The position numbers were made by a program, and so were the translations under genes. A stretch of 59,563 bases of DNA, taken from contig JAHEKP010000008.1 of the NCBI GenBank assembly GCA_024638285.1, positions 1 through 59,563 of the forward strand, read 5' to 3'. Of this stretch, positions 1 to 59,563 are shown one piece after another (position 1 is the first letter of the stretch; every line of letters starts with the position of its first letter). Under the pieces are notes generated by a model. It ran no database searches. It was not told the origin of the DNA and saw only the letters and a program-made list of their open reading frames with translations. The DNA is from Cryomorphaceae bacterium. GTDB lineage: Bacteria > Bacteroidota > Bacteroidia > Flavobacteriales > Schleiferiaceae.

Positions 1-5
1 AGGGC

Positions 6-35
6 TTTGGCTCTGCATCTTATTATCTACCTTTA
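6..35 (+). promoter_or_regulatory. Predicted Bacteroidota-type promoter for tdk
   Basis: A TTTG at 6-9 and TACCTTTA at 28-35 are separated by 18 nt, resembling the Bacteroidota -33 (TTTG) and -7 (TAnnTTTG) elements with one mismatch in the -7 box. A start near 41-42 would give tdk a leader of about 25 nt. This is pattern matching only. Confidence 0.4.
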
Positions 36-65
36 ATGCCTTGAATGTAGCACGAAAGTCCCCTC

Positions 66-665
66 ATGTTTCAACCTGGAGTAGAATTTAACCAACAATT
101 AGGCGGCTGGATCGAAGTCGTCTGTGGACCCATGTTTAGCGGAAAAACAGAAGAGTTGATTCGTCGCATGCGTCGTGCACAGATTGCCGGCCAAAAAGTG
201 GAAATTTTTAAGCCTGCATCCGACGTTCGTTACGACGAACAAGAGGTGGTGAGTCACGATAAAAACTCCATCCCTTCAATGCCTGTAGAGAGTTCGTCAA
301 ACATGTTGTTACTAGCTGATGACGTGCAGGTAGTAGGTATTGATGAGGCCCAATTTTTTGACGAGGGTATCGTAGAAGTTGCAAATACGCTCGCAAATCA
401 AGGCAAACGAGTGGTCATTGCGGGCTTAGATAAAGATTTCAAGGGTCGCCCTTTTGGCCCAATGCCCCAGCTCCTTGCGACAGCGGAATATGTAACTAAA
501 CTGCACGCAATTTGCCGGAGAACGGGCGGTCCTGCGCATTTCTCTTACAGAAAAGTAGCGGGTGATGCAACCTTTATGCTCGGAGAAACTGGAGAATACG
601 AACCGGTGAGCAGGGTCATATACAATCAATTGAACAACGCTTCAAGTGCTTCTGAAAGCGACTGA
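66..665 (+). CDS. tdk: Thymidine kinase
   Basis: Type II thymidine kinase of 199 residues, which phosphorylates thymidine to dTMP with ATP in the pyrimidine salvage pathway (cytosol). The P-loop GPMFSGKT is at residues 21-28, followed by EELIRRMRRAQ, and the catalytic glutamate lies in the DEAQFF motif near residue 95. The C-terminal lasso region reads CRRTGG then FSYRK, so three of the four zinc-ligand cysteines of the E. coli/human type are missing; I recall this for other Bacteroidota Tdk proteins, so it is probably not a defect. The ATG at 66 gives the usual N-terminus for this group (WIEVVCGPMFSGKT). It overlaps the start of the murF-alr fusion by 20 nt, so the two are likely co-transcribed and translationally coupled. 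Confidence 0.95.
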   Translation: MFQPGVEFNQQLGGWIEVVCGPMFSGKTEELIRRMRRAQIAGQKVEIFKPASDVRYDEQEVVSHDKNSIPSMPVESSSNMLLLADDVQVVGIDEAQFFDEGIVEVANTLANQGKRVVIAGLDKDFKGRPFGPMPQLLATAEYVTKLHAICRRTGGPAHFSYRKVAGDATFMLGETGEYEPVSRVIYNQLNNASSASESD

Positions 666-2967
666 TATAGCACGAATTGCTGGCGCCAATCTGCACGGAA
701 ATGCGTCACAAGAGTTCGAGGCCTTTGCTTTCGATTCGCGACGTATTCATGCCGCTATTCCTTCTTGTTTTATTGCACTTGTGACCCCACATGCGGACGG
801 TCACAACTATATTGAAGAGGCAATTTCGCGCGGCGCCACAACCATTATCTGTAACGATGCAGCAAAACGTGCAAAGGCGCATCCAGCATTGGCTTTTATT
901 GCGCACTCGAACCCTTTAGCTGTTGTTCAATCCTGGGCAAAGAGTAAACGCAATGGGCTTCGCGGACCGTTGCTCGCTATTACAGGGAGTACGGGTAAAA
1001 CGGTGGTAAAAGAATGGTTATTTCAGTTAATGGGAACGCCCCTTGACGTGCACCGTACTCCGGGAAGTTTTAATAGTGCGCTCGGTATCGCACTGGCCAT
1101 GAGTAGCTTGAAGGAATCGCATTCGAAAGCAATTATTGAAGTGGGCATCGACCGTCCTAGAACCATGGAAGCACATGCACAATGGCTTCGTCCGGCTTTG
1201 GGAATATTTACAAATCTCGGGAATGCCCATTCAGAACATTTTAACGATGAAAACGAGCACTTTACTGAAAAATGGCTCCTTTTTTCTCATTGTGAACGTA
1301 TCGCAACGCGCCGAAAATGGTGGGATAAAGCACAATCTTTAGGTTTGCCAACGCCGCCAGCGTTGCTTTGGGGACCGGGTGAAGAATTGGACCCGGACCT
1401 TCTGAGTGAGGTCTCGTTTACTGGCGGATACACGTTGGAAAATGCAATGAACGCATTGGCTGGAGCCGTCCTTATGGGCGTGCCATTACCCGAAGCACTG
1501 GCGCGTTTAAAAACGTTAGAACCTTTGCCCATGCGACTTCAAGAGATTGAAGCGAAAGATGGAGGGAAGTTGATTGAAGATACCTACAGTTCAGATTTAG
1601 ACAGCTTACGTTTGGCACTCGAGCAATTAATGATGCAGCACAGCACGTCTAAAAAATGGGCGGTTTTGAGCACATTAGCCACTCCAGAGCTGACTATTGC
1701 TGCGCAGAAAATGGCAAATAAAATGGAATTGGACCGTATCTGGTGGGTGAAAGACCGCGCTGAGGTTCGGGAGGTCGTTACTGCGTTTGAAGGGCTGTCC
1801 TTGCAGGATACCACAGTACTGATTAAGGGGCAACGCCGTTTTAAGTTGGAACAACTGGCTATAACTTTGCGTCGCCAACACCACAGTACATGGGCAGAAA
1901 TAAACCTAGGTGCGATGCGCCGAAACCTACAGAAGTTTCAGGCAAAGCTGGAGCCCAATACATTGGTGATGGCAATGGTTAAAGCTTCAGGCTATGGCAC
2001 TGGAAGTTTTGAAGTTGCTCGTGCACTGCAGGAAATGCACATCGATTATCTTGGCGTAGCATTTGCACAAGAGGCATTGAGTTTGCGTGCACAAGGCATT
2101 CAATGTCCAATCCTCGTCTTGAATTCAGAGGCCGCGCAATTGCCTATGTTGGCTCAGGCAGCGTGCGAAGTAGAATTGTTTGATCTACACCAATTAAAAG
2201 ATTGGTTAGCAGCACCGCAGCAGGAACATCTTTTACAAGTTCACATCAAAGTGGATACGGGAATGCATCGTTTGGGTTTCTCACCTGCAATGTTGCAAAC
2301 CGTATTGGAGGTCTTAGAATCTCGTAAGGACATCGTGGTTACGGGTATAATGACACATTTAAGCGCAAGTAACGATCCATCGGAGGATGCATTTACGAAG
2401 GCCCAATTGGCCCAATTCCAAACGGCATGCCAGCAAATCCGCCACTGCTATCCAAATGCCAAAGCACATGCTTTGAACTCCCACGGTATTGCTCGCCACA
2501 CCGAAGCCCAGCACGAAATGGTACGTTTGGGTTTAGGTCTTTATGGTTTAGGTAATTACGACGGTATTGACCGTCTCGAAGAGGTGCTGGCATGGAAATG
2601 CACTGTATCGCAAGTGGGCGTACTCCAGCCAGGGGAAACCTTAGGCTATTCACGCGCTTTTAAAGCAACAGCCATCACGCGTTACGCCACTTTACCTGTA
2701 GGTTATGCAGATGGTTTACAACGTTGTTTGTCTCAGGGGAGAGGTGCAGTATACATTCGAGGAAAACGTTGTGCCATAGTAGGCAACGTTTGCATGGATA
2801 TGGTCATGGTTGAAATAGGGGATTTACAAATCACCCCGGGGGAAGAAGCGGTGCTCATTGGCCTAGAGCAATCGGCCAGTGCAATGGCAAAAGATGCAGG
2901 AACCATTTCCTATGAAATCTTAACCGGACTTGGCGCTCGAATTCCGCGTCTGTATCTGCAGGATTAA
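646..2967 (+). CDS. murF-alr: Bifunctional UDP-MurNAc-tripeptide:D-Ala-D-Ala ligase / alanine racemase
   Basis: A 773-residue fusion for peptidoglycan precursor synthesis. The N-terminal half (about 1-405) is a Mur ligase of MurF type: FDSRR near residue 30, the ATP-binding loop GSTGKT, the RTPGSFNSALG segment and the GNAHSEHF metal/substrate motif. The C-terminal half (about 412-773) is a fold-type III alanine racemase: STWAEINLGAMRRN, the PLP lysine in VKASGYG, and GYSR plus LPVGYADG near the catalytic tyrosine. The fusion is widespread in Bacteroidota and would couple D-Ala production with its use, although whether the MurF half is active is not shown by sequence alone. The start is a GTG at 646 inside the 3' end of tdk; the N-terminus aligns with what I recall of homologues. 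Its 3' end overlaps the convergent O-antigen-ligase-like gene by 48 nt. Confidence 0.93.
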   Translation: MLLKATDIARIAGANLHGNASQEFEAFAFDSRRIHAAIPSCFIALVTPHADGHNYIEEAISRGATTIICNDAAKRAKAHPALAFIAHSNPLAVVQSWAKSKRNGLRGPLLAITGSTGKTVVKEWLFQLMGTPLDVHRTPGSFNSALGIALAMSSLKESHSKAIIEVGIDRPRTMEAHAQWLRPALGIFTNLGNAHSEHFNDENEHFTEKWLLFSHCERIATRRKWWDKAQSLGLPTPPALLWGPGEELDPDLLSEVSFTGGYTLENAMNALAGAVLMGVPLPEALARLKTLEPLPMRLQEIEAKDGGKLIEDTYSSDLDSLRLALEQLMMQHSTSKKWAVLSTLATPELTIAAQKMANKMELDRIWWVKDRAEVREVVTAFEGLSLQDTTVLIKGQRRFKLEQLAITLRRQHHSTWAEINLGAMRRNLQKFQAKLEPNTLVMAMVKASGYGTGSFEVARALQEMHIDYLGVAFAQEALSLRAQGIQCPILVLNSEAAQLPMLAQAACEVELFDLHQLKDWLAAPQQEHLLQVHIKVDTGMHRLGFSPAMLQTVLEVLESRKDIVVTGIMTHLSASNDPSEDAFTKAQLAQFQTACQQIRHCYPNAKAHALNSHGIARHTEAQHEMVRLGLGLYGLGNYDGIDRLEEVLAWKCTVSQVGVLQPGETLGYSRAFKATAITRYATLPVGYADGLQRCLSQGRGAVYIRGKRCAIVGNVCMDMVMVEIGDLQITPGEEAVLIGLEQSASAMAKDAGTISYEILTGLGARIPRLYLQD

Positions 2968-4119
2968 AAACGCAAGTAAGAATACGCCTGCTTGCCGTTC
3001 CAATAAACTTTCCGTCATTCCTGTGAAGAAAAACAATGCCCAAGCATAACGCCACGGTCCTTGTGATTGAAGAAAGCCTGTGGTTAATAAAAATAAAAGT
3101 AGAACAACTCCGACCACTCCTCCTTCGGCAAAGTTTTGCAGTAGGATGTTGTGAAAGTCGTATTTGAATTCGTAGAGGTAATAGGGCTCTTTTTTCTTGT
3201 AAAACACTGCATCACAAGTTTGAAGCGCCTCGTGCAGTAGTTCATCGCCCGCTCCGTTTCCCACACCGAAAATGGGAGATTTATTCGCTACATTCCAGCC
3301 GTATTTCCATAAATAAACCCGGTGATTGGTTTGTTTGCCGTCGACCATTCCGTCTATACTGCGCCACTCATTTTTAAGATCAGACAGTCGTCGTGATGTT
3401 CCTGGCAATACTGCCATGAGCGTCATCATGGATAGCAGAATTCCAACGGCCCAGAGACTTGCATTTTTCGTCTTTACGATTTTTCCACGCAGTACGTCAA
3501 GTGTGCGCACAAGAATAAAAACAGGCAGGAGCAGCAGGTGTATACGAGCACTGAGCATGATGCAGCCGAAAAGCAGCCACACGATCAACAACATATAAAG
3601 GAGTCGGTGTTTTTTGCTCGTAGCATTCCAGAGGTGTGCTTCAAGAATAAAGGCGGCAACGAGCAGGTAGAGGCTTTGGTAGTGAATGCCTAATCGCCCC
3701 CCCAATTCGAGCGCGTTGTACTGCACCCAGCCATGCTTGAATAGACTCTCTGCCACCGTCCAACTCCATGCGGCCACCGTCGCATAAGCAAAAATTAATC
3801 CCCAATTTCTATAAGTTTTGAACTCCACGTCCCTCGACTTGCACCCAGCTATAATTCCCATGAGAACGATCGGGAGAATCATGACCAGATCACTCCAGCC
3901 TTCACTGCGGTAGGGACTCCACCAAATACTGATGAGTTCCCAATCGAAGAATGCTGCACTACTAAAAAGCAACCATTTATTGGGTTGCCAGTCGCCCTGA
4001 AAGAGCACTGCTATCCCTACTAAAATAAGTCCGTAAAGTGGACTGAGCCACTCAAAGGCAAAGGGTAAAAGCACTGCCGCACTAGCAACGGCATAAAAGA
4101 GGTAAGATCGATTTTGCAT
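2920..4119 (-). CDS. O-antigen ligase / polymerase-like membrane protein
   Basis: A 399-residue polytopic membrane protein with about 10 hydrophobic segments, matching the Wzy/WaaL O-antigen ligase-like superfamily. The characteristic large loop near the C-terminal half carries NHRVYLWKYGWNVANKSP, FGVGNGAGD and the conserved histidine in DFHNILLQNFAEGG. Members transfer or polymerise undecaprenyl-linked glycans on the periplasmic face of the inner membrane; the exact substrate cannot be read from the sequence. The start codon follows the ctpA stop directly (no gap), so it is the last gene of the rnpA-ctpA series and probably translationally coupled. Its last 48 nt overlap the end of murF-alr on the other strand. 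Confidence 0.8.
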   Translation of the reverse strand: MQNRSYLFYAVASAAVLLPFAFEWLSPLYGLILVGIAVLFQGDWQPNKWLLFSSAAFFDWELISIWWSPYRSEGWSDLVMILPIVLMGIIAGCKSRDVEFKTYRNWGLIFAYATVAAWSWTVAESLFKHGWVQYNALELGGRLGIHYQSLYLLVAAFILEAHLWNATSKKHRLLYMLLIVWLLFGCIMLSARIHLLLLPVFILVRTLDVLRGKIVKTKNASLWAVGILLSMMTLMAVLPGTSRRLSDLKNEWRSIDGMVDGKQTNHRVYLWKYGWNVANKSPIFGVGNGAGDELLHEALQTCDAVFYKKKEPYYLYEFKYDFHNILLQNFAEGGVVGVVLLLFLLTTGFLQSQGPWRYAWALFFFTGMTESLLERQAGVFLLAFLILQIQTRNSSAKSG

Positions 4120-5769
4120 TTAGAGAGTAACGCTCAACAGTTCGGACATCGTCTGTGGATTTAAGACAATTTCTGCTGCGCGAGCAATAACTTCATCTTT
4201 TCGCAATCCACGTTCAAGTGCGCCAGGTAAAGAATATTTACGCTGGATCAGATAATCGGAGAGGTATTCGCTAATGGCCGCTTTTTCAGATTCCAGTACA
4301 TGGTCCTTACGCGCTTTGATCGATTCAAGTACGGGAATTAGATCGTCTTCACCTAGATAGTCCATTTCACTGGCCAATTCTTGCAATTCTTTTAAACGCA
4401 ATTCACTCAGACTTTCATACGTGAATTTTTCAATGGTCAGGAAGTTGGTGAAATCGGTCCAAAAAACTTCGTCGATCTCAAAGTTTCCGACATTCACGTC
4501 CTTTGGCATTTTTCCTATGGTTCGCGCGGCAAATTTCAAATCCAATCCTTCGGAACTAAGTGCCGCCACAAATTCGGGATAGTAGTCGTTCGCTAGCAGT
4601 GAATCCGGTTCAATCCCATTGCCATCGACGACGATTCGCCCATTTTTTGTTGTGAAGGTATGTAGGTCCGATTTTTCGATTCGTGTTCCTTTAGCATCAC
4701 GATCGTACGCTACTTTTTGAATGCAACGTCCCGATGGGGTGTAGTATTTTGCTACCGTTACCTTCATCTGTGCACCAAATGGTAAAGGGTGGATTTGCTG
4801 AACCAATCCCTTACCAAAGCTGGGCTCTCCTAAAATCACTGCACGATCAAGATCTTGAAGCGCTCCTGCCACAATTTCGCTTGCCGAAGCACTGGACCCG
4901 TCTGTCAGCACTGCCAATGGAATTTCTGGTAAAATGGGCTGACCTATGGTGCGGTAAACGTCTTGAACCTTACCGCCGCGCCCGCGAGTAGAAACCAGCG
5001 TATCACTAGAAGAAACAAACAAACTCACAATTTTCACAGCCTCCATAAGCAAGCCGCCACCGTTCCCCCGAAGATCTAAGATCAATGCTTTAGGATCTTG
5101 TTTTTTAAGTGCTAAAGCGGCTTTCTTTACTTGCGCACCTGCCTGCTCAGTAAAAGACTCTAGGTAGATATACGCCACACCATCTTCACGCATACCATAA
5201 AACGGTACAGCATCTTTTACAATGGTTTCGCGCTCAAAAGCAAAGTGCAATGACGGTGCATCGAAGCGCTTGGCAGAAATAGTGACTTCAGTTCCAGGCG
5301 TGCCCTTGAGTAAGGTGCTAACTTCATTCACTCGAAGATTTTCTACTGGATTACCGTCTACAGTAATTAACGCATCACCCACAAGTAAACCGGCTTTATC
5401 CGCAGGTCCTCCTGGATGTACATCAGAAATCAGTACCGCATCCTCTATTTTTTGAATAATACAACCAATACCACCATAGGCTCCCGTCTGCAGCAATCGA
5501 ACATCTTCAATCTGATCTTCCGGATAGTAAACCGTATAGGGGTCCAATTCTTTTAGCATACCCTCTATAGCCGTGCCCACTGCTTGCTCTGCACTTACCG
5601 GATCTACGTATACGTTCTGCACCTCTCGGAGCACCGCTGTAAACACCTCTAACTGCTTGCTTGTTTCAAATGGATCGCCTGCCGATGCGCTCGTCAATAG
5701 CCCCGCGCAACCAATGATTGCCGGTAAAAGAAGCTTTTTAGCCCAATTGGTCACTGGAAATTTCTTCAT
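4120..5769 (-). CDS. C-terminal processing peptidase, S41 family (CtpA/Prc-like)
   Basis: A periplasmic S41 serine protease of 549 residues from the ATG at 5769. A signal peptide (MKKFPVTNWAKK, hydrophobic core, ending near SASA) is followed by a PDZ domain (GGIGCIIQ to VDGNPV, about residues 95-170) and the protease core: the serine in DGSSASASEIVAGALQD and the Lys/Gln of GKGLVQQ. A further C-terminal region of about 150 residues is typical of tail-specific proteases. An upstream TTG at 5790 is in frame, but the ATG gives a standard signal peptide. The start lies within the last 32 nt of rnpA, so translation is probably coupled. Such proteases trim C-terminal tails of envelope proteins. Confidence 0.92.
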   Translation of the reverse strand: MKKFPVTNWAKKLLLPAIIGCAGLLTSASAGDPFETSKQLEVFTAVLREVQNVYVDPVSAEQAVGTAIEGMLKELDPYTVYYPEDQIEDVRLLQTGAYGGIGCIIQKIEDAVLISDVHPGGPADKAGLLVGDALITVDGNPVENLRVNEVSTLLKGTPGTEVTISAKRFDAPSLHFAFERETIVKDAVPFYGMREDGVAYIYLESFTEQAGAQVKKAALALKKQDPKALILDLRGNGGGLLMEAVKIVSLFVSSSDTLVSTRGRGGKVQDVYRTIGQPILPEIPLAVLTDGSSASASEIVAGALQDLDRAVILGEPSFGKGLVQQIHPLPFGAQMKVTVAKYYTPSGRCIQKVAYDRDAKGTRIEKSDLHTFTTKNGRIVVDGNGIEPDSLLANDYYPEFVAALSSEGLDLKFAARTIGKMPKDVNVGNFEIDEVFWTDFTNFLTIEKFTYESLSELRLKELQELASEMDYLGEDDLIPVLESIKARKDHVLESEKAAISEYLSDYLIQRKYSLPGALERGLRKDEVIARAAEIVLNPQTMSELLSVTL

Positions 5770-6130
5770 AATAGGTGTTGTAGCTGTCAATCAGTTTTAG
5801 AAATCCGTCTTCTAAAAAAGTATATTCATTGAGTCGGTTGCCTAGGTAACGTAAGGACCAAGCTTGTTGTTGCGTTGGACCTTTGATGAGGTGTTTGTTC
5901 AGGCGGTATATTTCGCGCATTTGCCTTTTTATTCGATTCCTTCGCACGGCACTTTTAATAGAACGTTTTGGAACCACAATAGCGATTTGCCGTTGTACCT
6001 CCTTTTCGAGCGATGCATCAATAAAGCGCACGGAAAAAGGAAAGGACTTTAAAGTCTTCCCTTCCTTATGTATGGCATCGAACAGCCTTGGGCTGGTCAG
6101 TTTTTCGTCTTTGGAAAAGGTATAGCGCAT
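5738..6130 (-). CDS. rnpA: Ribonuclease P protein component
   Basis: Protein subunit of RNase P, 130 residues, which assists the catalytic RNA in maturing tRNA 5' ends. The RNR signature is clear: KRSIKSAVRRNRIKRQMREI near residues 55-75. The N-terminus MRYTFSKDEKL matches the family start well. The oddity is the upstream context: the T-tract of an intrinsic terminator (serving hemD) touches the ATG, leaving no room for a conventional leader or promoter. The gene overlaps ctpA by 32 nt. The Bacteroidota location next to ctpA and hemD differs from the rpmH-rnpA pair seen in many other bacteria. Confidence 0.93.
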   Translation of the reverse strand: MRYTFSKDEKLTSPRLFDAIHKEGKTLKSFPFSVRFIDASLEKEVQRQIAIVVPKRSIKSAVRRNRIKRQMREIYRLNKHLIKGPTQQQAWSLRYLGNRLNEYTFLEDGFLKLIDSYNTYYEEISSDQLG

Positions 6131-6156
6131 AAAAAAAGCCCGGCAGCATGCCGGGC
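6131..6156 (-). terminator. Intrinsic terminator after hemD, abutting the rnpA start
   Basis: Stem of 8 bp (GCCCGGCA / TGCCGGGC, 6138-6156) with a 3-nt loop, followed on the minus strand by seven T (6137-6131). It lies 20 nt after the hemD stop, and the last T is directly followed by the rnpA ATG. Confidence 0.85.
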
Positions 6157-6175
6157 TTGTAAATTAAGGATTTTC

Positions 6176-6940
6176 TTACTTTTTATTGACGTCCTTGATA
6201 TAATCGCTGATGGCTTTAGTCATGGATGGTGCATCCGGCGTTGGTGCAGGAATATCAACAATCAATCCGTGGCTCTCTGCTTCTTTCTGAGTAGTGGACC
6301 CGAAACATGCCAATCGCGTAGTATTCTGCTTAAAATCCGGGAAATTCTCGTAAAGGGATTTTATTCCTGAAGGAGAGAAAAAGACCAGAATATCGTAGAA
6401 GACATCTTCAAGGTCACTTAAGTCACTCACCACTGTATTGAACAACACAGCGCGCGTATAATTTATACCCGCAGATTCAAGCGCGGCAGGAATAGAAGGC
6501 TTTAAGCTATCGGAAGAGGGCATTAAAAACTTCTCATTCTTGAATTTTTTCAAGGTAGGAATCAGCTCATCAATCTTCAAGTTACCGTGGTAAATCTTCC
6601 GCTTACGGTATACTACATATTTCTGCAAGTAGTATGCGATGGCTTCTGAAATACAGAAATAACGAATGTCTGGGGAGATTTGAACACGCATCTCTTCACA
6701 CATTCTAAAGTAGTGGTCTACCGCGTTTTTAGAAGTTAAGATGACATTGCGGTATTCACGAATCTGAATCTTATCCTTTCTGAAGTTCGATGCGTTCACG
6801 CCTTCAACATGGATAAAAGAGCGAAAGTCAACATCAACTTTATGCTTGTCTGCAAGGGTAAAGAAGGGGTGGCTTTCAGTGGTGGGTTCTGGTTGCGAAA
6901 CGAGAATGGATCTCACCTTTGCTTTTCGAGTGTCTGTCAT
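6176..6940 (-). CDS. hemD: Uroporphyrinogen-III synthase
   Basis: A 254-residue HemD-family protein that closes and rearranges hydroxymethylbilane to uroporphyrinogen III in tetrapyrrole synthesis. It shows the two-lobed alpha/beta pattern with weak conservation usual for the family: SILVSQPEP at the start, the VILTSKNAVDHYF segment (about 65-77), IRYFCISEAIAYYLQKY (about 92-108) and the second lobe with DILVFFSPSGIKSLYENFP (about 184-202) and FGSTTQKEAESHGL. It follows the DUF4271 gene after 7 nt, so the two form an operon, ended by the strong terminator at 6131-6156. Confidence 0.85.
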   Translation of the reverse strand: MTDTRKAKVRSILVSQPEPTTESHPFFTLADKHKVDVDFRSFIHVEGVNASNFRKDKIQIREYRNVILTSKNAVDHYFRMCEEMRVQISPDIRYFCISEAIAYYLQKYVVYRKRKIYHGNLKIDELIPTLKKFKNEKFLMPSSDSLKPSIPAALESAGINYTRAVLFNTVVSDLSDLEDVFYDILVFFSPSGIKSLYENFPDFKQNTTRLACFGSTTQKEAESHGLIVDIPAPTPDAPSMTKAISDYIKDVNKK

Positions 6941-6947
6941 GTGTGTG

Positions 6948-7514
6948 TTATTGGACGGCTATTACTAACGGGGCTAGTTCAAGGCCACAAAGGTACAAAA
7001 TCGCGTAAACTCTAGTTCCAATTGTCTTAAAAACAACGAATCCTGGTTGTTTCACAGCGAAATAGACCATTCCGAGTACATGAAAGAAGAAAAATGCATA
7101 CCGACCGCTATCTTCTGATACGTAACCTGTGAGTGATAACAACAAGAGAAAGGCAGCTGTAAAGGCATACCAAAGTGATAATAAGGCAGTCATGGGTCCT
7201 AGTTTCCAAACTGCCCGAACACCTTCCTCTTTAAGTAGTAAATGGATCAAAAATGAAAAGGAAAAACGCAAAAAGAGCAGTGAGGGTATGGCTAACAGTA
7301 GCACGGGATGCGCTTGGTAGCCTGCGAAGTATAGGCTAATGGCTCCAAAAACAGCCATGGAGACCCAGAGAAAAATCTGGGTACTTATATTAAGCGGGTG
7401 TTCAGAAATGCCATTTAAATCGGCCCTTACCCAACGTTTAAAAAAAGTAGGTTGAGTCACGCGTAGAACTGCGAGAACTGCAAGTAGTGCAATAAAAATC
7501 CATTTTGTGCCCAT
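6948..7514 (-). CDS. DUF4271 family integral membrane protein
   Basis: A 188-residue inner-membrane protein with about 6 hydrophobic helices and the C-terminal motif YAILYLCGLELAPL that I recognise from the Bacteroidota DUF4271 family. The function is unknown. In Bacteroidota it is commonly found just before hemD, as here (7-nt gap), which hints at an envelope or tetrapyrrole-linked role, but this is inference from neighbourhood only. A TAACTTTG box lies 7 nt before its start codon and overlaps the stop codon of the preceding T9SS protein gene, so the DUF4271-hemD pair probably has its own promoter and a very short leader. Confidence 0.8.
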   Translation of the reverse strand: MGTKWIFIALLAVLAVLRVTQPTFFKRWVRADLNGISEHPLNISTQIFLWVSMAVFGAISLYFAGYQAHPVLLLAIPSLLFLRFSFSFLIHLLLKEEGVRAVWKLGPMTALLSLWYAFTAAFLLLLSLTGYVSEDSGRYAFFFFHVLGMVYFAVKQPGFVVFKTIGTRVYAILYLCGLELAPLVIAVQ

Positions 7515-7521
7515 CTGGGCG

Positions 7522-7529
7522 CAAAGTTA
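7522..7529 (-). promoter_or_regulatory. Predicted -7 box for DUF4271-hemD
   Basis: TAACTTTG read on the minus strand is an exact TAnnTTTG match. Seven nucleotides separate it from the DUF4271 ATG (7514), so the mRNA would have almost no leader. The box includes the TAA stop of the upstream gene. No convincing -33 element was found. Confidence 0.5.
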
Positions 7530-8354
7530 CTGTAAAACGACGTGTTTGTACTGTGTAGTTCCGTCTTTGAACAGGGCATACAGGATATAATTGCCGCGCG
7601 GCAGGTGGCTGACGTCAAATTGGTCGTTGCCTGTAGCGTTCCATGATTGATCCATGTTTAAGAATCGTCCTAGTGTATTGTAAAGTCTGATTTCTTGGAG
7701 TCCTTCTGCTTTCACACTCAGGTGATCTGTGGCTGGCGATGGATAGACCTTTAAGGCAGATCGTATTTCATTTTCGGCGCCTCCCATAACCAAGCCTGGG
7801 TACAAGGTTTTAGTTTCGGTAACTACATAATCACCGGAAGTTGTTCCATTGTTGTTGGTGTAGTTTACAGCCACGTAAATGATGACTGAATCTCCAATGT
7901 CCCCTGTATTCCATTCCCATACCCAATCAATAGCATTATTAGAAACTGCTGTTGATGAACTCTTATGAGTCACGTAGTCAGCGCTCGTGATTTTCGTGTT
8001 AGTATTTGAAGGTGTGGTAAGCGTCCCTATGTGATTGCCGCTTGCATCTTCCATGCTTGCTGAGAATCCAATTTTTGAACTCCCTGCCGCAGCAACGTTG
8101 AGGTATACTTGAGTTTGAATGGAATCCCGAATAGTATCGCTGTAGTTGCTCATTCCAGCATAAGGTGTAACATCTACTTGAATATCGATGAGCTCATTTC
8201 CGTTTGGACTGCCTCCGCTATGACAATAGCCCCCTGAACAGGTTTGACCATTGGATGCTGGTGAGCCGCTCTTTCCGCCTGGCGATCCCCCAGAATTGGT
8301 GTAGGAATAGTTTACGATTCCGATGAGTGCAAATAACAAGGCTAATTTTTTCAT
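7527..8354 (-). CDS. Choice-of-anchor V domain protein with T9SS type A sorting signal
   Basis: A 275-residue secreted protein. A signal peptide (MKKLALLFALIGIVNYSYT) is followed by the NSGGSPGGKSGSP stretch and a cysteine/histidine motif (CSGGYCH), which I recognise as the choice-of-anchor V type. A beta-rich body (about 50-190) precedes a T9SS type A C-terminal domain (about 200-275) with VYPSPATDHLSV, the RLYNTLGR segment and LPRGNYILYALF. It should be exported by Sec, then across the outer membrane by T9SS and held on the surface. The cysteine motif is C-x4-C-H, whereas I recall the more usual form as CxxCH; whether it binds heme or forms a disulfide is unknown. No substrate can be inferred. 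Confidence 0.82.
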   Translation of the reverse strand: MKKLALLFALIGIVNYSYTNSGGSPGGKSGSPASNGQTCSGGYCHSGGSPNGNELIDIQVDVTPYAGMSNYSDTIRDSIQTQVYLNVAAAGSSKIGFSASMEDASGNHIGTLTTPSNTNTKITSADYVTHKSSSTAVSNNAIDWVWEWNTGDIGDSVIIYVAVNYTNNNGTTSGDYVVTETKTLYPGLVMGGAENEIRSALKVYPSPATDHLSVKAEGLQEIRLYNTLGRFLNMDQSWNATGNDQFDVSHLPRGNYILYALFKDGTTQYKHVVLQ

Positions 8355-8428
8355 GATCGAGCTGACTTTTTCTTTCCGATTCTAAAGATGCGAATATCTA
8401 ATCACTCAAAATAACAATAATTCGGCCA

Positions 8429-8461
8429 TTGTGTTTTAATTTCAACACCTCTTTTAATTTG
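8429..8461 (+). promoter_or_regulatory. Possible promoter for the acyl-CoA dehydrogenase gene
   Basis: TTG at 8429-8431 and TTAATTTG at 8454-8461 (one mismatch from TAnnTTTG), separated by 22 nt and ending 19 nt before the ATG at 8481. Weak but correctly placed in the 126-bp divergent intergenic region. Confidence 0.3.
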
Positions 8462-8480
8462 AACCTAAAATTGAACAGGC

Positions 8481-9653
8481 ATGGATGCATTCCACCACCC
8501 CGATTATTACCAATTGGATGATTTGCTCTCAGAGGAACATAAAATGGTCCGCGATGCGACCAGAGATTGGATCAAAAGATCGGTCAGCCCCATCATTGAG
8601 GATTATGCGCAGCGCGCAGCTTTTCCAGATCATCTGGTCAAAGAAATGGGCGAAATCGGCTTGTTTGGTCCGTACATACCTGAAGAATATGGCGGTGCCG
8701 GTCTGGATCATATGAGCTACGGCTTAATGATGCAGGAGGTGGAACGCGGTGATTCCGGAGTACGCTCTACATGCTCCGTTCAAAGTTCGCTGGTAATGTT
8801 CCCAATCTTTGCTTACGGCTCAGAAGAACAAAAACGTAAGTTTTTGCCCAAGCTCGCCACGGGCGAATTTTTAGGCTCTTTTGGCCTAACAGAACCCAAT
8901 TTTGGCTCCAACCCTGGCGGAATGACCACAAATTTTAAAGAAGACGGCGATGATGTCATCTTGAATGGTGCTAAGATGTGGATTTCTAATGCACCGTTCT
9001 GTCATGTTGCAGTGGTTTGGGCGAAGAACGAGGCCGGGCGCATTAAGGGAATTATCGTAGAACGCGGTATGGAAGGATTCACAACTCCTGAAACGCATAA
9101 TAAATGGTCACTACGTGCTTCAGCTACAGGTGAGCTGGTCTTTGACAATGTTCGTGTGCCAAAAGCAAATATTTTGCCGGGCCGCGACGGTTTAGGTGCG
9201 CCACTTTCTTGTTTAGATAGTGCCCGTTTTGGAATTGCTTGGGGTGCTTTAGGAGCTGCAATGGACTGTTATGATACCGCGTTGCGCTATTCAAAAGAAC
9301 GCATCCAGTTTGGAAAGCCTATTGCTGGATTCCAATTGCAACAAAAGAAATTGGCTGAAATGATTACTGAAATCACGAAAGCGCAGCTGCTAACCTACAG
9401 GCTAGGTCAACTCAAAAATGAGGGTAAAGCCACTACTGGACAGATTTCCATGGCGAAGAGAAACAATGTTGAAATTGCCCTAAAAATTGCTCGCGAAGCG
9501 AGGCAAATGCTTGGTGGAATGGGCATTACAGGAGATTTCTCCATCATGCGTCACATGATGAATCTCGAATCTGTGGTTACCTATGAAGGCACCCATGATA
9601 TTCACTTACTTATTACAGGTTTAGACGTAACGGGTGAGAATGCGTTTGTTTAA
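8481..9653 (+). CDS. Acyl-CoA dehydrogenase, glutaryl-CoA dehydrogenase-like
   Basis: A 390-residue FAD-dependent acyl-CoA dehydrogenase, most like glutaryl-CoA dehydrogenase, which oxidises and decarboxylates glutaryl-CoA to crotonyl-CoA in lysine/tryptophan breakdown and passes electrons to ETF. Seen: the SVQSSLVMFPI segment near residue 95 that in GCDH includes substrate-binding residues, GLTEPNFGSNPGGM (FAD/substrate loop), MWISNAP, ERIQFGKPI, and the catalytic-base region VVTYEGTHDIHLLITG near the C-terminus. The aspartate of the common TEPxxGSD motif is Asn here. The electron acceptor genes etfA/etfB lie 13 kb away. The gene stands alone, with a terminator after it. Confidence 0.85.
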   Translation: MDAFHHPDYYQLDDLLSEEHKMVRDATRDWIKRSVSPIIEDYAQRAAFPDHLVKEMGEIGLFGPYIPEEYGGAGLDHMSYGLMMQEVERGDSGVRSTCSVQSSLVMFPIFAYGSEEQKRKFLPKLATGEFLGSFGLTEPNFGSNPGGMTTNFKEDGDDVILNGAKMWISNAPFCHVAVVWAKNEAGRIKGIIVERGMEGFTTPETHNKWSLRASATGELVFDNVRVPKANILPGRDGLGAPLSCLDSARFGIAWGALGAAMDCYDTALRYSKERIQFGKPIAGFQLQQKKLAEMITEITKAQLLTYRLGQLKNEGKATTGQISMAKRNNVEIALKIAREARQMLGGMGITGDFSIMRHMMNLESVVTYEGTHDIHLLITGLDVTGENAFV

Positions 9654-9677
9654 ACGTAGAAATAAGAATGATAACGT

Positions 9678-9710
9678 AAAATCGCTCCAGAAATGGGGCG
9701 ATTTTTTTTT
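9678..9710 (+). terminator. Intrinsic terminator after the acyl-CoA dehydrogenase
   Basis: Stem ATCGCTCC (9681-9688) / GGGGCGAT (9695-9702), extendable by A-T pairs, with a 6-nt loop and a run of T to 9710. It lies 24 nt after the plus-strand stop; its T-run reaches the stop codon of the convergent lipoprotein gene. Confidence 0.85.
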
Positions 9711-10170
9711 AGTTTGAAATGCGAATGATGTTTCCACCATCAAATTGGCAAGAGAACTCTTTAACAGGCAGGAGGTAGGTGGTGTCTATGCTTTGCCCAT
9801 CCAGCGCTTGGTACTTATGACCGTTGCATCCGCAGGTTAAATAGAGATCACCCATGCTGCTACTGAGTAGACCGCAACCGTCGTTCCAATGGTAGGGGCA
9901 CGCCAATTCGTAAGCAGCAAAATCGTAATACTCTTGATCGAAATAACGACGGTAAATAACGATGCCACCGTGACCTGCGTTTGGAAGAATTAATTGGCCG
10001 CCTACAACGGTTAAATTGAAACTTGACGGGTCGCTTAAATAGACTGTTTCATCTACTAAAGGTTCCGGGATATCGTATTGTATTGCGGTCGTATTGCACC
10101 CAAAAGTCATGAAGGCAATGCCGCAAAGTGATAGTAATCGTCTGAATTTCAGTGGTATTGTTGGATTCAT
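9709..10170 (-). CDS. Rieske-like lipoprotein with altered metal-binding motif
   Basis: A 153-residue putative lipoprotein from the ATG at 10170: hydrophobic signal ending in MTFGC, a lipobox-like site. The second half (about 80-145) resembles the Rieske [2Fe-2S] fold: ELACPYHWNDGC, then LYLTCGCNGHKY and a terminal beta strand. A classical Rieske centre uses C-x-H and C-x2-H; here the first pair is C-x2-H (CPYH), so an ordinary cluster is doubtful, although the second pair (CNGH) is intact. Similar Cys-rich Rieske-like lipoproteins occur in Bacteroidota. It faces away from the receptor operon and shares a 94-bp intergenic region with it. Function unknown; assignment moderate. Confidence 0.6.
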   Translation of the reverse strand: MNPTIPLKFRRLLSLCGIAFMTFGCNTTAIQYDIPEPLVDETVYLSDPSSFNLTVVGGQLILPNAGHGGIVIYRRYFDQEYYDFAAYELACPYHWNDGCGLLSSSMGDLYLTCGCNGHKYQALDGQSIDTTYLLPVKEFSCQFDGGNIIRISN

Positions 10171-10198
10171 AGGTCTTCGCAAGATAGGTACAAATTGG

Positions 10199-10231
10199 TT
10201 GTGGTTTCTGCCGGTCTACTTCTTATATTTA
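10199..10231 (+). promoter_or_regulatory. Predicted promoter of the receptor/T9SS cargo/PorV operon
   Basis: TTG at 10199-10201 and TATATTTA at 10224-10231 (one mismatch to TAnnTTTG) with a 22-nt spacer. The first gene starts 33 nt downstream at 10265. Confidence 0.4.
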
Positions 10232-10264
10232 CATCCTTAGAACCCAAACGTAAAGCCAGATTAT

Positions 10265-13200
10265 ATGGTTAAAAGAATACTCACGCTCGTTTTGACACTT
10301 AGTGTTGCGTTCAGTTTTGCGCAATCTCGTCCCGGATCTGTTAAGGGAACGGTCAAGGATAAGCGCACCGGTGAAGTCATTCCCTTCGCTACGGTAATTG
10401 TAAAAGACCGCGACGTGGTCGTTACAACCGGTACAACGGATTTTGATGGAAAGTTCAATATTAATCCAGTGAACGCAGGGATATACAATTTAACCTGTAA
10501 GTTTATTGGCTATGCTGATTTCAACCTGAATGGTGTTACTGTGAATGCAGGAAAACCAAAGGTGGTTGATTTCGATATGACGGTTGAATCGACTATGATT
10601 CAAGAAGTAACGGTTACAGCTCAAGAAGAGCTCATTGAAACGGGTAAGACTTCCGACATTGTAAGTGCAGAAGAAATTAAAAACTTACCCTACCGTAACC
10701 TTAGTCAGATCGTAGGTACTACTGCGGGTGTTTTCCAACAAGACGGTTCGGGTTCATTTAACGTTCGTGGTGCACGTTCTTCAACGAACGTTGTATTTAT
10801 TGATGGTGTGAAAGTTCGTGGGGATGTAAATATTCCTCGTGACGCGATTCTCTCTACGGAGGTAATCACCGGTGGACTTCCTGCCCAGTATGGTGATGTT
10901 ACGGGTGGTGTGATTTCTACCACTACAAAAGGCCCTGCGCCTTACTACTTTGGTTCTTCAGAGGTCTTGAGCAGTTCTTTGTTCGATCAATACCACTACA
11001 ATCTTGGCGCACTGACCTTGGGTGGACCTATTATTAGAAGTAAATCTGGCCAACCTGTTGTTGGTTTCCTTTTAGCTTCAGAATTTCAATACAATAAAGA
11101 CGGTTCGCCGCGTTCATTGGCTACTTATAAAGTAAACGATGATAAATTGGCAGAACTTCAGGCGAACCCATTGACGCCGGCTTCTAGCGGTTTCGGGGTT
11201 TTGAATTCTGCAGATTTCTTAACAGCAAACGACCTCGTCACGCAAAACTATCGTGAAAATGTTGCGAGTACTGCAGTGCGTATGTCCGGTAACCTAAAGT
11301 TTGTGACTTCAGAGAAAACGACGCTAACCATTGGGGGACGTTTCAATTTGAATCGTGGTCGCTCAGGGAGTCGATTCAACGAATTGGTGAATTACGATAA
11401 CAATGCGGAATATTTCCGTCAGGATTGGTCGACTTATGTGCGCTTCCAACAGCGTTTCGGGAATGCTTCAGACTCTTCGAATTCAATCATTCGAAATGCA
11501 TTCTACACCATTCAAATGGATTTCACGCGCAACACTGGTTTCAACAGAGATGCACGACACAAAGAGAACTTCTTTAACTATGGACATATTGGTACGTTCA
11601 AAACGACCTACCGTCCGCTGTATACTTTAGGTACTGATACCATTACGGATCCAAACGATCCTAACTATGGTAAAGTGATGAACGCATATACACAAGCCGT
11701 TTGGCAAAGTGTCAACGTTGATTATACTCCATCAGAGAATAATCCAATTCTGGCCAATTACACTTCGAACTTCTTCAATTTTGTAGAAACCAATTCCATT
11801 TTCAACAATGCGCGTTCGCTTGAAGATATCCGTGCAGGAGGAGGTTTGCTCAATGGTGATCAACCTTCGAGTGTATATGGTCTTTGGGGTAATGTAGGGG
11901 TCAATCAAAGTGGTTACAGTAAATTCTTGAACGACCAGTTCCGTATAACGGCTTCCTCAACTTTTGATATTGGTGATCATGCCCTTATCGTTGGTGTAGA
12001 ATACGAGCAGCGTTTTGACCGCTCATACGGCCTAGGAACTACTGGATTATGGACGTTAATGCGTTTGTTACAAAATGACGCCATTCGAGAATTGGACCTT
12101 AATAATCCAGTAGCCTCTTACGATAACAACGGCGTTTTTCAGGACACGCTATCCTACAATAGATTATTCGATGCTGATAAACCAAGAACGTTTGACCGCA
12201 AATTGCGCGAGGCCTTAGGATACGATCCTAACGGTACGGATTGGTTAGATATAGACAGCTACGATCCATCTACGTTCAGCTTGGATATGTTCTCAGCAAA
12301 TGAATTGTTGAATATTGGTTCTGGAGCATACGTAAGCTATTATGGTTTTGATTATTTAGGAAACCAATTAACAACTCGTCCTTCACTAAACGATTTTTAC
12401 TCTACAGATGCTCAAGGAAATTCAAAGCGACTCATTGGTGCATTTGAGCCCATTTACATGGCCGGATACATTCAGGATCAGTTCACGTTTGAAGACCTTT
12501 TCTTCAATATTGGGATACGTGTAGACCGCTTCGATGCAAACCAACCGGTACTTGCAGATCCATTCGTATTGTACCCCGCTTATACGGTAGGAGATTTAGC
12601 AAGTACTGCTCTTGCGGGCGCTCAGGTTCCTAGCGGGATGAGTGATAATGCGGTAGTTTATGTAGACGATCAAGAAAACCCTTCAACTATTGTGGGTTAC
12701 CGGGATGGTTTTACATGGTATACGGCTAACGGTGATGTTGAAGCAAACCCTAAAAACATAGCAGATGCCAGTGGCGGTATAAAGCCGTTCTTGAAGCAGC
12801 CTGGTGTAGAAGAGCAAAAATTGTCAGTAACAGCCAATGAGAGCTTCAAGGATTATGCGCCTCAGGTAACTGTGAGCCCGCGTGTATCGTTCCAATTCCC
12901 CATTTCAGATGAAGCGGAATTCTTCGCACATTACGATATTTTGGTGCAACGCCCAGACCCAGGGTTGAACCGTATGAACCCAATTACCTACTTGCAATTG
13001 GAAAACGGTGATAATGGTAACATCCTTGCCAACCCAGATCTTAAGCCACAACGCACCACAGATTATGAGATTGGTTTCCGTCAAAAGCTAAACGAAAACA
13101 GTGCACTTAAATTGAGTGCTTTCTACCGTGAGATGCGCGACATGATGCAGACCTTAAGTATGACTGAGGCCTATCCTATTACCTACATCGCCTACGGCAA

Positions 13201-13912
13201 CTTAGATTTCGCTACCACTAAAGGGTATACGGTTTCTTATGATCTCCGTAGAACAGGAAATGTACGTATGAACGCAAACTATACTCTACAGTTCGCTGAC
13301 GGTACAGGTTCAGGTGCGAATTCAGGTGCGAACATTGCACGTTCTGGACAGCCTAACTTGCGTTACATCTTGCCATTGACGTACGATTCTCGCCATCAGG
13401 TGGTTATGAATATGGATTACCGTTATGGCGGTGGACCGGAGTATAATGGTCCTGTCTTCTTCGGAAAACGTATCCTAGAAAATGCAGGTGTCAATGTAGT
13501 TTTGAATGCTAATTCTGGAACGCCATACACCCGTCGCGGTTTAGCATTCGGTCTCACAGACGCTGCAACACCAATCACAGGAAACATTAACGGTTCTCGT
13601 TTGCCTTGGAGTTTTAGAATTGATGCCACTGCAAATAAGGTTTGGAACTTTAAAAGAGATGCAACATTTAGCAACTTCGAGGTGTACGTTCAAATACTGA
13701 ATGCCTTGAATACTCAAAACATCTTGGGTGTGTACTCCTTCACAGGCTCGCCAGCCGATGACGGGTACTTAAGTTCGCCACAAGGTCAAAATGCAGTACA
13801 GTTTCAAACAAACGCACAATCGTTTGCAGATCTGTACAACATCAGTTTAGCTAACCCAGGACTATACAGTTTGCCACGTCGAATCCGTCTAGGGTTGCGT
13901 GTAGGATTATAA
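10265..13912 (+). CDS. TonB-dependent receptor with carboxypeptidase-like regulatory domain (SusC-like)
   Basis: A 1215-residue outer-membrane beta-barrel receptor. In order: signal peptide (1-20, ending SFAQ); a carboxypeptidase-regulatory-like domain (about 24-105: GTVKDKRTGEVIPFATV, then TDFDGKFNINPV); a plug domain (about 125-225: VVFIDGVKVRG, GGLPAQYGDVTGGVISTTTKG); and a barrel of nearly 1000 residues ending in RRIRLGLRVGL. Such receptors import large ligands using TonB energy. No susD lies next to it; instead the next gene, 24 nt on, encodes a T9SS-secreted protein, followed by a PorV-like gene. This suggests the barrel works with a secreted surface partner. I cannot tell the substrate. 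The start at 10265 gives a good signal peptide. Confidence 0.9.
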   Translation: MVKRILTLVLTLSVAFSFAQSRPGSVKGTVKDKRTGEVIPFATVIVKDRDVVVTTGTTDFDGKFNINPVNAGIYNLTCKFIGYADFNLNGVTVNAGKPKVVDFDMTVESTMIQEVTVTAQEELIETGKTSDIVSAEEIKNLPYRNLSQIVGTTAGVFQQDGSGSFNVRGARSSTNVVFIDGVKVRGDVNIPRDAILSTEVITGGLPAQYGDVTGGVISTTTKGPAPYYFGSSEVLSSSLFDQYHYNLGALTLGGPIIRSKSGQPVVGFLLASEFQYNKDGSPRSLATYKVNDDKLAELQANPLTPASSGFGVLNSADFLTANDLVTQNYRENVASTAVRMSGNLKFVTSEKTTLTIGGRFNLNRGRSGSRFNELVNYDNNAEYFRQDWSTYVRFQQRFGNASDSSNSIIRNAFYTIQMDFTRNTGFNRDARHKENFFNYGHIGTFKTTYRPLYTLGTDTITDPNDPNYGKVMNAYTQAVWQSVNVDYTPSENNPILANYTSNFFNFVETNSIFNNARSLEDIRAGGGLLNGDQPSSVYGLWGNVGVNQSGYSKFLNDQFRITASSTFDIGDHALIVGVEYEQRFDRSYGLGTTGLWTLMRLLQNDAIRELDLNNPVASYDNNGVFQDTLSYNRLFDADKPRTFDRKLREALGYDPNGTDWLDIDSYDPSTFSLDMFSANELLNIGSGAYVSYYGFDYLGNQLTTRPSLNDFYSTDAQGNSKRLIGAFEPIYMAGYIQDQFTFEDLFFNIGIRVDRFDANQPVLADPFVLYPAYTVGDLASTALAGAQVPSGMSDNAVVYVDDQENPSTIVGYRDGFTWYTANGDVEANPKNIADASGGIKPFLKQPGVEEQKLSVTANESFKDYAPQVTVSPRVSFQFPISDEAEFFAHYDILVQRPDPGLNRMNPITYLQLENGDNGNILANPDLKPQRTTDYEIGFRQKLNENSALKLSAFYREMRDMMQTLSMTEAYPITYIAYGNLDFATTKGYTVSYDLRRTGNVRMNANYTLQFADGTGSGANSGANIARSGQPNLRYILPLTYDSRHQVVMNMDYRYGGGPEYNGPVFFGKRILENAGVNVVLNANSGTPYTRRGLAFGLTDAATPITGNINGSRLPWSFRIDATANKVWNFKRDATFSNFEVYVQILNALNTQNILGVYSFTGSPADDGYLSSPQGQNAVQFQTNAQSFADLYNISLANPGLYSLPRRIRLGLRVGL

Positions 13913-13936
13913 TAAAGAAGCATAGGAAAACAGCAT

Positions 13937-16900
13937 ATGAAAAGAGTTTACCTCCTTTTACTTTCAACCGCTTTCGCTTTACCACTTTCAGCACGTGAGG
14001 TGCAAGGCGCGAACAAGACCACTCAAACAACGGGATCTATGAAGACCGTTGAAGAATTGTGTCAGCCTTCAAAAGCGCAAAGTGATTTAAGTATTAATAA
14101 TGTTCGCGCAACCATTCTGGGTGGTGGTGATATGTGGTGGGATTTAAATACCGCGCGCTACGAAGTACCCAAAGGATCTAACAAGCATTCGATGTTCGCA
14201 GGTTCGTTGTGGCTTGGTGGTGTTGATGAGGGTAACCAATTAAAGTTGGCTGCCATGACCTATCGTCAGGCGGGTAACGATTACTGGCCAGGTCCACTAA
14301 CTAGTGACGGTACAGCATCTACGAACAAAGAAATTTGTGATAAATACGACCGTCACTGGATTATATACCGTGAGGAAGTAGATATTCACAAAGCATGGTT
14401 GGAATGTTTAGACGATCCCAACTGTGACGAGACTGAATTATTTCCGGGTTATGAAAGTCAAATACCTGAATCAATCAAGGATTGGCCAGGAAACGGTGTA
14501 GATGGTGAATTACCTTATCAATTGGCTCCATTTATTGATCGTGACGGTGACGGCGTCTACGATTACCTTGTAGACTATCCGGCTTACGACATTGATAAGG
14601 AGTATGACTGCCGCGATAAAGAAACGGATGTACTCTATGGTGATCAAACCATCTGGTGGGTATACAACGACCGTGGAAACGTGCACACGGAATCACAAGC
14701 TGGAGCGCTGGGTTTTGAAATTCGTGCTCAAGCGTTCGCTTTCTCGACGAATGATGAGGTGAACAATATGACGTTCAACAACTACCGCATCATTAACCGT
14801 TCGACATTCCGCTTGACCAACACTTATTTCTCTACTTGGTTTGATCCAGATTTAGGTAACTATACTGATGATATCATCGGTTGTGATATTGCACGTGGTC
14901 TTGGCTATTGTTATAATTCAGATACGGAAGATGAAGGTCCTTTGGGTTATGGTTTGAACCCTCCGGCTGTTGGGTTTGACTTTTTCCAAGGTCCATTCGC
15001 AGATTACTATGACGGTATTGATAACGATCGCGACGGTTGTGTGGATGGTGTAAAAGATCCAGAAACAGGATTGTGTGTGGCTGAAGATCCAGCTACAGGT
15101 GTGAACGAACGTATTATCATGAGTCATTTCATGTACTACAACAACACCGCTTCAAACATCTCTGGTAACCCAGATAACGCAACACATTTCTACAACTATA
15201 TGCGTGCGCTATGGAAAAACGGTTCAGAGTTAATTATTGAAACTCCTTCAGGTCCAGGTGATCAAGGGAATGGTGACGGTTTTGTTGCATCAGGTAATGG
15301 TACTTCAACACAGTTTGCTTACCCAGGAATGTCTTACGATACTACGGGAGCATATCCTCCATATGCACCGGTCAACTGGTGGGAAAGTCCAGCCAACAAA
15401 GAGGATAAGCGCGGATTGCACAGTGCAGGTCCATTCTCATTGGCACCGGGTGCATTAAACTTTGTAACGACTGGAGTAGTTTGGGAGCGTGATCTTATTA
15501 ATAATGATTTGTTCGCTTCTGTAGAGAAGGTAATTATTGCTGATGATAAAGCGCAGAAACTTTTTGATAACTGTTTCCAAGTATTGAATGGTCCGGATGC
15601 TCCGGATGTTGAAATTCAGGAATTGGACCGTGAACTTATTTTGAAGTTAACGTACGGACCGGGTAGTAATAATGAAGCATTCAGCTACCGTGAGCGTGAT
15701 CCGCTTATTACTGTTAGTCCGGACGATCGTGACTCTATTTTAAATGTAAACCCAGATTATTTCGACTATAAATTTGAAGGGTTCCAGATATTCCAATTAT
15801 CGAACAGCGATGTAAGTATTTCAGATATTTACGATCCAACACAAAGTCGTTTGGTAGCGCAGTGTGATGTCAAAAATGGGATCACCCAGTTGATCAATTG
15901 GGAGGTAGATCCAGATTTGAATGCCCTTGTGCCACAAGACATGACGCTAACTACGAATAACAGCGGGGTATTTACATCGTTCCAAGTGCGTGAAGATGTC
16001 TTTGCTACAGGAGATCGTTCGTTGATCAACCACAAGGAATACTACTTCACGATCATTGCATACGGTCAAAACCAATATGAAGTGTTCAACCCTACTATTG
16101 CTCCGGGTGGTCAAAAAATACCATTCTTAGCGGGTCGTCGTAACATTAAGACCTATACGGCTATTCCACATCAGATTGATTCAGAAAAGGGCGGTACTAT
16201 TCAGGTTGCGCAGTACGGTGATGGTCCGGAAATCACACGATTGGATGGTGTGGGTAACGGCGGAGGTGAGTTAGAACTGACCTTAACAGAAGTAAAAGAC
16301 ATCATGGACGGCAACGGCTCGGGCCAACCTACCTACATGGGCGGTTTAGGACCAGTAGCTATAAAAGTGGTTGATCCGTTGGAAGTGAAGAATGGAGAAT
16401 ATACCCTGACTCTTGATGGATCTAGTGGAAATGCGCAGTGGGAAATCACAGATGGAAGTGGTGCAGTGATAGCAACTGCGGATACGACCATATCTTTCTA
16501 CAATGAGCAAATTATTCCTGAATTGGGCTTATCGGTTGCAATGCAACAGGCACCAGCACCGGGAGGTGACGACGAAGGAACGTATGATAACGGTGTTATC
16601 TTCTCTGAAATCATCTATGAGGATCCATCAAAAGAATGGTGGTCAGGTATTGCTGATGATAAGAGCTATACTCCATACAACTGGATTCTCGCGGGTACGA
16701 ACAGTTTCCCAACAGAAGAGCCTGCAACATTATATCCAGATCAAGATGGTGATGCAAAAGGCTATTTTGAGAATATCGTAGATGGAACTTGGGGACCGTA
16801 TATGTATGCATCGGCAAACAACCGTTCTACTGTAAATGGTTTCAATAACTACGGTATGGGTCCTGCCCAGAGTATCGGTAGGAATTTAAATGATGCTTCT

Positions 16901-17959
16901 GATCTGCATTCTGTAGATATTGTATTTACAACAGATGTCAGTAAATGGACCCGTGTTCCAGTATTTGAAATGGCTGAAGATGCAGCATTGAGCGAACATG
17001 GCGATAAGAAATTGACCCAGCGTCAAGATACTTCTTGGACTCTAGAAAATGGGGTATTGAAAAGAGCACCAGGTCTAGAGCCCGGTTGGTCTTATTTCCC
17101 GGGATATGCTATAGATATTGAGACAGGTAAGCGCTTGAACATGGCCTTTGGTGAGAACTCGTGGTTGCCAGGTGAAAACGGTAATGATATGTTGTGGAAT
17201 CCAACGGACAGAGAATTCTTGCCACCTGGAAATACAGTAAATGGCGGTTATGTCTTTGGTGGTCAGCATGTGATCTACGTCTTCGCGGATGAAGATAAAA
17301 TAGGTGGGTCTACAACGGATCTAGAATACCAAGGTGCTAATCCAAATGATTGGCCGCTTAAAGATTTGATGGCAGATCTCGTCAAAACGGGGGGGTTAGG
17401 AAACATAGCTAAAGCAAACTTCTGGAGAGCTTGTCGTTGGATCGGTATGCCTACTTTACGTCGTGGAATGGATTTCGATCCATATACGGAGCTGCCAACT
17501 CAAACGCGAATCCGTATTCGAATGAATACAGCGTACGCAAATAGAGAATTGGCAGATGCTCCAAACGATGGTAATCCGCAATTCCTTTTCAATACGTCGA
17601 ATATAGCGACGAGAACGTATCAGGATACCATTGGTAAGACTGCAATGGAGACCATTCGTGTCGTACCTAATCCATACTACGGCTTTAGTACGTATGAATC
17701 CTCTCAGTTAGATAATATAGTTAAGATTACGAATCTTCCGGAAACGTGTACCATTAGCATCTTTACGCCAAACGGTACCATGATTCGTCAGATCCGTAAA
17801 GACAATAGCATGACCTATGTGGAATGGGATATGAAAAACACCTACAGTGTGCCTATAGCATCTGGTGTTTATATCATTCACGTCGATGCAGGTGAGCTCG
17901 GTGAAAAAATTGTGAAATGGTTCGGTGCGTTACGTCCGGTCGATTTGAACTCATTCTAA
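13937..17959 (+). CDS. Large T9SS-secreted surface protein of unknown function
   Basis: A 1340-residue protein with a signal peptide (1-19, ending LSA). The N-terminal region has the sequence INNVRATILGGGDMWWD then YEVPKGSNKHSMFAGSLWLGG, which I have seen only in uncharacterised Bacteroidota/Ignavibacteria surface proteins. Asp-rich, calcium-site-like loops occur at about 200-208 (DRDGDGVYD) and 360-369 (DNDRDGCVDG), and another lies near 936 (DQDGDAKG). The last 90 residues form a T9SS type A-like C-terminal domain (VVPNPYYGFS, then ISIFTPNGTMIRQIR, then SGVYIIHVDAGELGEKIVKW), extended by a short tail ending LNSF. It is expected on the cell surface or in the medium. It lies 24 nt after the receptor and 13 nt before the PorV-like gene, so the three are co-transcribed. 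No enzymatic motif was recognised. Confidence 0.8.
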   Translation: MKRVYLLLLSTAFALPLSAREVQGANKTTQTTGSMKTVEELCQPSKAQSDLSINNVRATILGGGDMWWDLNTARYEVPKGSNKHSMFAGSLWLGGVDEGNQLKLAAMTYRQAGNDYWPGPLTSDGTASTNKEICDKYDRHWIIYREEVDIHKAWLECLDDPNCDETELFPGYESQIPESIKDWPGNGVDGELPYQLAPFIDRDGDGVYDYLVDYPAYDIDKEYDCRDKETDVLYGDQTIWWVYNDRGNVHTESQAGALGFEIRAQAFAFSTNDEVNNMTFNNYRIINRSTFRLTNTYFSTWFDPDLGNYTDDIIGCDIARGLGYCYNSDTEDEGPLGYGLNPPAVGFDFFQGPFADYYDGIDNDRDGCVDGVKDPETGLCVAEDPATGVNERIIMSHFMYYNNTASNISGNPDNATHFYNYMRALWKNGSELIIETPSGPGDQGNGDGFVASGNGTSTQFAYPGMSYDTTGAYPPYAPVNWWESPANKEDKRGLHSAGPFSLAPGALNFVTTGVVWERDLINNDLFASVEKVIIADDKAQKLFDNCFQVLNGPDAPDVEIQELDRELILKLTYGPGSNNEAFSYRERDPLITVSPDDRDSILNVNPDYFDYKFEGFQIFQLSNSDVSISDIYDPTQSRLVAQCDVKNGITQLINWEVDPDLNALVPQDMTLTTNNSGVFTSFQVREDVFATGDRSLINHKEYYFTIIAYGQNQYEVFNPTIAPGGQKIPFLAGRRNIKTYTAIPHQIDSEKGGTIQVAQYGDGPEITRLDGVGNGGGELELTLTEVKDIMDGNGSGQPTYMGGLGPVAIKVVDPLEVKNGEYTLTLDGSSGNAQWEITDGSGAVIATADTTISFYNEQIIPELGLSVAMQQAPAPGGDDEGTYDNGVIFSEIIYEDPSKEWWSGIADDKSYTPYNWILAGTNSFPTEEPATLYPDQDGDAKGYFENIVDGTWGPYMYASANNRSTVNGFNNYGMGPAQSIGRNLNDASDLHSVDIVFTTDVSKWTRVPVFEMAEDAALSEHGDKKLTQRQDTSWTLENGVLKRAPGLEPGWSYFPGYAIDIETGKRLNMAFGENSWLPGENGNDMLWNPTDREFLPPGNTVNGGYVFGGQHVIYVFADEDKIGGSTTDLEYQGANPNDWPLKDLMADLVKTGGLGNIAKANFWRACRWIGMPTLRRGMDFDPYTELPTQTRIRIRMNTAYANRELADAPNDGNPQFLFNTSNIATRTYQDTIGKTAMETIRVVPNPYYGFSTYESSQLDNIVKITNLPETCTISIFTPNGTMIRQIRKDNSMTYVEWDMKNTYSVPIASGVYIIHVDAGELGEKIVKWFGALRPVDLNSF

Positions 17960-17972
17960 GCGAAAAAGACCT

Positions 17973-19016
17973 ATGAAATTTAAATCTTATATCGCAGCTT
18001 TTCTTTCTGTAGCCGTAATGGGTACAGTGAATGCAGGTAATCCACAACGTGCAGGTTCTGCCGGTGCGGGAGAATTATTGATTAATCCGTTTGCACGCTC
18101 GGCAGGGTGGGGCTCAGTGAACGTAGCAGGTGCTACTGGAATGGACGCAACCTTTTTGAATATTGCAGGTATAGCGGCAACAGATCTGAACACGCAAGTA
18201 ACGTTCAACAACACCCAATGGTTGGTTGGTGCAGGCATTAACATGAACGGTGCTACGCTCATCCAGCGCGTAAGTGACGTAGGTGTACTTAGCTTGGGCT
18301 TATCCGCTTTTGACTATGGCCAGTGGGAAGTAACTACGGAAGACCAGCCGGAAGGAACGGGAGCGACAATTAGTCCGCAGAGTTTGATCATCAACATGGG
18401 ATATGCTCAGAAATTTACTGAGAATATTTATGGAGGGGTGAACGTTAAACTTTACAGCAGTTCTATTTCTAATCTCAATACCAATGGTGTTTGTTTTGAC
18501 GCAGGTGTGCAGTACCGTACAGGGGAGGAAGACCGATTCAAATTTGGAATTACCTTGAAAAACGTTGGACCTAGTATCACCTACCAAGGCGATGGATTGG
18601 GTATAACCTTGCCCGTACCAACCTATGGTGTAGCATACTCTCAGACGTTTGAAAGTCGTTCCGCAAAGTTTGAGCTACCTACTCAATTGAGTATTGGTGG
18701 GTCATACGATTGGTTTTTAGCCAATGGCAAAGTAACGGGAGCGTTGAACTTTAGCTCAAATTCCTTTGAGAAGGATACCTATCATGCCGGAGTGCAATAC
18801 AGCTTAAAGGATTTATTCCAAGTACGCGTAGGCTACAAGGCCTTCGATAACCGTGCGGACGATCTAGGAACGAGTGCTATTTCAGGAATTTGCGGTGGAT
18901 TTAGTTTTAATGTCCCCACAAGTGATGAAGGTAGTTTTGCCATTGATTATTCGTACCGTGGTACGACATCGGCATTTGGAGGCATTCACTCTATTGGTGT
19001 GCGCATCAACTTGTAA
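17973..19016 (+). CDS. PorV/PorQ family outer-membrane protein
   Basis: A 347-residue FadL-like beta-barrel of the PorV/PorQ family. Signal peptide 1-21 (ending VNA), then the family hallmark GSAGAGELLINPFARSAG and GATGMDATFLNIAGIA, amphipathic strands throughout, and a C-terminal strand ending GIHSIGVRINL. PorV itself carries T9SS substrates from the translocon to the attachment complex; paralogues next to cargo genes may act as dedicated shuttles. Its position 13 nt after a T9SS cargo gene supports such a role, by inference. A terminator hairpin follows at 19047. Confidence 0.85.
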   Translation: MKFKSYIAAFLSVAVMGTVNAGNPQRAGSAGAGELLINPFARSAGWGSVNVAGATGMDATFLNIAGIAATDLNTQVTFNNTQWLVGAGINMNGATLIQRVSDVGVLSLGLSAFDYGQWEVTTEDQPEGTGATISPQSLIINMGYAQKFTENIYGGVNVKLYSSSISNLNTNGVCFDAGVQYRTGEEDRFKFGITLKNVGPSITYQGDGLGITLPVPTYGVAYSQTFESRSAKFELPTQLSIGGSYDWFLANGKVTGALNFSSNSFEKDTYHAGVQYSLKDLFQVRVGYKAFDNRADDLGTSAISGICGGFSFNVPTSDEGSFAIDYSYRGTTSAFGGIHSIGVRINL

Positions 19017-19028
19017 TAGATAAAGAAC

Positions 19029-19036
19029 TAACTTTG
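19029..19036 (+). promoter_or_regulatory. Predicted -7 box upstream of greA
   Basis: TAACTTTG, an exact TAnnTTTG match, 13 nt after the PorV-like stop. Transcription would begin near 19042, just before the hairpin at 19047-19065. Confidence 0.45.
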
Positions 19037-19046
19037 TACCTACAAG

Positions 19047-19070
19047 AGAGGCCGTTATGGCCTCTTTTTT
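19047..19070 (+). terminator. Intrinsic terminator after the PorV-like gene
   Basis: A 7-bp stem AGAGGCC / GGCCTCT with a 5-nt loop, then six T (19065-19070). It ends the receptor operon. If the TAACTTTG box at 19029 is used, the same hairpin would form at the 5' end of the greA mRNA. Confidence 0.75.
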
Positions 19071-19086
19071 AGTAATACCATTAGCC

Positions 19087-19563
19087 ATGTCATCAGTAAG
19101 TTATTATACAGCGGAAGGGCTTAAGAAGCTCAAGGCAGAATTGGAACACATGAAAAATGTGGAGCGTCCTAAAATCTCTCAGCAAATAGGAGAAGCTAGA
19201 GATAAGGGCGATTTGAGTGAAAATGCTGAATACGATGCAGCCAAAGAGGCACAAGGTATGCTTGAGATGAAAATCTCAAAGCTTGAAGATACGCTTGCGG
19301 GTGCTCGAGTTCTAGATACTGCGAATATTGACCTCTCAAAGGTTGGGGTATTGACAAAGGTGAAATTGAAAAATGTCACGAACGGCGCCACTATGGTGTA
19401 CAGCCTAGTTGCTGAAAAAGAAGCCGACATCAAGCAGAATAAGATTTCTGTTTCCAGCCCTATTGGAAAAGGTCTGTTAGGAAAAAAAATAGGCGAGATT
19501 GCTGAAATTCAAGTGCCTCGTGGCGTTATGAGTTTTGAAATACTGGAGATTACCTCGGCCTAA
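19087..19563 (+). CDS. greA: Transcription elongation factor GreA
   Basis: A 158-residue Gre factor that enters the RNA polymerase secondary channel and stimulates cleavage of backtracked RNA. The N-terminal coiled coil shows YYTAEGLKKLKAELEHM and, at its tip, the acidic residues in GDLSENAEYDAAKEAQ; the C-terminal FKBP-like domain has SPIGKGLLGKKIGE and ends ISFEILEI-like. The start is put at ATG 19087 (MSSVSYYTAEGL), the standard family N-terminus; an in-frame ATG at 19057 lies inside the terminator hairpin and is rejected. The HIT gene follows after 11 nt. Confidence 0.94.
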   Translation: MSSVSYYTAEGLKKLKAELEHMKNVERPKISQQIGEARDKGDLSENAEYDAAKEAQGMLEMKISKLEDTLAGARVLDTANIDLSKVGVLTKVKLKNVTNGATMVYSLVAEKEADIKQNKISVSSPIGKGLLGKKIGEIAEIQVPRGVMSFEILEITSA

Positions 19564-19574
19564 TCACCTTTTCA

Positions 19575-19979
19575 ATGGGAAGTATCTTTACTAAGATCAT
19601 CAACGGTGAAATACCTTGCTATAAAGTGGGAGAAGATGCTTCAAACATAGCTTTTCTTGATATACGTCCCTTAAAGCGTGGTCACGTCTTATGTGTACCT
19701 AAGTTGGAGGTAGATGAACTGTATGAGTTGCCTGCAGAAGCCTACGGTAGTCTCATGGAATTCTCTCGTCAAGTAGCGCGTGCTTTGAAAAAAAGCATTC
19801 CCTGTAAGCGAATAGGTTCGATGGTATTAGGAATGGAAGTTCCTCATGCTCATTTGCACTTGGTTCCTATAGACACCGAACAAGAATTAAGTTTTGCCAA
19901 TACGCCGTTGCAATTAAGCCCGGAGGAGATGGAGTCTATACGAAGCGCTATTTCAGTCGCTCTGGATGCTGTTGAATAA
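19575..19979 (+). CDS. HIT family nucleotide-binding protein (Hint-like)
   Basis: A 134-residue histidine-triad protein, probably a purine nucleoside phosphoramidase/nucleotide hydrolase. Seen: SIFTKIINGEIPCYKV at the start, the FLDIRPLKRGHVLCVPK strand-loop, and the triad HAHLHLVPI near residue 95-103. The length fits the family. It probably shares a transcript with greA. Its last 32 nt overlap the 3' end of ruvC on the other strand. Confidence 0.9.
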   Translation: MGSIFTKIINGEIPCYKVGEDASNIAFLDIRPLKRGHVLCVPKLEVDELYELPAEAYGSLMEFSRQVARALKKSIPCKRIGSMVLGMEVPHAHLHLVPIDTEQELSFANTPLQLSPEEMESIRSAISVALDAVE

Positions 19980-20541
19980 ATTGGTCCCAGCTGCTGCTCT
20001 GCGCCTTTTTAGATTTAGACTTTGTTGCGCCACTGCCGTGTTTTGGAGCGCTAATTCCTGAAGTTTGGCTGTGATGACAAACGGCTACGGCAAGTGCATC
20101 GGAAGCATCTAAATAATTGTGTTCTACACCCGGGTACATGGCCTGAAGCATACCGCTCACTTGCTCTTTACTGGCATTACCATTACCCACAATACTTTGT
20201 TTCACGAGTCTAGGACTGTATTCAAAAACGGGAATCTTCTTAGACAATGCAGTAGCCATACATACACCTTGAGCACGGCCTAATTTTAACATGGACTGCA
20301 CATTTTTACCGAAGAAGGGCGCTTCTAAAGCCATTTCATCAGGCTTGTGCTGGTCTACAACAGCGCTTAGTTCATCAAATATTTTCGCAAGGCGCGTGTA
20401 GTGGTCCAATTTCGTATTGAGCTTGATAATATCCATCAACACGGGATGCACTTTACCTTTTTTTATGTGCACAACACTGTACCCCATGACTACGGTGCCT
20501 GGATCCACACCAAGGATGATTTTATCGATGGTGTTTTCCAT
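19948..20541 (-). CDS. ruvC: Crossover junction endodeoxyribonuclease RuvC
   Basis: A 197-residue Holliday-junction resolvase that cuts four-way junctions with RuvAB. The acidic active site is visible: Asp in GVDPGT (about residue 12), Glu in ALEAPFFGKN (about 73), and the Asp pair in YLDASDALAVAVCHH near 145. A basic, Ser/Lys-rich tail of about 35 residues (KSKSKKAQSSS) follows the conserved domain; it is encoded where the gene overlaps the HIT gene. It lies 5 nt after the nucleoside transporter gene on the same strand, so may be the last gene of the etf operon. Confidence 0.94.
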   Translation of the reverse strand: MENTIDKIILGVDPGTVVMGYSVVHIKKGKVHPVLMDIIKLNTKLDHYTRLAKIFDELSAVVDQHKPDEMALEAPFFGKNVQSMLKLGRAQGVCMATALSKKIPVFEYSPRLVKQSIVGNGNASKEQVSGMLQAMYPGVEHNYLDASDALAVAVCHHSQTSGISAPKHGSGATKSKSKKAQSSSWDQFIQQHPERLK

Positions 20542-20546
20542 AGGGC

Positions 20547-21833
20547 TTAAATCATTAGTCCAACAATGGCGGCAGTATATAAAGAAGCCACCGTTCCGGC
20601 GATAAGCGCTTTAATACTCAACTCACTTAGATCTTTCCTACGGCTCGGGGCTAAAACGCCAATACCTCCAATCTGTATTCCAATGCTTGCGATGTTAGCA
20701 AAACCACAAAGCATATAAGTCGAAAGGATGACACTGCGTTCTGAAGTGAAGAGTCCTGCGTTCTTCATTTCAGTTAAACTGACATAGGCATAAAATTCGT
20801 TTAGAATGGTTTTTTCTCCCAATAGCTGTCCTACGAGCATGAGATCTGCAGGGGGTACACCTAGAATCCATGCAATTGGGCTTAAAAGTGCGCCCATGAT
20901 AAATTGAAGAGAGAATGAATCGTATCGACCGTTGGTGACTTCTGTGGCCCATGCATTGAGACCAGTCCATGAGCCCACACCTTCAACAAAAATGTAATTG
21001 GCCCCATAAACAATTGCCGTAAATACGAGCAACATGGCTCCCACATTGACAGCTAATTTTACTCCTTCAGTGGTACCATTGGAAATGGCATCGAGGGCGT
21101 TAGAACCCATATCTGCTGAACTGATTTCAGCTACTTCAATAACATCTTCGGTTTCCGGGAGTAGAATTTTTGCGCTGATAAGTGCGGCGGGTGCGCTGAG
21201 GACGGAGGCGGTAAGCAGGTGTTTGGCAAAAAATAATTGGCCCTCTTGGGTATCTCCACCTAGGTAACCAATGTAAGCCGCTAATACTCCTCCTGCTATA
21301 GTCGCCATACCTCCACTCATTAAACTGAGTAATTCCGAACGGCTCATTCCAGCGATATAAGGCTTCACCAACAACGGTGCCTCTGTCTGGCCAATAAAAA
21401 TGTTCCCTGCGGCGGCTAACGATTCTGCACCAGAGAGTTTTAGCGTTTTTTGCATGACCCAGGCCATTGCTTTAACCACGCGCTGAAGAATGCCGTAGTA
21501 ATAGAGCAATGAGGTAACGGCTGAGAAAAAGATGACTGTGGGAAGTACCTGAAAGGCAAAGAGGTAACCAAAGTTGTCGGTTTCTGTGATGAGGGAACCA
21601 AAGAGGAAGGTAGAGCCTTCACGGGTGAAATCGAGCAAGGTGACCGCGACGAGACTGAATTTTTCAAAAGCCCATGAAACACCAGGTACTTTTAGAACGG
21701 CTAAGGCCAACACAAATTGCAGGAGTAGTCCTTTCCCGACCATGGTCCAATTGACCTTACGCTTGTTCGAACTGAACAGCCATAAAACCGCAGTAAGTAC
21801 TGCGATTCCCAATAAACTTCTAAGAATCATCAT
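20547..21833 (-). CDS. Concentrative nucleoside transporter (CNT/NupC family)
   Basis: A 428-residue inner-membrane symporter for nucleoside uptake driven by Na+ or H+. The family signature is clear: AAAGNIFIGQTEAPLLVKPY near residue 140-160, followed by MSGGMATIAGGVLAAYIGYLG; the C-terminal half has the ALLSPIAWILGVPPAD and CGFANIASIGIQIGGIG segments. About ten hydrophobic stretches are present. It overlaps the preceding bifunctional-nuclease gene by 4 nt (ATGA). The ion used and the nucleoside preference are not evident. Confidence 0.92.
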   Translation of the reverse strand: MMILRSLLGIAVLTAVLWLFSSNKRKVNWTMVGKGLLLQFVLALAVLKVPGVSWAFEKFSLVAVTLLDFTREGSTFLFGSLITETDNFGYLFAFQVLPTVIFFSAVTSLLYYYGILQRVVKAMAWVMQKTLKLSGAESLAAAGNIFIGQTEAPLLVKPYIAGMSRSELLSLMSGGMATIAGGVLAAYIGYLGGDTQEGQLFFAKHLLTASVLSAPAALISAKILLPETEDVIEVAEISSADMGSNALDAISNGTTEGVKLAVNVGAMLLVFTAIVYGANYIFVEGVGSWTGLNAWATEVTNGRYDSFSLQFIMGALLSPIAWILGVPPADLMLVGQLLGEKTILNEFYAYVSLTEMKNAGLFTSERSVILSTYMLCGFANIASIGIQIGGIGVLAPSRRKDLSELSIKALIAGTVASLYTAAIVGLMI

Positions 21834-22426
21834 AGGTTGTCCAACTTATCGCGCAAGCGCGCGGCCAATTCGTAATCTTCGTTTTCTACTGCTTCTGAAA
21901 GCCGTAGTTCTAAATCTTCTCGCGTTTCTTCTTGTGCAACTTCAGGCTGATCAAAATCATCCTCGAGCTCATCCTCTTCCAAAGCACGAGCATCTGCTTT
22001 TGACTCTTCTTTTTCCGTAATGCCGGCGTGCTCCATAATTTCTGGAGTGGCAAAAATGGAACATTCAAAACGAACGGCTAAGGCCACAGCGTCAGAAGGA
22101 CGAGAATCAAAAACATGTGCTCCACCGGCGGCGTCAAATGTATAGAGGCTTGCATAAAACACGCCATTCACCAATCTGTGGATGACAATCTTTTCTAAGG
22201 TAACGCCCAGTTCATCGAGCATGTTTTTCCACGTGTCGTGTGTTAACGGGCGCGGCGGTGCCACGGACTTTTCCATTGCCACGGCAATGCTTTGAGCTTC
22301 AGCTCCGCCTATAACGACAGGAAGCTTACGACCTCCTTCACCTATTTCGGCTAGAATGAGTGCGTAAGCTCCTGATTTACCTTGACTGTAGGATAATCCT
22401 TTGACAGTGAGTTCTATGTGTTGCAT
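21830..22426 (-). CDS. Bifunctional nuclease family protein (DUF151) with UVR motif
   Basis: A 198-residue protein with an N-terminal DUF151/BFN domain (about 1-135: LTVKGLSYSQGKSGAYALIL, then LPVVIGGAEAQSIAVAME, then DSRPSDAVALAVRF), an acidic linker (about 140-170), and a C-terminal UVR-like helix (LRLSEAVENEDYELAARLRD). The DUF151 domain has been described as a nuclease acting on DNA and RNA in some organisms; the UVR motif is the UvrB-UvrC contact helix. The function here is uncertain. It starts next to the etfA stop and overlaps the transporter by 4 nt. Confidence 0.88.
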   Translation of the reverse strand: MQHIELTVKGLSYSQGKSGAYALILAEIGEGGRKLPVVIGGAEAQSIAVAMEKSVAPPRPLTHDTWKNMLDELGVTLEKIVIHRLVNGVFYASLYTFDAAGGAHVFDSRPSDAVALAVRFECSIFATPEIMEHAGITEKEESKADARALEEDELEDDFDQPEVAQEETREDLELRLSEAVENEDYELAARLRDKLDNL

Positions 22427-23368
22427 TTATTGTCCGGCCTTGAAGGCGCGCATTGCGTTCACCAATTGGGGAACGACTTCAAATGCATCACCTACAATAC
22501 CGTAGTCTGCAGCCTTAAAAAATGGGGCTTCAGCGTCTGTGTTTACTACGACAATGGTCTTTGATGCACTGACCCCAGCAAGGTGCTGGATGGCGCCAGA
22601 AATTCCTATCGCAATATACAGATTCGGGTTGACTTGAATACCGGTTTGGCCCACGTGTTCACTATGTGGTCTCCATCCAATATCACTAACGGGTTTTGAA
22701 CAAGCTGTCGCTGCTCCTAATATGGAAGCGAGTTCTTCTATCATCACCCAGTTTTCAGGTCCTTTGAGACCTCGGCCGGCACTGACAACTACCTCTGCTT
22801 CAGGCAGGGCGACTTTACCAGAGGCGATGGTTTTTTCTATAACCTGCAACAAATCAGTTCCTGTGGTATCCATGGGCTCTAGAGTACCTGCACCCGCGCG
22901 CTCCTGAATGCCGACGCTGTTGGGTACAAAGGAAACTATAGGTAGGCCTCCTGTGAGTTCAATGGTCTCAATGCCCTTTGAACTGAACGCACCACGAATA
23001 AGAGTCACAGGGGCTAAGGCGCTTGGCACACTAGTGCTATTGGTGCTTAACGCGCCATTAGCTAATGCCGCAAGCGCGGGAGCGACAGAACGGCCTAGGC
23101 TCGTCCCAGCGATAACCATACCGGTAGCGCCTTCAGCCATGGCTGCTAATTGTTGCGCTATACCGTAGGGCGTTGCGGCAAGTTGGGTAGTTACAATGCG
23201 GTCGGCTCCATAGGTGGCTAAAGCTGCTGGATCCGTTGCACCACTGCTGGTGACTGCCGTGACTGTAGTCCCCGCGAGTTCAGCCCACGATTTCGCATAC
23301 GAAACGGCTTCGAATGAAGCTTTTTTGAATTGGTTATTCCAATCTTCTACAAATACAACAATTGACAT
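22427..23368 (-). CDS. etfA: Electron transfer flavoprotein subunit alpha
   Basis: A 313-residue ETF alpha subunit (FixB family), carrying FAD and passing electrons from acyl-CoA dehydrogenases to the quinone pool. The C-terminal FAD domain is clear: [20 protein letters not shown], then [39 protein letters not shown] and [17 protein letters not shown]. It lies 11 nt after etfB. The glutaryl-CoA-dehydrogenase-like enzyme in this window is a plausible donor. Confidence 0.95.
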
Positions 23369-23379
23369 AAGACCCGGAA

Positions 23380-24120
23380 TTAAATGGCTTTCGCCTCGTT
23401 ATGTAATAAATGGACCAATTCGTCGACGCTGTCGACCAATTTCACCGCAGATTTAGCAGCAGGCTTTACAAACTTCGCCGCTCGTGTTGCTGCATCATTT
23501 TCCCCGGCTTCCAAAACCTGCAGCGGTTTTGAACGAGCCGTCATAATGCCGCGCATGTTAGGAATACGGAGGTCTTTTTCTTCTACCAATCCTTTTTTAC
23601 CGCCAATAACCATTGGTAGGGTGCCAGCATACGTTGCATGTCCACCATCAATTTCTCCAGTTGCAGTTGCCGATGAGCCATCAATGGTCAGATCTACGCA
23701 AGCATTGACAAACGCTAGGTTCAACAAGGCCGCGAGCATCGCAGGTACTTGTTGTCCGTTGTAGTCAATACTTTCTTGCCCGCATAAAATCAAATCATAC
23801 GCATTCGCCGCAATGTGGTTCTTGAGTTCTTTAGCTACTGTGATAGCGTCCGTAGGGGTGGCGTTAATACGTATGGCTTGATCTGCACCTATGGCAAGTG
23901 CTTTTCTAAGGGTTGGTTCAGTTTCTGGTCCGCCGACATTCAGTACAGTGATGGTGCCGCCGTGTGCCTCTTTCAAGTGCAAAGCCTTGGTCAAGCTGAA
24001 TTCGTCATAGGGATTAATGACGAACTGGACCCCGGTGGCATCTAGTGCTGTTCCTGCCGCATCAAAATTGATTTTCGCAGTGGTGTCGGGCACATGACTA
24101 ATACAAACTAATAGGTTCAT
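23380..24120 (-). CDS. etfB: Electron transfer flavoprotein subunit beta
   Basis: A 246-residue ETF beta subunit (FixA family) that forms the heterodimer with EtfA and holds AMP. Seen: MNLLVCISHVPDTTAKI at the start, FVINPYDEFSLTKALHLKE (about 38-56), the AKELKNHIAANAYDLILCGQ segment and QQVPAMLAALLNL. The ATG at 24120 gives the family N-terminus; longer in-frame starts up to 24177 add unrelated sequence. It is the first gene of the minus-strand run etfB-etfA-DUF151-CNT(-ruvC). It shares a 249-bp divergent intergenic region with pdhB. Confidence 0.95.
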   Translation of the reverse strand: MNLLVCISHVPDTTAKINFDAAGTALDATGVQFVINPYDEFSLTKALHLKEAHGGTITVLNVGGPETEPTLRKALAIGADQAIRINATPTDAITVAKELKNHIAANAYDLILCGQESIDYNGQQVPAMLAALLNLAFVNACVDLTIDGSSATATGEIDGGHATYAGTLPMVIGGKKGLVEEKDLRIPNMRGIMTARSKPLQVLEAGENDAATRAAKFVKPAAKSAVKLVDSVDELVHLLHNEAKAI

Positions 24121-24317
24121 ATAGGATTTCCTTAAATAATTGACCCTAAATTTACTATGCATGCATAATAATTCCAAAGAAAAGTGGTCCGATTTACGCT
24201 TTTATCTAATCTTTAACCGGTGGGCGAAAAAGCCCGTTTGTTTTTTAATAATTGGTCCAATTTTTAAGGAATGCGTAAGGAACCTCCAAAAAATTGAATC
24301 TCCAAGCTAGGAAACGG

Positions 24318-24348
24318 TTCGCTAGGTCCTCTTTGCACCTTATATTTG
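24318..24348 (+). promoter_or_regulatory. Promoter of pdhB
   Basis: TTCG (24318-24321), a 19-nt spacer and TATATTTG (24341-24348), an exact -7 match. The same TTCG-N19-TATATTTG arrangement stands before hppA. The leader to the ATG at 24370 would be about 15 nt. The box rules out an in-frame TTG at 24346 as start codon. Confidence 0.6.
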
Positions 24349-24369
24349 CCGCCTACTACATCAAGATTT

Positions 24370-25350
24370 ATGAAGACAATTCAGTTTAGAGAGGCCGTTT
24401 GTGAGGCCATGACCGAAGAAATGCGCCGCGATGAAAACATCTATTTGATGGGCGAAGAAGTTGCGGAGTACAACGGTGCCTACAAAGCATCTAAAGGCAT
24501 GTTGGACGAATTTGGTCCAAAGCGTGTTTTAGATACTCCTATCGCAGAATTAGGTTTTGCAGGAATTTCTGTGGGTGCAGCAATGAACGGATTGCGTCCT
24601 ATCGTGGAATTTATGACGTTTAACTTCTCCATGGTTGCGATCGATCAGATCATCAACAACGCTGCGAAAATGAAGCAGATGTCCGGTGGTCAGATCAATG
24701 TTCCAATCGTTTTCCGTGGTCCTACTGCTTCTGCGGGCCAGTTGGCAGCGACGCATTCGCAAGCCTTCGAAAGTTGGTATGCGAACTGTCCAGGTTTGAA
24801 AGTAGTGGTTCCATCCAATCCTTACGATTGTAAAGGATTGTTAAAGAGTGCTATCCGCGACAATGATCCAGTAATTTTCATGGAGAGTGAGCAGATGTAC
24901 GGAGATAAAGGTGAAGTGCCAGAAGGAGAATACATCCTTCCTATCGGTGTAGCAGATATCAAGCGTAAGGGAACAGATGTGACGATCGTAAGTTTTGGTA
25001 AAATCATTAAGGTGGCTTACGAAGCAGCCGATATACTTGCCAAAGAAGGTATTTCTTGTGAGATAATCGACTTACGTACAGTTCGTCCAATCGACTACGA
25101 CACGGTTATTGAAAGCGTTAAGAAAACCAACCGTTTGGTTTGTCTTGAAGAAGCTTGGCCTTTGGGTTCCATTGCGACAGAGATTACCTATAAAGTACAA
25201 TCGGAAGCCTTTGATTACCTTGATGCCCCAGTGAAGCGTATCACTACAACAGATACTCCTGCACCGTATTCGCCAACACTGCTTGAGGCGTTTTTACCGC
25301 AAGTTGGACAGGTGATTGACGCCGTAAAATCTGTGATGTACGTTAAATAA
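24370..25350 (+). CDS. pdhB: Pyruvate dehydrogenase complex E1 component subunit beta
   Basis: A 326-residue E1 beta subunit of the 2-oxo acid dehydrogenase family, which with E1 alpha and TPP decarboxylates pyruvate for acetyl-CoA formation. Seen: IQFREAVCEAMTEEMRRD, MGEEVAEYNGAYKASKG (about 27-43), DTPIAELGFAGISVGAAM, GGQINVPIVFRGP and the C-terminal transketolase domain with IDLRTVRPID. The substrate assignment (pyruvate rather than branched-chain oxo acids) rests on the close match to the Bacteroidota PdhB pattern. E1 alpha and E2 are not adjacent. It has its own promoter. Confidence 0.93.
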   Translation: MKTIQFREAVCEAMTEEMRRDENIYLMGEEVAEYNGAYKASKGMLDEFGPKRVLDTPIAELGFAGISVGAAMNGLRPIVEFMTFNFSMVAIDQIINNAAKMKQMSGGQINVPIVFRGPTASAGQLAATHSQAFESWYANCPGLKVVVPSNPYDCKGLLKSAIRDNDPVIFMESEQMYGDKGEVPEGEYILPIGVADIKRKGTDVTIVSFGKIIKVAYEAADILAKEGISCEIIDLRTVRPIDYDTVIESVKKTNRLVCLEEAWPLGSIATEITYKVQSEAFDYLDAPVKRITTTDTPAPYSPTLLEAFLPQVGQVIDAVKSVMYVK

Positions 25351-25364
25351 CGAACACGATTTAT

Positions 25365-25390
25365 TTAGAGGTTCGAACGAACGACTCTAA
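25365..25390. repeat. Imperfect inverted repeat within the hppA promoter spacer
   Basis: TTAGAG-GTTCG (25365-25375) and CGAAC-GA-CTCTAA (25378-25390) form a palindrome of 11 pairs with a 2-nt bulge. It covers the -33 TTCG and most of the spacer of the hppA promoter and is not followed by a T-run, so it looks more like a protein-binding site than a terminator. Confidence 0.45.
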
Positions 25391-25402
25391 GACTTATATT
25401 TG
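25372..25402 (+). promoter_or_regulatory. Promoter of hppA
   Basis: TTCG (25372-25375), a 19-nt spacer and TATATTTG (25395-25402). It has the same elements and spacing as the pdhB promoter about 1 kb upstream. The ATG lies 54 nt downstream of the box. Confidence 0.6.
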
Positions 25403-25431
25403 CAGCCCTTTCCGTAATACGGGAGGGGCTG
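25403..25431 (+). promoter_or_regulatory. Stem-loop at the 5' end of the hppA leader
   Basis: Directly after the -7 box, CAGCCC...GGGCTG can form a hairpin of up to 13 pairs (two G-T) with a 3-nt loop. Part of its base would be lost if transcription starts near 25408. No T-run follows, so it is a leader structure, perhaps stabilising the mRNA. Confidence 0.5.
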
Positions 25432-25456
25432 ATTATTTAAATCAAACCATAATACA

Positions 25457-27982
25457 ATGGAAAATATGCTTTTATTGATACCTATATTCGGTATCGTTGG
25501 TCTAATCTACATGCTCGTTTTACGCAATTGGGTGATAAAGCAAGATTCAGGCTCTGAAAAAATGACAAAGTTGGCAGCCTACATTAAAGAAGGCGCTTTG
25601 GCATTCTTGAACGCGGAATACCGCATTTTGGGAATCTTCGTAGTAGTAGCAGGTATTCTGCTCGGAATTGTTTCTTCAGTTGTTGAAACGACACACTGGT
25701 TCATCGTCGTAGCATTCGTTATTGGTGCTGTATTCTCTGCAGTAGCGGGGAATATCGGTATGCGTATTGCAACGGATTCTAACGTAAGAACTACGGAGGC
25801 CGCTCGTACCTCATTACCACAAGCGTTGAAAGTTTCTTTCCGCGGTGGTACTGTTATGGGATTGGGTGTTGCCGGTCTAGCCGTTTTCGGTTTAGGCATC
25901 TTATTTATGATCTTAACAAACTGGTTCATAACTGGTGAGGACACGTTCTACAACGAGATGACCGTTGTTCTTGAAGCACTTGCTGGTTTCTCACTAGGTG
26001 CTGAATCTATTGCTCTATTTGCACGTGTAGGTGGTGGTATCTACACGAAAGCTGCCGATGTAGGTGCTGATCTTGTAGGTAAAGTAGAAGCGGGTATTCC
26101 TGAGGATGATCCACGTAACCCTGCAACTATTGCAGATAACGTTGGTGATAACGTAGGTGATGTTGCCGGTATGGGTGCCGATTTGTTTGGTTCATACGTA
26201 GCAACCGTTCTTGCGTCAATGGTTTTAGGTAACTATGTGATCAATGATAATTTGATCAGCACTGGTAACTTCCTAGACAACCACGGTCCTATCATGCTTC
26301 CTATGATGATTGCTGGTGTTGGGATTATCTTCTCCATCATTGGTACATTCTTCATTCGCATAAAAGACAACAGTGCCAAAGAGCCTGAAGTACAGCGTGC
26401 ATTGAATATGGGTAACTGGGTTTCAATAATTCTGACGGGTATAGGATCTTACGTTCTTATTCAAATGTTGTTACCGGAAACGTTAAGCATGAAATTCTTC
26501 GGCGAAGGTTTCAAAGAGGTTACACGCAACGCAATATTCGGGGCTGTGATCGTAGGTTTGGTAGTAGGTGCGTTAATCTCTTACTTCACTGAGTACTACA
26601 CAGGATTGGGTAAAAAACCAATTTTAGATATCGTTCAAAAATCAGCGACTGGTGCTGCGACAAACATTATCGCAGGTTTAGGCGTAGGTATGATTTCAAC
26701 CTTTGCACCTATCCTTCTTTTCGCTGCGGCGATCTGGTCTTCGTATGCTTTTGCAGGTTTCTATGGTGTCGCTATTGCTGCTTCAGCAATGATGGCAACT
26801 ACAGCTATGCAGTTGGCCATTGATGCCTTTGGTCCTATCGCGGATAACGCAGGTGGTATCGCTGAGATGAGTGAACTTCCTGATGAGGTTCGTGAGCGTA
26901 CCGATATTTTGGATTCTGTAGGAAATACTACTGCAGCGATCGGTAAAGGATTTGCCATTGCTTCTGCAGCATTGACGGCCTTAGCATTGTTTGCTGCCTT
27001 CGTAACCTTCACCGGTATTGACGGTATCAACATCTTTAAAGCTCCAGTACTTGCGATGCTATTCGTAGGGGGTATGGTACCGGTAGTGTTCTCTGCATTG
27101 GCAATGAACGCAGTAGGTAAAGCCGCCATGGAAATGGTAAAAGAAGTACGTCGTCAGTTTAAAGAGATTCCAGGTATCATGGAGTACAAGGCGGAGCCAG
27201 AATACGACAAATGTGTTGCAATTTCAACGGAAGCTTCTTTGAAAGAAATGATGTTGCCAGGTGCAATGACAATCATCTTCCCGTTAGTGGTAGCATTCTT
27301 GCCAATGGCTTTTGGTTATACTGGTCAAGAGGCAGCAGAGATGCTTGGTGGATACATGGCCGGAGTTGCTGTATCAGGTGTACTTTGGGCAATCTTCCAA
27401 AACAACGCCGGTGGTGCATGGGACAATGCTAAGAAGTCTTTCGAGGCTGGTGTCATGATTGACGGCGAAATGACGTATAAAGGCTCTGAAGCGCACAAAG
27501 CTGCGGTAACAGGTGATACAGTAGGTGATCCTTTTAAAGATACTTCGGGTCCATCGATGAACATCTTGATTAAATTGACTTGTTTGGTGGGTCTTGTGAT
27601 TGCTCCGATCTTAGGTGATGGACACGATACACACAATGAAGTTGCATCAGCAGCGCCTATGGAACTTCGTCAGGAAAAAATGAAGTTAGTAATGAAAGGT
27701 GTGGATGCAAACGTTCACGGTACTGTTTATGCTGGAGTAGCACAAGCTGACTTGGCCATTTCTATTGACGGGGATCGTCTAACGGAAGCAGTCATTAACC
27801 TTTCTTCTGAAGACGGTTCATTTCAAGCAACTTTTACTGGAATTGAAGGTGGATTTGACGGTATGATGTTCCATGCAGATGGAGAAGTATCTCTAAAAGA
27901 AGGCACTCGATTTAACGCTGTTGCTGATTTCTTTCGCAATGAAGAAGGAGCGATTGTGGACTTCAATATAGCTATTCAATAA
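25457..27982 (+). CDS. hppA: Membrane-bound K+-dependent pyrophosphatase (Na+ or H+ pump) with C-terminal extension
   Basis: An 841-residue membrane pyrophosphatase that hydrolyses PPi and pumps Na+ and/or H+ across the inner membrane. The PPi-binding signature [13 protein letters not shown] then [20 protein letters not shown] is at about 199-230. The sequence [10 protein letters not shown] (about 488-497) has Ala where K+-independent enzymes have Lys, indicating K+ dependence. About 16 hydrophobic helices end near residue 720 ([10 protein letters not shown]). About 122 further residues form a beta-rich soluble tail with few recognisable features; since C-termini of this family face the periplasm, the tail is probably periplasmic. 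Bacteroidota homologues often carry a shorter or different tail. A strong terminator follows. Confidence 0.93.
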
Positions 27983-28000
27983 GCGGTCAGCCGCTCTATT

Positions 28001-28038
28001 AAAAACCCCCCGGCGCTTTGCGCCGGGGGGTTTTTTTT
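28001..28038. terminator. Bidirectional intrinsic terminator between hppA and the M20 peptidase
   Basis: An 11-bp GC-rich stem (28006-28016 / 28020-28030) with a TTT loop, flanked by five A on the left and eight T on the right (28031-28038). It serves hppA on the plus strand and, with the A-run read as T, the minus-strand peptidase gene ending at 28045. Confidence 0.9.
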
Positions 28039-28044
28039 ATGCCC

Positions 28045-29547
28045 TTACTGAGGAAATTTCCCCGCGCTCCATAATTGCACCACCACATGGTAGAAATCGA
28101 CCATCTTATTAAATCCATTGGTGGAAATGCGTTCATTGGTCCCATGGATTCCACCGACCTCTTCGGCATTTAAAACGATTGGTAAGAATCTGTAGGTGTT
28201 TTCAGCAAGTCCTTCAAAGTTTTTACTGTCCGTACCGCCTATGGTTAAATATGGGCTGACCAAGGCTTCGGGAAAAACCTGCTTAACTGCCTGACCAATC
28301 TTCACAAAATCCACATGCTCCGTCGAAGAAGTTGGGCTGGCTCCACTGCCAATCGTATGATAAGGAGCAGCTGTGCCTCCGAATCTTGCCGCGAGCGCCG
28401 CATAGCGTTCGATAACGTCTTCGGGAGTAGTGCCGGGTAAGATTCGACTGTTGCATACTACACGGGCGCTCGCGGGCACTACATTATCTTTAATGCCCGA
28501 AGAAATCATTGTTGCAACCGCGGTGTTGTTCGTCAAAGCTCTACCGGTATGGCTTTTTTGGTAGAGGTTTAGGAGTAGTGGCTCAGTCAGAAATCGGTTG
28601 GCAAAAACAGTTTTTAGAGACCATGGCATCTCAGGTGCAAGGTGCGTTATGAAGCCTTCTAATGGAGCCGAAAACTCGGGTTGAAAAAGACCTTCGTTCA
28701 GCGCTTCGATAAATCCTGCCGCTCTTGAAATGGCGGTTTCTTCATTCGGCATACTGCTGTGTCCTCCTGCTAAGTTAAAAGTGACTTCTACGCTCAAGTA
28801 GCCTTTCTCCGCAGTTCCAATAAGTGCGACTGGTGTGGTTTCCAAGCCGGGTATACTGCCGGTAGAGATGATGCCGCCTTCGTCTAAAATGGCATCAAAG
28901 TTCAGTCCCGCTTCTCGGCAATGTTCAGCCACAAGTGCTGCTCCGGCCTTACCGCCAATCTCTTCATCCTGTCCAAAGCAGAAATACAGGTGTTCTTTGG
29001 GTTGATATCCGGAATAGGAGAGGGACTCTAGGGTTTCCATCAAAGCAATTAAAGCGCTTTTATCATCAAGCGTACCTCTTCCGTAAATCCATCCTTCGAC
29101 GCCGCCTGTGGAGTCGGCTACAAATGCACCGGAAAATGGAGCTGCTGACCATTCAGCAATACTTTTCTGATCTACAGGCACCACATCTTGGTGCGCGATA
29201 AAGAGGTAGTTTTTAGTTGCCGTTGCGGTGCCGGGCCAATGCAAGAAATAGGTATGAGTACCGAAGGTATCCACTTCGAGGGTATTGAAAACGCTTGGGT
29301 AGGAAGCCCTAAGGAATTGTCCAAAGGCATCAAAAGTAGCCGTATCCAGCATTCGAGGATCTTGACTAATGGTTTCAAATGGTATACTGCTTGCTAATCG
29401 GTCTACTGAACCACGAAGAGGTGGAAATACGACGGCTTCTGTAGGTACTACGTAATCCGATTGAATAGACTTTAATCCGATTATTGGCATGAGACCAACA
29501 AGAACGGCGAATACAAGGATAAGTGTGGATAAAATGAATTTTTTCAC
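28045..29547 (-). CDS. M20 family metallopeptidase (PM20D1-like carboxypeptidase)
   Basis: A 500-residue zinc peptidase/amidase of the M20 family. An N-terminal hydrophobic segment (about 5-27) looks like a signal anchor or signal peptide. Metal and catalytic motifs are in order: FIAHQDVVPV (about 117), GRGTLDDKSAL (about 157), the catalytic/ligand glutamates in GQDEEIGGKAG (about 193), and a dimerisation insert with GGHSSMP. The architecture matches the PM20D1/carboxypeptidase S branch, which acts on N-acyl amino acids or small peptides; the substrate is not determined. The gene stands alone, diverging from the next operon. Confidence 0.9.
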   Translation of the reverse strand: MKKFILSTLILVFAVLVGLMPIIGLKSIQSDYVVPTEAVVFPPLRGSVDRLASSIPFETISQDPRMLDTATFDAFGQFLRASYPSVFNTLEVDTFGTHTYFLHWPGTATATKNYLFIAHQDVVPVDQKSIAEWSAAPFSGAFVADSTGGVEGWIYGRGTLDDKSALIALMETLESLSYSGYQPKEHLYFCFGQDEEIGGKAGAALVAEHCREAGLNFDAILDEGGIISTGSIPGLETTPVALIGTAEKGYLSVEVTFNLAGGHSSMPNEETAISRAAGFIEALNEGLFQPEFSAPLEGFITHLAPEMPWSLKTVFANRFLTEPLLLNLYQKSHTGRALTNNTAVATMISSGIKDNVVPASARVVCNSRILPGTTPEDVIERYAALAARFGGTAAPYHTIGSGASPTSSTEHVDFVKIGQAVKQVFPEALVSPYLTIGGTDSKNFEGLAENTYRFLPIVLNAEEVGGIHGTNERISTNGFNKMVDFYHVVVQLWSAGKFPQ

Positions 29548-29574
29548 AGTGGAGTAGTGCTTCGTGAGGATTCG

Positions 29575-29582
29575 TAACTTTG
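29575..29582 (+). promoter_or_regulatory. Predicted -7 box for the membrane protein-hflX-maeB operon
   Basis: TAACTTTG, exact TAnnTTTG, 16 nt before the ATG at 29599 in the 51-bp divergent gap. No clear -33 element. Confidence 0.45.
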
Positions 29583-29598
29583 TGAAAAATACGAATAG

Positions 29599-30036
29599 AT
29601 GTACACAGGATTACTACACTTGCATCATTGGCTGCCATTTGTCTACTTATTGTTGATGTTGGTGGTTTTGGTTCAGAACTTTTTAGTTTGGAAATCGGAC
29701 AACCCGTTTACGGATAAATTGGCACGTCAAAACAAAATTGCAGTGCTGCTTACACACCTGCAGATCACTATAGGATTGATCATGTTGTTTGGTTTCAACC
29801 TAGATATGTTCGCGGATATGGGAACGCTTATGGGGGATGCAGGACTTCGATTCAAATATGTAGAACACCCAATAACCATGCTCTTGGCGGCGGTACTGAT
29901 CACTATTGGCAATGCAAAGTCAAAACGCGCTGAAACGGATTCTACTAAAGCTAAATCTGTAGTGGTTTGGTTTGGTATAGGAGTATTCTTAATTGCCCTA
30001 CGTATGCCTTGGGCAGAATTCCTTCAAGGCGCCTAA
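29599..30036 (+). CDS. Small four-helix integral membrane protein (cytochrome-b-like annotation in Bacteroidota)
   Basis: A 145-residue inner-membrane protein with about four hydrophobic helices. I recognise the pattern MYTGLLHLHHWLPFVYL, then LTHLQITIGLIMLFG, then VEHPITMLLAAVLITIGNAKSKR, from a Bacteroidota family often loosely labelled cytochrome B. Histidines near the start (HLHH), in LTHLQ and in VEHP could be heme ligands, but this is unproven. It is the first gene of a run with hflX (15-nt gap) and maeB (12-nt gap). Function unknown. Confidence 0.75.
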   Translation: MYTGLLHLHHWLPFVYLLLMLVVLVQNFLVWKSDNPFTDKLARQNKIAVLLTHLQITIGLIMLFGFNLDMFADMGTLMGDAGLRFKYVEHPITMLLAAVLITIGNAKSKRAETDSTKAKSVVVWFGIGVFLIALRMPWAEFLQGA

Positions 30037-30051
30037 AGGCAGCACTACTTT

Positions 30052-31245
30052 ATGATTGAGCTTAAGAAAAAGAATACGCTCGAACGAGAGCGTTGTATTC
30101 TTATTGGTATTATCAACCGCGATCAAGACGAAGAGAAGTCTCGAGAGTATCTCGAAGAGCTGCGCTTTTTGGCGGATACCGCTGGAGCGGATACCGTACA
30201 CATGTTCACTCAAAAGCTTACCCAAGCCAATTCTAGAACCTTTCTAGGTTCTGGGAAAATGGAAGATATCAAAGGTTTTGTTCAAGCAGAGAACATCGAC
30301 ATGATCGTTTTTGATGATGAACTCACTCCTTCGCAGCTCAAGAATATTGAAGCATTGATGGAAGTCAAGGTGATGGATAGAACAAATCTCATCTTAGATA
30401 TTTTTGCGGCGCGTGCGCAGACATCTTATGCGAGAACCCAAGTAGAATTGGCCCAATACCAATACTTACTTCCACGTTTGACGCGAATGTGGACGCACCT
30501 TGAGCGGCAAAAAGGGGGCATTGGTATGCGCGGTCCTGGGGAAACTCAGATTGAAACTGACCGCCGAATCATTCAGGAAAAAATTTCTTTGCTCAAGAAG
30601 AAATTGGCGAAGATTGATGTCCAGATGAGCACGCAGCGCGGGAACCGCGGAAAAGTGGTTCGTGTGGCTTTAGTGGGCTATACCAACGTTGGCAAAAGCA
30701 CCTTGCTCAACCTACTTTGTAAGACGGACGTGTTGGCGGAAAACAAACTTTTTGCTACACTCGACACCACTGTTCGCAAGATTAACATAGATAACTTACC
30801 GCTATTGCTCACGGATACGGTAGGTTTTATCCGTAAACTTCCGACCCAATTGGTCGAGAGTTTTAAATCGACCCTCGATGAAGTTCGAGAAGCCGATGTA
30901 TTGCTTCATGTCGTGGACATTAGCCATCCAAGCTTTATGGACCACATTGAAAGTGTGAACATCATTCTTCAGGAAATTGAAAGTATGGATAAGCCGTGCA
31001 TTATGGTCTTCAATAAGATCGATGCCTTTACTTACGATGAACCGGATGAATTTGATTTGGAGCTTACAGAAGAAAACTACGATTTAGCACAATGGAAGCG
31101 CACTTGGATGAATAAAGTGGGTGAACGTGCCGTCTTTATCAGTGCCCAAGACAAAAATAATATTGATGAACTAAGAAGAACTTTGTACCGTGTGGCGGCA
31201 GAAATCCACTCTACAAGGTTCCCGTTCAACACCTTTTTATACTAA
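30052..31245 (+). CDS. hflX: GTPase HflX
   Basis: A 397-residue ribosome-associated GTPase that splits stalled or stressed ribosomes. The N-terminal HflX domain has DTVHMFTQKLTQAN then TFLGSGKMEDIK; the linker helix has ERQKGGIGMRGPGETQIETDRR; the G domain (about 200-370) shows GYTNVGKST (G1), DTVGFIRKLP (G3) and FNKID (G4). The length fits the family. It lies between a small membrane protein gene and maeB with short gaps, so probably shares their transcript. Confidence 0.95.
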   Translation: MIELKKKNTLERERCILIGIINRDQDEEKSREYLEELRFLADTAGADTVHMFTQKLTQANSRTFLGSGKMEDIKGFVQAENIDMIVFDDELTPSQLKNIEALMEVKVMDRTNLILDIFAARAQTSYARTQVELAQYQYLLPRLTRMWTHLERQKGGIGMRGPGETQIETDRRIIQEKISLLKKKLAKIDVQMSTQRGNRGKVVRVALVGYTNVGKSTLLNLLCKTDVLAENKLFATLDTTVRKINIDNLPLLLTDTVGFIRKLPTQLVESFKSTLDEVREADVLLHVVDISHPSFMDHIESVNIILQEIESMDKPCIMVFNKIDAFTYDEPDEFDLELTEENYDLAQWKRTWMNKVGERAVFISAQDKNNIDELRRTLYRVAAEIHSTRFPFNTFLY

Positions 31246-31257
31246 TTTTCACTCATT

Positions 31258-33537
31258 ATGAGTCAAAGACCTATTAAAAAGAAGGACAGCCTTCACTACC
31301 ATCAAATGCCCAAACCGGGTAAAATTGAGGTAGTTCCTACGAAACCTTCAAATTCACAACGCGACCTAAGTATTGCGTATTCGCCAGGTGTTGCAGATCC
31401 GTGTTTAGAAATTGCAGCAAATCCTGAGGACGTTTACAAGTATACCGCGAAGGGGAATTTAGTTGCCGTAATTACCAACGGTACGGCCGTTTTAGGCCTG
31501 GGAGATATTGGGCCAGAGGCATCAAAGCCTGTTATGGAAGGAAAGGGTGTGCTGTTCAAAATTTTCGCAGATATAGATGTCTTTGACCTTGAATTAGATG
31601 CAAACGACCCAGATAAATTCATAGAAACGGTAAAGGCGGTTGCGCCCACTTTTGGTGGGATCAACCTCGAGGATATTAAAGCGCCGGACTGTTTCTACAT
31701 TGAGCAACGCCTCAAAGAAGAACTGGACATTCCTATCATGCACGATGATCAGCACGGTACTGCCATTATCACCGCGGCAGCACTTCTAAATGCGTTAGAG
31801 ATCTCAGAGAAGAAGATAGAGGAAGTTAAGGTGGTTTTTAATGGCGCTGGGGCTTCAGCTATTTCTTGTGCGAAGCTGTACCTCGCTTTAGGGGTGAAGC
31901 AGGAGCACTTGTTTATGTGTGATTCCAAAGGTCTCATCATTACATCTCGCGATGAATTGACTCCGGAAAAAGAACTCTTTGCCAAGAATCATAAGGAAGC
32001 ACATTTGGCAGATTTAATGAAAGGTGCGGATGTTTTCGTGGGACTTTCAAAGGGTGGGGTTGTATCAAAAGCCATGGTCAAAAGCATGGCGTCGAATCCC
32101 ATCGTTTTCGCATTAGCAAATCCAGATCCTGAGATTACGTATGAAGATGCACTGGATGCTCGTGAGGACATTATTATGGCTACTGGCCGCAGTGATAATC
32201 CTAACCAAGTGAATAATGTATTGGGTTTCCCATTCATATTCCGAGGGGCCCTGGATGTTCGTGCAACAAAGATCAACGAGGAAATGAAGTTGGCCGCTGT
32301 TCGGGCCATTGCAGAACTTGCAAAAGAGCCCGTTCCGGAAATTGTAAATCTTGCCTACGCAGAAAGTAATTTGACCTTTGGTCATACCTACATTATTCCG
32401 AAGCCTTTTGATCCACGCTTAATTACAACGGTCGCTCCCGCAGTTGCACGCGCAGCGATGGAAAGTGGTGTAGCCAAAGCGCCCATCACGAACTGGAAAT
32501 CGTACAGCCGCGAGTTAAGTGACCGATTGGGTCGCGACGATAAGTTCATTCGCTTATTGAATGAAAATGCACGCAGGCATCCGCAGCGCATTGTATTTAC
32601 GGAAGGGGACAACTACCGCATATTGAAGGCAGCAGAGATTTTGATAAGTAATGGCGTCGCAAAGCCTATTCTATTGGGATCCAAAGAAAAGATGGAAGCC
32701 ATTATTGAGGAATATCAGCTGGAACTTCACGAGGCGGAATTCATAGATATCATGGCAGATCGCGATGGCCGTGAGGCTTATGCAGCGCAGATGTATGAAT
32801 TTAGAAAGCGTAGAGGATGGACCATGGGCGAATGCCGATCAAAAATCAAATCGCGTGAATACTATGGAAACATGATGTTGCGCGATGGTGGAGCGGATGC
32901 GTTAATCAGTGGATTAACCGTTAAATACCCTACAGCCCTCCGTCCTATTCTTCGACTTATTGGTATGGAAGAAGGAATGCGTAAAGCAGCAGGGATGTAC
33001 ATCCTGTTGAGTAAACGCGGTCCTATGTTCTTCGCCGATACGACGATCAACCTTGATCCCACTGTAGAAGATCTGGTACAAATGGTGTTGAATGTTGCGG
33101 ATACGGTTAAACGGACGAACATCACCCCAAAAGTAGCCTTGTTGAGTTATTCCAACTTTGGTTCTTCAAACGGGCCGGATGCGCGTAAAATGGCTCAGGC
33201 GAGTGCCATTCTTCGTAAAGAACATCCCGATTTGATTGTAGATGGTGAAATGCAAGCAAATTTTGCGTTAGAGCCGGAATTATTGAAAGAAAGTTTCCCA
33301 TTTTCAGATTTGGTAGGACACCAAGCGAATGTGTTTATTTTCCCAAACCTTGCTGCAGGAAACATTACTTATAAAATGCTTCAGAGCTTTGGTGCGGCTG
33401 AGGCCATCGGTCCAATGTTGATCGGTACAAAGCGCAGTGCACATGTACTGCAATTGGGCGCATCAGTGCGCGAGATTGTTAACATGGCGACACTGGCGGC
33501 TGTTGATGCACGCAATAGAAAAGTGAAGAAAGGCTAG
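31258..33537 (+). CDS. maeB: NADP-dependent malic enzyme with phosphotransacetylase-like C-terminal domain
   Basis: A 759-residue MaeB-type enzyme that decarboxylates malate to pyruvate and makes NADPH. The malic enzyme part (about 1-430) shows [36 protein letters not shown], the metal-binding [12 protein letters not shown] and [10 protein letters not shown], and the NADP fold [17 protein letters not shown]. The C-terminal part (about 430-759) resembles phosphate acetyltransferase; in this family it has an allosteric/assembly role rather than a proven acetyltransferase activity. Its TAG stop and the stop of the convergent cyclase gene share a CTAG palindrome. Confidence 0.95.
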
Positions 33538-34253
33538 CCTAAACTGTAGAGTAATGGGCGGGAAGGTGCGGCATCGTTTTCGATCGGTGCGACCTGAAGC
33601 AATAATGCATATGGACCATCGGCTACGGCCGTTGGAACATGTGCAAGCTCAGTAATGGTGCGGTGAAGTGACTCTTCCGGTTTCGGTCCCCAAAAGGCAT
33701 GATGACAGGCAAGTGCTCCGCCATCTTCCTCTTGGTCTACACTGGGTTGATCAATGATTAAATGATCAACCTCTTGCTCCCGAAGAAAACTTCCAATGCC
33801 CGCTTCGAGATAAGGCCAGTTGGTCCCACTAAACCTTTTTACCTTTAGATCATCGCCTTCATTCGTTCTGAATATCACGGATTTTACGGCAAAGGTCCAT
33901 CCCTTTGCTTCGGCCTGAGACCAAACCGCATGAAACTCTTCAAATCGAATTCGACCTTCTTGAGGCTTAAGCGTAAGCACGAGGGATTTCGTCATGAAAT
34001 CGCGAAAATGCGTGTTGATGCTGTGGCGTTTTTCAGTGATATGCCCTGCAGTCTCCGTATGTGTTCCGTGGGCATGAGGATTGAACTGAACATTGAAAAA
34101 ATTGACACTTCCACCTTTCGCAACACTACCGGTCCATTCCCCTAATACCACCGGTGTAAAATGCGGAGCGTCGATATACCATGCTCGCGCAACATCACCT
34201 ACAGCTAAGCTTAAATCTGCGATAGGTTTGGAAAAATCGATAGTCATTATCAT
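33534..34253 (-). CDS. Cyclase family protein (kynurenine formamidase-like)
   Basis: A 239-residue metal-dependent hydrolase of the cyclase/KynB-like family. The metal motif is HAHGTHTETAGHI (about 54-66): the usual HxGTHxDxxxH with Glu in place of Asp. C-terminal segments IDQPSVDQEEDGG and HHAFW are consistent with the family. It may hydrolyse an amide such as formylkynurenine, but the substrate is uncertain. The start is set at ATG 34253; ATG 34247 (MTIDFSKP) is equally possible, and a TTG at 34271 is unlikely because it overlaps an AGCATTTG promoter-like box. Confidence 0.82.
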   Translation of the reverse strand: MIMTIDFSKPIADLSLAVGDVARAWYIDAPHFTPVVLGEWTGSVAKGGSVNFFNVQFNPHAHGTHTETAGHITEKRHSINTHFRDFMTKSLVLTLKPQEGRIRFEEFHAVWSQAEAKGWTFAVKSVIFRTNEGDDLKVKRFSGTNWPYLEAGIGSFLREQEVDHLIIDQPSVDQEEDGGALACHHAFWGPKPEESLHRTITELAHVPTAVADGPYALLLQVAPIENDAAPSRPLLYSLG

Positions 34254-34335
34254 ACTGCACAGTGACGCCAAATGCTAAGCGTCGTTGGGATTTAGTTTTA
34301 TTTTCAAGATACGGTCTTTTCAGTGAACAAGAATT

Positions 34336-35475
34336 CTAGTCGGCATCAGGACTTAAAAATAGTTCAGCAATGATGGCGTCGCTTTGCATCCAATACTCCG
34401 GGGGTATGTTGAAACCTACTTCCGTAGACTTCAACAGGCCTTTCGCACTGGATTTTTGGACACTTTGCTTTACTGTATCCAATAGCGCCTGGTCTAGACC
34501 GACGGGTACATCACTTTTCCAAAGGAATCCCTTAGCGGTTCTCAGTCGAACCATGAGACGCTCATTAAGTAAATCTATTAGAGTAAGCTTTTCACTGGGT
34601 ACTGCAGCCCTCTGAGCGTATAAGGTATTGTTCGAAATGTTCCACCAACGCTTTTCTCCATCAAAGGAATGTGCACCGGGTCCTATGCCTAGATACGATT
34701 GGCCACTCCAATAATGGCTGTTGTGCCGGCTGTATTTATCGGGTTGAGCGAAATTCGAAAGCTCATAGTGGGTATAACCCTGCACCAATGCCCATGCGCG
34801 CAATGCCTCAAATTGAGCAACAATAACCTCGTCTGCAGGCATCGTAATTTTTCCGGAGCGCACATCGTGGTAGAGTACAGTTTTCTCTTCAACGGTGAGT
34901 GCGTAGCAGCTGAGGTGCGGCGGCAGGTAGGTGGCTAATTGGTCCAATTGTCGCTTCCAGCTTTCTACAGTACTGCCAGGCATTCCGTACATAAAGTCCA
35001 CGCTGTAATTTTGAATAGGTCCATCCGCAATCCATTCCAAACATTGTACGGAATGGGATGCATCGTGTGCCCTGTTCATGGATTGAAGTTCGTGGTTGTC
35101 GAAGCTTTGCAGACCTATACTTAGTCGGGTTATCCCAATACGGTGCCACGCCTCTAGGTTTTCTGGTGTAATGTCATCTGGATTGGCTTCTAGGGTGATT
35201 TCTGCGTCCGCGTTAAATGAAAATAAGGCCTGTGCTGTCGAGATGAGTTGGGCAAGTTTATTGGCCGATAAAAAGCTGGGCGTTCCACCCCCAAAGTAAA
35301 GGCTGTTGATCCGACTGTTCTTCCAGGGTTCTTGCTGTGCACGTGTTGCTATTTCAGCATGCATCGCTTCAAGCACTGCAGCTTCCGTCGAACGTTGAGT
35401 GGAGAAATGAAAGTCACAATAGTGGCAGGCTTGTTTGCAATAGGGAATGTGTAAATAAAGAGTGGTCGTATTCAT
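34336..35475 (-). CDS. hemW: Radical SAM heme chaperone HemW
   Basis: A 379-residue HemN-like radical SAM protein. The [4Fe-4S] motif CKQACHYCDF is at about residues 13-22; the residue after the third Cys pair is Phe (CDF) as in HemW, not the extra Cys of coproporphyrinogen dehydrogenase HemN, so heme transfer is the more likely role. Also seen: SLYFGGGTPSFL, ITLEANPDD, TRLSIGLQSFDNHEL, YSVDFMYGMPG, and a C-terminal HemN-C-like domain. The ATG shares one nucleotide with the stop of the upstream histidine kinase gene (TAATG), implying translational coupling. Confidence 0.92.
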   Translation of the reverse strand: MNTTTLYLHIPYCKQACHYCDFHFSTQRSTEAAVLEAMHAEIATRAQQEPWKNSRINSLYFGGGTPSFLSANKLAQLISTAQALFSFNADAEITLEANPDDITPENLEAWHRIGITRLSIGLQSFDNHELQSMNRAHDASHSVQCLEWIADGPIQNYSVDFMYGMPGSTVESWKRQLDQLATYLPPHLSCYALTVEEKTVLYHDVRSGKITMPADEVIVAQFEALRAWALVQGYTHYELSNFAQPDKYSRHNSHYWSGQSYLGIGPGAHSFDGEKRWWNISNNTLYAQRAAVPSEKLTLIDLLNERLMVRLRTAKGFLWKSDVPVGLDQALLDTVKQSVQKSSAKGLLKSTEVGFNIPPEYWMQSDAIIAELFLSPDAD

Positions 35476-36626
35476 TAAGCCAGCGGAAGCGAAATTTTAA
35501 ATGTAGTTCCTTCCCCGGGAATGCTCTGTTCTAGAGTTAATTTTCCCCCGTGGTATTCCTCTATAATACGTTTTGCTAAACTCAGGCCTAATCCCCATCC
35601 GCGACTTTTGCTTGTGAAACCGGGTTCGAAAATTTTGCGTTGGTCGGCAGGAGCAATGCCTCGACCAGTATCTCTAATTCGTACCACAGCGCGGCCTGAT
35701 TGTATTTTCTTTTCTACAGCAATTACACCGGAACCGTCCATAGCATCTGCAGAATTTTTTATCATATTTTCAAGGACCCAACTGATCAATTGTTGGTTGT
35801 GATTCGATGCATTTACGCCTTCCATTTCGAGGGTAAGCGTAATTTTTTTACCCAATCGACTCCGTAAGTATTCTACCGTTCGCGCCACAGTATCGTCAAG
35901 GTTTTTATCTGTTCGCTCAGGTTGTGAACCTATTTTACTGAAGCGGTCTGTAATGTCGGTTAATCGATCAATGTCCTTTTCCATTTCCCCGAAAGCAATT
36001 TCCTTAGGATACTGCTCCTTGAGATAGGCCAACCAACCCATCAATGCACTTAAAGGGGTGCCTATCTGGTGCGCAGTTTCTTTCGCCATTCCGGTCCAAA
36101 CCTTATTTTGCTCAGAGCGTCTGGCATTTGAAAAGGCCATGTAACTAATGAGCATATAAACACCAATTACCCCTAACAGTATTAATGGGTATAGGCGCAA
36201 TTTTGTAAGTAAGTTCGATCCTTTATAATAGAGGAAATTGATTTGTCCGTCTGCATATGAATTCTCCAAAACACTCCCGCTGGATTTGAATTCTTCCAAC
36301 TTTCGTGCAAGGTATTTTTCCGGATTGCTTTCCGGTGTTTTCAGGTTGCGGTGCGCAATAATGGTACCCTCGCTATCCGTGAGAATGACTGGAATGGTAG
36401 TGTTGTCTTGTATGATTTGGGTGTAGAAGCTTAAATTCACATCATCTTCTGCGAAGAAAACGGCCTCCACGGCCTCAGCCCATCGTTTGATTTTCAGCTC
36501 CTCTTCTGCACGCAGTTCTTTTAAGAAGGATTCGGTGTAAAACAAAGAAGCCAGGCCAATAATCGTCCCGAATGCGATGAGCGCAATCTTCCAGTGAATT
36601 TTTCGTGTATACACATCCCAGTTCAT
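35475..36626 (-). CDS. Membrane sensor histidine kinase
   Basis: A 383-residue sensor kinase. Domains: transmembrane helix 1 (about 12-30), a periplasmic sensor region of about 115 residues, transmembrane helix 2 (about 145-165), then the dimerisation/phosphoacceptor helix with the histidine in AKETAHQIGTPLSALMGWL (about 187-205), and the HATPase domain with NMIKNSADAM (N box), DTGRGIAP (G1) and GWGLGLSL (G2). No response regulator gene is adjacent, so the partner is unknown. The signal is unknown. It lies directly before hemW with a 1-nt overlap and diverges from the mannosyltransferase gene across only 37 bp. Confidence 0.92.
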   Translation of the reverse strand: MNWDVYTRKIHWKIALIAFGTIIGLASLFYTESFLKELRAEEELKIKRWAEAVEAVFFAEDDVNLSFYTQIIQDNTTIPVILTDSEGTIIAHRNLKTPESNPEKYLARKLEEFKSSGSVLENSYADGQINFLYYKGSNLLTKLRLYPLILLGVIGVYMLISYMAFSNARRSEQNKVWTGMAKETAHQIGTPLSALMGWLAYLKEQYPKEIAFGEMEKDIDRLTDITDRFSKIGSQPERTDKNLDDTVARTVEYLRSRLGKKITLTLEMEGVNASNHNQQLISWVLENMIKNSADAMDGSGVIAVEKKIQSGRAVVRIRDTGRGIAPADQRKIFEPGFTSKSRGWGLGLSLAKRIIEEYHGGKLTLEQSIPGEGTTFKISLPLA

Positions 36627-36651
36627 ACCACTAAACTAGCGCTTTCTTTCC

Positions 36652-36659
36652 TACATTTG
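36652..36659 (+). promoter_or_regulatory. Predicted -7 box for the mannosyltransferase operon
   Basis: TACATTTG, exact TAnnTTTG, ends 4 nt before the ATG at 36664. Transcription would start at or within a few bases of the start codon, suggesting a leaderless mRNA. Confidence 0.5.
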
Positions 36660-36663
36660 CTGC

Positions 36664-37386
36664 ATGTCACGCGCATTAGTCATTATACCTACATACAACG
36701 AGATTGAAAACATCGAAAAGATGCTGAACACCGTTATGGCTTTGCCCGGCGGTTACGAAGTATTGATTGTTGATGACGGCTCTCCGGACGGAACGGCGGA
36801 CGTGGTGCGTAATTTAATGGATGTACACGGGGCTCGCATTCACCTCGAGGAACGTACGGGTAAACTTGGTTTAGGAACGGCCTATATCCATGGTTTTAAA
36901 TGGGCTCTGGCGCGTGAATATGACTACGTCTTTGAAATGGATTGTGATTTCTCTCATAACCCTAAGGATTTACCTAGATTGTTGGCGGCATGTGAGCATG
37001 GCGCTGATGTAAGTATAGGCTCGCGTTACGTTCAAGGAGTAAATGTGGTGAATTGGCCCATGAGCAGAGTATTATTGAGCTATTTCGCTTCTGTTTATGT
37101 TCGTTTCATTACTGGAATGCCAATCCAAGACGCAACTGCTGGTTTTAAATGCTATAAGCGTGGAACTTTAGCTGTAATTGACTTTTCAAAAATCCATTTT
37201 GTGGGTTACGCTTTCCAGATTGAAATGAAATTTACCGCTTGGCGCAAAGGACTCGTGGTTAAGGAAGTGCCGGTCATTTTTACCGACCGTACAGAAGGGA
37301 CCAGCAAAATGTCTAGCGGCATCATCAAAGAAGCCATTTTTGGTGTTATAAAATTGAAAATTTGGAGTTGGTTCACCAAACCCTAA
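36664..37386 (+). CDS. Polyprenol monophosphomannose synthase (GT2 family)
   Basis: A 240-residue dolichyl/polyprenyl-phosphate mannosyltransferase-like GT2 enzyme that loads a sugar from a nucleotide donor onto a lipid phosphate on the cytoplasmic face. Seen: ALVIIPTYNEIENI, VLIVDDGSPDGTADVV (donor binding), FEMDCDFSHNP (DxD-type metal site), IGSRYVQGVNVVNWP, QDATAGFKCYKR and FTDRTEGTSKMS. There is no C-terminal membrane domain, as in the short bacterial forms. It heads a run with dihydroorotase (18-nt gap), a DUF4296 protein and a DUF2141 protein. Confidence 0.92.
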   Translation: MSRALVIIPTYNEIENIEKMLNTVMALPGGYEVLIVDDGSPDGTADVVRNLMDVHGARIHLEERTGKLGLGTAYIHGFKWALAREYDYVFEMDCDFSHNPKDLPRLLAACEHGADVSIGSRYVQGVNVVNWPMSRVLLSYFASVYVRFITGMPIQDATAGFKCYKRGTLAVIDFSKIHFVGYAFQIEMKFTAWRKGLVVKEVPVIFTDRTEGTSKMSSGIIKEAIFGVIKLKIWSWFTKP

Positions 37387-37404
37387 ATAACCCTTACCTG
37401 ATAA

Positions 37405-38748
37405 ATGTTGAAATCGTATCTCATTAAAAATGCCCGCATGGTCAATGAGGGTGAAGTCTTTGAAGGTGATTTGCTCATTGAAAACGGCAGAATTGCAAAA
37501 ATTGATGACTCTATTGGCCCTAAAAACGGGAATGTAACTATAATCGATGCTAACGGTAAATTCCTTTTGCCAGGAGTTATCGATGATCAGGTCCACTTTA
37601 GAGAGCCTGGGCTCACACATAAAGGGGATATTCATTCAGAATCGCGTGCTGCGGTAGCCGGAGGAATTACCTCCTATATGGAACAACCCAATACCAAGCC
37701 GGCGGCCCTTACCATCGAGGAGTTGGAGAAGAAGTACGCGCGTGCCGCGCAGGTATCGTTAGCCAACTACAGTTTTAACATGGGGGCATCAAACGACAAC
37801 TTGGAAGAGTTGAAGAAGGTGAGTAAGCGCGATGTAGCAGGGATAAAAATCTTCATGGGTTCTTCTACGGGTAATATGTTGGTTGACGAGCAGAAAACGT
37901 TAGAGGGCATTTTCCAATTGGACCATCAACTGATCACGCATTGCGAAGATGAAGCGACTATAAAAGCAAATTTAGCGCGTGCAAAGGCCGAATTTGGGGA
38001 TAATATACCCATGTCACAGCACCCTGTGATTCGTAGCGAGCAGGCGTGTTATTTAAGTTCATCTACGGCTGTTGATTTAGCCAAGAAATACAATAGCCGC
38101 CTTCATGTCTTTCACATCAGTACCGGAAAGGAAACGAAGTTATTTTCGAACCGTAAACCGTTAGCTGAGAAGCGGATTACTTCGGAAGTTTGTGTTCACC
38201 ATTTATGGTTTGATGATAGTCAGTACGCGAAAAAGGGCAGCCACATCAAATGGAATCCTGCAGTAAAGACTTCTGAGGATAGAGCTGCGCTGTGGAAAGC
38301 AGTATTGGATGACCGCTTAGATGTAATCGCCACAGATCATGCACCACATACCCTTGAAGAGAAGGCAGCCAGCTATTTGAACGCACCTTCTGGCGGCCCT
38401 CTAGTGCAGCATGCACTACCGGCAATGATGGAGCGGGTACACGATGGGATTTTTACCATCGAAAAAATGGTAGAAAAAATGTGTCACAATCCTGCGATTT
38501 TGTTCCGAATGGAGGAGCGGGGCTTCTTGCGCGAAGGATATCATGCAGATTTAGTTTTGGTTGAGCCCAACCAGCCCTGGAGCGTAAATAAGCAAAACAT
38601 ATTGTACAAATGTGGTTGGTCCCCGTTTGAAGGGACCCTTTTTAGATCTAAAGTGACGCACACTTTTGTAGGCGGACATCTTGCGTTTAAAGAAGGCAAA
38701 ATAGACGATAGTGTATTGGGTTCACGTTTAGTGTTTGATAGAGACTAG
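37405..38748 (+). CDS. pyrC: Dihydroorotase
   Basis: A 447-residue amidohydrolase of the long dihydroorotase (DHOase type I/AllB-like) branch, which cyclises carbamoyl aspartate in pyrimidine synthesis. Zinc ligands and catalytic residues are visible: DDQVHFREPG (HxH-type, about 58-67), the carboxylated lysine in AGIKIFMGSSTGNM (about 150), THCED, HVFHISTG, and the catalytic Asp in ATDHAPHT (about 310). Allantoinase is an alternative, but the conserved DQVHFREPG and genome context favour dihydroorotase. It follows the mannosyltransferase gene closely. Confidence 0.92.
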   Translation: MLKSYLIKNARMVNEGEVFEGDLLIENGRIAKIDDSIGPKNGNVTIIDANGKFLLPGVIDDQVHFREPGLTHKGDIHSESRAAVAGGITSYMEQPNTKPAALTIEELEKKYARAAQVSLANYSFNMGASNDNLEELKKVSKRDVAGIKIFMGSSTGNMLVDEQKTLEGIFQLDHQLITHCEDEATIKANLARAKAEFGDNIPMSQHPVIRSEQACYLSSSTAVDLAKKYNSRLHVFHISTGKETKLFSNRKPLAEKRITSEVCVHHLWFDDSQYAKKGSHIKWNPAVKTSEDRAALWKAVLDDRLDVIATDHAPHTLEEKAASYLNAPSGGPLVQHALPAMMERVHDGIFTIEKMVEKMCHNPAILFRMEERGFLREGYHADLVLVEPNQPWSVNKQNILYKCGWSPFEGTLFRSKVTHTFVGGHLAFKEGKIDDSVLGSRLVFDRD

Positions 38749-38751
38749 AAG

Positions 38752-39123
38752 ATGATGCGACTCGGGAACTATGCAGTAGGCTTGTTATTCATCCTTTCCA
38801 TAGGATGTGCTTCTCCCGAGGTTCAGATTCCTCAAAACGTCTTGACGCCTAAGCAGATGATGCCGATTATGGTAGACATTCATGTAATAGAGGGTGCGCG
38901 AAACGGTTCTATCATGCTTGGCGACACAAACGGTATCGAAGATTATTATGCGAAGGTCTATGAAAAGTACGGAATCACTGAGGATCAATTCAAATCTAGC
39001 TTCGCCTTTTACAGTGACAACCCTACAGTCTTTATACCTATCTATGAAGAGGTTCTGGATTCGCTCAAAGCAAACGGTGCACTTCTAACGAAAAAAGGAG
39101 TAGAGATCGAATATGAAGATTAA
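38752..39123 (+). CDS. DUF4296 domain lipoprotein
   Basis: A 123-residue putative lipoprotein with lipobox LSIGC near residue 15-19. The remainder matches the Bacteroidota DUF4296 pattern: LTPKQMMPIMVDIHVIEGA, then YYAKVYEKYGITEDQFKSSFAFY, then FIPIYEEVLDSLKANGA. Function unknown; a helical periplasmic protein. It begins 3 nt after the dihydroorotase stop and overlaps the DUF2141 gene by 11 nt, so it belongs to that operon. A second ATG (38755) directly follows the first. Confidence 0.85.
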   Translation: MMRLGNYAVGLLFILSIGCASPEVQIPQNVLTPKQMMPIMVDIHVIEGARNGSIMLGDTNGIEDYYAKVYEKYGITEDQFKSSFAFYSDNPTVFIPIYEEVLDSLKANGALLTKKGVEIEYED

Positions 39124-39532
39124 AACACTCCTTCTTATTATGGCCTGCTGTGCCGGTACTTTGGTTGCTCAGGAAAAACCAGGTTTGTACTTCACTTGTG
39201 CCTCCGCTGATCAGTACCCTACGCGAATAGCATATGAAGTGTTAGATGCTAATGAACAACGAATTGCGGTTGGTTTTCAAGATATAACGTCTTCTAGGGA
39301 TACTGTGTATGTCGCAGTGGAACTGCCCGAAAGGTTTATGGTACAGGTCTATGAAGATGCCAATCGAAATGATAAATTGGACCGTGGACTATTTACGCAA
39401 CCGCTCGAGCGCTACGATTTTAGTAATAAAGCTTGGGTATTCTTAGGAAAACCCGATTTAGCCGATGCGCTCGTAGAGCGTCAGGGTACGGAACATTATT
39501 TGCATTTTCAATTGAAAGACGTTCTAGACTAG
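39113..39532 (+). CDS. DUF2141-like secreted protein
   Basis: A 139-residue protein with a signal peptide (1-19, ending LVA). The core resembles DUF2141: MVQVYEDANRNDKLDRGLF then PLERYDFSNKAW, a beta-sandwich-type repeat with an acidic, possibly calcium-binding loop (DANRNDKLD). Function unknown. It overlaps the DUF4296 gene by 11 nt at its start and the convergent alpha/beta hydrolase by 9 nt at its end. Confidence 0.72.
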   Translation: MKIKTLLLIMACCAGTLVAQEKPGLYFTCASADQYPTRIAYEVLDANEQRIAVGFQDITSSRDTVYVAVELPERFMVQVYEDANRNDKLDRGLFTQPLERYDFSNKAWVFLGKPDLADALVERQGTEHYLHFQLKDVLD

Positions 39533-40303
39533 CTCTTCTAGGAAGTCAACTACTATAGATGAGAACGTTTCCCGGGCTTCTGCATGTACCCAATGCCCTG
39601 CATTTGCAATGGTTTCAATATGCGCCGCAGGGAAATGATCGACTATTGCATCTTCGTCTTCCGCTGTAATGTAGCCGCTTGCACCGCCTGCGATGAATAT
39701 AGTAGGACGATCAAAGTAGCCAAACTCCAAAGGTGTTCCTACTTCATGTAGTTGGTCTTCGAGGGCATCTAAGTTGAATCGGAACGCCAATTTCTCTTTA
39801 GTCTGCCAGTATAAACTCTTCAGAAAAAATTGGCGAATGCCCGCGTTATCAACGCTTTTTGCAAGAATCGCATCTACTGTACTGCGCGATTCAATGGCAT
39901 CAAAATCTACCGACTTCATCGCATTTATATAGCCTTGATGGTGAATGGGATAAGCTTTTGGTGCTATATCTACAACGACTAAGGCCCGCACGCGTTCCGG
40001 CCGACTCACGGCAAAGTGCATGGCGGTTTTTCCGCCCATGCTGTGGCCTAAGATGACGGCTGTATTTAATCCCTTTGCATCCATGTATGCTTCTAGATCG
40101 GCAGCCATTGCATCGTAGTTATGGACGCGATGATGCGGAGACTTTCCATGGTTGCGCTGGTCCAGAGCATGCACTTGCCATCCTAATTCTGCCCAATGTT
40201 TTGCATGCGTCGCCCAGTTGTCCCCCATGCCAAACAACCCATGAAGGATGATCAGTGGTGCGCCTTCTCCGTAGACTTTAGAGAACAATGGTACTACTTC
40301 CAT
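39524..40303 (-). CDS. Alpha/beta hydrolase (YbfF-like esterase)
   Basis: A 259-residue cytosolic alpha/beta-fold hydrolase. Seen: [21 protein letters not shown] with the oxyanion [14 protein letters not shown], the nucleophile elbow [10 protein letters not shown] (Ser about residue 92), the acid in [15 protein letters not shown], and the catalytic His in [10 protein letters not shown]. The sequence pattern is that of acyl-CoA esterase/YbfF proteins; the substrate is unknown. Its start overlaps the pdxJ stop by 10 nt (pdxJ is upstream on the same strand), so the two are coupled. Confidence 0.88.
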
Positions 40304-41034
40304 GCGGATGGGTTTAAACAGTTTCTGTATTGCTGAATGGTATTGTGGAGCCCTAAATAAAGTGCATCAGCAATCAATGCGTGACCAATGCTCACTTCGT
40401 CCAAATTTCCGTGAAGCTTCTGAGCGAAGAAGCTGAGGTTTTCTAAACTGAGATCGTGACCGGCGTTTACACCTAGGCCAATACTTTTCGCATAGGCTGC
40501 ACTGCTTACAAAAGGCGCAACTGCAGCCGCGCTATCTTTAGCATAACCTACGGCATAGGATTCTGTATACAATTCTATACGATCTGTACCGGTAGCTTTT
40601 GCTGCGGCAATCTGCTTGTGATCGGTTTCTATAAAAATAGATGTGCGAATTCCTGCATCTTTAAAGGTTGCGATCACCTCGGTCAAGAGTTCTTTGTGTT
40701 GCATAGCGTCCCATCCTGCATTTGAAGTTAAAACACCAGGGGGGTCGGGGACCAGCGTGACTTGTGCGGGTCGATTAGTGAGCACGAGCGCGATAAATTC
40801 TTTATTGGGATACCCTTCAATGTTGAACTCTGTGTTCACTGCAGGAGCTAAATCTGCTACATCGCTGTAGCGAATGTGACGCTGATCGGGTCTCGGGTGG
40901 ACAGTAATGCCTTCCGCGCCAAACCGCTCACAATCAAGTGCAACTTTCAAGATATTTGGGACATCGCCGCCTCTTGCATTGCGAAGGGTAGCAATTTTAT
41001 TGATATTAACGCTGAGTTTTGTGTGATCGTTCAT
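40294..41034 (-). CDS. pdxJ: Pyridoxine 5'-phosphate synthase
   Basis: A 246-residue PdxJ, a TIM-barrel enzyme that joins deoxyxylulose 5-phosphate with 3-amino-2-oxopropyl phosphate in the DXP-dependent vitamin B6 pathway. Seen: [18 protein letters not shown] at the N-terminus, [57 protein letters not shown], and [12 protein letters not shown] plus [14 protein letters not shown]. The ATG at 41034 matches the family start; in-frame starts further upstream are rejected because they run into the divergent CBS gene's control region. A TAGCTTTG box lies 5 nt before the ATG. Confidence 0.95.
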
Positions 41035-41039
41035 GTGGG

Positions 41040-41047
41040 CAAAGCTA
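41040..41047 (-). promoter_or_regulatory. Predicted -7 box of pdxJ
   Basis: TAGCTTTG on the minus strand, exact TAnnTTTG, with only 5 nt to the pdxJ ATG (41034). It lies back to back with the CBS gene's box in a 39-bp intergenic region. Confidence 0.5.
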
Positions 41048-41058
41048 AAGAAAAGGGC

Positions 41059-41066
41059 TATGTTTG
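41059..41066 (+). promoter_or_regulatory. Predicted -7 box of the CBS-nadK-porG-uppS-bamA operon
   Basis: TATGTTTG, exact TAnnTTTG, 7 nt before the ATG at 41074. No convincing -33 element. The mRNA leader would be 0-3 nt. Confidence 0.5.
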
Positions 41067-41073
41067 TTATGAA

Positions 41074-41742
41074 ATGTTCCAAGAAACACTACATACAGAA
41101 CCTATTAAAGGAATTCTTCCTCAAACAACCATTGCAGAGGCTTTGGAGTTCATGGTGGATCTAAAAATCAGCCACCTTCCCGTGGTTTCGAATGATGGCA
41201 TTTATAGGGGACTTTTGAGTGAAGATGCACTTTATGAAGCCGAAGATGATACGCAGTTCGTTCAAAGCGCTTTGCGGGCTGCTTTCGTCCCTCATGTACT
41301 ATCGGGCGCTCATTTTTTCGAGGTCATGGAAGTTTGTACGCAGTACCGTATCACATTAGTTCCCGTAGTGACGAAGGAAGGACACTACATTAATTCCTAT
41401 GTACTTTCTGATATTTTAGAATGCTTTAGAGCCACACCTACATTGCTTCAAGCGGGTGCCATCCTGGTGGTTAACATTACAGCGGACCAGTACAGTTTAA
41501 TAGAAATTGCCCATGCTGTTGAACATAATGACGCCAAGCTTTTAGGGTTGTGGATGACCCACAAGGCAGCAGAAACCTCTGTGCAATTGACGTTAAAGAT
41601 TAACTTAGAGCATACTGCGCCCATTGTCAAGAGTTTACAACGCTACGGCTACGAAATAGAAGGTATCTTTGGCGATGAATCGTACGAAGCCGATTACCGC
41701 GAACGATACGACCATTTAATGAACTATTTGAAGTACTCATGA
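41074..41742 (+). CDS. CBS domain pair protein with ACT-like C-terminal domain
   Basis: A 222-residue protein with two CBS motifs (about 1-130: [33 protein letters not shown], then [11 protein letters not shown] and [13 protein letters not shown]) and a C-terminal ACT-like segment (about 135-210: [21 protein letters not shown], then LLGLWMTH, then [11 protein letters not shown]). CBS pairs bind adenosine nucleotides such as AMP, ATP or NAD(P); ACT domains usually bind amino acids. No catalytic domain is attached, so it is a stand-alone regulator candidate. It overlaps nadK by 4 nt (ATGA) and diverges from pdxJ. The start at 41074 is chosen because of the promoter box and domain onset. Confidence 0.82.
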
Positions 41743-42629
41743 GAATAGCACTCTTTGGACGCACACCTAAACCCGCGAACCTGCCTTACTTAGAAGTGGT
41801 GTTGGAAAAATTGGTTGAGGAAGGTGTTGACTTTGCAGTGTATCATACCATGGCCAGTGCATGCGATGAAATTAAGACCGAAGAGTTTCCAGAAATGCAC
41901 TTCTCGACGTTTTCAGACGAAGAAGAATTGGAAAACTTTGACCCGCATTTTCTTATTTCATTAGGAGGAGATGGAACCATTCTCGATGCTACTGTACTTA
42001 TACAGAATAAAGACATTCCTATTTTAGGAATCAATATGGGCAGATTAGGCTTTCTTGCAAACGTTGCGAAAAGCAATATAGAGAGCTCCCTAGATGCACT
42101 TTTTAGTGGGCGGTTCCAATTGGATTTTCGTTCACTTTTGCAGCTGCGTACCTCCTGCAATCGCGTGGTTAAACCAAATTTCGCACTCAATGAAATTACC
42201 ATTGCGCGGAAAGAAACGACCAGCATGATTACTGTACATACCTACTTGAACGGTGCCTATTTAAATAGTTATTGGGCAGATGGCTTAATCGTGAGCACTC
42301 CTACAGGTTCTACAGGATATAGTTTAAGTTGTGGCGGCCCCATTATTATGCCGAATAGTGAAAATTTTGTCCTTACCCCGATCGCTCCGCACAATTTGAC
42401 CATGCGTCCCTTCGTTATCTCTGATAATAATACCCTTCGGCTTCGTATAGAAAGTCGAGAAAACGAATTTTTAACCTCTTTAGATAGTCGAATACACAGT
42501 TTTGATACCACCACGGAACTCTTTATTCAAAAAGCTGATTTCCGTATCGCTTTAGTCCAAACTGAACTTCAAGATTTCCCATCTACCCTTCGCAATAAAT
42601 TAAGCTGGGGGTTAGATTACAGAAATTAA
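41739..42629 (+). CDS. nadK: NAD kinase
   Basis: A 296-residue NAD kinase that makes NADP from NAD and ATP. Seen: SLGGDGTILDA (GGDGT motif, about 75-83), GINMGRLGFLANV, the ALNEITIAR strand, and WADGLIVSTPTGSTGYSLSCGGP (nucleotide-binding segment, about 180-202). The length fits the family. The ATG overlaps the CBS-ACT gene stop (ATGA), indicating tight co-expression, and porG follows after 3 nt. Confidence 0.95.
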   Translation: MRIALFGRTPKPANLPYLEVVLEKLVEEGVDFAVYHTMASACDEIKTEEFPEMHFSTFSDEEELENFDPHFLISLGGDGTILDATVLIQNKDIPILGINMGRLGFLANVAKSNIESSLDALFSGRFQLDFRSLLQLRTSCNRVVKPNFALNEITIARKETTSMITVHTYLNGAYLNSYWADGLIVSTPTGSTGYSLSCGGPIIMPNSENFVLTPIAPHNLTMRPFVISDNNTLRLRIESRENEFLTSLDSRIHSFDTTTELFIQKADFRIALVQTELQDFPSTLRNKLSWGLDYRN

Positions 42630-42632
42630 TTC

Positions 42633-43454
42633 ATGAAAAAAGTACTCCTATACCTGCTGCTTTTCAGTAGTTCTTTCCTTCATGCTCAATTTTATGAGCT
42701 GGGCTTTGGGGGCTCCGGAACTTTGTTTCACGGCGATGTCGGTGCAGTGGGTAGCAATGCGCAAGGGGTCTATGGATTCTTGCCAAACCAACCTGTAGGG
42801 CAAATCACCTTGCGTCGTCAATACAATTGGCATTGGGGTACACGGTTGAATTATTACCGCGGCTATGTAGGCGCTTCCGACGCTTGGGCGAAGGACGATT
42901 TCAAATTAAATAGAGGCATCGCCTTTCGTACAGAACTTTCTGAATTCAGTTATATGACGGAATTTAACTTTTGGCCGTACGGAACCGGGACGAAATTCAA
43001 GCGCTCCTTTTATGTTTTTGGAGGACTGGGCTTGACTTTTTATAATCCTCAAGGTTTTTATCAAGACGAATGGCACAATCTACGTGAGTTGGGCACGGAA
43101 GGCCAGCAGACGGCACTGAGTGATCAACTGTTTTACGGCAATACCACCCTCACAGTGCCCTTTGGAATGGGCTACCGTCAGAGTTTAGGACGCGATTTCA
43201 GTATGTCTGCAGAAATTGGCTGGCGCAGGTACGGGACGGATTACATGGACGATACCAGCGGAGATTTCGTAGATGCAGCGGCCTTAGAAGAGGAGCGAAA
43301 TGCCGTTGCAGCCTATTTCTCAAATCCAGGAAACGTAGCATATTCAAATGGATTGGCTCGAGGCACTGCTGAACAGCGAGATTGGACTATTTTTGCCGGA
43401 CTGACCATTTTTTACAACCTAAGTCCCCGAGATGAACGCTGCAGTGGATTCTAA
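42633..43454 (+). CDS. porG: PorG-like outer-membrane protein (DUF6089 family)
   Basis: A 273-residue predicted beta-barrel with signal peptide (1-19, ending FLHAQ). The pattern FYELGFGGSGTLFHGDVG, RRQYNWHWGTRLNYYRG, FRTELSEFSYMTEFNFWPYG, SFYVFGGLGLTFYNPQG and a C-terminal DERCSGF matches DUF6089, the family of the T9SS component PorG. PorG is reported as an outer-membrane partner of the PorK/PorN ring in Porphyromonas gingivalis. The location directly before uppS and bamA matches the arrangement I recall in other Bacteroidota. The 3' end overlaps uppS by 23 nt. Confidence 0.85.
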   Translation: MKKVLLYLLLFSSSFLHAQFYELGFGGSGTLFHGDVGAVGSNAQGVYGFLPNQPVGQITLRRQYNWHWGTRLNYYRGYVGASDAWAKDDFKLNRGIAFRTELSEFSYMTEFNFWPYGTGTKFKRSFYVFGGLGLTFYNPQGFYQDEWHNLRELGTEGQQTALSDQLFYGNTTLTVPFGMGYRQSLGRDFSMSAEIGWRRYGTDYMDDTSGDFVDAAALEEERNAVAAYFSNPGNVAYSNGLARGTAEQRDWTIFAGLTIFYNLSPRDERCSGF

Positions 43455-44217
43455 AGTTTTTAAAGCTAATCGGCTTAAAGCCGGATTAGACCCCAAGCAT
43501 ATGCCCGAGCATATTGCAGTCATTATGGACGGCAACGGTCGTTGGGCCAAGCAACAGGGTTTCATGTCGCGTGTTCGCGGCCATGAGGTAGGGGTAGAGG
43601 CATTGAGAAGAATCACAACGGCATCTGCAGAATTGGGCTTAAAGTTCCTTACGGTATATGCCTTCTCAACTGAAAATTGGAACCGACCGAAGTCTGAGGT
43701 AGATGCGCTGATGAACATCTTGATGACCGCATTAGAAAAAGAGTTACCGACGTTAATGGACAACAATGTCCGTCTTAGTTCTATCGGTAATTTAGATACC
43801 CTACCGCCAAAAGCAAATAAAAAGTTAATGTCTGTAATTCAGGCTACAGCAAAGAATGATGGGTTAACTTTGACGCTTGCGTTGAGTTACGGCTCACAGG
43901 ATGAAATGGTACAAGCCATTCGCAAGATTGCTCAAAAAGTGGCTGAAGGAACTATGGATTCGGCAGCTATTAACGAGGCAGCAGTAGAAGAACATTTGTT
44001 TACTGCTGGAATGCCGCATCCGGATCTTATGATTAGAACCAGCGGCGAGCAGCGAATTAGCAACTATCTACTATGGCAATTAGCCTATGCAGAGTTGTAT
44101 TTCACACCTGTTCTCTGGCCCGATTTCGACGCATCCGGTTTGTACGATGCAATAGCGGCTTTTCAAAAACGCGAACGCAGGTTTGGACAAACCTCAGAAC
44201 AGTTAACGGCAGAATAA
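43432..44217 (+). CDS. uppS: Isoprenyl transferase / undecaprenyl diphosphate synthase
   Basis: A 261-residue cis-prenyltransferase making undecaprenyl diphosphate, the lipid carrier for peptidoglycan and surface glycans. Seen: HIAVIMDGNGRWAKQQG (catalytic Asp, about 28-44), RGHEVGVEALR, VYAFSTENWNRP, ALSYGSQDEM and DLMIRTSGEQRISNYLLWQ then AYAELYFTPVLWPDF. The length is usual. The start overlaps porG by 23 nt; bamA follows after 4 nt. Codons here are typical of the neighbours. Confidence 0.95.
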   Translation: MNAAVDSKVFKANRLKAGLDPKHMPEHIAVIMDGNGRWAKQQGFMSRVRGHEVGVEALRRITTASAELGLKFLTVYAFSTENWNRPKSEVDALMNILMTALEKELPTLMDNNVRLSSIGNLDTLPPKANKKLMSVIQATAKNDGLTLTLALSYGSQDEMVQAIRKIAQKVAEGTMDSAAINEAAVEEHLFTAGMPHPDLMIRTSGEQRISNYLLWQLAYAELYFTPVLWPDFDASGLYDAIAAFQKRERRFGQTSEQLTAE

Positions 44218-44221
44218 AGAC

Positions 44222-46690
44222 ATGAAGAATACCCTTTGGGCACTTTTACTCACCCTAGTTTCTTTTACAACCACTGCGCAAGTGGTGCAAAACGGTGATT
44301 TTGGCCTCATTCCAGGAATAGATTATGAGGTAGCTGGTATCACGGTGAGTGGCGCGCAGGATTTAGATCCAAATGTTGTGATCATGTTGACCAACATTCG
44401 TGTAGGCGATAATATTCAATTTCCCGATCCTAAGATTTCAGACGCCATTAGAACACTGTGGCGTCAACAGCTTTTTGAGAACATCACTTTTAGTGTAGTG
44501 AACAAGAGTGGTAAAAAAGTCTATTTAGATATTCGTTTGCAAGAGCTCCCGAAGATGAGTAAGTATTTTATTACGGGCGTTAAAAAATCTTGGAAAGACG
44601 ACATCCGTGAAGAATTGGACTTACGCGCTGGAAAAGTGGTGAATGAGAACCTAGTGGTAATGAGTCGCAACAAAATTCGGTCTTACTTTAATGAAAAAGG
44701 CTATTTGAACGCCACGGTAGAAATTACACAAGAACGCGATACCACATTCAATAACGCAGTCATTCTTGGGTTCCGCGTTCAGCCAGGTCAGCGCGTCAAA
44801 ATTGGTGAAATTGCTTTTGACGGCAATGAAGCAGTGGCAGATAAGGTCCTTCTGAAAGCGATGAAAAACACGAAGATGAAAGGAAAAGCCATCTTCAAAG
44901 TATCAAAGCTTCGCAAGAAAGAATACCAGGAAGATATGCGCGCCTTGATAGCGAAATACAACGGTATGGGTTACCGCGACGCACGCATCATTCGGGATAC
45001 AAATTACCGTGTGGATGATGAGCTCATCAATATTGAAATCACAGTAGAAGAAGGCCGCAAGTACTATTTTGGAGACATTACGTTTGTCGGTAATACGAAA
45101 TACGATACGCCTTTGTTGCGCAGCATTTTAAAAATCAATCGCGGCGATATTTACGACAGCCAGCATTTAAATGAGCGCGTGAGCTTCGATCCAAATGGAA
45201 ACGACGTTGCGTCCATTTATTTGAACAATGGATACCTCTTTTCACAGGTAGTTCCGATCGAAAAGAATGTTCAGAACGATACAATTGATGTAGAAATTCG
45301 CATTCAAGAAGGGCGCCAAGCGACCATTAGGAAAGTGAGCATTACCGGAAATGAGCGCACGAACGATCACGTCATTTACCGCGAGGTGAGAACACGTCCT
45401 GGGGATTTGTTTTCAAAGGCAATGATTCAGCGTACTATTCGCGAATTGTCTCAATTGGGGTATTTCGATCAAACGCAGATTGGTGTAAATCCAGTGCCGG
45501 ATCCTCAAACAGGTACTGTGGATCTTGAATATACCGTGGTTGAAAAATCGACTTCTCAACTTGAATTACAAGGCGGATGGGGTGCCAACCGCGTGGTCGG
45601 TACGCTTGGTTTGAACTTCAATAACTTCTCTGCAAAAAATATTGGAAATAAGCGGGCTTGGCAGCCGCTCCCAACGGGGGATGGACAAACCATCAATATA
45701 CGTGCGCAGTCGAATGGTTTGTATTTCCAGAGCTACAATGCCTCTTTCACAGAGCCATGGTTGGGTGGAAAAAAGCCGAACAGCTTTACCGGAACGATCT
45801 ACCACAACGTTCAAAGCAACGGTGTACAGGCAAGCGATCCGAACCGTCAAAGTTTGTTAATTACGGGGATCAACTTTGGATTGGGTCAACGCTTAAAGTG
45901 GCCTGATGATTATTTCACTTTGTACCAAGGATTGGAATTTCGTCGCTTTAATTTGAACAATTTCCCTACTGGATTCTTGAACTACAACAAGGGAATTTCG
46001 AACAACGTCAACTACAAGTTTACCTTAGGACGTAACAATACGGACGTACCTATTTTCCCTACTCGCGGTTCGCAGATTAGTTTCGCAGCGGAATTGACCC
46101 CGCCGTTCAGTTTATTACGTGATGATATTGATTATAAGAGCCTTTCTTCAGAGGAGCGTTTTAAATTGGTGGAATACCATAAGTGGAAATTAAATGCAGA
46201 TTGGTTCGCGCCGATAACGTCGAAATTTGTGATTCGCACGCACGGTGAGTTTGGTTATTTAGGCAGCTACAATAAGGATTTAGGTTTACCGCCGTTCGAA
46301 CGCTTTTATGTCGGTGGGGATGGATTGGCCAATTTCGTAATTGATGGTCGCGAGATCATAGGTCTTCGTGGCTACACCAATAATTCAATTACTCCTGGAG
46401 GCGGTGGTGCGCTTTACAACAAATACGTCTTCGAGATGCGATACATCATCGCGAATAATCCTTCTGCACAGGTCTTCCCACTTATCTTCATGGAGGGAGG
46501 TAACAACTACGATAATTTCTGGGACTACCGTGCGTTTAATCTGAAGCGTAGTGCAGGTGCCGGTTTACGTATTTACATGCCTATGTTTGGATTGATGGGA
46601 GTAGATGTTGCTTATGGATTTGACCCTGAACCAAATGGCGCCGCTGCCAGTGGATGGCAGACGCATTTCATCATTGGACAACAGTTCTAA
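44222..46690 (+). CDS. bamA: Outer membrane protein assembly factor BamA
   Basis: An 822-residue Omp85 protein that inserts beta-barrels into the outer membrane. Signal peptide 1-19 (ending TTAQ), about five POTRA repeats (about 30-440; e.g. GEIAFDGNEAVADKVLLKAM, YYFGDITFVGNTKYDTPLL and TIRKVSITGNERTNDHVI), then the 16-strand barrel with the VYFQSYNASFTEPWLGGKKP region, the FYVGGDGL and EIIGLRGYTNNS loop (the L6 VRGY-type motif appears as LRGY), and a C-terminal strand ending IIGQQF with terminal Phe. It lies between uppS and two Skp-like genes. Confidence 0.95.
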   Translation: MKNTLWALLLTLVSFTTTAQVVQNGDFGLIPGIDYEVAGITVSGAQDLDPNVVIMLTNIRVGDNIQFPDPKISDAIRTLWRQQLFENITFSVVNKSGKKVYLDIRLQELPKMSKYFITGVKKSWKDDIREELDLRAGKVVNENLVVMSRNKIRSYFNEKGYLNATVEITQERDTTFNNAVILGFRVQPGQRVKIGEIAFDGNEAVADKVLLKAMKNTKMKGKAIFKVSKLRKKEYQEDMRALIAKYNGMGYRDARIIRDTNYRVDDELINIEITVEEGRKYYFGDITFVGNTKYDTPLLRSILKINRGDIYDSQHLNERVSFDPNGNDVASIYLNNGYLFSQVVPIEKNVQNDTIDVEIRIQEGRQATIRKVSITGNERTNDHVIYREVRTRPGDLFSKAMIQRTIRELSQLGYFDQTQIGVNPVPDPQTGTVDLEYTVVEKSTSQLELQGGWGANRVVGTLGLNFNNFSAKNIGNKRAWQPLPTGDGQTINIRAQSNGLYFQSYNASFTEPWLGGKKPNSFTGTIYHNVQSNGVQASDPNRQSLLITGINFGLGQRLKWPDDYFTLYQGLEFRRFNLNNFPTGFLNYNKGISNNVNYKFTLGRNNTDVPIFPTRGSQISFAAELTPPFSLLRDDIDYKSLSSEERFKLVEYHKWKLNADWFAPITSKFVIRTHGEFGYLGSYNKDLGLPPFERFYVGGDGLANFVIDGREIIGLRGYTNNSITPGGGGALYNKYVFEMRYIIANNPSAQVFPLIFMEGGNNYDNFWDYRAFNLKRSAGAGLRIYMPMFGLMGVDVAYGFDPEPNGAAASGWQTHFIIGQQF

Positions 46691-46709
46691 TTGAAGTACC
46701 TTCAAGCCC

Positions 46710-47213
46710 GTGAAAAAAATAGGATTATTACTTGCTGTGCTCTTTTCCGCTTCGCTGATGGCTCAGCGTTATGGTGTGGTGGATACAGATTACATATTGA
46801 AGAATTTACCTGAATATGCTCAGGCAAAATCTCAAGTTGACCAGCTCAGTACCCAGTGGGCTGGCGAGGTAAGTGCGCTACAGAGTGATTTACAAAGTTT
46901 AAAAGATGCCTTAGCGGCGGAGCAAATATTGCTTTCACCTGAAAAATTGAAAAAACGCGAGGCAGCTATTGTGCAGAAAGCAGAAGAAGTGCTTGCTTTG
47001 CAACAGAAATATTTTGGACCAGAAGGCATGCTTTTCGAAAAGCGAACACAGCTGGTTCAGCCCATTCAGGACAAGGTTTTTGGAGCGGTTCAGGCGTTGG
47101 CCCAGAAGCGTAAATTAGAATTAGTTTTGGATAAAAGTGCTCAAAGTGGTGTACTCTTCGTAGAAAAAGAGAAAGACTACAGCGAGGAGGTTTTAAATAG
47201 TTTAAAGAAATAA
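46710..47213 (+). CDS. OmpH/Skp family periplasmic chaperone (first copy)
   Basis: A 167-residue Skp-like protein: signal peptide (1-18, ending LMAQ), then the OmpH start RYGVVDTDYILKNLPEYAQAK and a long helical coiled-coil arm (about 40-115) and the returning strand LELVLDKSAQSGVLF. Skp trimers hold unfolded outer-membrane proteins in the periplasm before BamA inserts them. Located 19 nt after bamA. It differs clearly from the second copy, so is not a recent duplication. Confidence 0.92.
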   Translation: MKKIGLLLAVLFSASLMAQRYGVVDTDYILKNLPEYAQAKSQVDQLSTQWAGEVSALQSDLQSLKDALAAEQILLSPEKLKKREAAIVQKAEEVLALQQKYFGPEGMLFEKRTQLVQPIQDKVFGAVQALAQKRKLELVLDKSAQSGVLFVEKEKDYSEEVLNSLKK

Positions 47214-47224
47214 ATCAACAGACA

Positions 47225-47734
47225 ATGAAAAGAGTATTACTCGCAATCGCCTTGACCTTAGGCTTCGCAGGAACCGCAGTTGCCCAGCAAAAAGTAGGTC
47301 ACATTAATGTAGATGAATTGATTTCTGTCATGCCAGAATATAAGGCTGCAGAGGCAGAAATTCAGAAGTATGCAGGTCAATTGGAAAGCGATGCTACGGC
47401 AATGCAGGAAGAGTACATGACGAAAATGCAAAACGCTCAGGCCAATATGGATACTTGGACAGAATTGCGTCTTCAGAAAGAAAACGAAGAGTTGCAAACG
47501 ATGGGTCAGCGCATACAACAGTTCAGCCAAAGTGCGCAGCAAGAGTTACAGCGTAAGCAAATGGACTTGATGTTACCAATCAGTGAGAAAGCACAAGCTG
47601 CCGTAGATAAAGTAGCTTCTGCGAACGGTTTTACTTATGTTTTAGATGCGTCTGCTTCTAAATCAGTGGTCATCTACCTTGACGGTGGTGAGGACATCCT
47701 TCCGCTTGTAAAAGCAGAGTTGGGCATTAATTAA
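47225..47734 (+). CDS. OmpH/Skp family periplasmic chaperone (second copy)
   Basis: A 169-residue Skp-like protein: signal peptide (1-20, ending AVAQ), QQKVGHINVDELISVMPEYKAAE, a helical arm rich in Gln/Glu (about 45-125), and the closing segment FTYVLDASASKSVVIYLDGGEDI. It lies 11 nt after the first copy and is the last gene of the operon; a strong terminator follows. Tandem ompH genes behind bamA are common in Bacteroidota. Confidence 0.92.
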   Translation: MKRVLLAIALTLGFAGTAVAQQKVGHINVDELISVMPEYKAAEAEIQKYAGQLESDATAMQEEYMTKMQNAQANMDTWTELRLQKENEELQTMGQRIQQFSQSAQQELQRKQMDLMLPISEKAQAAVDKVASANGFTYVLDASASKSVVIYLDGGEDILPLVKAELGIN

Positions 47735-47753
47735 GCCGAACATAAAAAAATTT

Positions 47754-47790
47754 AAAGCCCCCCGCGAGCGCAGCTCGCGGGGGGCTTTTT
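47754..47790 (+). terminator. Intrinsic terminator of the nadK-bamA-skp operon
   Basis: A 16-bp stem (47754-47769 / 47773-47788) with a GCA loop and T-run to 47790. It is one of the two strongest hairpins in the window. It lies between the second skp gene and murI. Confidence 0.92.
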
Positions 47791-47809
47791 ATTTGGTATT
47801 TTGCGTGCT

Positions 47810-48589
47810 GTGAAGAAGCAACGCAAAATAGGGTTATTCGACAGCGGCTTGGGCGGGCTTACAGTCCTGCATGCGCTGCAGGAGAAACTACCTGGTGTCG
47901 ATAAAGTATACTTTGGTGATACGCTTCATTTACCGTACGGTGATAAAAGCGACGAAGCCATTCGAAGTTTTAGTCTTCAAATTGTAGGGTTCTTAGCGGC
48001 TCAAGGTTGCGATGTGATTGTCATTGCTTGCAATAGTGCAAGTGCAGCGGCCGGTTCTATGCTAGAGGAATCCTTTCCTGACTTGACCTTTATCAATGTC
48101 ATTGACCCTGTAGTGGCGGCATTGGCCGGAAGTCCTCCACGAAAAACAGCTTTGCTGGGCACGCGCGCGACTGTGCGAAGCGGTGCCTACACAAAACGCT
48201 TAGAAGCGCGCAAAGTGCCGCATGAATTAGTTGCATTACCCACACCTTTACTGGTGCCGCTGATTGAAGATGGATTTTTAGGCACTGGAATAGAGGAACG
48301 TGTGCTCGAGCACTATTTGAAAGATCCTTCTATGAATGGGATTGAAGCTATAGTTCCAGGCTGTACACATTATCCACTTCTGCGTGAGGTAGCCGCGAAG
48401 TTACGCCCCGGTGTGGATTGGATTGATGCACCCGCTATAGTAGCAGAGGCCGTAGTTTCGGCGTGGGATGGTGCTGTTGAAGGTGTAGGTACCACGACGT
48501 ATTATTTAAGTGATGCCACGCCCAGTTTCCTAGTATTGGCATCCAATACCTTTGGTATCAAAGCGAATTGGGAAAAAAAAGTACTTTAA
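47810..48589 (+). CDS. murI: Glutamate racemase
   Basis: A 259-residue cofactor-independent racemase supplying D-glutamate for peptidoglycan. Catalytic cysteines are in IACNSASAAA (about 70) and VPGCTHYPLL (about 185), with the N-terminal IGLFDSGLGGLTVL loop. The GTG at 47810 is chosen; an in-frame TTG at 47801 lies inside a TATTTTG promoter-like box that starts 7 nt after the preceding terminator, so it is unlikely to initiate. If that box is real, the mRNA has almost no leader. The 3' end overlaps the convergent holin-like gene by 4 nt. Confidence 0.93.
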   Translation: MKKQRKIGLFDSGLGGLTVLHALQEKLPGVDKVYFGDTLHLPYGDKSDEAIRSFSLQIVGFLAAQGCDVIVIACNSASAAAGSMLEESFPDLTFINVIDPVVAALAGSPPRKTALLGTRATVRSGAYTKRLEARKVPHELVALPTPLLVPLIEDGFLGTGIEERVLEHYLKDPSMNGIEAIVPGCTHYPLLREVAAKLRPGVDWIDAPAIVAEAVVSAWDGAVEGVGTTTYYLSDATPSFLVLASNTFGIKANWEKKVL

Positions 48590-48942
48590 CTTTTAGCCTC
48601 TCCGTAACGGTACATCCAAGAGCTGATCGTTGATACGAGTAGACTGAATAGAATGGCCGTCCATACACTTGCCACTTCTAGACCGTCGATCCACTGGTCT
48701 GCAATCCCAATAATGATAGCATTGATTATCAATAAAAAGAGGCCCAAACTCAGGAAGGTTAGGGGTATGGTAATGATGATCAGTAGTGGTTTTAAAGTGG
48801 CATTCAAGAGTCCCAATACTATGGCCACACCAACGGCAGTTGAAAAACTACTGATACTGACACCGGGAAGAATCCAATCGGCCAGGAAAACGGCTATAGA
48901 GCTCACAACAAGTCTTGAAAGAATTCCGGGTTTTTGTCTCAT
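48586..48942 (-). CDS. Phage-holin-4-like small membrane protein (Phage_holin_4_2 type)
   Basis: A 118-residue inner-membrane protein with about four hydrophobic helices: LVVSSIAVFLADWILPGV, STAVGVAIVLGLLNATLKPLL, TIPLTFLSLGLFLLIINA and the last with VWTAILFSLLVSTISSW. The NATLKPLL and TLGLF-type pattern is that of the mycobacterial-phage holin IV family, which is common in bacterial chromosomes without phage; its cellular role is unknown. The start is set at ATG 48942 rather than the in-frame GTG at 48957. Confidence 0.8.
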   Translation of the reverse strand: MRQKPGILSRLVVSSIAVFLADWILPGVSISSFSTAVGVAIVLGLLNATLKPLLIIITIPLTFLSLGLFLLIINAIIIGIADQWIDGLEVASVWTAILFSLLVSTISSWMYRYGEAKS

Positions 48943-48977
48943 GTGCGGTATATTCACTTTTTCGAAAAGTACATAAA

Positions 48978-50933
48978 ATGAAAAGAATCAAGAGCCTTGT
49001 TTTCGCTGCATTTTTAGCATCCGCCACACTTATTTGCTGCCAGCCCGCGACCACTACGGACAGCCAGTCTGCTGAGCGACCACCAATGATTGGTGATACG
49101 ACGCTCCGAGCAGCGCTGTTCGTTGATCCACACAGTTTCAGTACGCCAGAGGCTACGGTAACGCATTTGGAGTGGGACGCAAAAGTAGATTTTGAAGCAC
49201 AAGAGATTCATGCCACAGCGGTTTGGACATTATCTGAAACGCATGGAGATCAAGTTGTTTTTGATACGAAAGCACTTGAAATTAAGGAGGTTTTATTAGA
49301 CGGCCAAGAGGCGCAATGGAGTTTTGGTAAGGAAGATGATTTGTTGGGATCGGCTTTGGTTGTATACGATTTAAGCCCAGCTTCGAAGCAGGTCGCCATT
49401 ACCTATACCACTACAGAAGGTGCGGAGGCCGTACAATGGTTTCCTGCAGCATTGACTCAAGGTAAGCGTATGCCTTTTTTATTTACGCAGAGCCAAGCAA
49501 TACTGGCACGTACCTGGATTCCATGTCAAGATCGTCCGGGTGTACGTTTTACTTATAACGCAAGCGTACAGGTTCCAGAGGGAATGTTGGCGCTGATGAG
49601 TGCGTCTAACCCTACACAGAAAGCAGCGGATGGCAAGTATGAGTTTACCATGCCACAGCCTATACCATCTTATCTCATGGCTTTGGGTGCTGGTGATTTA
49701 GAGTTCATAGCATTGGGCGAACGCTCTGGAGTATACGCTGAGCCAGAAATGGTACGCAACGCAGCTTTCGAATTTGGCCAAACCGAGAAGATGATCGAAA
49801 AAGCGGAAGAGCTTTACGGGCCGTATTACTGGGGTCGTTACGACATGTTAGTCCTGCCCCCTAGTTTTCCCTTTGGTGGAATGGAGAACCCTCGTTTGAC
49901 GTTTCTCACGCCAACAGTTATTGTAGGTGATTTGAGTTTGGTGAGTTTGATTGCCCATGAATTGGCCCACAGCTGGAGTGGAAATTTGGTAACGAATGGG
50001 ACGTGGAACGATTTCTGGTTAAATGAAGGATTCACGGTGTACTTTGAGATGCGCATCATGGAACGAGTTTATGGTCCAGATTTCTCGGATATGCTAGTGG
50101 CATTGAGTTATGACGACCTCCAAAAAGAATTGGCGGATATGCTTGAAAATGATCCAGAAGCGACCATCCTGAAGCAAAATCTAGCGGGTAAAAATCCTGA
50201 CGATGGGGTGAACGCCATCGCCTACGATAAAGGTTTTCATTTTCTAAAATTGTGCGAGCAGACGGTTGGACGAGATTCATGGGATGCCTTCATAAAGGGT
50301 TATTTTGAGAAATACCGATTTAAAACCATGGTGACGGAGCAGTTTTTACAAGAGTTGGCCCAGTTGCTCACGCAAGACCAATGGGATGCGATCGGAGTGG
50401 ACCAGTGGGTCTATGGAAAGGGGCTTCCTGTGAATTGTCCTTTCCCGGCATCGAACAGATTCTTCATTGTTGATGAAGCTGTGAAAATGATGCTGAGCAC
50501 AGCGCCGGAAGCAACAGATGCGAAACAGTTGTGTTATCCGGACTTCCAAACCACTAAATTTTGGTCTACCCACGAGTGGTTGCGTTACATACGCGGTCTA
50601 GAAGCGGGCGGTGCAACGGTGGGTCATTATGCGCTCGCCGATGAGAATTACGGTTTTAGTGGCAGTCCTAATCCTGAGATTGTGGCTGCATGGTTCTCAG
50701 CAATTTTGAAAACAAATTATGAAGGGTACGACCCAGCTATATATGCGAAGACTGTAGAAGAATTTCTTTTAAAGGTGGGTCGAAGAAAATTTATCGTACC
50801 GATGTACGAAAGTATGTTACAAGGTGACGAAAAGCGCAAACAATGGGCTCGCGAGATTTATGAAAAGGCCCGTCCGTCATACCATCCGCTTTCGCAGGGA
50901 ACTTTAGATGCGCTCTTTGCATCCCATGCATAA
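48978..50933 (+). CDS. M1 family zinc aminopeptidase, leukotriene-A4-hydrolase-like lipoprotein
   Basis: A 651-residue M1 metallopeptidase with an N-terminal signal and lipobox-like LICC near residue 15-18, so probably membrane-anchored in the periplasm or outer membrane. The catalytic set is present: exopeptidase motif GGMENPRLTFL (about 295), zinc motif HELAHSW (about 326) and NEGFTVYFE (about 347-355). The C-terminal region (about 470-651) is an alpha-helical domain typical of the LTA4H branch. It cleaves N-terminal residues from peptides; physiological substrates unknown. The ATG at 48978 is chosen for its signal peptide. It overlaps the AlkD-like gene by 8 nt. Confidence 0.92.
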   Translation: MKRIKSLVFAAFLASATLICCQPATTTDSQSAERPPMIGDTTLRAALFVDPHSFSTPEATVTHLEWDAKVDFEAQEIHATAVWTLSETHGDQVVFDTKALEIKEVLLDGQEAQWSFGKEDDLLGSALVVYDLSPASKQVAITYTTTEGAEAVQWFPAALTQGKRMPFLFTQSQAILARTWIPCQDRPGVRFTYNASVQVPEGMLALMSASNPTQKAADGKYEFTMPQPIPSYLMALGAGDLEFIALGERSGVYAEPEMVRNAAFEFGQTEKMIEKAEELYGPYYWGRYDMLVLPPSFPFGGMENPRLTFLTPTVIVGDLSLVSLIAHELAHSWSGNLVTNGTWNDFWLNEGFTVYFEMRIMERVYGPDFSDMLVALSYDDLQKELADMLENDPEATILKQNLAGKNPDDGVNAIAYDKGFHFLKLCEQTVGRDSWDAFIKGYFEKYRFKTMVTEQFLQELAQLLTQDQWDAIGVDQWVYGKGLPVNCPFPASNRFFIVDEAVKMMLSTAPEATDAKQLCYPDFQTTKFWSTHEWLRYIRGLEAGGATVGHYALADENYGFSGSPNPEIVAAWFSAILKTNYEGYDPAIYAKTVEEFLLKVGRRKFIVPMYESMLQGDEKRKQWAREIYEKARPSYHPLSQGTLDALFASHA

Positions 50934-51645
50934 AACACACCCCATATTTAGAGCGCTAGAGCCTCTAGCCAATGCGCAGCGGATTGGCGATTTTTCACGT
51001 TATTTTCAGACGTATGAAGGCGGCTATGGAGCGGGTGATGTCTTTATAGGGGTAATGGTCCCAACACGACGGATGGTTGCAAAAGAAAATGCAATGCAGT
51101 GGTCGCCGGAGGTAATTACCACAGGTTTATGTCATGAAGTTCATGAAGTACGTCACACTGCCTTGTTCGCGCTTCTCCGCCGCTATGGTGCGGAACGGAA
51201 TAACCGAGAATTCTGGCATAATGCGCTTTGTGAGTCTTTTGAAGGCATCAACAATTGGGACCTGGTAGATACCTGCGCCCACGTATGTCTGGGCCGTCAT
51301 GCTTATGAAACTCATAATTATGATGTACTCACAGCATTTTTAGCAAGCCCCAATATTTGGAAGCGGCGCGCTGCGATTGTATCGCAGTTGTGGTTCTTAA
51401 AGAAAGGCGAATACGATCATCTGCTCGCCTATGCACCCATAGCGGCTGAAAAGGCCCCAGATATACTTCAGAAAGGAATCGGGTGGTTAATGAAATGCAT
51501 GTGGCAATTGGACCCGGATTTAGCTGAGACTCACTTAAGCTTACATTACAAAGAGGGTGTGTATTCTAGATTGATTGTTCGTACCGCTTTGGAGAAAGCA
51601 ACGAAGGAATTCAGGAATGAGTTTCTGGCCATATATGCACCTTAA
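50926..51645 (+). CDS. DNA alkylation repair protein (AlkD-like)
   Basis: A 239-residue all-helical HEAT-repeat-like protein of the AlkC/AlkD family, DNA glycosylases that excise alkylated bases. Seen: MVPTRRMVAKENAMQW, HEVRHTALFALLRRYG, INNWDLVDTCAHVCLG (the WD-type motif), and NIWKRRAAIVSQLWFLKKGE then GIGWLMKCMWQ. These match AlkD; the catalytic Trp/Asp pattern appears present. The start at 50926 overlaps the M1 peptidase stop by 8 nt; an in-frame ATG at 50908 would extend the overlap. The last 35 nt overlap the convergent AsmA-like gene. Confidence 0.88.
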   Translation: MHKTHPIFRALEPLANAQRIGDFSRYFQTYEGGYGAGDVFIGVMVPTRRMVAKENAMQWSPEVITTGLCHEVHEVRHTALFALLRRYGAERNNREFWHNALCESFEGINNWDLVDTCAHVCLGRHAYETHNYDVLTAFLASPNIWKRRAAIVSQLWFLKKGEYDHLLAYAPIAAEKAPDILQKGIGWLMKCMWQLDPDLAETHLSLHYKEGVYSRLIVRTALEKATKEFRNEFLAIYAP

Positions 51646-54025
51646 GGCTGTCATGTTCTGGCCAAAGTAATTCGAAAGTCCCGCTTCCTGGAGTAGGCTT
51701 GGGCATAGATTCTTCTGGCTTTTTAAAGATGTTTTTCAGGTCTTCTCGTTCCTGTTGAATGGCTTCTCTAAAGCTTCGATTAATGCGTTCCCGGTCCAGA
51801 CTAATACACACGTCGTCTAAATTACACCCTACAATCAGACGGACATAAGGTTGGTTTTCATTCTCTGCCTCACCGATCCAATTCCCCAAATCTCTATTTG
51901 AATTTTTACCTCGCATCGCAAGGTCTTTTAAGCCTAGGCGGACACTATAGCGGAGGTCATCGGTTTCTAAATTTTGCCACCCATTGACCCAAAGATTCAT
52001 TGCACTATTTTTTACTTCCATTTCCGGGAAAAGCACTGTATCTCCATGCACGCGAAACGACGAAGCCAGGTAGGGAAACTCAATTTTATCCAATTCTCCT
52101 TTGTCAATAAAGGCGCTTAGTTCCTGCAGCGGTGCATAATTCTGCAGTGTACCGCCTTTAATCTCTCCTTTGCCTTGGATATCCGTTTTAGTGCTGTGTT
52201 GCTCCCATTCACTGTTAAAGGCTAATGAAACGGTAGCGGTAGCACTGGCTTCACCCAATAGATTTGACGCGTCTAAATCTTCAATATCAAAACTATTGAA
52301 GCTGGCTAGCAATTGGTCCAATTCTATCGACTGCACGAAAAGGTCCCCTTTAAACACGTTATCTGATCCGACTTCATACAATGCCCAATTGCCACCTAAC
52401 GTTCCATCACATCCCGTTATTCGCATGGCATCTCCCATAATCCAGCTGCCCCGATTATACACTGTGCCTACGAGATTTGTACCGTTGAAATCACCAAGCT
52501 TAACGTGATCTACCTTCACTGAGACGGCATAATCGAAACTGGTTTCGTCGTCGTCGTCGTCGTCGTCTTGGAATTCCCAATACAGTAAAGGATCGATGGA
52601 AATAGTAGGGCTTTCTAGGTTTAAAACTACCTTAGGGTAGCTGCTCTCCTCTAATGCGTTATAAATAGTTCCAGTGACTACGGCCGTATTTTCCCCGCTT
52701 TGCAAGAAACACCGATCAATCTGGATATTCTGACCGTCGATACCTAATTCTGCTTCGACTTTCTCAAATGAAATGTTACTGCCGGCCAGGGTAAAGGCGC
52801 CCTCGAAGAATGAAATATCCCCTTTAAAAATAGGATTGCCGACTGGCGTAAAGTCTTCCCAAGACCGAAAACCTTGGGTAAGCGAAATGTTTTCGCCTTT
52901 CCAGAAGCCCATGGGATTCACGAGCAGGTCGGTTTCAATAAAATCAAAGAGTTCGCTTAAGTTGGATCCGCCTTCTAGATTAGTGTACAGGGTAGGAGCG
53001 TCTCCCTTTAATTGGATGGCACCGGTGATCTGACCTGTATTGGTTTCCAATACAAGTGAAGGTATACTAAGTTCTGGAACCGTACCCCAACTCCACTGGC
53101 CCTTACAAGAAATTGAAGGCACTGCAATTCCGTTGTAACTCAAAGCGGTATTCTTCGTGTCGAAGTTGAGCACCCACTGGTCCCAAGTTCCCGCCCAGCT
53201 CCAATCTACGCTTAAGCCGTTGAGTTCAATTTCTTCAGGAATCTCGAACAGAGGGACATAGCTCAGTGCTTTTGGAATATCCATTTGCGCTGCGCTGATA
53301 GTACCACCGTTTTGATTCAGGTCCAGTTTAACTTCTGTCCCATCTAATGTAAGACGGTTTGTCATAAGGGTCCAATTCTCGTCAACGGTTAACTCAGCAC
53401 TCCCGTTTAGCGGGGCATTTACCAGGAAAATTTCACCTTTTATGGTTGCATAAGTTTCCGCTAAATCTGCGCGCAATGAGAGTTGGATGCCGCTGCCAAT
53501 AGTTCCGGAAGCGTTTAAAACGTTGATGTAGCTGCTGTAGTTTGACTTGTCTTCGAGGTCATCATATGAAAGGTAGACGGCATTGACCTCTAAGTGCTGA
53601 AGATTCAGATCAGTGTTTGAAGTATCTGAGCTATTGAACAAGTCCCAATTATCTCCTCTGCTCGAATGAACTAGATGAATCTCAGCAGTGCTAATGGCCA
53701 ATTCTTCAATAGTATAGGTACCGCGCAGGACTTCTAGAACATTCATGCCTAATCCGACACTTCCGGCTTTAAGTAAGGGTTTTTTTCCGCCAAATGGATC
53801 TATAACAGATACCCCGTTGAGCACGATGCGTACCCGTGGAAACCCCGAGAAAAGGTCCAACTCTATGGTACGTACTTCGACTGGTGCTTTAAGCTGTTCA
53901 TTCAGCTTAGCGACACCGCCTGCAATAATTTTTTCTTGATGGTAATAAAGATAACCAGCACCCCCTGCTCCCAAGAGCATAAGGATGAGCGCGAAATATC
54001 CTATAAAAATTAGCGCTCGCTTCAC
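51611..54025 (-). CDS. AsmA-like family protein
   Basis: An 804-residue envelope protein with one N-terminal transmembrane segment (about 5-28) and a long, beta-rich periplasmic body typical of AsmA-like proteins, which are thought to help lipid or outer-membrane protein transfer between membranes. Seen: the DLFSGFPRVRIVLNGVSV segment (about 56-73) and a C-terminal region with LREL-like LQELSAFIDKGELDKIEF and MAMRGKN-type tail. A run of seven identical GAC codons gives seven Asp at about 487-493. It begins 3 nt after the pseudouridine synthase gene on the same strand. Confidence 0.82.
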   Translation of the reverse strand: MKRALIFIGYFALILMLLGAGGAGYLYYHQEKIIAGGVAKLNEQLKAPVEVRTIELDLFSGFPRVRIVLNGVSVIDPFGGKKPLLKAGSVGLGMNVLEVLRGTYTIEELAISTAEIHLVHSSRGDNWDLFNSSDTSNTDLNLQHLEVNAVYLSYDDLEDKSNYSSYINVLNASGTIGSGIQLSLRADLAETYATIKGEIFLVNAPLNGSAELTVDENWTLMTNRLTLDGTEVKLDLNQNGGTISAAQMDIPKALSYVPLFEIPEEIELNGLSVDWSWAGTWDQWVLNFDTKNTALSYNGIAVPSISCKGQWSWGTVPELSIPSLVLETNTGQITGAIQLKGDAPTLYTNLEGGSNLSELFDFIETDLLVNPMGFWKGENISLTQGFRSWEDFTPVGNPIFKGDISFFEGAFTLAGSNISFEKVEAELGIDGQNIQIDRCFLQSGENTAVVTGTIYNALEESSYPKVVLNLESPTISIDPLLYWEFQDDDDDDDETSFDYAVSVKVDHVKLGDFNGTNLVGTVYNRGSWIMGDAMRITGCDGTLGGNWALYEVGSDNVFKGDLFVQSIELDQLLASFNSFDIEDLDASNLLGEASATATVSLAFNSEWEQHSTKTDIQGKGEIKGGTLQNYAPLQELSAFIDKGELDKIEFPYLASSFRVHGDTVLFPEMEVKNSAMNLWVNGWQNLETDDLRYSVRLGLKDLAMRGKNSNRDLGNWIGEAENENQPYVRLIVGCNLDDVCISLDRERINRSFREAIQQEREDLKNIFKKPEESMPKPTPGSGTFELLWPEHDSLKVHIWPETHS
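52547..52567. repeat. Seven-unit GTC/GAC trinucleotide repeat in the AsmA-like gene
   Basis: Seven perfect GTC units on the plus strand (GAC codons on the coding strand). Slippage would add or remove Asp residues without a frameshift. Confidence 0.9.
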
Positions 54026-54028
54026 GGG

Positions 54029-54931
54029 CTACCTTGTTTTTAGAAAATCAACTTCTTTTGGGTCCAGAAAACGCCATTGTCCGCGACTCAGATTCTTCTT
54101 AGTAAAGCCCGCATAGGAAACGCGGTCCATTTTTTCAATGGTGTAGCCCAACTTGTCAAAGATGCGGTTAACAATACGATGCTTACCACTATGTAAACGT
54201 AAACCTACCTCACGTTTCGTACGTTCGTCAATATATTTAATTTCTTCCACCTCAATTTTACCGTCCTCCAACTCCATTCCCTTTGCAATCAATGTGAGGT
54301 GTGTTTTCTCAAGTGGTTTATCTAGAACGACGCTTACGATTTGAACAGCACCATTTTTTGGATGCGCCATTTTTTTTGCTAAATCGACATCATTAGTAAA
54401 AAGCAAAACACCCGTACTTGTTCGGTCCATGCTTCCCACAGGATATAGTCTTTCCCGACAAGCATTCCCGACCAATTCTTCTACGGTTTTCTTCGCTTTC
54501 TTGTCTGTAATAGAAGTTATGAAACCCTTTGGTTTATTGAGAACTAGGTATTTCTTTTTCTCGCTTTTAATCAGCGAACCGTTGTATTTAACCTCATCTG
54601 TTGGCTGAACTTTATAGCCCATGGTAACGATGACTTTACCATTGACGTGAACTAGACCCGCTGCGATCAGGTCGTCTGCTTCACGGCGGTTACAAATACC
54701 CGCATGTGAAAGAAATCTGTTCAGGCGCATTTCACCACTTGTGCTCGCGATGTCTTCTGCACTGCGTCGTTTAACACGCTTAAAGTTCGAACTACCGCCT
54801 TTAAATTCTTTTTTACCACCATTACCGCGGTCATCGTTATCAAACGAACGCGGTCCTTTGCTCCCTTCTGTGAAACGGTTGGTTGTGCCCGCTCTTTTAG
54901 GGCCTCTGTTGTTAGAACGACTGTTGCGCAT
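54029..54931 (-). CDS. Pseudouridine synthase, RsuA/RluB/RluE/RluF family
   Basis: A 300-residue enzyme that isomerises uridine to pseudouridine in rRNA. The S4 RNA-binding domain is at about 69-115 (MRLNRFLSHAGICNRREAD then VNGKVI), and the catalytic core follows with YLVLNKPKGFITS, the catalytic aspartate in VGSMDRTSTGVLLFTND, LHSGKHRIVNRIF and the C-terminal VDFLKTR. About 68 N-terminal residues are a disordered extension rich in Arg, Gly, Asn and Ser. An ATG at 54931 is chosen; in-frame codons upstream to 54991 run into the promoter box. The target base is not certain. AsmA-like gene follows after 3 nt. Confidence 0.92.
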   Translation of the reverse strand: MRNSRSNNRGPKRAGTTNRFTEGSKGPRSFDNDDRGNGGKKEFKGGSSNFKRVKRRSAEDIASTSGEMRLNRFLSHAGICNRREADDLIAAGLVHVNGKVIVTMGYKVQPTDEVKYNGSLIKSEKKKYLVLNKPKGFITSITDKKAKKTVEELVGNACRERLYPVGSMDRTSTGVLLFTNDVDLAKKMAHPKNGAVQIVSVVLDKPLEKTHLTLIAKGMELEDGKIEVEEIKYIDERTKREVGLRLHSGKHRIVNRIFDKLGYTIEKMDRVSYAGFTKKNLSRGQWRFLDPKEVDFLKTR

Positions 54932-54948
54932 GGCGTAGTACTTTTTTG

Positions 54949-54956
54949 CAAAGGTA
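54949..54956 (-). promoter_or_regulatory. Predicted -7 box of the pseudouridine synthase gene
   Basis: TACCTTTG on the minus strand, exact TAnnTTTG, 17 nt before the ATG at 54931. No clear -33 element. Confidence 0.45.
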
Positions 54957-54993
54957 GTCGGTCTTGCTTCAGCACAGGCAGTTAGCTCCAACT

Positions 54994-55323
54994 TTAGTTA
55001 ACAGTAAGGGGGATTATTTCGGCTTTTGAGCCATTGCCTTGAAATGCGATTAGGAGTAACTGGATTTCATCGCATTTAAAGGTACTCACAAGTTGTGCGC
55101 CGGTCTGTAACAGACGTTGGCATTGCCGCTCACTCACCCAGTTTTCATAGTCTGTAACGGTTGAGGACCGATATTTTACTTCTACGATGTACAAGCAGCA
55201 GTGGAGTTGTGTAATTAGATCAATTTGAGATCGTCCGGAACGGTAGTTCTGATAGTGTAAGGTATGCCCCATTTTGATTAAGAGCTCGGCAGCTTTTCGT
55301 TCATACAATTCATAAGTCTTCAT
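54994..55323 (-). CDS. YraN/UPF0102 family putative endonuclease
   Basis: A 109-residue protein with the restriction-endonuclease-like UPF0102 fold. Seen: ERKAAELLIKMGHTLHYQNYR, then the motif SQIDLI (usually GEIDLI), then YIVEVKYRSS. The Asp and the Glu-Val-Lys of the PD-(D/E)xK core are kept, but the usual Glu before Ile-Asp is Gln. The function of the family is not well defined. It is expressed on the same strand as, and 63 nt upstream of, the pseudouridine synthase. Confidence 0.8.
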   Translation of the reverse strand: MKTYELYERKAAELLIKMGHTLHYQNYRSGRSQIDLITQLHCCLYIVEVKYRSSTVTDYENWVSERQCQRLLQTGAQLVSTFKCDEIQLLLIAFQGNGSKAEIIPLTVN

Positions 55324-55391
55324 TCCAAAAAGATGGCCACGGTCGGCAAAATTTCCTAAGAATGTGAAGAACTAAAAGTTATAAAGGGAGA

Positions 55392-56234
55392 TCAAACAGT
55401 GCGCAAAACGATAGGCCAATTCTCTTTTCCATGACCTATGATGGGATGCGTAAAGACAGGAATGCCTTCGGTTTCGAAGTGTTTTTTCAATGTTAGACCA
55501 ACAGCATTGCCCCAAGGCGTGTCGTGGTCATGGATGTCGGAGAATTCGCCTAAAACTACGGCGCGTAAACCGTTGAAGGCGCCTCGACGGCGTAAGCTCA
55601 GCAGCATGCGATCAAGGTGGTAATGGTATTCGTCTAAATCCTCAATGATTAATACACATCCAGCTAAATCTGGGAGGCTGGGGGTGCCTAAAATACTGGA
55701 GATTACGCTAAGGTTTCCCGCTATGATCTGTCCATTAATGTTTTTGGGCAAAACACAATGCAACGCATCTTCTTTACCGCGCAGAACGTCGAACGTAGCG
55801 GCGAGTGCATCGGGATGGGTTAGGGAAAAACTAATCGGCATGGGTGCGTGCAGTGTGGCAATCCCTTTTTGGACCCCATGACAGAGGAAGGTGGTGAAAT
55901 CGGAAAAGCCAATGAGCCATTTGGGCTGGGCAATCAAGGCATCCCAATCCACTAAGTCCACAATCTCAGCACTTCCATAGCCTCCTCTAATGTTCCAGAT
56001 TGCTTTGATGTCCGGATTATGGACGAGGGCATTAAAGTGCGCTACACGCTCTGCAACCGTACCCGCTACCTGATGGTGCTGCTGAGAAATTTCGGGTGAA
56101 TAGAAACAGTGAAAGCCTTCGGCCTCAATCACACGTTGTGCGATAGCGAGCGATTCATCAGTGGCGAACCGGGCAGTAGCGCTGATCCCAATAGTATCAC
56201 CGGGCTGTAAAAAACTAGGTACGGATTGTTTCAT
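55392..56234 (-). CDS. LD-carboxypeptidase, S66 family
   Basis: A 280-residue serine peptidase of the S66 family (LdcA/MccF), which removes D-Ala from murein tetrapeptides in peptidoglycan recycling. Seen: FLQPGDTIGISATAR at the start, WNIRGGYGSAEIVD, the nucleophile in LIGFSDFT (Ser about residue 111), the Glu in VLGEFSD and the His in PIIGHGKENW, consistent with the Ser-Glu-His triad. MccF-type self-immunity is the alternative activity. The ATG at 56234 is chosen over a TTG at 56252. It diverges from metG over 65 bp. Confidence 0.92.
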   Translation of the reverse strand: MKQSVPSFLQPGDTIGISATARFATDESLAIAQRVIEAEGFHCFYSPEISQQHHQVAGTVAERVAHFNALVHNPDIKAIWNIRGGYGSAEIVDLVDWDALIAQPKWLIGFSDFTTFLCHGVQKGIATLHAPMPISFSLTHPDALAATFDVLRGKEDALHCVLPKNINGQIIAGNLSVISSILGTPSLPDLAGCVLIIEDLDEYHYHLDRMLLSLRRRGAFNGLRAVVLGEFSDIHDHDTPWGNAVGLTLKKHFETEGIPVFTHPIIGHGKENWPIVLRTV

Positions 56235-56299
56235 TAGCCGAAAAATACCCAATAAAAGCGCATTATCTTCGCGGTAAGCTTTAAACGTTTCAAAAAAGC

Positions 56300-58360
56300 A
56301 TGAGTTCGAACAAAAAAATCATGGTTACGGCGGCATTGCCGTATGCTAATGGACCCATTCACATAGGTCACCTCGCGGGGTGTTACCTTCCTTCAGATAT
56401 CTACGTCAGGTATTTGCGAATGCGCGGCCGTGATGTAAAATTTGTTTGTGGCTCGGATGAGCATGGTGTGCCGATCACGATTAAAGCAAAAAAAGAAGGC
56501 ATTACCCCGCAGGATGTGGTAGATCGTTACCACGGAATGATGAAAGGTGCCTTTGAAGAATTTGGAATTTCCTTTGACCACTACAGTCGTACATCAAGCC
56601 CTCAGCATCATAAAAATGCGCAGGAATTCTTCACGAATCTGATGGGGAAAGCGGCGCTCGTGGCTAAAGAAACGCAGCAATATTTTGATCCTGAAGCGGG
56701 TCAATTCTTAGCAGATCGTTACATCACTGGCGAATGCCCAAAGTGCCATGCTGAAGATGCGTATGGCGATCAATGTGAAAGTTGTGGAACGTCTTTAAAC
56801 GCCACGGATCTCATTGCACCCAAATCAACGTTAAGTGGCGCAGTCCCTGAATTGAGAAACACGACCAATTGGTTCTTGCCTTTGGATGAATTGTCCGATG
56901 AGCTGAGGTCTTTTTTAGAAAGCCGCAAAGGCTGGAAGCCCAATGTGATGGGTCAATGCATGAGCTGGTTAAATGCTGGTGACGGTTTGCAGCCGCGTGC
57001 CATGACGCGCGACCTGGATTGGGGTGTTCCCGTACCGGTTGAAGGCGCAGAGGGTAAAGTAATGTACGTTTGGTTTGATGCGCCCATCGGATACATCAGT
57101 GCTACGCAAGAATTGCTTCCGGATACTTGGGAGGAATATTGGAAAGGCGAAGACGCTGAAATCGTTCATTTCATAGGGAAAGACAACATTGTCTTCCATT
57201 GTATCATTTTCCCGGCGATGCTTCAGCAGCACGGTGAATACGCCATGCCAACTGCAGTACCTGCAAATGAGTTTTTAAACCTTGAAGGCCGGAAACTCAG
57301 TACTTCGAAGAACTGGGCCGTTTGGTTGCACGAATACTTGGAGGATTTTCCTGGACAGCAAGATGTATTGCGTTATGCGTTGACTGCAACCATGCCTGAA
57401 ACAAAAGATAATGACTTCACTTGGGCTGATTTCCAAACCCGCAACAACAGTGAATTAGTAGCGGGGCTTGGTAATTTTGTCAATCGTGTGATGGTATTAA
57501 CGCACAAATACTTTGCGGGAGTCGTACAAGATCCCGGGATTCTGACGGATGCCGACCGGGAAGTTTTGGCAGCTTTAACCCAATGCGGACGTCGCATTGC
57601 AAAATCATTAGATGCATTTAAATTCCGAGACGCTCTCAATGAAGCAATGAACGTAGCGCGTATTGGTAATAAATACCTTCAGGAACAAGAGCCTTGGAAG
57701 GTGTACAAGCAAGACCCTGCCCGAGCGGGTGCAGCCTTGTACGTAGCTACTCAAATTATGGGTAATGCGTCCATTGTTTTTGAACCGTTTCTTCCAAGCA
57801 CAGCCGCTAAATTGCGCGGCATGTTGAATCAAGAGGGGGTACCCACATGGGAGCAGTCCAACGAAGAACTTGTAGTTCCTGCAGGAACGCAATTGGGCGA
57901 AAGCGCCTTATTGTTTTCGAAAATTGAAGATGAACAAGTTGAGGCGCAGCGCCAAAAGTTGCAAGCATCTGCGGCAGCGAATGAGGCAGCCAAGGCGCCT
58001 TTAACTACAGAAAAGAAACACATGGCACAGAAAGACGACATCTCCTTTGACCAATTCATGTCTATGGACCTTAGAGTAGGAACCATCCTCGAAGCAGAGC
58101 GTGTTCCTAAGGCGGATCGATTATTGAAATTTTTAGTAGATACAGGATTAGATCAACGCACCATAGTCTCTGGTATTGCCGAGCATTTTAGCCCAGAAGA
58201 AATGGTAGGTAAAAAGGTAACGGTGTTAATGAATCTCCCACCGCGTAAGATCAGAGGAGTGGAAAGCCAAGGAATGCTTTTGATGGCAGAAGATGGCGAT
58301 GGAAGTTTGAGATTAATGACTCCAGAAAACGGCGCGGATAGCGGTGCAGTAATCGGTTAA
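56300..58360 (+). CDS. metG: Methionyl-tRNA synthetase
   Basis: A 686-residue class I synthetase charging tRNA-Met. The HIGH motif is in [13 protein letters not shown] (about 15-27), the zinc knuckle [18 protein letters not shown] near 149-166, and the KMSKS-like motif KLSTSKNW (about 330-337). The C-terminal EMAPII-type tRNA-binding domain (about 578-686: [26 protein letters not shown]) is covalently attached, giving dimerisation and tRNA binding. The length is usual for Bacteroidota. A TATCTTCG box at 56264-56271 may be its promoter. A tRNA-Arg gene begins 26 nt after the stop. Confidence 0.96.
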
Positions 58361-58386
58361 TTAGTCGATATTCGCCAACGAAGTTT

Positions 58387-58458
58387 GGCTCCGTAGTTCA
58401 ATGAATAGAATGCAGGTTTCCGGAGCCTGAGATAAGGGTTTGATTCCCTTCGGAGCTA
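58387..58458 (+). tRNA. tRNA-Arg (anticodon CCG)
   Basis: A 72-nt cloverleaf can be folded by eye: acceptor stem GGCTCCG/CGGAGCT (7 pairs, G-T at the end), D arm GTTC/GAAT with an 8-nt loop, anticodon stem CAGGT/GCCTG with loop TTCCGGA, a 4-nt variable region, and T arm AAGGG/CCCTT with loop TTTGATT. Anticodon CCG reads codon CGG. The discriminator is A58458 and CCA is not encoded. The T loop starts TTT rather than TTC. A strong terminator follows, 5 nt on. Confidence 0.93.
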
Positions 58459-58462
58459 CTAA

Positions 58463-58490
58463 AAGCCTCAGCATCTGCTGGGGCTTTTTT
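58463..58490 (+). terminator. Intrinsic terminator after the tRNA-Arg gene
   Basis: An 11-pair stem (58463-58473 / 58476-58486, one G-T) and T-run to 58490. It ends the tRNA transcript and any readthrough from metG. Confidence 0.88.
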
Positions 58491-58511
58491 ATGGTCGAAA
58501 CTAGTGGGAAT

Positions 58512-58540
58512 AAAAAAGGCCCCCATTTCTGGAGGCCTTT
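58512..58540 (-). terminator. Intrinsic terminator after the cold-shock gene
   Basis: On the minus strand, a 10-pair stem (58531-58540 / 58515-58524, one G-T) with a 6-nt loop and a T-run, about 20 nt past the stop of the cold-shock gene. Confidence 0.82.
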
Positions 58541-58559
58541 GGAATGTACTGATATAAAC

Positions 58560-58751
58560 TTAGAGCTGCTTTACATTTACAGCGTTTAATCCTTTTCTTC
58601 CTTCTGTCAATTCAAACTCGACACTGTCGCCTTCTTCGATTTGGTCAACCAAACCTGTTACGTGTACGAAGTACTCTGTGTTTGACTCGTCGTCTTTAAT
58701 GAAGCCAAATCCCTTGTCTCCGTTAAAGAACTTTACTGTTCCTTGATTCAT
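58560..58751 (-). CDS. Cold-shock domain protein (CspA family)
   Basis: A 63-residue single cold-shock domain that binds single-stranded RNA/DNA. RNP1-type motif GDKGFGFIK (about 11-19) and RNP2-type YFVHVTGL (about 27-34) are intact, though RNP2 has Thr where Ser is more common. The length is normal. A possible -7 box GACATTTG (58768-58775, minus strand) would give a short leader. No long cold-shock-type 5' UTR is possible in the 97-bp gap to the next gene. Confidence 0.92.
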   Translation of the reverse strand: MNQGTVKFFNGDKGFGFIKDDESNTEYFVHVTGLVDQIEEGDSVEFELTEGRKGLNAVNVKQL

Positions 58752-58848
58752 AATATAATTTAAAGTGCAAATGTCGACTAATTAATTGAGCATCCGACAT
58801 TAATTCTAAGTTATTTGTTTTTAGGCAGTTTGCCTTTGTTTTTTTAGA

Positions 58849-59563
58849 TTAAAGTACCAAAAGCAGTTGGTAGGTCTTTCCTTCATCATTCACAATCTCA
58901 AGCAGATAACTGCCTGCATTCAAGAAAGGTAATTGAACTGTTCCCTCCAAATCGAAACCATTGAACACACAACGCCCAGTCATTGAAAATAATTGAATGT
59001 CGGAAGCCTGTGGCAACTCAACCCAAGCAATACCACTGCTAGGATTGGGATACAGTTTGATTGGTGTAGTTGTTTTCTCCTCTAGAGACATTTGCGATGG
59101 ATCATACACATTCAGTGTTACGTTAAGATTTTTGTAACTCACATTTCCCGAACTATCAATGGAGATCGTGTCGCAATAGGTGCTTGTGCAAGACATTGTA
59201 CCGAAAGCAGTACTGTCCACAGCGTTCAGGGTAAGACAAACCGCATAGTTCCCTGCTGCTGTATATACGTGTGATGGGTAAGCACCAAAAGCTGAGGTTC
59301 CATCACCAAAGTCCCACATGTACGAAATTGAGGCATTTTGCATAGTACTATCTACATACGATGTGTTGTAGAGCACAATCTGTCCCATACCTGTTAATGT
59401 CGAATCAAAAGAATATTGAGCCACGCAGCCCGTGTTGTTTGAGCCACCTCCTGAACCGCCACCTCCTGAACCTGAATTACTGCAGAGTACAAATCCAGTG
59501 TACATGGAAAAATATTGAGGTGTGTTTACCCCGTATATTAAGGATGAACTTTGCCAATTACCA
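58849..59563 (-). CDS. T9SS-secreted PKD-domain protein, 5' end beyond the window
   Basis: C-terminal part (238 codons visible) of a larger surface protein. The reading frame stays open from the methionine at 59505 to the window edge, so the start lies beyond 59563 and the internal ATG is not the true start. Seen: a Gly/Ser-rich linker (SGSGGGGSGGGS), a PKD domain (about YMWDFGDGTSAFGAYPSHVY), and a T9SS type A sorting domain at the end (IKLYPNPSSGIAWVEL, LFSMTGRCV, LNAGSYLLEIV). It should be exported by T9SS. The catalytic or binding module, if any, lies outside the window. Confidence 0.85.
   Translation of the reverse strand, partial: GNWQSSSLIYGVNTPQYFSMYTGFVLCSNSGSGGGGSGGGSNNTGCVAQYSFDSTLTGMGQIVLYNTSYVDSTMQNASISYMWDFGDGTSAFGAYPSHVYTAAGNYAVCLTLNAVDSTAFGTMSCTSTYCDTISIDSSGNVSYKNLNVTLNVYDPSQMSLEEKTTTPIKLYPNPSSGIAWVELPQASDIQLFSMTGRCVFNGFDLEGTVQLPFLNAGSYLLEIVNDEGKTYQLLLVL

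Follow-up and report, generated by a model that had tools for sequence, protein, structure and literature searches.

A TonB-dependent receptor, a predicted T9SS cargo and a PorV-family barrel inherited together in Bacteroidota: a candidate carrier-cargo pair coupled to an importer

What might a TonB-dependent receptor, a predicted T9SS cargo and a barrel of the PorV/PorQ family do together when their genes stand in this order in one operon? The question is raised by a locus in a 59,563-nucleotide stretch of DNA from a Cryomorphaceae bacterium of the order Flavobacteriales, probably of the Schleiferiaceae (the window, by which we mean the whole stretch analysed), which belongs to contig C62 of a genome of 1.71 Mb that is 91% complete. 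A preliminary description took the operon for a SusC-like receptor without a susD partner, a T9SS-exported protein in that place and a PorV paralogue as a possible shuttle, together forming a self-contained uptake or adhesion module. The reading that we favour, with a probability of about 0.58, is that the operon couples a TonB importer to a T9SS cargo and its cognate carrier, an assembly that would be SusCD-like in its working and unrelated to SusD. The features of the locus are as follows.

10199..10231, + strand: weak promoter-like element TTG-N22-TATATTTA, Bacteroidota-like with one mismatch
10265..13912, + strand: TonB-dependent receptor of 1215 aa with CarboxypepD_reg, plug and barrel, not SusC/RagA (domain matches, orthologues)
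13937..17959, + strand: predicted T9SS cargo of 1340 aa with signal peptide, no lipobox and no Pfam family (ORF, profile searches)
14054..15583, + strand: cargo N-terminal domain, residues about 40-549, predicted beta-supersandwich fold (AlphaFold2 pLDDT 85.3)
16139..17623, + strand: middle part of the cargo (residues about 735-1229), for most of which a fold is predicted with confidence
17624..17956, + strand: predicted Ig-like C-terminal sorting domain (CTD) of the cargo, residues about 1230-1340, fold closest to the PorZ and PorU CTDs
17973..19016, + strand: PorV/PorQ-family outer-membrane barrel of 347 aa, in a clade of its own (family match, tree)
19047..19071, + strand: hairpin terminator AGAGGCC-GTTAT-GGCCTCT-TTTTTT (folding dG -17 kcal/mol, z -5.7, T-run)

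The layout of the operon is as first described: three open reading frames on one strand, the first gap measuring 24 nt and the second 13 nt, each product beginning with a signal-peptide-like N terminus that has no lipobox cysteine. The single terminator also stands, as a hairpin with a T-run whose stem is conserved within the genus while its loop varies. The single shared promoter is less secure. No sigma-70 match was found in the gap upstream of the receptor gene, although the weak Bacteroidota-like element is present there, and its second box, TTATATTTAC, is conserved in two relatives; matches of the type TTG-N22-TATATTTA with one mismatch are expected by chance about once per kb. Between the barrel gene and greA, just 5' of the terminator hairpin, lies a Bacteroidota -7-like box, TAACTTTG (19029-19036), so greA may have its own promoter. 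On the other side of the operon, a gene at 9709-10182 is transcribed divergently and encodes a small protein bearing a Rieske-like motif (CPYH, CGCNGHKY). This gene stays beside the receptor in the family and in several families of the order, and a link between this protein and the three-gene module is possible.

The receptor carries the regulatory and plug domains attributed to it, both over their cut-offs: CarboxypepD_reg (PF13620) scores 63.8 bits against 32.3 and the plug (PF07715) 42.5 bits against 23.9. Contrary to what had been supposed, it is not SusC-like, for the SusC/RagA models TIGR04056 and TIGR04057 gave no match to it at E 0.1. The trio does lack a susD gene, but this is unremarkable: since the receptor is TonB-dependent and not SusC-like, no susD is missing, and we have dropped the idea of a SusC that lost its partner. 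The genome holds 17 plug-bearing receptors, the window receptor among them, and three SusD genes on contigs C13, C36 and C60, where a different TonB receptor lies a few kb from each; together with the unmatched SusC/RagA models, this places the window receptor in another kind. Searched against its own genome, the orthologue profile gave 1013 bits for the receptor fragment of the triad and 183 bits for the next-best receptor fragment.

The cargo matched no Pfam family, the SusD domain included, and has no cysteine within its first 30 residues, so it has no lipobox. Tested as a SusD/RagB surface lipoprotein, which would have both a SusD domain and a lipobox cysteine, it shows neither. The sequences of the cargo, the receptor and the CTD gave no useful match to solved structures. 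The predicted N-terminal domain of the cargo resembles the N-terminal domains of GH94, GH15, GH65 and GH116 enzymes (best VIA Z 19.5, at an rmsd of 3.2 for 253 residues), while the catalytic alpha/alpha barrel is absent from the model after the beta-supersandwich domain. A predicted fold in common with glycoside hydrolases is no demonstration of binding. Three proteins of about 560 aa found outside triads (L065, L066, L067) consist of the N-terminal domain alone, which is therefore also used by itself.

The preliminary description had recognized a sorting domain at the end of the cargo. By score alone this would fail, as the CTD reaches 21.1 bits with TIGR04183, below the cut-off of 23, and the cargo has no match to PF18962 (type A), but the predicted structure bears it out. 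The model shows the Ig-like fold of type A sorting domains and is closest to the CTD of PorZ (Z 10.2, rmsd 2.7, 90 residues), then PorU (8.8), then mirolase, with the CTDs of RemZ and NucA at 7.0. TIGR04183 likewise misses the CTDs of most divergent operon cargos. The two type A CTDs that have been described as escaping cleavage belong to PorZ and PorU and stay on PorQ and PorV respectively, and the type C sorting domain is the ChiA-type CTD family (PMC10202324). Within the cargo alignments Lys1327 is invariant, and an extra conserved tail ends at Phe1340; judged by position, Lys1327 may equal the PorV-contacting lysine of other type A CTDs (RemZ Lys1110, PMC10994853). Two other identities were rejected. 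A type B cargo would match PF13585 or TIGR04131, which it does not, and the cargo is absent from the places in the genome where PF13585 matches; the NCBIfam PorZ match spans only the CTD and is no ground for calling the cargo PorZ. A PorZ match is missing from the whole genome at its 91% completeness, whether through missing assembly or real loss.

The third gene is a member of the PorV/PorQ family, as first proposed, with 151.7 bits against the NF033709 cut-off of 90. It is neither PorV nor PorQ itself: its scores against the PorV, PorQ and PorV2 equivalog models (70.1, 75.3 and 21.2 bits) are far below the cut-offs of 250, 220 and 325, and a tree of 87 PorV-family proteins gathers the 32 triad barrels in a single clade (SH-aLRT 99), separate from all three. 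The same genome has a separate PorV beside PorU on C40, a PorQ-like gene on C52 (219 bits, one below the cut-off) and SprA elsewhere, so genes for the translocon and for the known carriers coexist with the triad.

A parallel segregation is seen in the CTDs. Thirty operon CTDs form one clade (95), apart from those of PorU, PorZ and free cargo, and the grouping of CTDs by carrier (PorU, PorZ, free type A cargo, operon cargo) needs 4 changes on the tree, with a minimum of 3 and a mean of 42.7 in shuffles. Two strays fall inside the operon CTD clade, both from variant operons that also bear a PorV-like barrel. A dedicated carrier would fit both the separate barrel clade and the separate CTD clade. 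Joint duplication of the operon would also make the CTD and barrel trees agree without direct contact; as joint descent explains part of the segregation, the pattern supports pairing and proves no contact.

The preliminary description had named, among the checks of its reading, joint occurrence in Bacteroidota and agreement of the three phylogenies. Both favour it: across the phylum the three genes are inherited together with their order kept, and the receptor, cargo and barrel trees have 34-38 of 47 splits in common, a figure that never exceeds 2 in shuffles. Agreement with the trees of the trio is lower for the short greA tree. The named contig scan used the order-level cargo alignment, the broad alignment being too diverse, and for this reason favours close relatives. 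The order receptor, cargo, barrel is found at 112 loci (107 distinct barrels), where both gaps have a median of 24 nt, the remaining loci being mostly contig ends or stand-alone cargo paralogues. Within the order, the trio is present at every sampled main-cargo locus with enough flank, usually between a divergent upstream gene and greA-HIT-ruvC, and the block from that upstream gene to ruvC is syntenic. All 24 MAGs of the same genus that were searched have at least a fragment of the cargo. Across the phylum, strong cargo homologues occur in 37 of 392 genomes, most again between a receptor and a PorV-like barrel. Although greA lies 3' of the trio in most close relatives, it is nearby in only 6 of 27 phylum-level triads, and the trio is thus more durable than its neighbourhood.

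Absence follows the same pattern, and the families do not occur independently: the 14 genomes of the order without the cargo lack orthologues of both the receptor and the barrel. Stand-alone cargos complicate the picture. Of 13 genomes that have one, 10 carry both receptor and barrel, which in 7 of the 10 lie one cargo's length apart; one carries the receptor only and two neither, and these three, all MAGs, count against the reading that we favour. So do the stand-alone full-length cargo paralogues themselves, which have no linked barrel. Full-length cargo genes without an adjoining barrel were found at L174, L175, L178, L187, L208, L218 and L226; most of their genomes carry receptor and barrel elsewhere, and in that of L218 the barrel is about 42 kb from the receptor. 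By analogy with orphan type B cargo, which share one carrier, such unlinked cargos may use the barrel of the triad jointly.

Some genomes of the phylum have between 9 and 26 PorV-family genes. To see their surroundings, we took 20 that are neither PorV nor PorQ from nine genomes, picked regardless of their neighbours. A TonB receptor adjoins every one of the 20, and in 16 the order is receptor, very divergent cargo and barrel. The other four (L313, L315, L321, L329) are variant operons, in which the PorV-like barrel comes directly after the receptor and the product of the next gene has an NHL-like C terminus, which Pfam confirms for L313 alone; three of the four also encode, a few genes upstream, a separate protein with an operon-type CTD. 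Beside the divergent triads lie genes of varied kinds (amidase, GH9, peptidase, MFS, oxidoreductase), so their substrates probably differ. One divergent triad is adjoined, at L310:2062-4068, by a gene of the GH9 cellulase family whose product carries an ordinary type A sorting domain.

In the mechanism that we propose, the signal peptide would take the cargo across the inner membrane, and the PorZ/PorU-like CTD would serve its passage of the outer membrane through SprA, the general T9SS translocon. In the established model, a carrier barrel docks at SprA, its loops bind the CTD and it is pulled off with the cargo (PMC10994853). The downstream PorV-family barrel would be the cognate carrier, taking the cargo from SprA instead of PorV, and would probably remain bound to the uncleaved CTD, anchoring the cargo in the membrane in the way that PorQ holds PorZ and PorP/SprF holds type B cargo. 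There are published precedents. The gene for PorP/SprF, the carrier of type B cargo, commonly stands immediately after the cargo gene, and the pairing of CTD and carrier decides where the cargo ends up (PMC12618676); the PorZ CTD is retained on PorQ, and PorV-like barrels have been proposed to shield CTDs (PMC10202324). If the carrier also anchors the cargo beside the receptor of the same operon, the cargo can be the ligand-binding partner of that receptor. It would sit over or beside the receptor and capture ligand for import, which is the job of SusD for SusC. Such a module would not be 'self-contained', a term that was too strong because export would still need SprA, encoded elsewhere in the genome.

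In the main alternative, the cargo would be exported by the general carrier PorV and joined to LPS by PorU, with the barrel acting as a FadL-like channel or as a structural barrel of the receptor complex; the trio would still be one uptake unit. We consider this unlikely, while giving it serious weight. In the published view, PorV serves every type A sorting domain and type B cargo has carriers of its own; the type A CTDs tested so far do use PorV (PMC12618676, PMC10994853), and the genome of the window has both PorV and PorU. PorV moreover has the FadL fold, and the FadL-like BamG is a structural subunit, not a shuttle (PMC12578637). Against export by PorV stand two observations: the type of CTD tracks linkage to the barrel, and the operon CTDs are missed by type A models and look like those of PorZ and PorU, which are retained.

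An adhesin or sensing complex, with the cargo as a surface adhesin or ligand sensor and the receptor anchoring it or signalling instead of importing nutrients, seems to us rather improbable. Many T9SS proteins are adhesins, and the varied neighbours of the divergent triads fix no single role. However, a plug-bearing TonB receptor comes first in every operon, no anti-sigma or signalling gene adjoins the window triad, and a published alginate locus of Rhodothermus marinus has the triad in the position of SusCD (PMC9530828). By analogy, this gene context favours uptake over adhesion for at least one distant relative, and suggests glycan uptake there. Finally, we dropped hitchhiking on greA: that the order is kept simply by slow rearrangement near greA-HIT-ruvC, among genes that do not work together, agrees with the synteny from the divergent upstream gene to ruvC but is scarcely credible when the triad is kept without greA at 21 of 27 phylum-level loci, turns up again as divergent paralogues at unrelated sites and, where it is lost, goes as a whole.

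The preferred reading, of a carrier-cargo pair coupled to an importer, is thus largely supported as regards co-inheritance and plausible in mechanism, with export by the barrel and a complex with the receptor put forward as proposals from sequence. More tentatively, and at somewhat less than even odds, the trio may be a second build of Bacteroidota surface uptake complexes, independent of SusD, of which some genomes hold many copies, each specific to its substrate. If a subtype of CTD does have PorV-family barrels as its cognate carriers, the question of how one translocon directs cargo to different destinations can be tested for each pair in turn. A possible partner would then be named for many TonB receptors without SusD, and many genes whose annotation goes no further than 'PorV/PorQ family protein' or hypothetical would gain function hypotheses. 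In this streamlined marine genome (~1.7 Mb), the receptor of the trio is one of the 17 with a plug.

To judge from the open-access literature that we searched, the trio seems to be an alternative, so far undescribed, to the pairs by which Bacteroidota classically take up nutrients; no description of the three-gene module was found there, and one figure legend shows the arrangement (PMC9530828). This is the R. marinus alginate locus, where a tonB gene, a T9SS sorting-domain gene and a PorV/PorQ-family gene are followed by lyases; it is likened to the trio by gene order and annotation alone, and its cargo is about half the size. With type B cargo and PorP/SprF, as in F. johnsoniae and P. gingivalis, the trio has in common a carrier-type barrel gene directly downstream of the cargo, but it has a CTD of predicted Ig-like type A fold, a barrel of the PorV/PorQ family and a TonB receptor before the pair. 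The attachment complex of PorZ/PorQ and PorU/PorV offers the nearest fold, a type A-like CTD held on a PorV-family barrel, as we infer for the trio; in the trio, however, the CTD and barrel clades are separate, the operon includes a TonB receptor and the cargo is neither PorZ nor PorU. SusC/SusD (RagA/RagB) is alike in placing a TonB receptor gene beside that of a large surface partner and in having divergent paralogues. Unlike SusC/SusD, the trio has a receptor unmatched by the SusC/RagA models, a partner that is a predicted T9SS substrate with neither SusD domain nor lipobox, and a PorV-family barrel as its third gene.

Follow-up and report, generated by a model that had tools for sequence, protein, structure and literature searches.

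The window, that is, the whole stretch of 59,563 nucleotides analysed here, is contig 62 of the 85 contigs of a Cryomorphaceae genome of 1.71 Mb that is 91% complete; its source is taken to be an uncultured bacterium of the order Flavobacteriales. Five of its genes are preceded at a short distance by the octamer TAnnTTTG or by a near match (Table 1): a family 2 glycosyltransferase gene (here the mannosyltransferase gene), the divergent pdxJ and CBS-domain genes, a DUF4271-like gene and murI. A preliminary description of this DNA had pointed to these five starts, had remarked that Shine-Dalgarno-like sequences were missing and had proposed that leaderless initiation is common in the organism. 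All five boxes were confirmed, as was the lack of Shine-Dalgarno-like sequences: none of GGAG, AGGA and GAGG occurred within 22 nt upstream of any of the five starts. In the genome sample described below, Shine-Dalgarno-like 5-mers were depleted at -20 to -5 (6 of 431 genes) relative to -60 to -45 (17 of 431).

Table 1. Boxes and genes considered in the window, with four boxes of the leadered class for contrast
Feature	Position	Strand	Remarks
-7 box TACATTTG of mannosyltransferase-like gene	36652..36659	+	4 nt (CTGC) before ATG 36664; predicted leader 0
Family 2 glycosyltransferase gene (mannosyltransferase of the preliminary description)	36664..37386	+	ATG start; PF00535, 105 bits; homologues align from residue 1
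-7 box TAGCTTTG of pdxJ	41040..41047	-	5 nt before ATG; predicted leader 0-1
pdxJ	40294..41034	-	PF03740, 299 bits
-7 box TATGTTTG of CBS gene	41059..41066	+	7 nt before ATG; predicted leader ~3
CBS-domain gene	41074..41742	+	PF00571, 44 bits
Box TAACTTTG before DUF4271-like gene	7522..7529	-	7 nt to ATG 7514; the preceding gene ends with the TAA of the box
DUF4271-like gene	6948..7514	-	PF14093, 26.0 bits, under the Pfam cut-off of 29.7
TATTTTG before murI	47797..47803	+	6 nt before GTG 47810; one base short of TAnnTTTG
murI	47810..48589	+	GTG start; PF01177, 57 bits
Box TAACTTTG, leadered class	29575..29582	+	16 nt before ATG 29599
Box TAACTTTG, leadered class	19029..19036	+	20 nt before ATG 19057
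Box TATATTTG, leadered class	24341..24348	+	21 nt before ATG 24370
Box TACCTTTG, leadered class	54949..54956	-	17 nt before ATG 54931

The octamer was not enriched across the window as a whole (43 occurrences on both strands, 49.7 expected); what was enriched instead was its position before starts, a box lying 4-8 nt before ATG in 4 of the 50 ATG ORFs where about 0.16 would be expected. The same position was examined in a genome sample of 500 kb (29% of the genome), consisting of the window and 25 further stretches, contiguous and non-random. Genes in the sample were ORFs called mechanically from the first ATG with a minimum length of 80 codons (n = 431), and the gap from TAnnTTTG to the ATG was measured. 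The ORF-based counts, here and in other genomes, refer to ATG starts and strict TAnnTTTG boxes only, and in comparisons across genomes related species were counted separately except where they were clustered. The controls for the sample were 200 shuffles of each upstream region and the reversed pattern. The box was found 4-8 nt before ATG in 17 of the 431 genes (3.9%), while the shuffles gave a mean of 1.4 and a maximum of 6, a positional enrichment of about 12-fold; the reversed pattern occurred once at this distance. At 15-40 nt, 52 of the 431 genes had a box (shuffles: mean 6.8, maximum 14). The distances were two-peaked, with 17 boxes at 4-8 nt, 3 at 9-14 nt and 54 at 15-40 nt, the last being three times as many as the first. 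The near boxes made up 17 of the 74 strict boxes at 4-40 nt (23%, 95% interval 14-34%), and the window was richer in them (4 of 9) than the rest of the sample (13 of 65, 20%).

Whole-genome counts of TAHHTTTG-Nx-ATG, compared with the reversed pattern, gave 37 versus 13 at N4, 31 versus 14 at N5, 12 versus 14 at N13 and 24 versus 17 at N19, and the literal TANNTTTG-N5-ATG was found 39 times versus 23. The preliminary description had made its proposal depend on an excess above chance across the genome, and such an excess was present, by ORFs in 29% of the genome and by pattern in all of it. The same two peaks were seen in 1944 genes from loci of other Bacteroidota, where 80 boxes lay at 4-8 nt, 22 at 9-14 nt and 10-20 per position at 15-22 nt, the control giving about 1 per position. 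Leaders of about 5-10 nt are accordingly best described as under-represented: thinned, not absent.

TAnnTTTG is the -7 promoter element that the primary sigma factor of Bacteroidota recognizes, and it has been described in three species (PMC6847099, PMC9723704, PMC7366714). At probable promoters of Flavobacterium johnsoniae, the transcription start follows the box at a distance of 4 or 5 nt (PMC6847099). If this distance applies here, no leader is predicted for a spacing of 4-5 nt, one of about 3-4 nt for a spacing of 7-8 nt, and one of at least 11 nt for boxes in the second peak; the CBS and DUF4271 genes, both with 7 nt, would have leaders of about 3 nt. The reading that we favor, at a probability of roughly 0.78, is that the near TAnnTTTG is a -7 promoter element and that leaderless or near-leaderless mRNAs are a minority mode beside leadered genes. 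The housekeeping sigma factor would read the box as its -7 element; where 4-5 nt lie between box and ATG, transcription would begin on the A of the ATG or one base away from it and give an mRNA without a leader, and with the box at 7-8 nt a leader of about 3-4 nt would be made. Ribosomes that ignore Shine-Dalgarno sequences would then recognize the 5'-terminal AUG with the initiator tRNA. Bacteroidota ribosomes are reported to hide the anti-Shine-Dalgarno tail (PMC10783764, PMC9976891). About a quarter of the strict boxes at 4-40 nt would belong to this mode, and the box of leadered genes would stand at least 15 nt away. For boxes at 4-5 nt, leaderless or near-leaderless transcription appears to be the best reading, given the box-to-start distance in F. 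johnsoniae, the two-peaked spacing, the conservation and, at one gene, the exclusive use of ATG.

That gene is the mannosyltransferase gene. All 10 genomes of the genus, the source genome included, have its box at 4-6 nt with varying spacer letters; the box stands at 4-10 nt in all six loci of genus g12, at 9-10 nt in all three of genus g14, and at 4-5 nt in Pontibacter, Rufibacter and Hymenobacter. The encoded protein is 82% identical to its counterpart in Flavobacteriales bacterium UBA3477, and another genome of the window's genus, G184, shares with UBA3477 an identical run of 62 bases upstream of the gene. A table of starts was compiled for 108 of the 110 loci, with ATG preferred where several starts were possible; at least two species appear twice in it (L021/L193 and L022/L200, identical in upstream sequence). 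Where the box was near (4-10 nt), ATG was the start in all 31 orthologues, versus 30 of the 45 with a distant box (p = 2e-4) and 10 of the 32 without a strict box. When the sequences were clustered at 72% identity, the contrast was 6 of 6 versus 7 of 17 (p = 0.019).

The pdxJ box was examined in 30 loci. All 10 genomes of the genus had it at 5 nt; of the 20 loci from other genera, 10 had it at 5-7 nt and 6 at 18-29 nt, and 4 had none. For the CBS gene, all 10 genomes of the genus had the box 7 nt ahead of the first ATG; of 16 loci from other genera, 12 had it at 8-12 nt and 3 at 16-17 nt, and 1 lacked it. The spacing of the CBS box in these other genera lies within the 9-14 nt zone that is thinned elsewhere.

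The principal alternative, which we consider unlikely, is that the near boxes are promoters but that the protein is made mainly from longer transcripts, either from another promoter upstream or from the upstream mRNA with reinitiation. Sixteen of the near boxes could be classified by context, and 6 preceded co-directional genes less than 40 nt from their neighbour, of which there were 185 in all; for these six, co-transcription could also be envisaged. In addition, the DUF4271 box, intact as TAnnTTTG in 7 of 9 orthologues, shares bases with the stop codon of the preceding gene, which lies 12 nt before the DUF4271 start; ribosomes may get to DUF4271 by reinitiating after that gene, which leaves it an ambiguous example. 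Against this explanation, the other 10 of the 16 were at likely heads of transcription units, 7 of them divergent. Moreover, pdxJ and the CBS gene diverge (41034-41074) with 39 bp between their start codons, and an upstream promoter would have little room outside the other gene. Since their two -7 boxes are 11 bp apart on opposite strands, the putative promoters overlap, an arrangement that all 10 genomes of the genus share. Locus L031 (3944-16279; S3_Bin71) contains two genes with a box 5 nt before ATG and complementary upstream sequence, one starting near 16280 on the plus strand and the other on the minus strand, which on its letters looks like another divergent overlapping pair. Among the five cases of the preliminary description, the mannosyltransferase gene and pdxJ stand as strong candidates for a leaderless start and the CBS gene as one for a near-leaderless start; DUF4271 can be read either way, and the murI box is of a different kind.

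It is a good deal less probable that the starts were miscalled, so that the true start codon lies downstream and has an ordinary leader. The ORFs were indeed called mechanically from the first ATG, but the mannosyltransferase and PdxJ proteins align with their homologues from the first residues, and no further ATG lies between the called start and the conserved core.

Slightly less credible again is the notion that the box recruits ribosomes as an element of the mRNA rather than acting as a promoter. It has the position of a ribosome-binding site, and Shine-Dalgarno sites are lacking. However, the box is a described promoter element, and it was enriched 15-40 nt upstream as well, followed by similar letters: in both the near and the distant class C or T came first and A was often second. 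These letter counts, and those for A at -3, include about 20 kb of AH-716-K08 twice. In favor of the main reading, A at -3, a signal of leadered genes, was present in 206 of 408 leadered genes versus 10 of 34 genes at spacing 5-6 (p = 0.02); on the other side, it was present in 23 of 48 at spacing 4, where -3 coincides with the second position behind the box. A further point against the main reading is that no clear motif was seen for a separate -33 element (TTTG), TTG being present at -37 to -27 in 14 of 70 near boxes and 78 of 325 distant ones, counted without a shuffled control; the -33 element is also weak in F. johnsoniae (PMC6847099). Chance matches picked out by eye, an idea that the unremarkable total of octamers in the window would suit, are contradicted by the position-specific counts and by the conservation, and can be set aside.

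The near boxes can be compared with two known systems. They resemble the Bacteroidota sigma-A promoter in the six conserved letters, in the C or T and then A after the box and in their location before starts; they differ in that the share at 4-8 nt is larger here (17 of 74) than in F. cauense, where it was 2 of 39 strict boxes (5%). They resemble the leaderless genes surveyed in PMC3160421 in having a promoter box at a fixed short distance from the start codon, but the box is TAnnTTTG and not Pribnow-like. That survey described a TA-like box about 10-12 bp before the start and found more than 20% of genes leaderless in Actinobacteria and Deinococcus-Thermus; its search was for Pribnow-like boxes, and its account allows that Bacteroidetes were possibly underestimated, yet considers high hidden shares unlikely. 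Leaderless starts are rare in the phylum according to published work. Up to 10 nt was found for 13% of the 5' UTRs of F. johnsoniae and more for 87% (PMC6847099), under 10 nt for about 3.7% of those of B. thetaiotaomicron, and a leaderless or short-leader start for 5.5% of 890 mapped CDSs of F. psychrophilum (PMC9723704), all with denominators that differ from those of the present counts; the F. cauense share is close to the F. psychrophilum value.

The near share varied among relatives. It was 2 of 20 in Parabacteroides gordonii and 9 of 100 in 30 named Bacteroidales loci; the source genome outside the window differed from F. cauense (p = 0.043) and from F. cauense, P. gordonii and the Bacteroidales pooled (p = 0.019). 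Higher values were found in G155 of the same family (14 of 31), G069 (11 of 31), S3_Bin71 (7 of 18) and AH-716-K08 (6 of 15), and lower ones in G113 (5 of 33), K_DeepCast (G344; 4 of 26) and G112 (4 of 23). These seven relatives (G155, G112, G069, G113, G305, G309 and G344), picked for high counts after the whole-genome N4 counts were made, gave 51 of 177 when pooled (29%), and the four highest (G155, G069, G305 and G309), grouped after the result was known, 38 of 95 (40%). The N4 counts, run on 296 genomes, were also uneven, with 80 versus 6 reversed in G155, 65 versus 52 in F. cauense and, in family f3, 64 versus 74 in G120 and 74 versus 75 in G282. The claim that leaderless initiation is common therefore needs to be divided: the near boxes are real, but in the source genome they precede a small percentage of ATG genes and form a solid minority beside the threefold more numerous boxes at 15-40 nt, while "common" may be a fair word for some relatives.

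A wider proposal, on which we would put about even odds, is that Bacteroidota use leaderless initiation to a substantial extent, which differs between lineages and has been missed so far. Its share would range from less than 10% of the strict boxes of some genera to 30-45% of those of several lineages with small genomes; some lineages would use GUG starts in addition to AUG, and leaders of about 5-10 nt would be avoided. It would have been missed because Pribnow-type boxes were what surveys sought and because Flavobacterium and Bacteroides were the genera in which RNA ends were mapped. No report of lineage-dependent leaderless shares in Bacteroidota was recognized among the matches listed, which were mostly without subscription journals.

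Counts of TAHHTTTG-N4-GTG versus the reversed pattern in three genomes of the same family were 24 versus 4 (G155), 16 versus 0 (G112) and 19 versus 2 (G260), which suggests leaderless GUG starts in these sister genera and not in the source genome; the excess implies that ATG is not required everywhere. In the whole genome of G011 (family f11), there was no N4 peak (14 versus 47 reversed) and an excess at N13 (33 versus 6), in the zone thinned elsewhere.

Two candidate causes of the uneven shares were rejected. Loss of ribosomal protein bS21 did not account for them: the protein is present in 38 of 40 genomes, being absent from the source genome, which is 91% complete, and from G152, and all four congeners searched have it. 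Genome streamlining was considered over 160 of the 296 genomes and 86 of the 92 genera, those left out being mostly extra members of large genera. The N4 excess per Mb correlated with genome size over genera (Spearman -0.57, whether family f15 was included or not). For the absolute excess the coefficient was only -0.15, and since that excess does not fall with genome size the trend per Mb is possibly just an effect of density.

These results bear on how Bacteroidota ribosomes choose start codons. If part of the genes are leaderless and the share differs by lineage, orthologous pairs with a near box and ATG on one side and a distant box and GTG or TTG on the other offer a natural way to test the requirements of the ribosome. 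Start codons in uncultured relatives would also be easier to call with the spacing rule.

The near match before murI holds as far as TATTTTG 6 nt before GTG is concerned, but TATTTTGC fits TAnnTTGY and not TAnnTTTG, and GTG at N4 showed no clear excess in the whole source genome (13 versus 10). Of the 10 genomes of the genus, 7 had TATTTTG 6-9 nt ahead of the murI start, the next letter being C in 6 and G in 1. In fitting TAnnTTGY it is like the SM5 motif of F. psychrophilum (PMC9723704); unlike that motif, it is a single site here, and one of the seven members with TATTTTG has G next. A terminator-like hairpin, rich in GC and with a T run behind it, was recognized by eye at 47757-47796. It directly adjoins the murI box, so that one transcript seems to end very close to where the next one begins. 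GC-rich inverted repeats were also seen by eye upstream of murI in several genomes of the genus.
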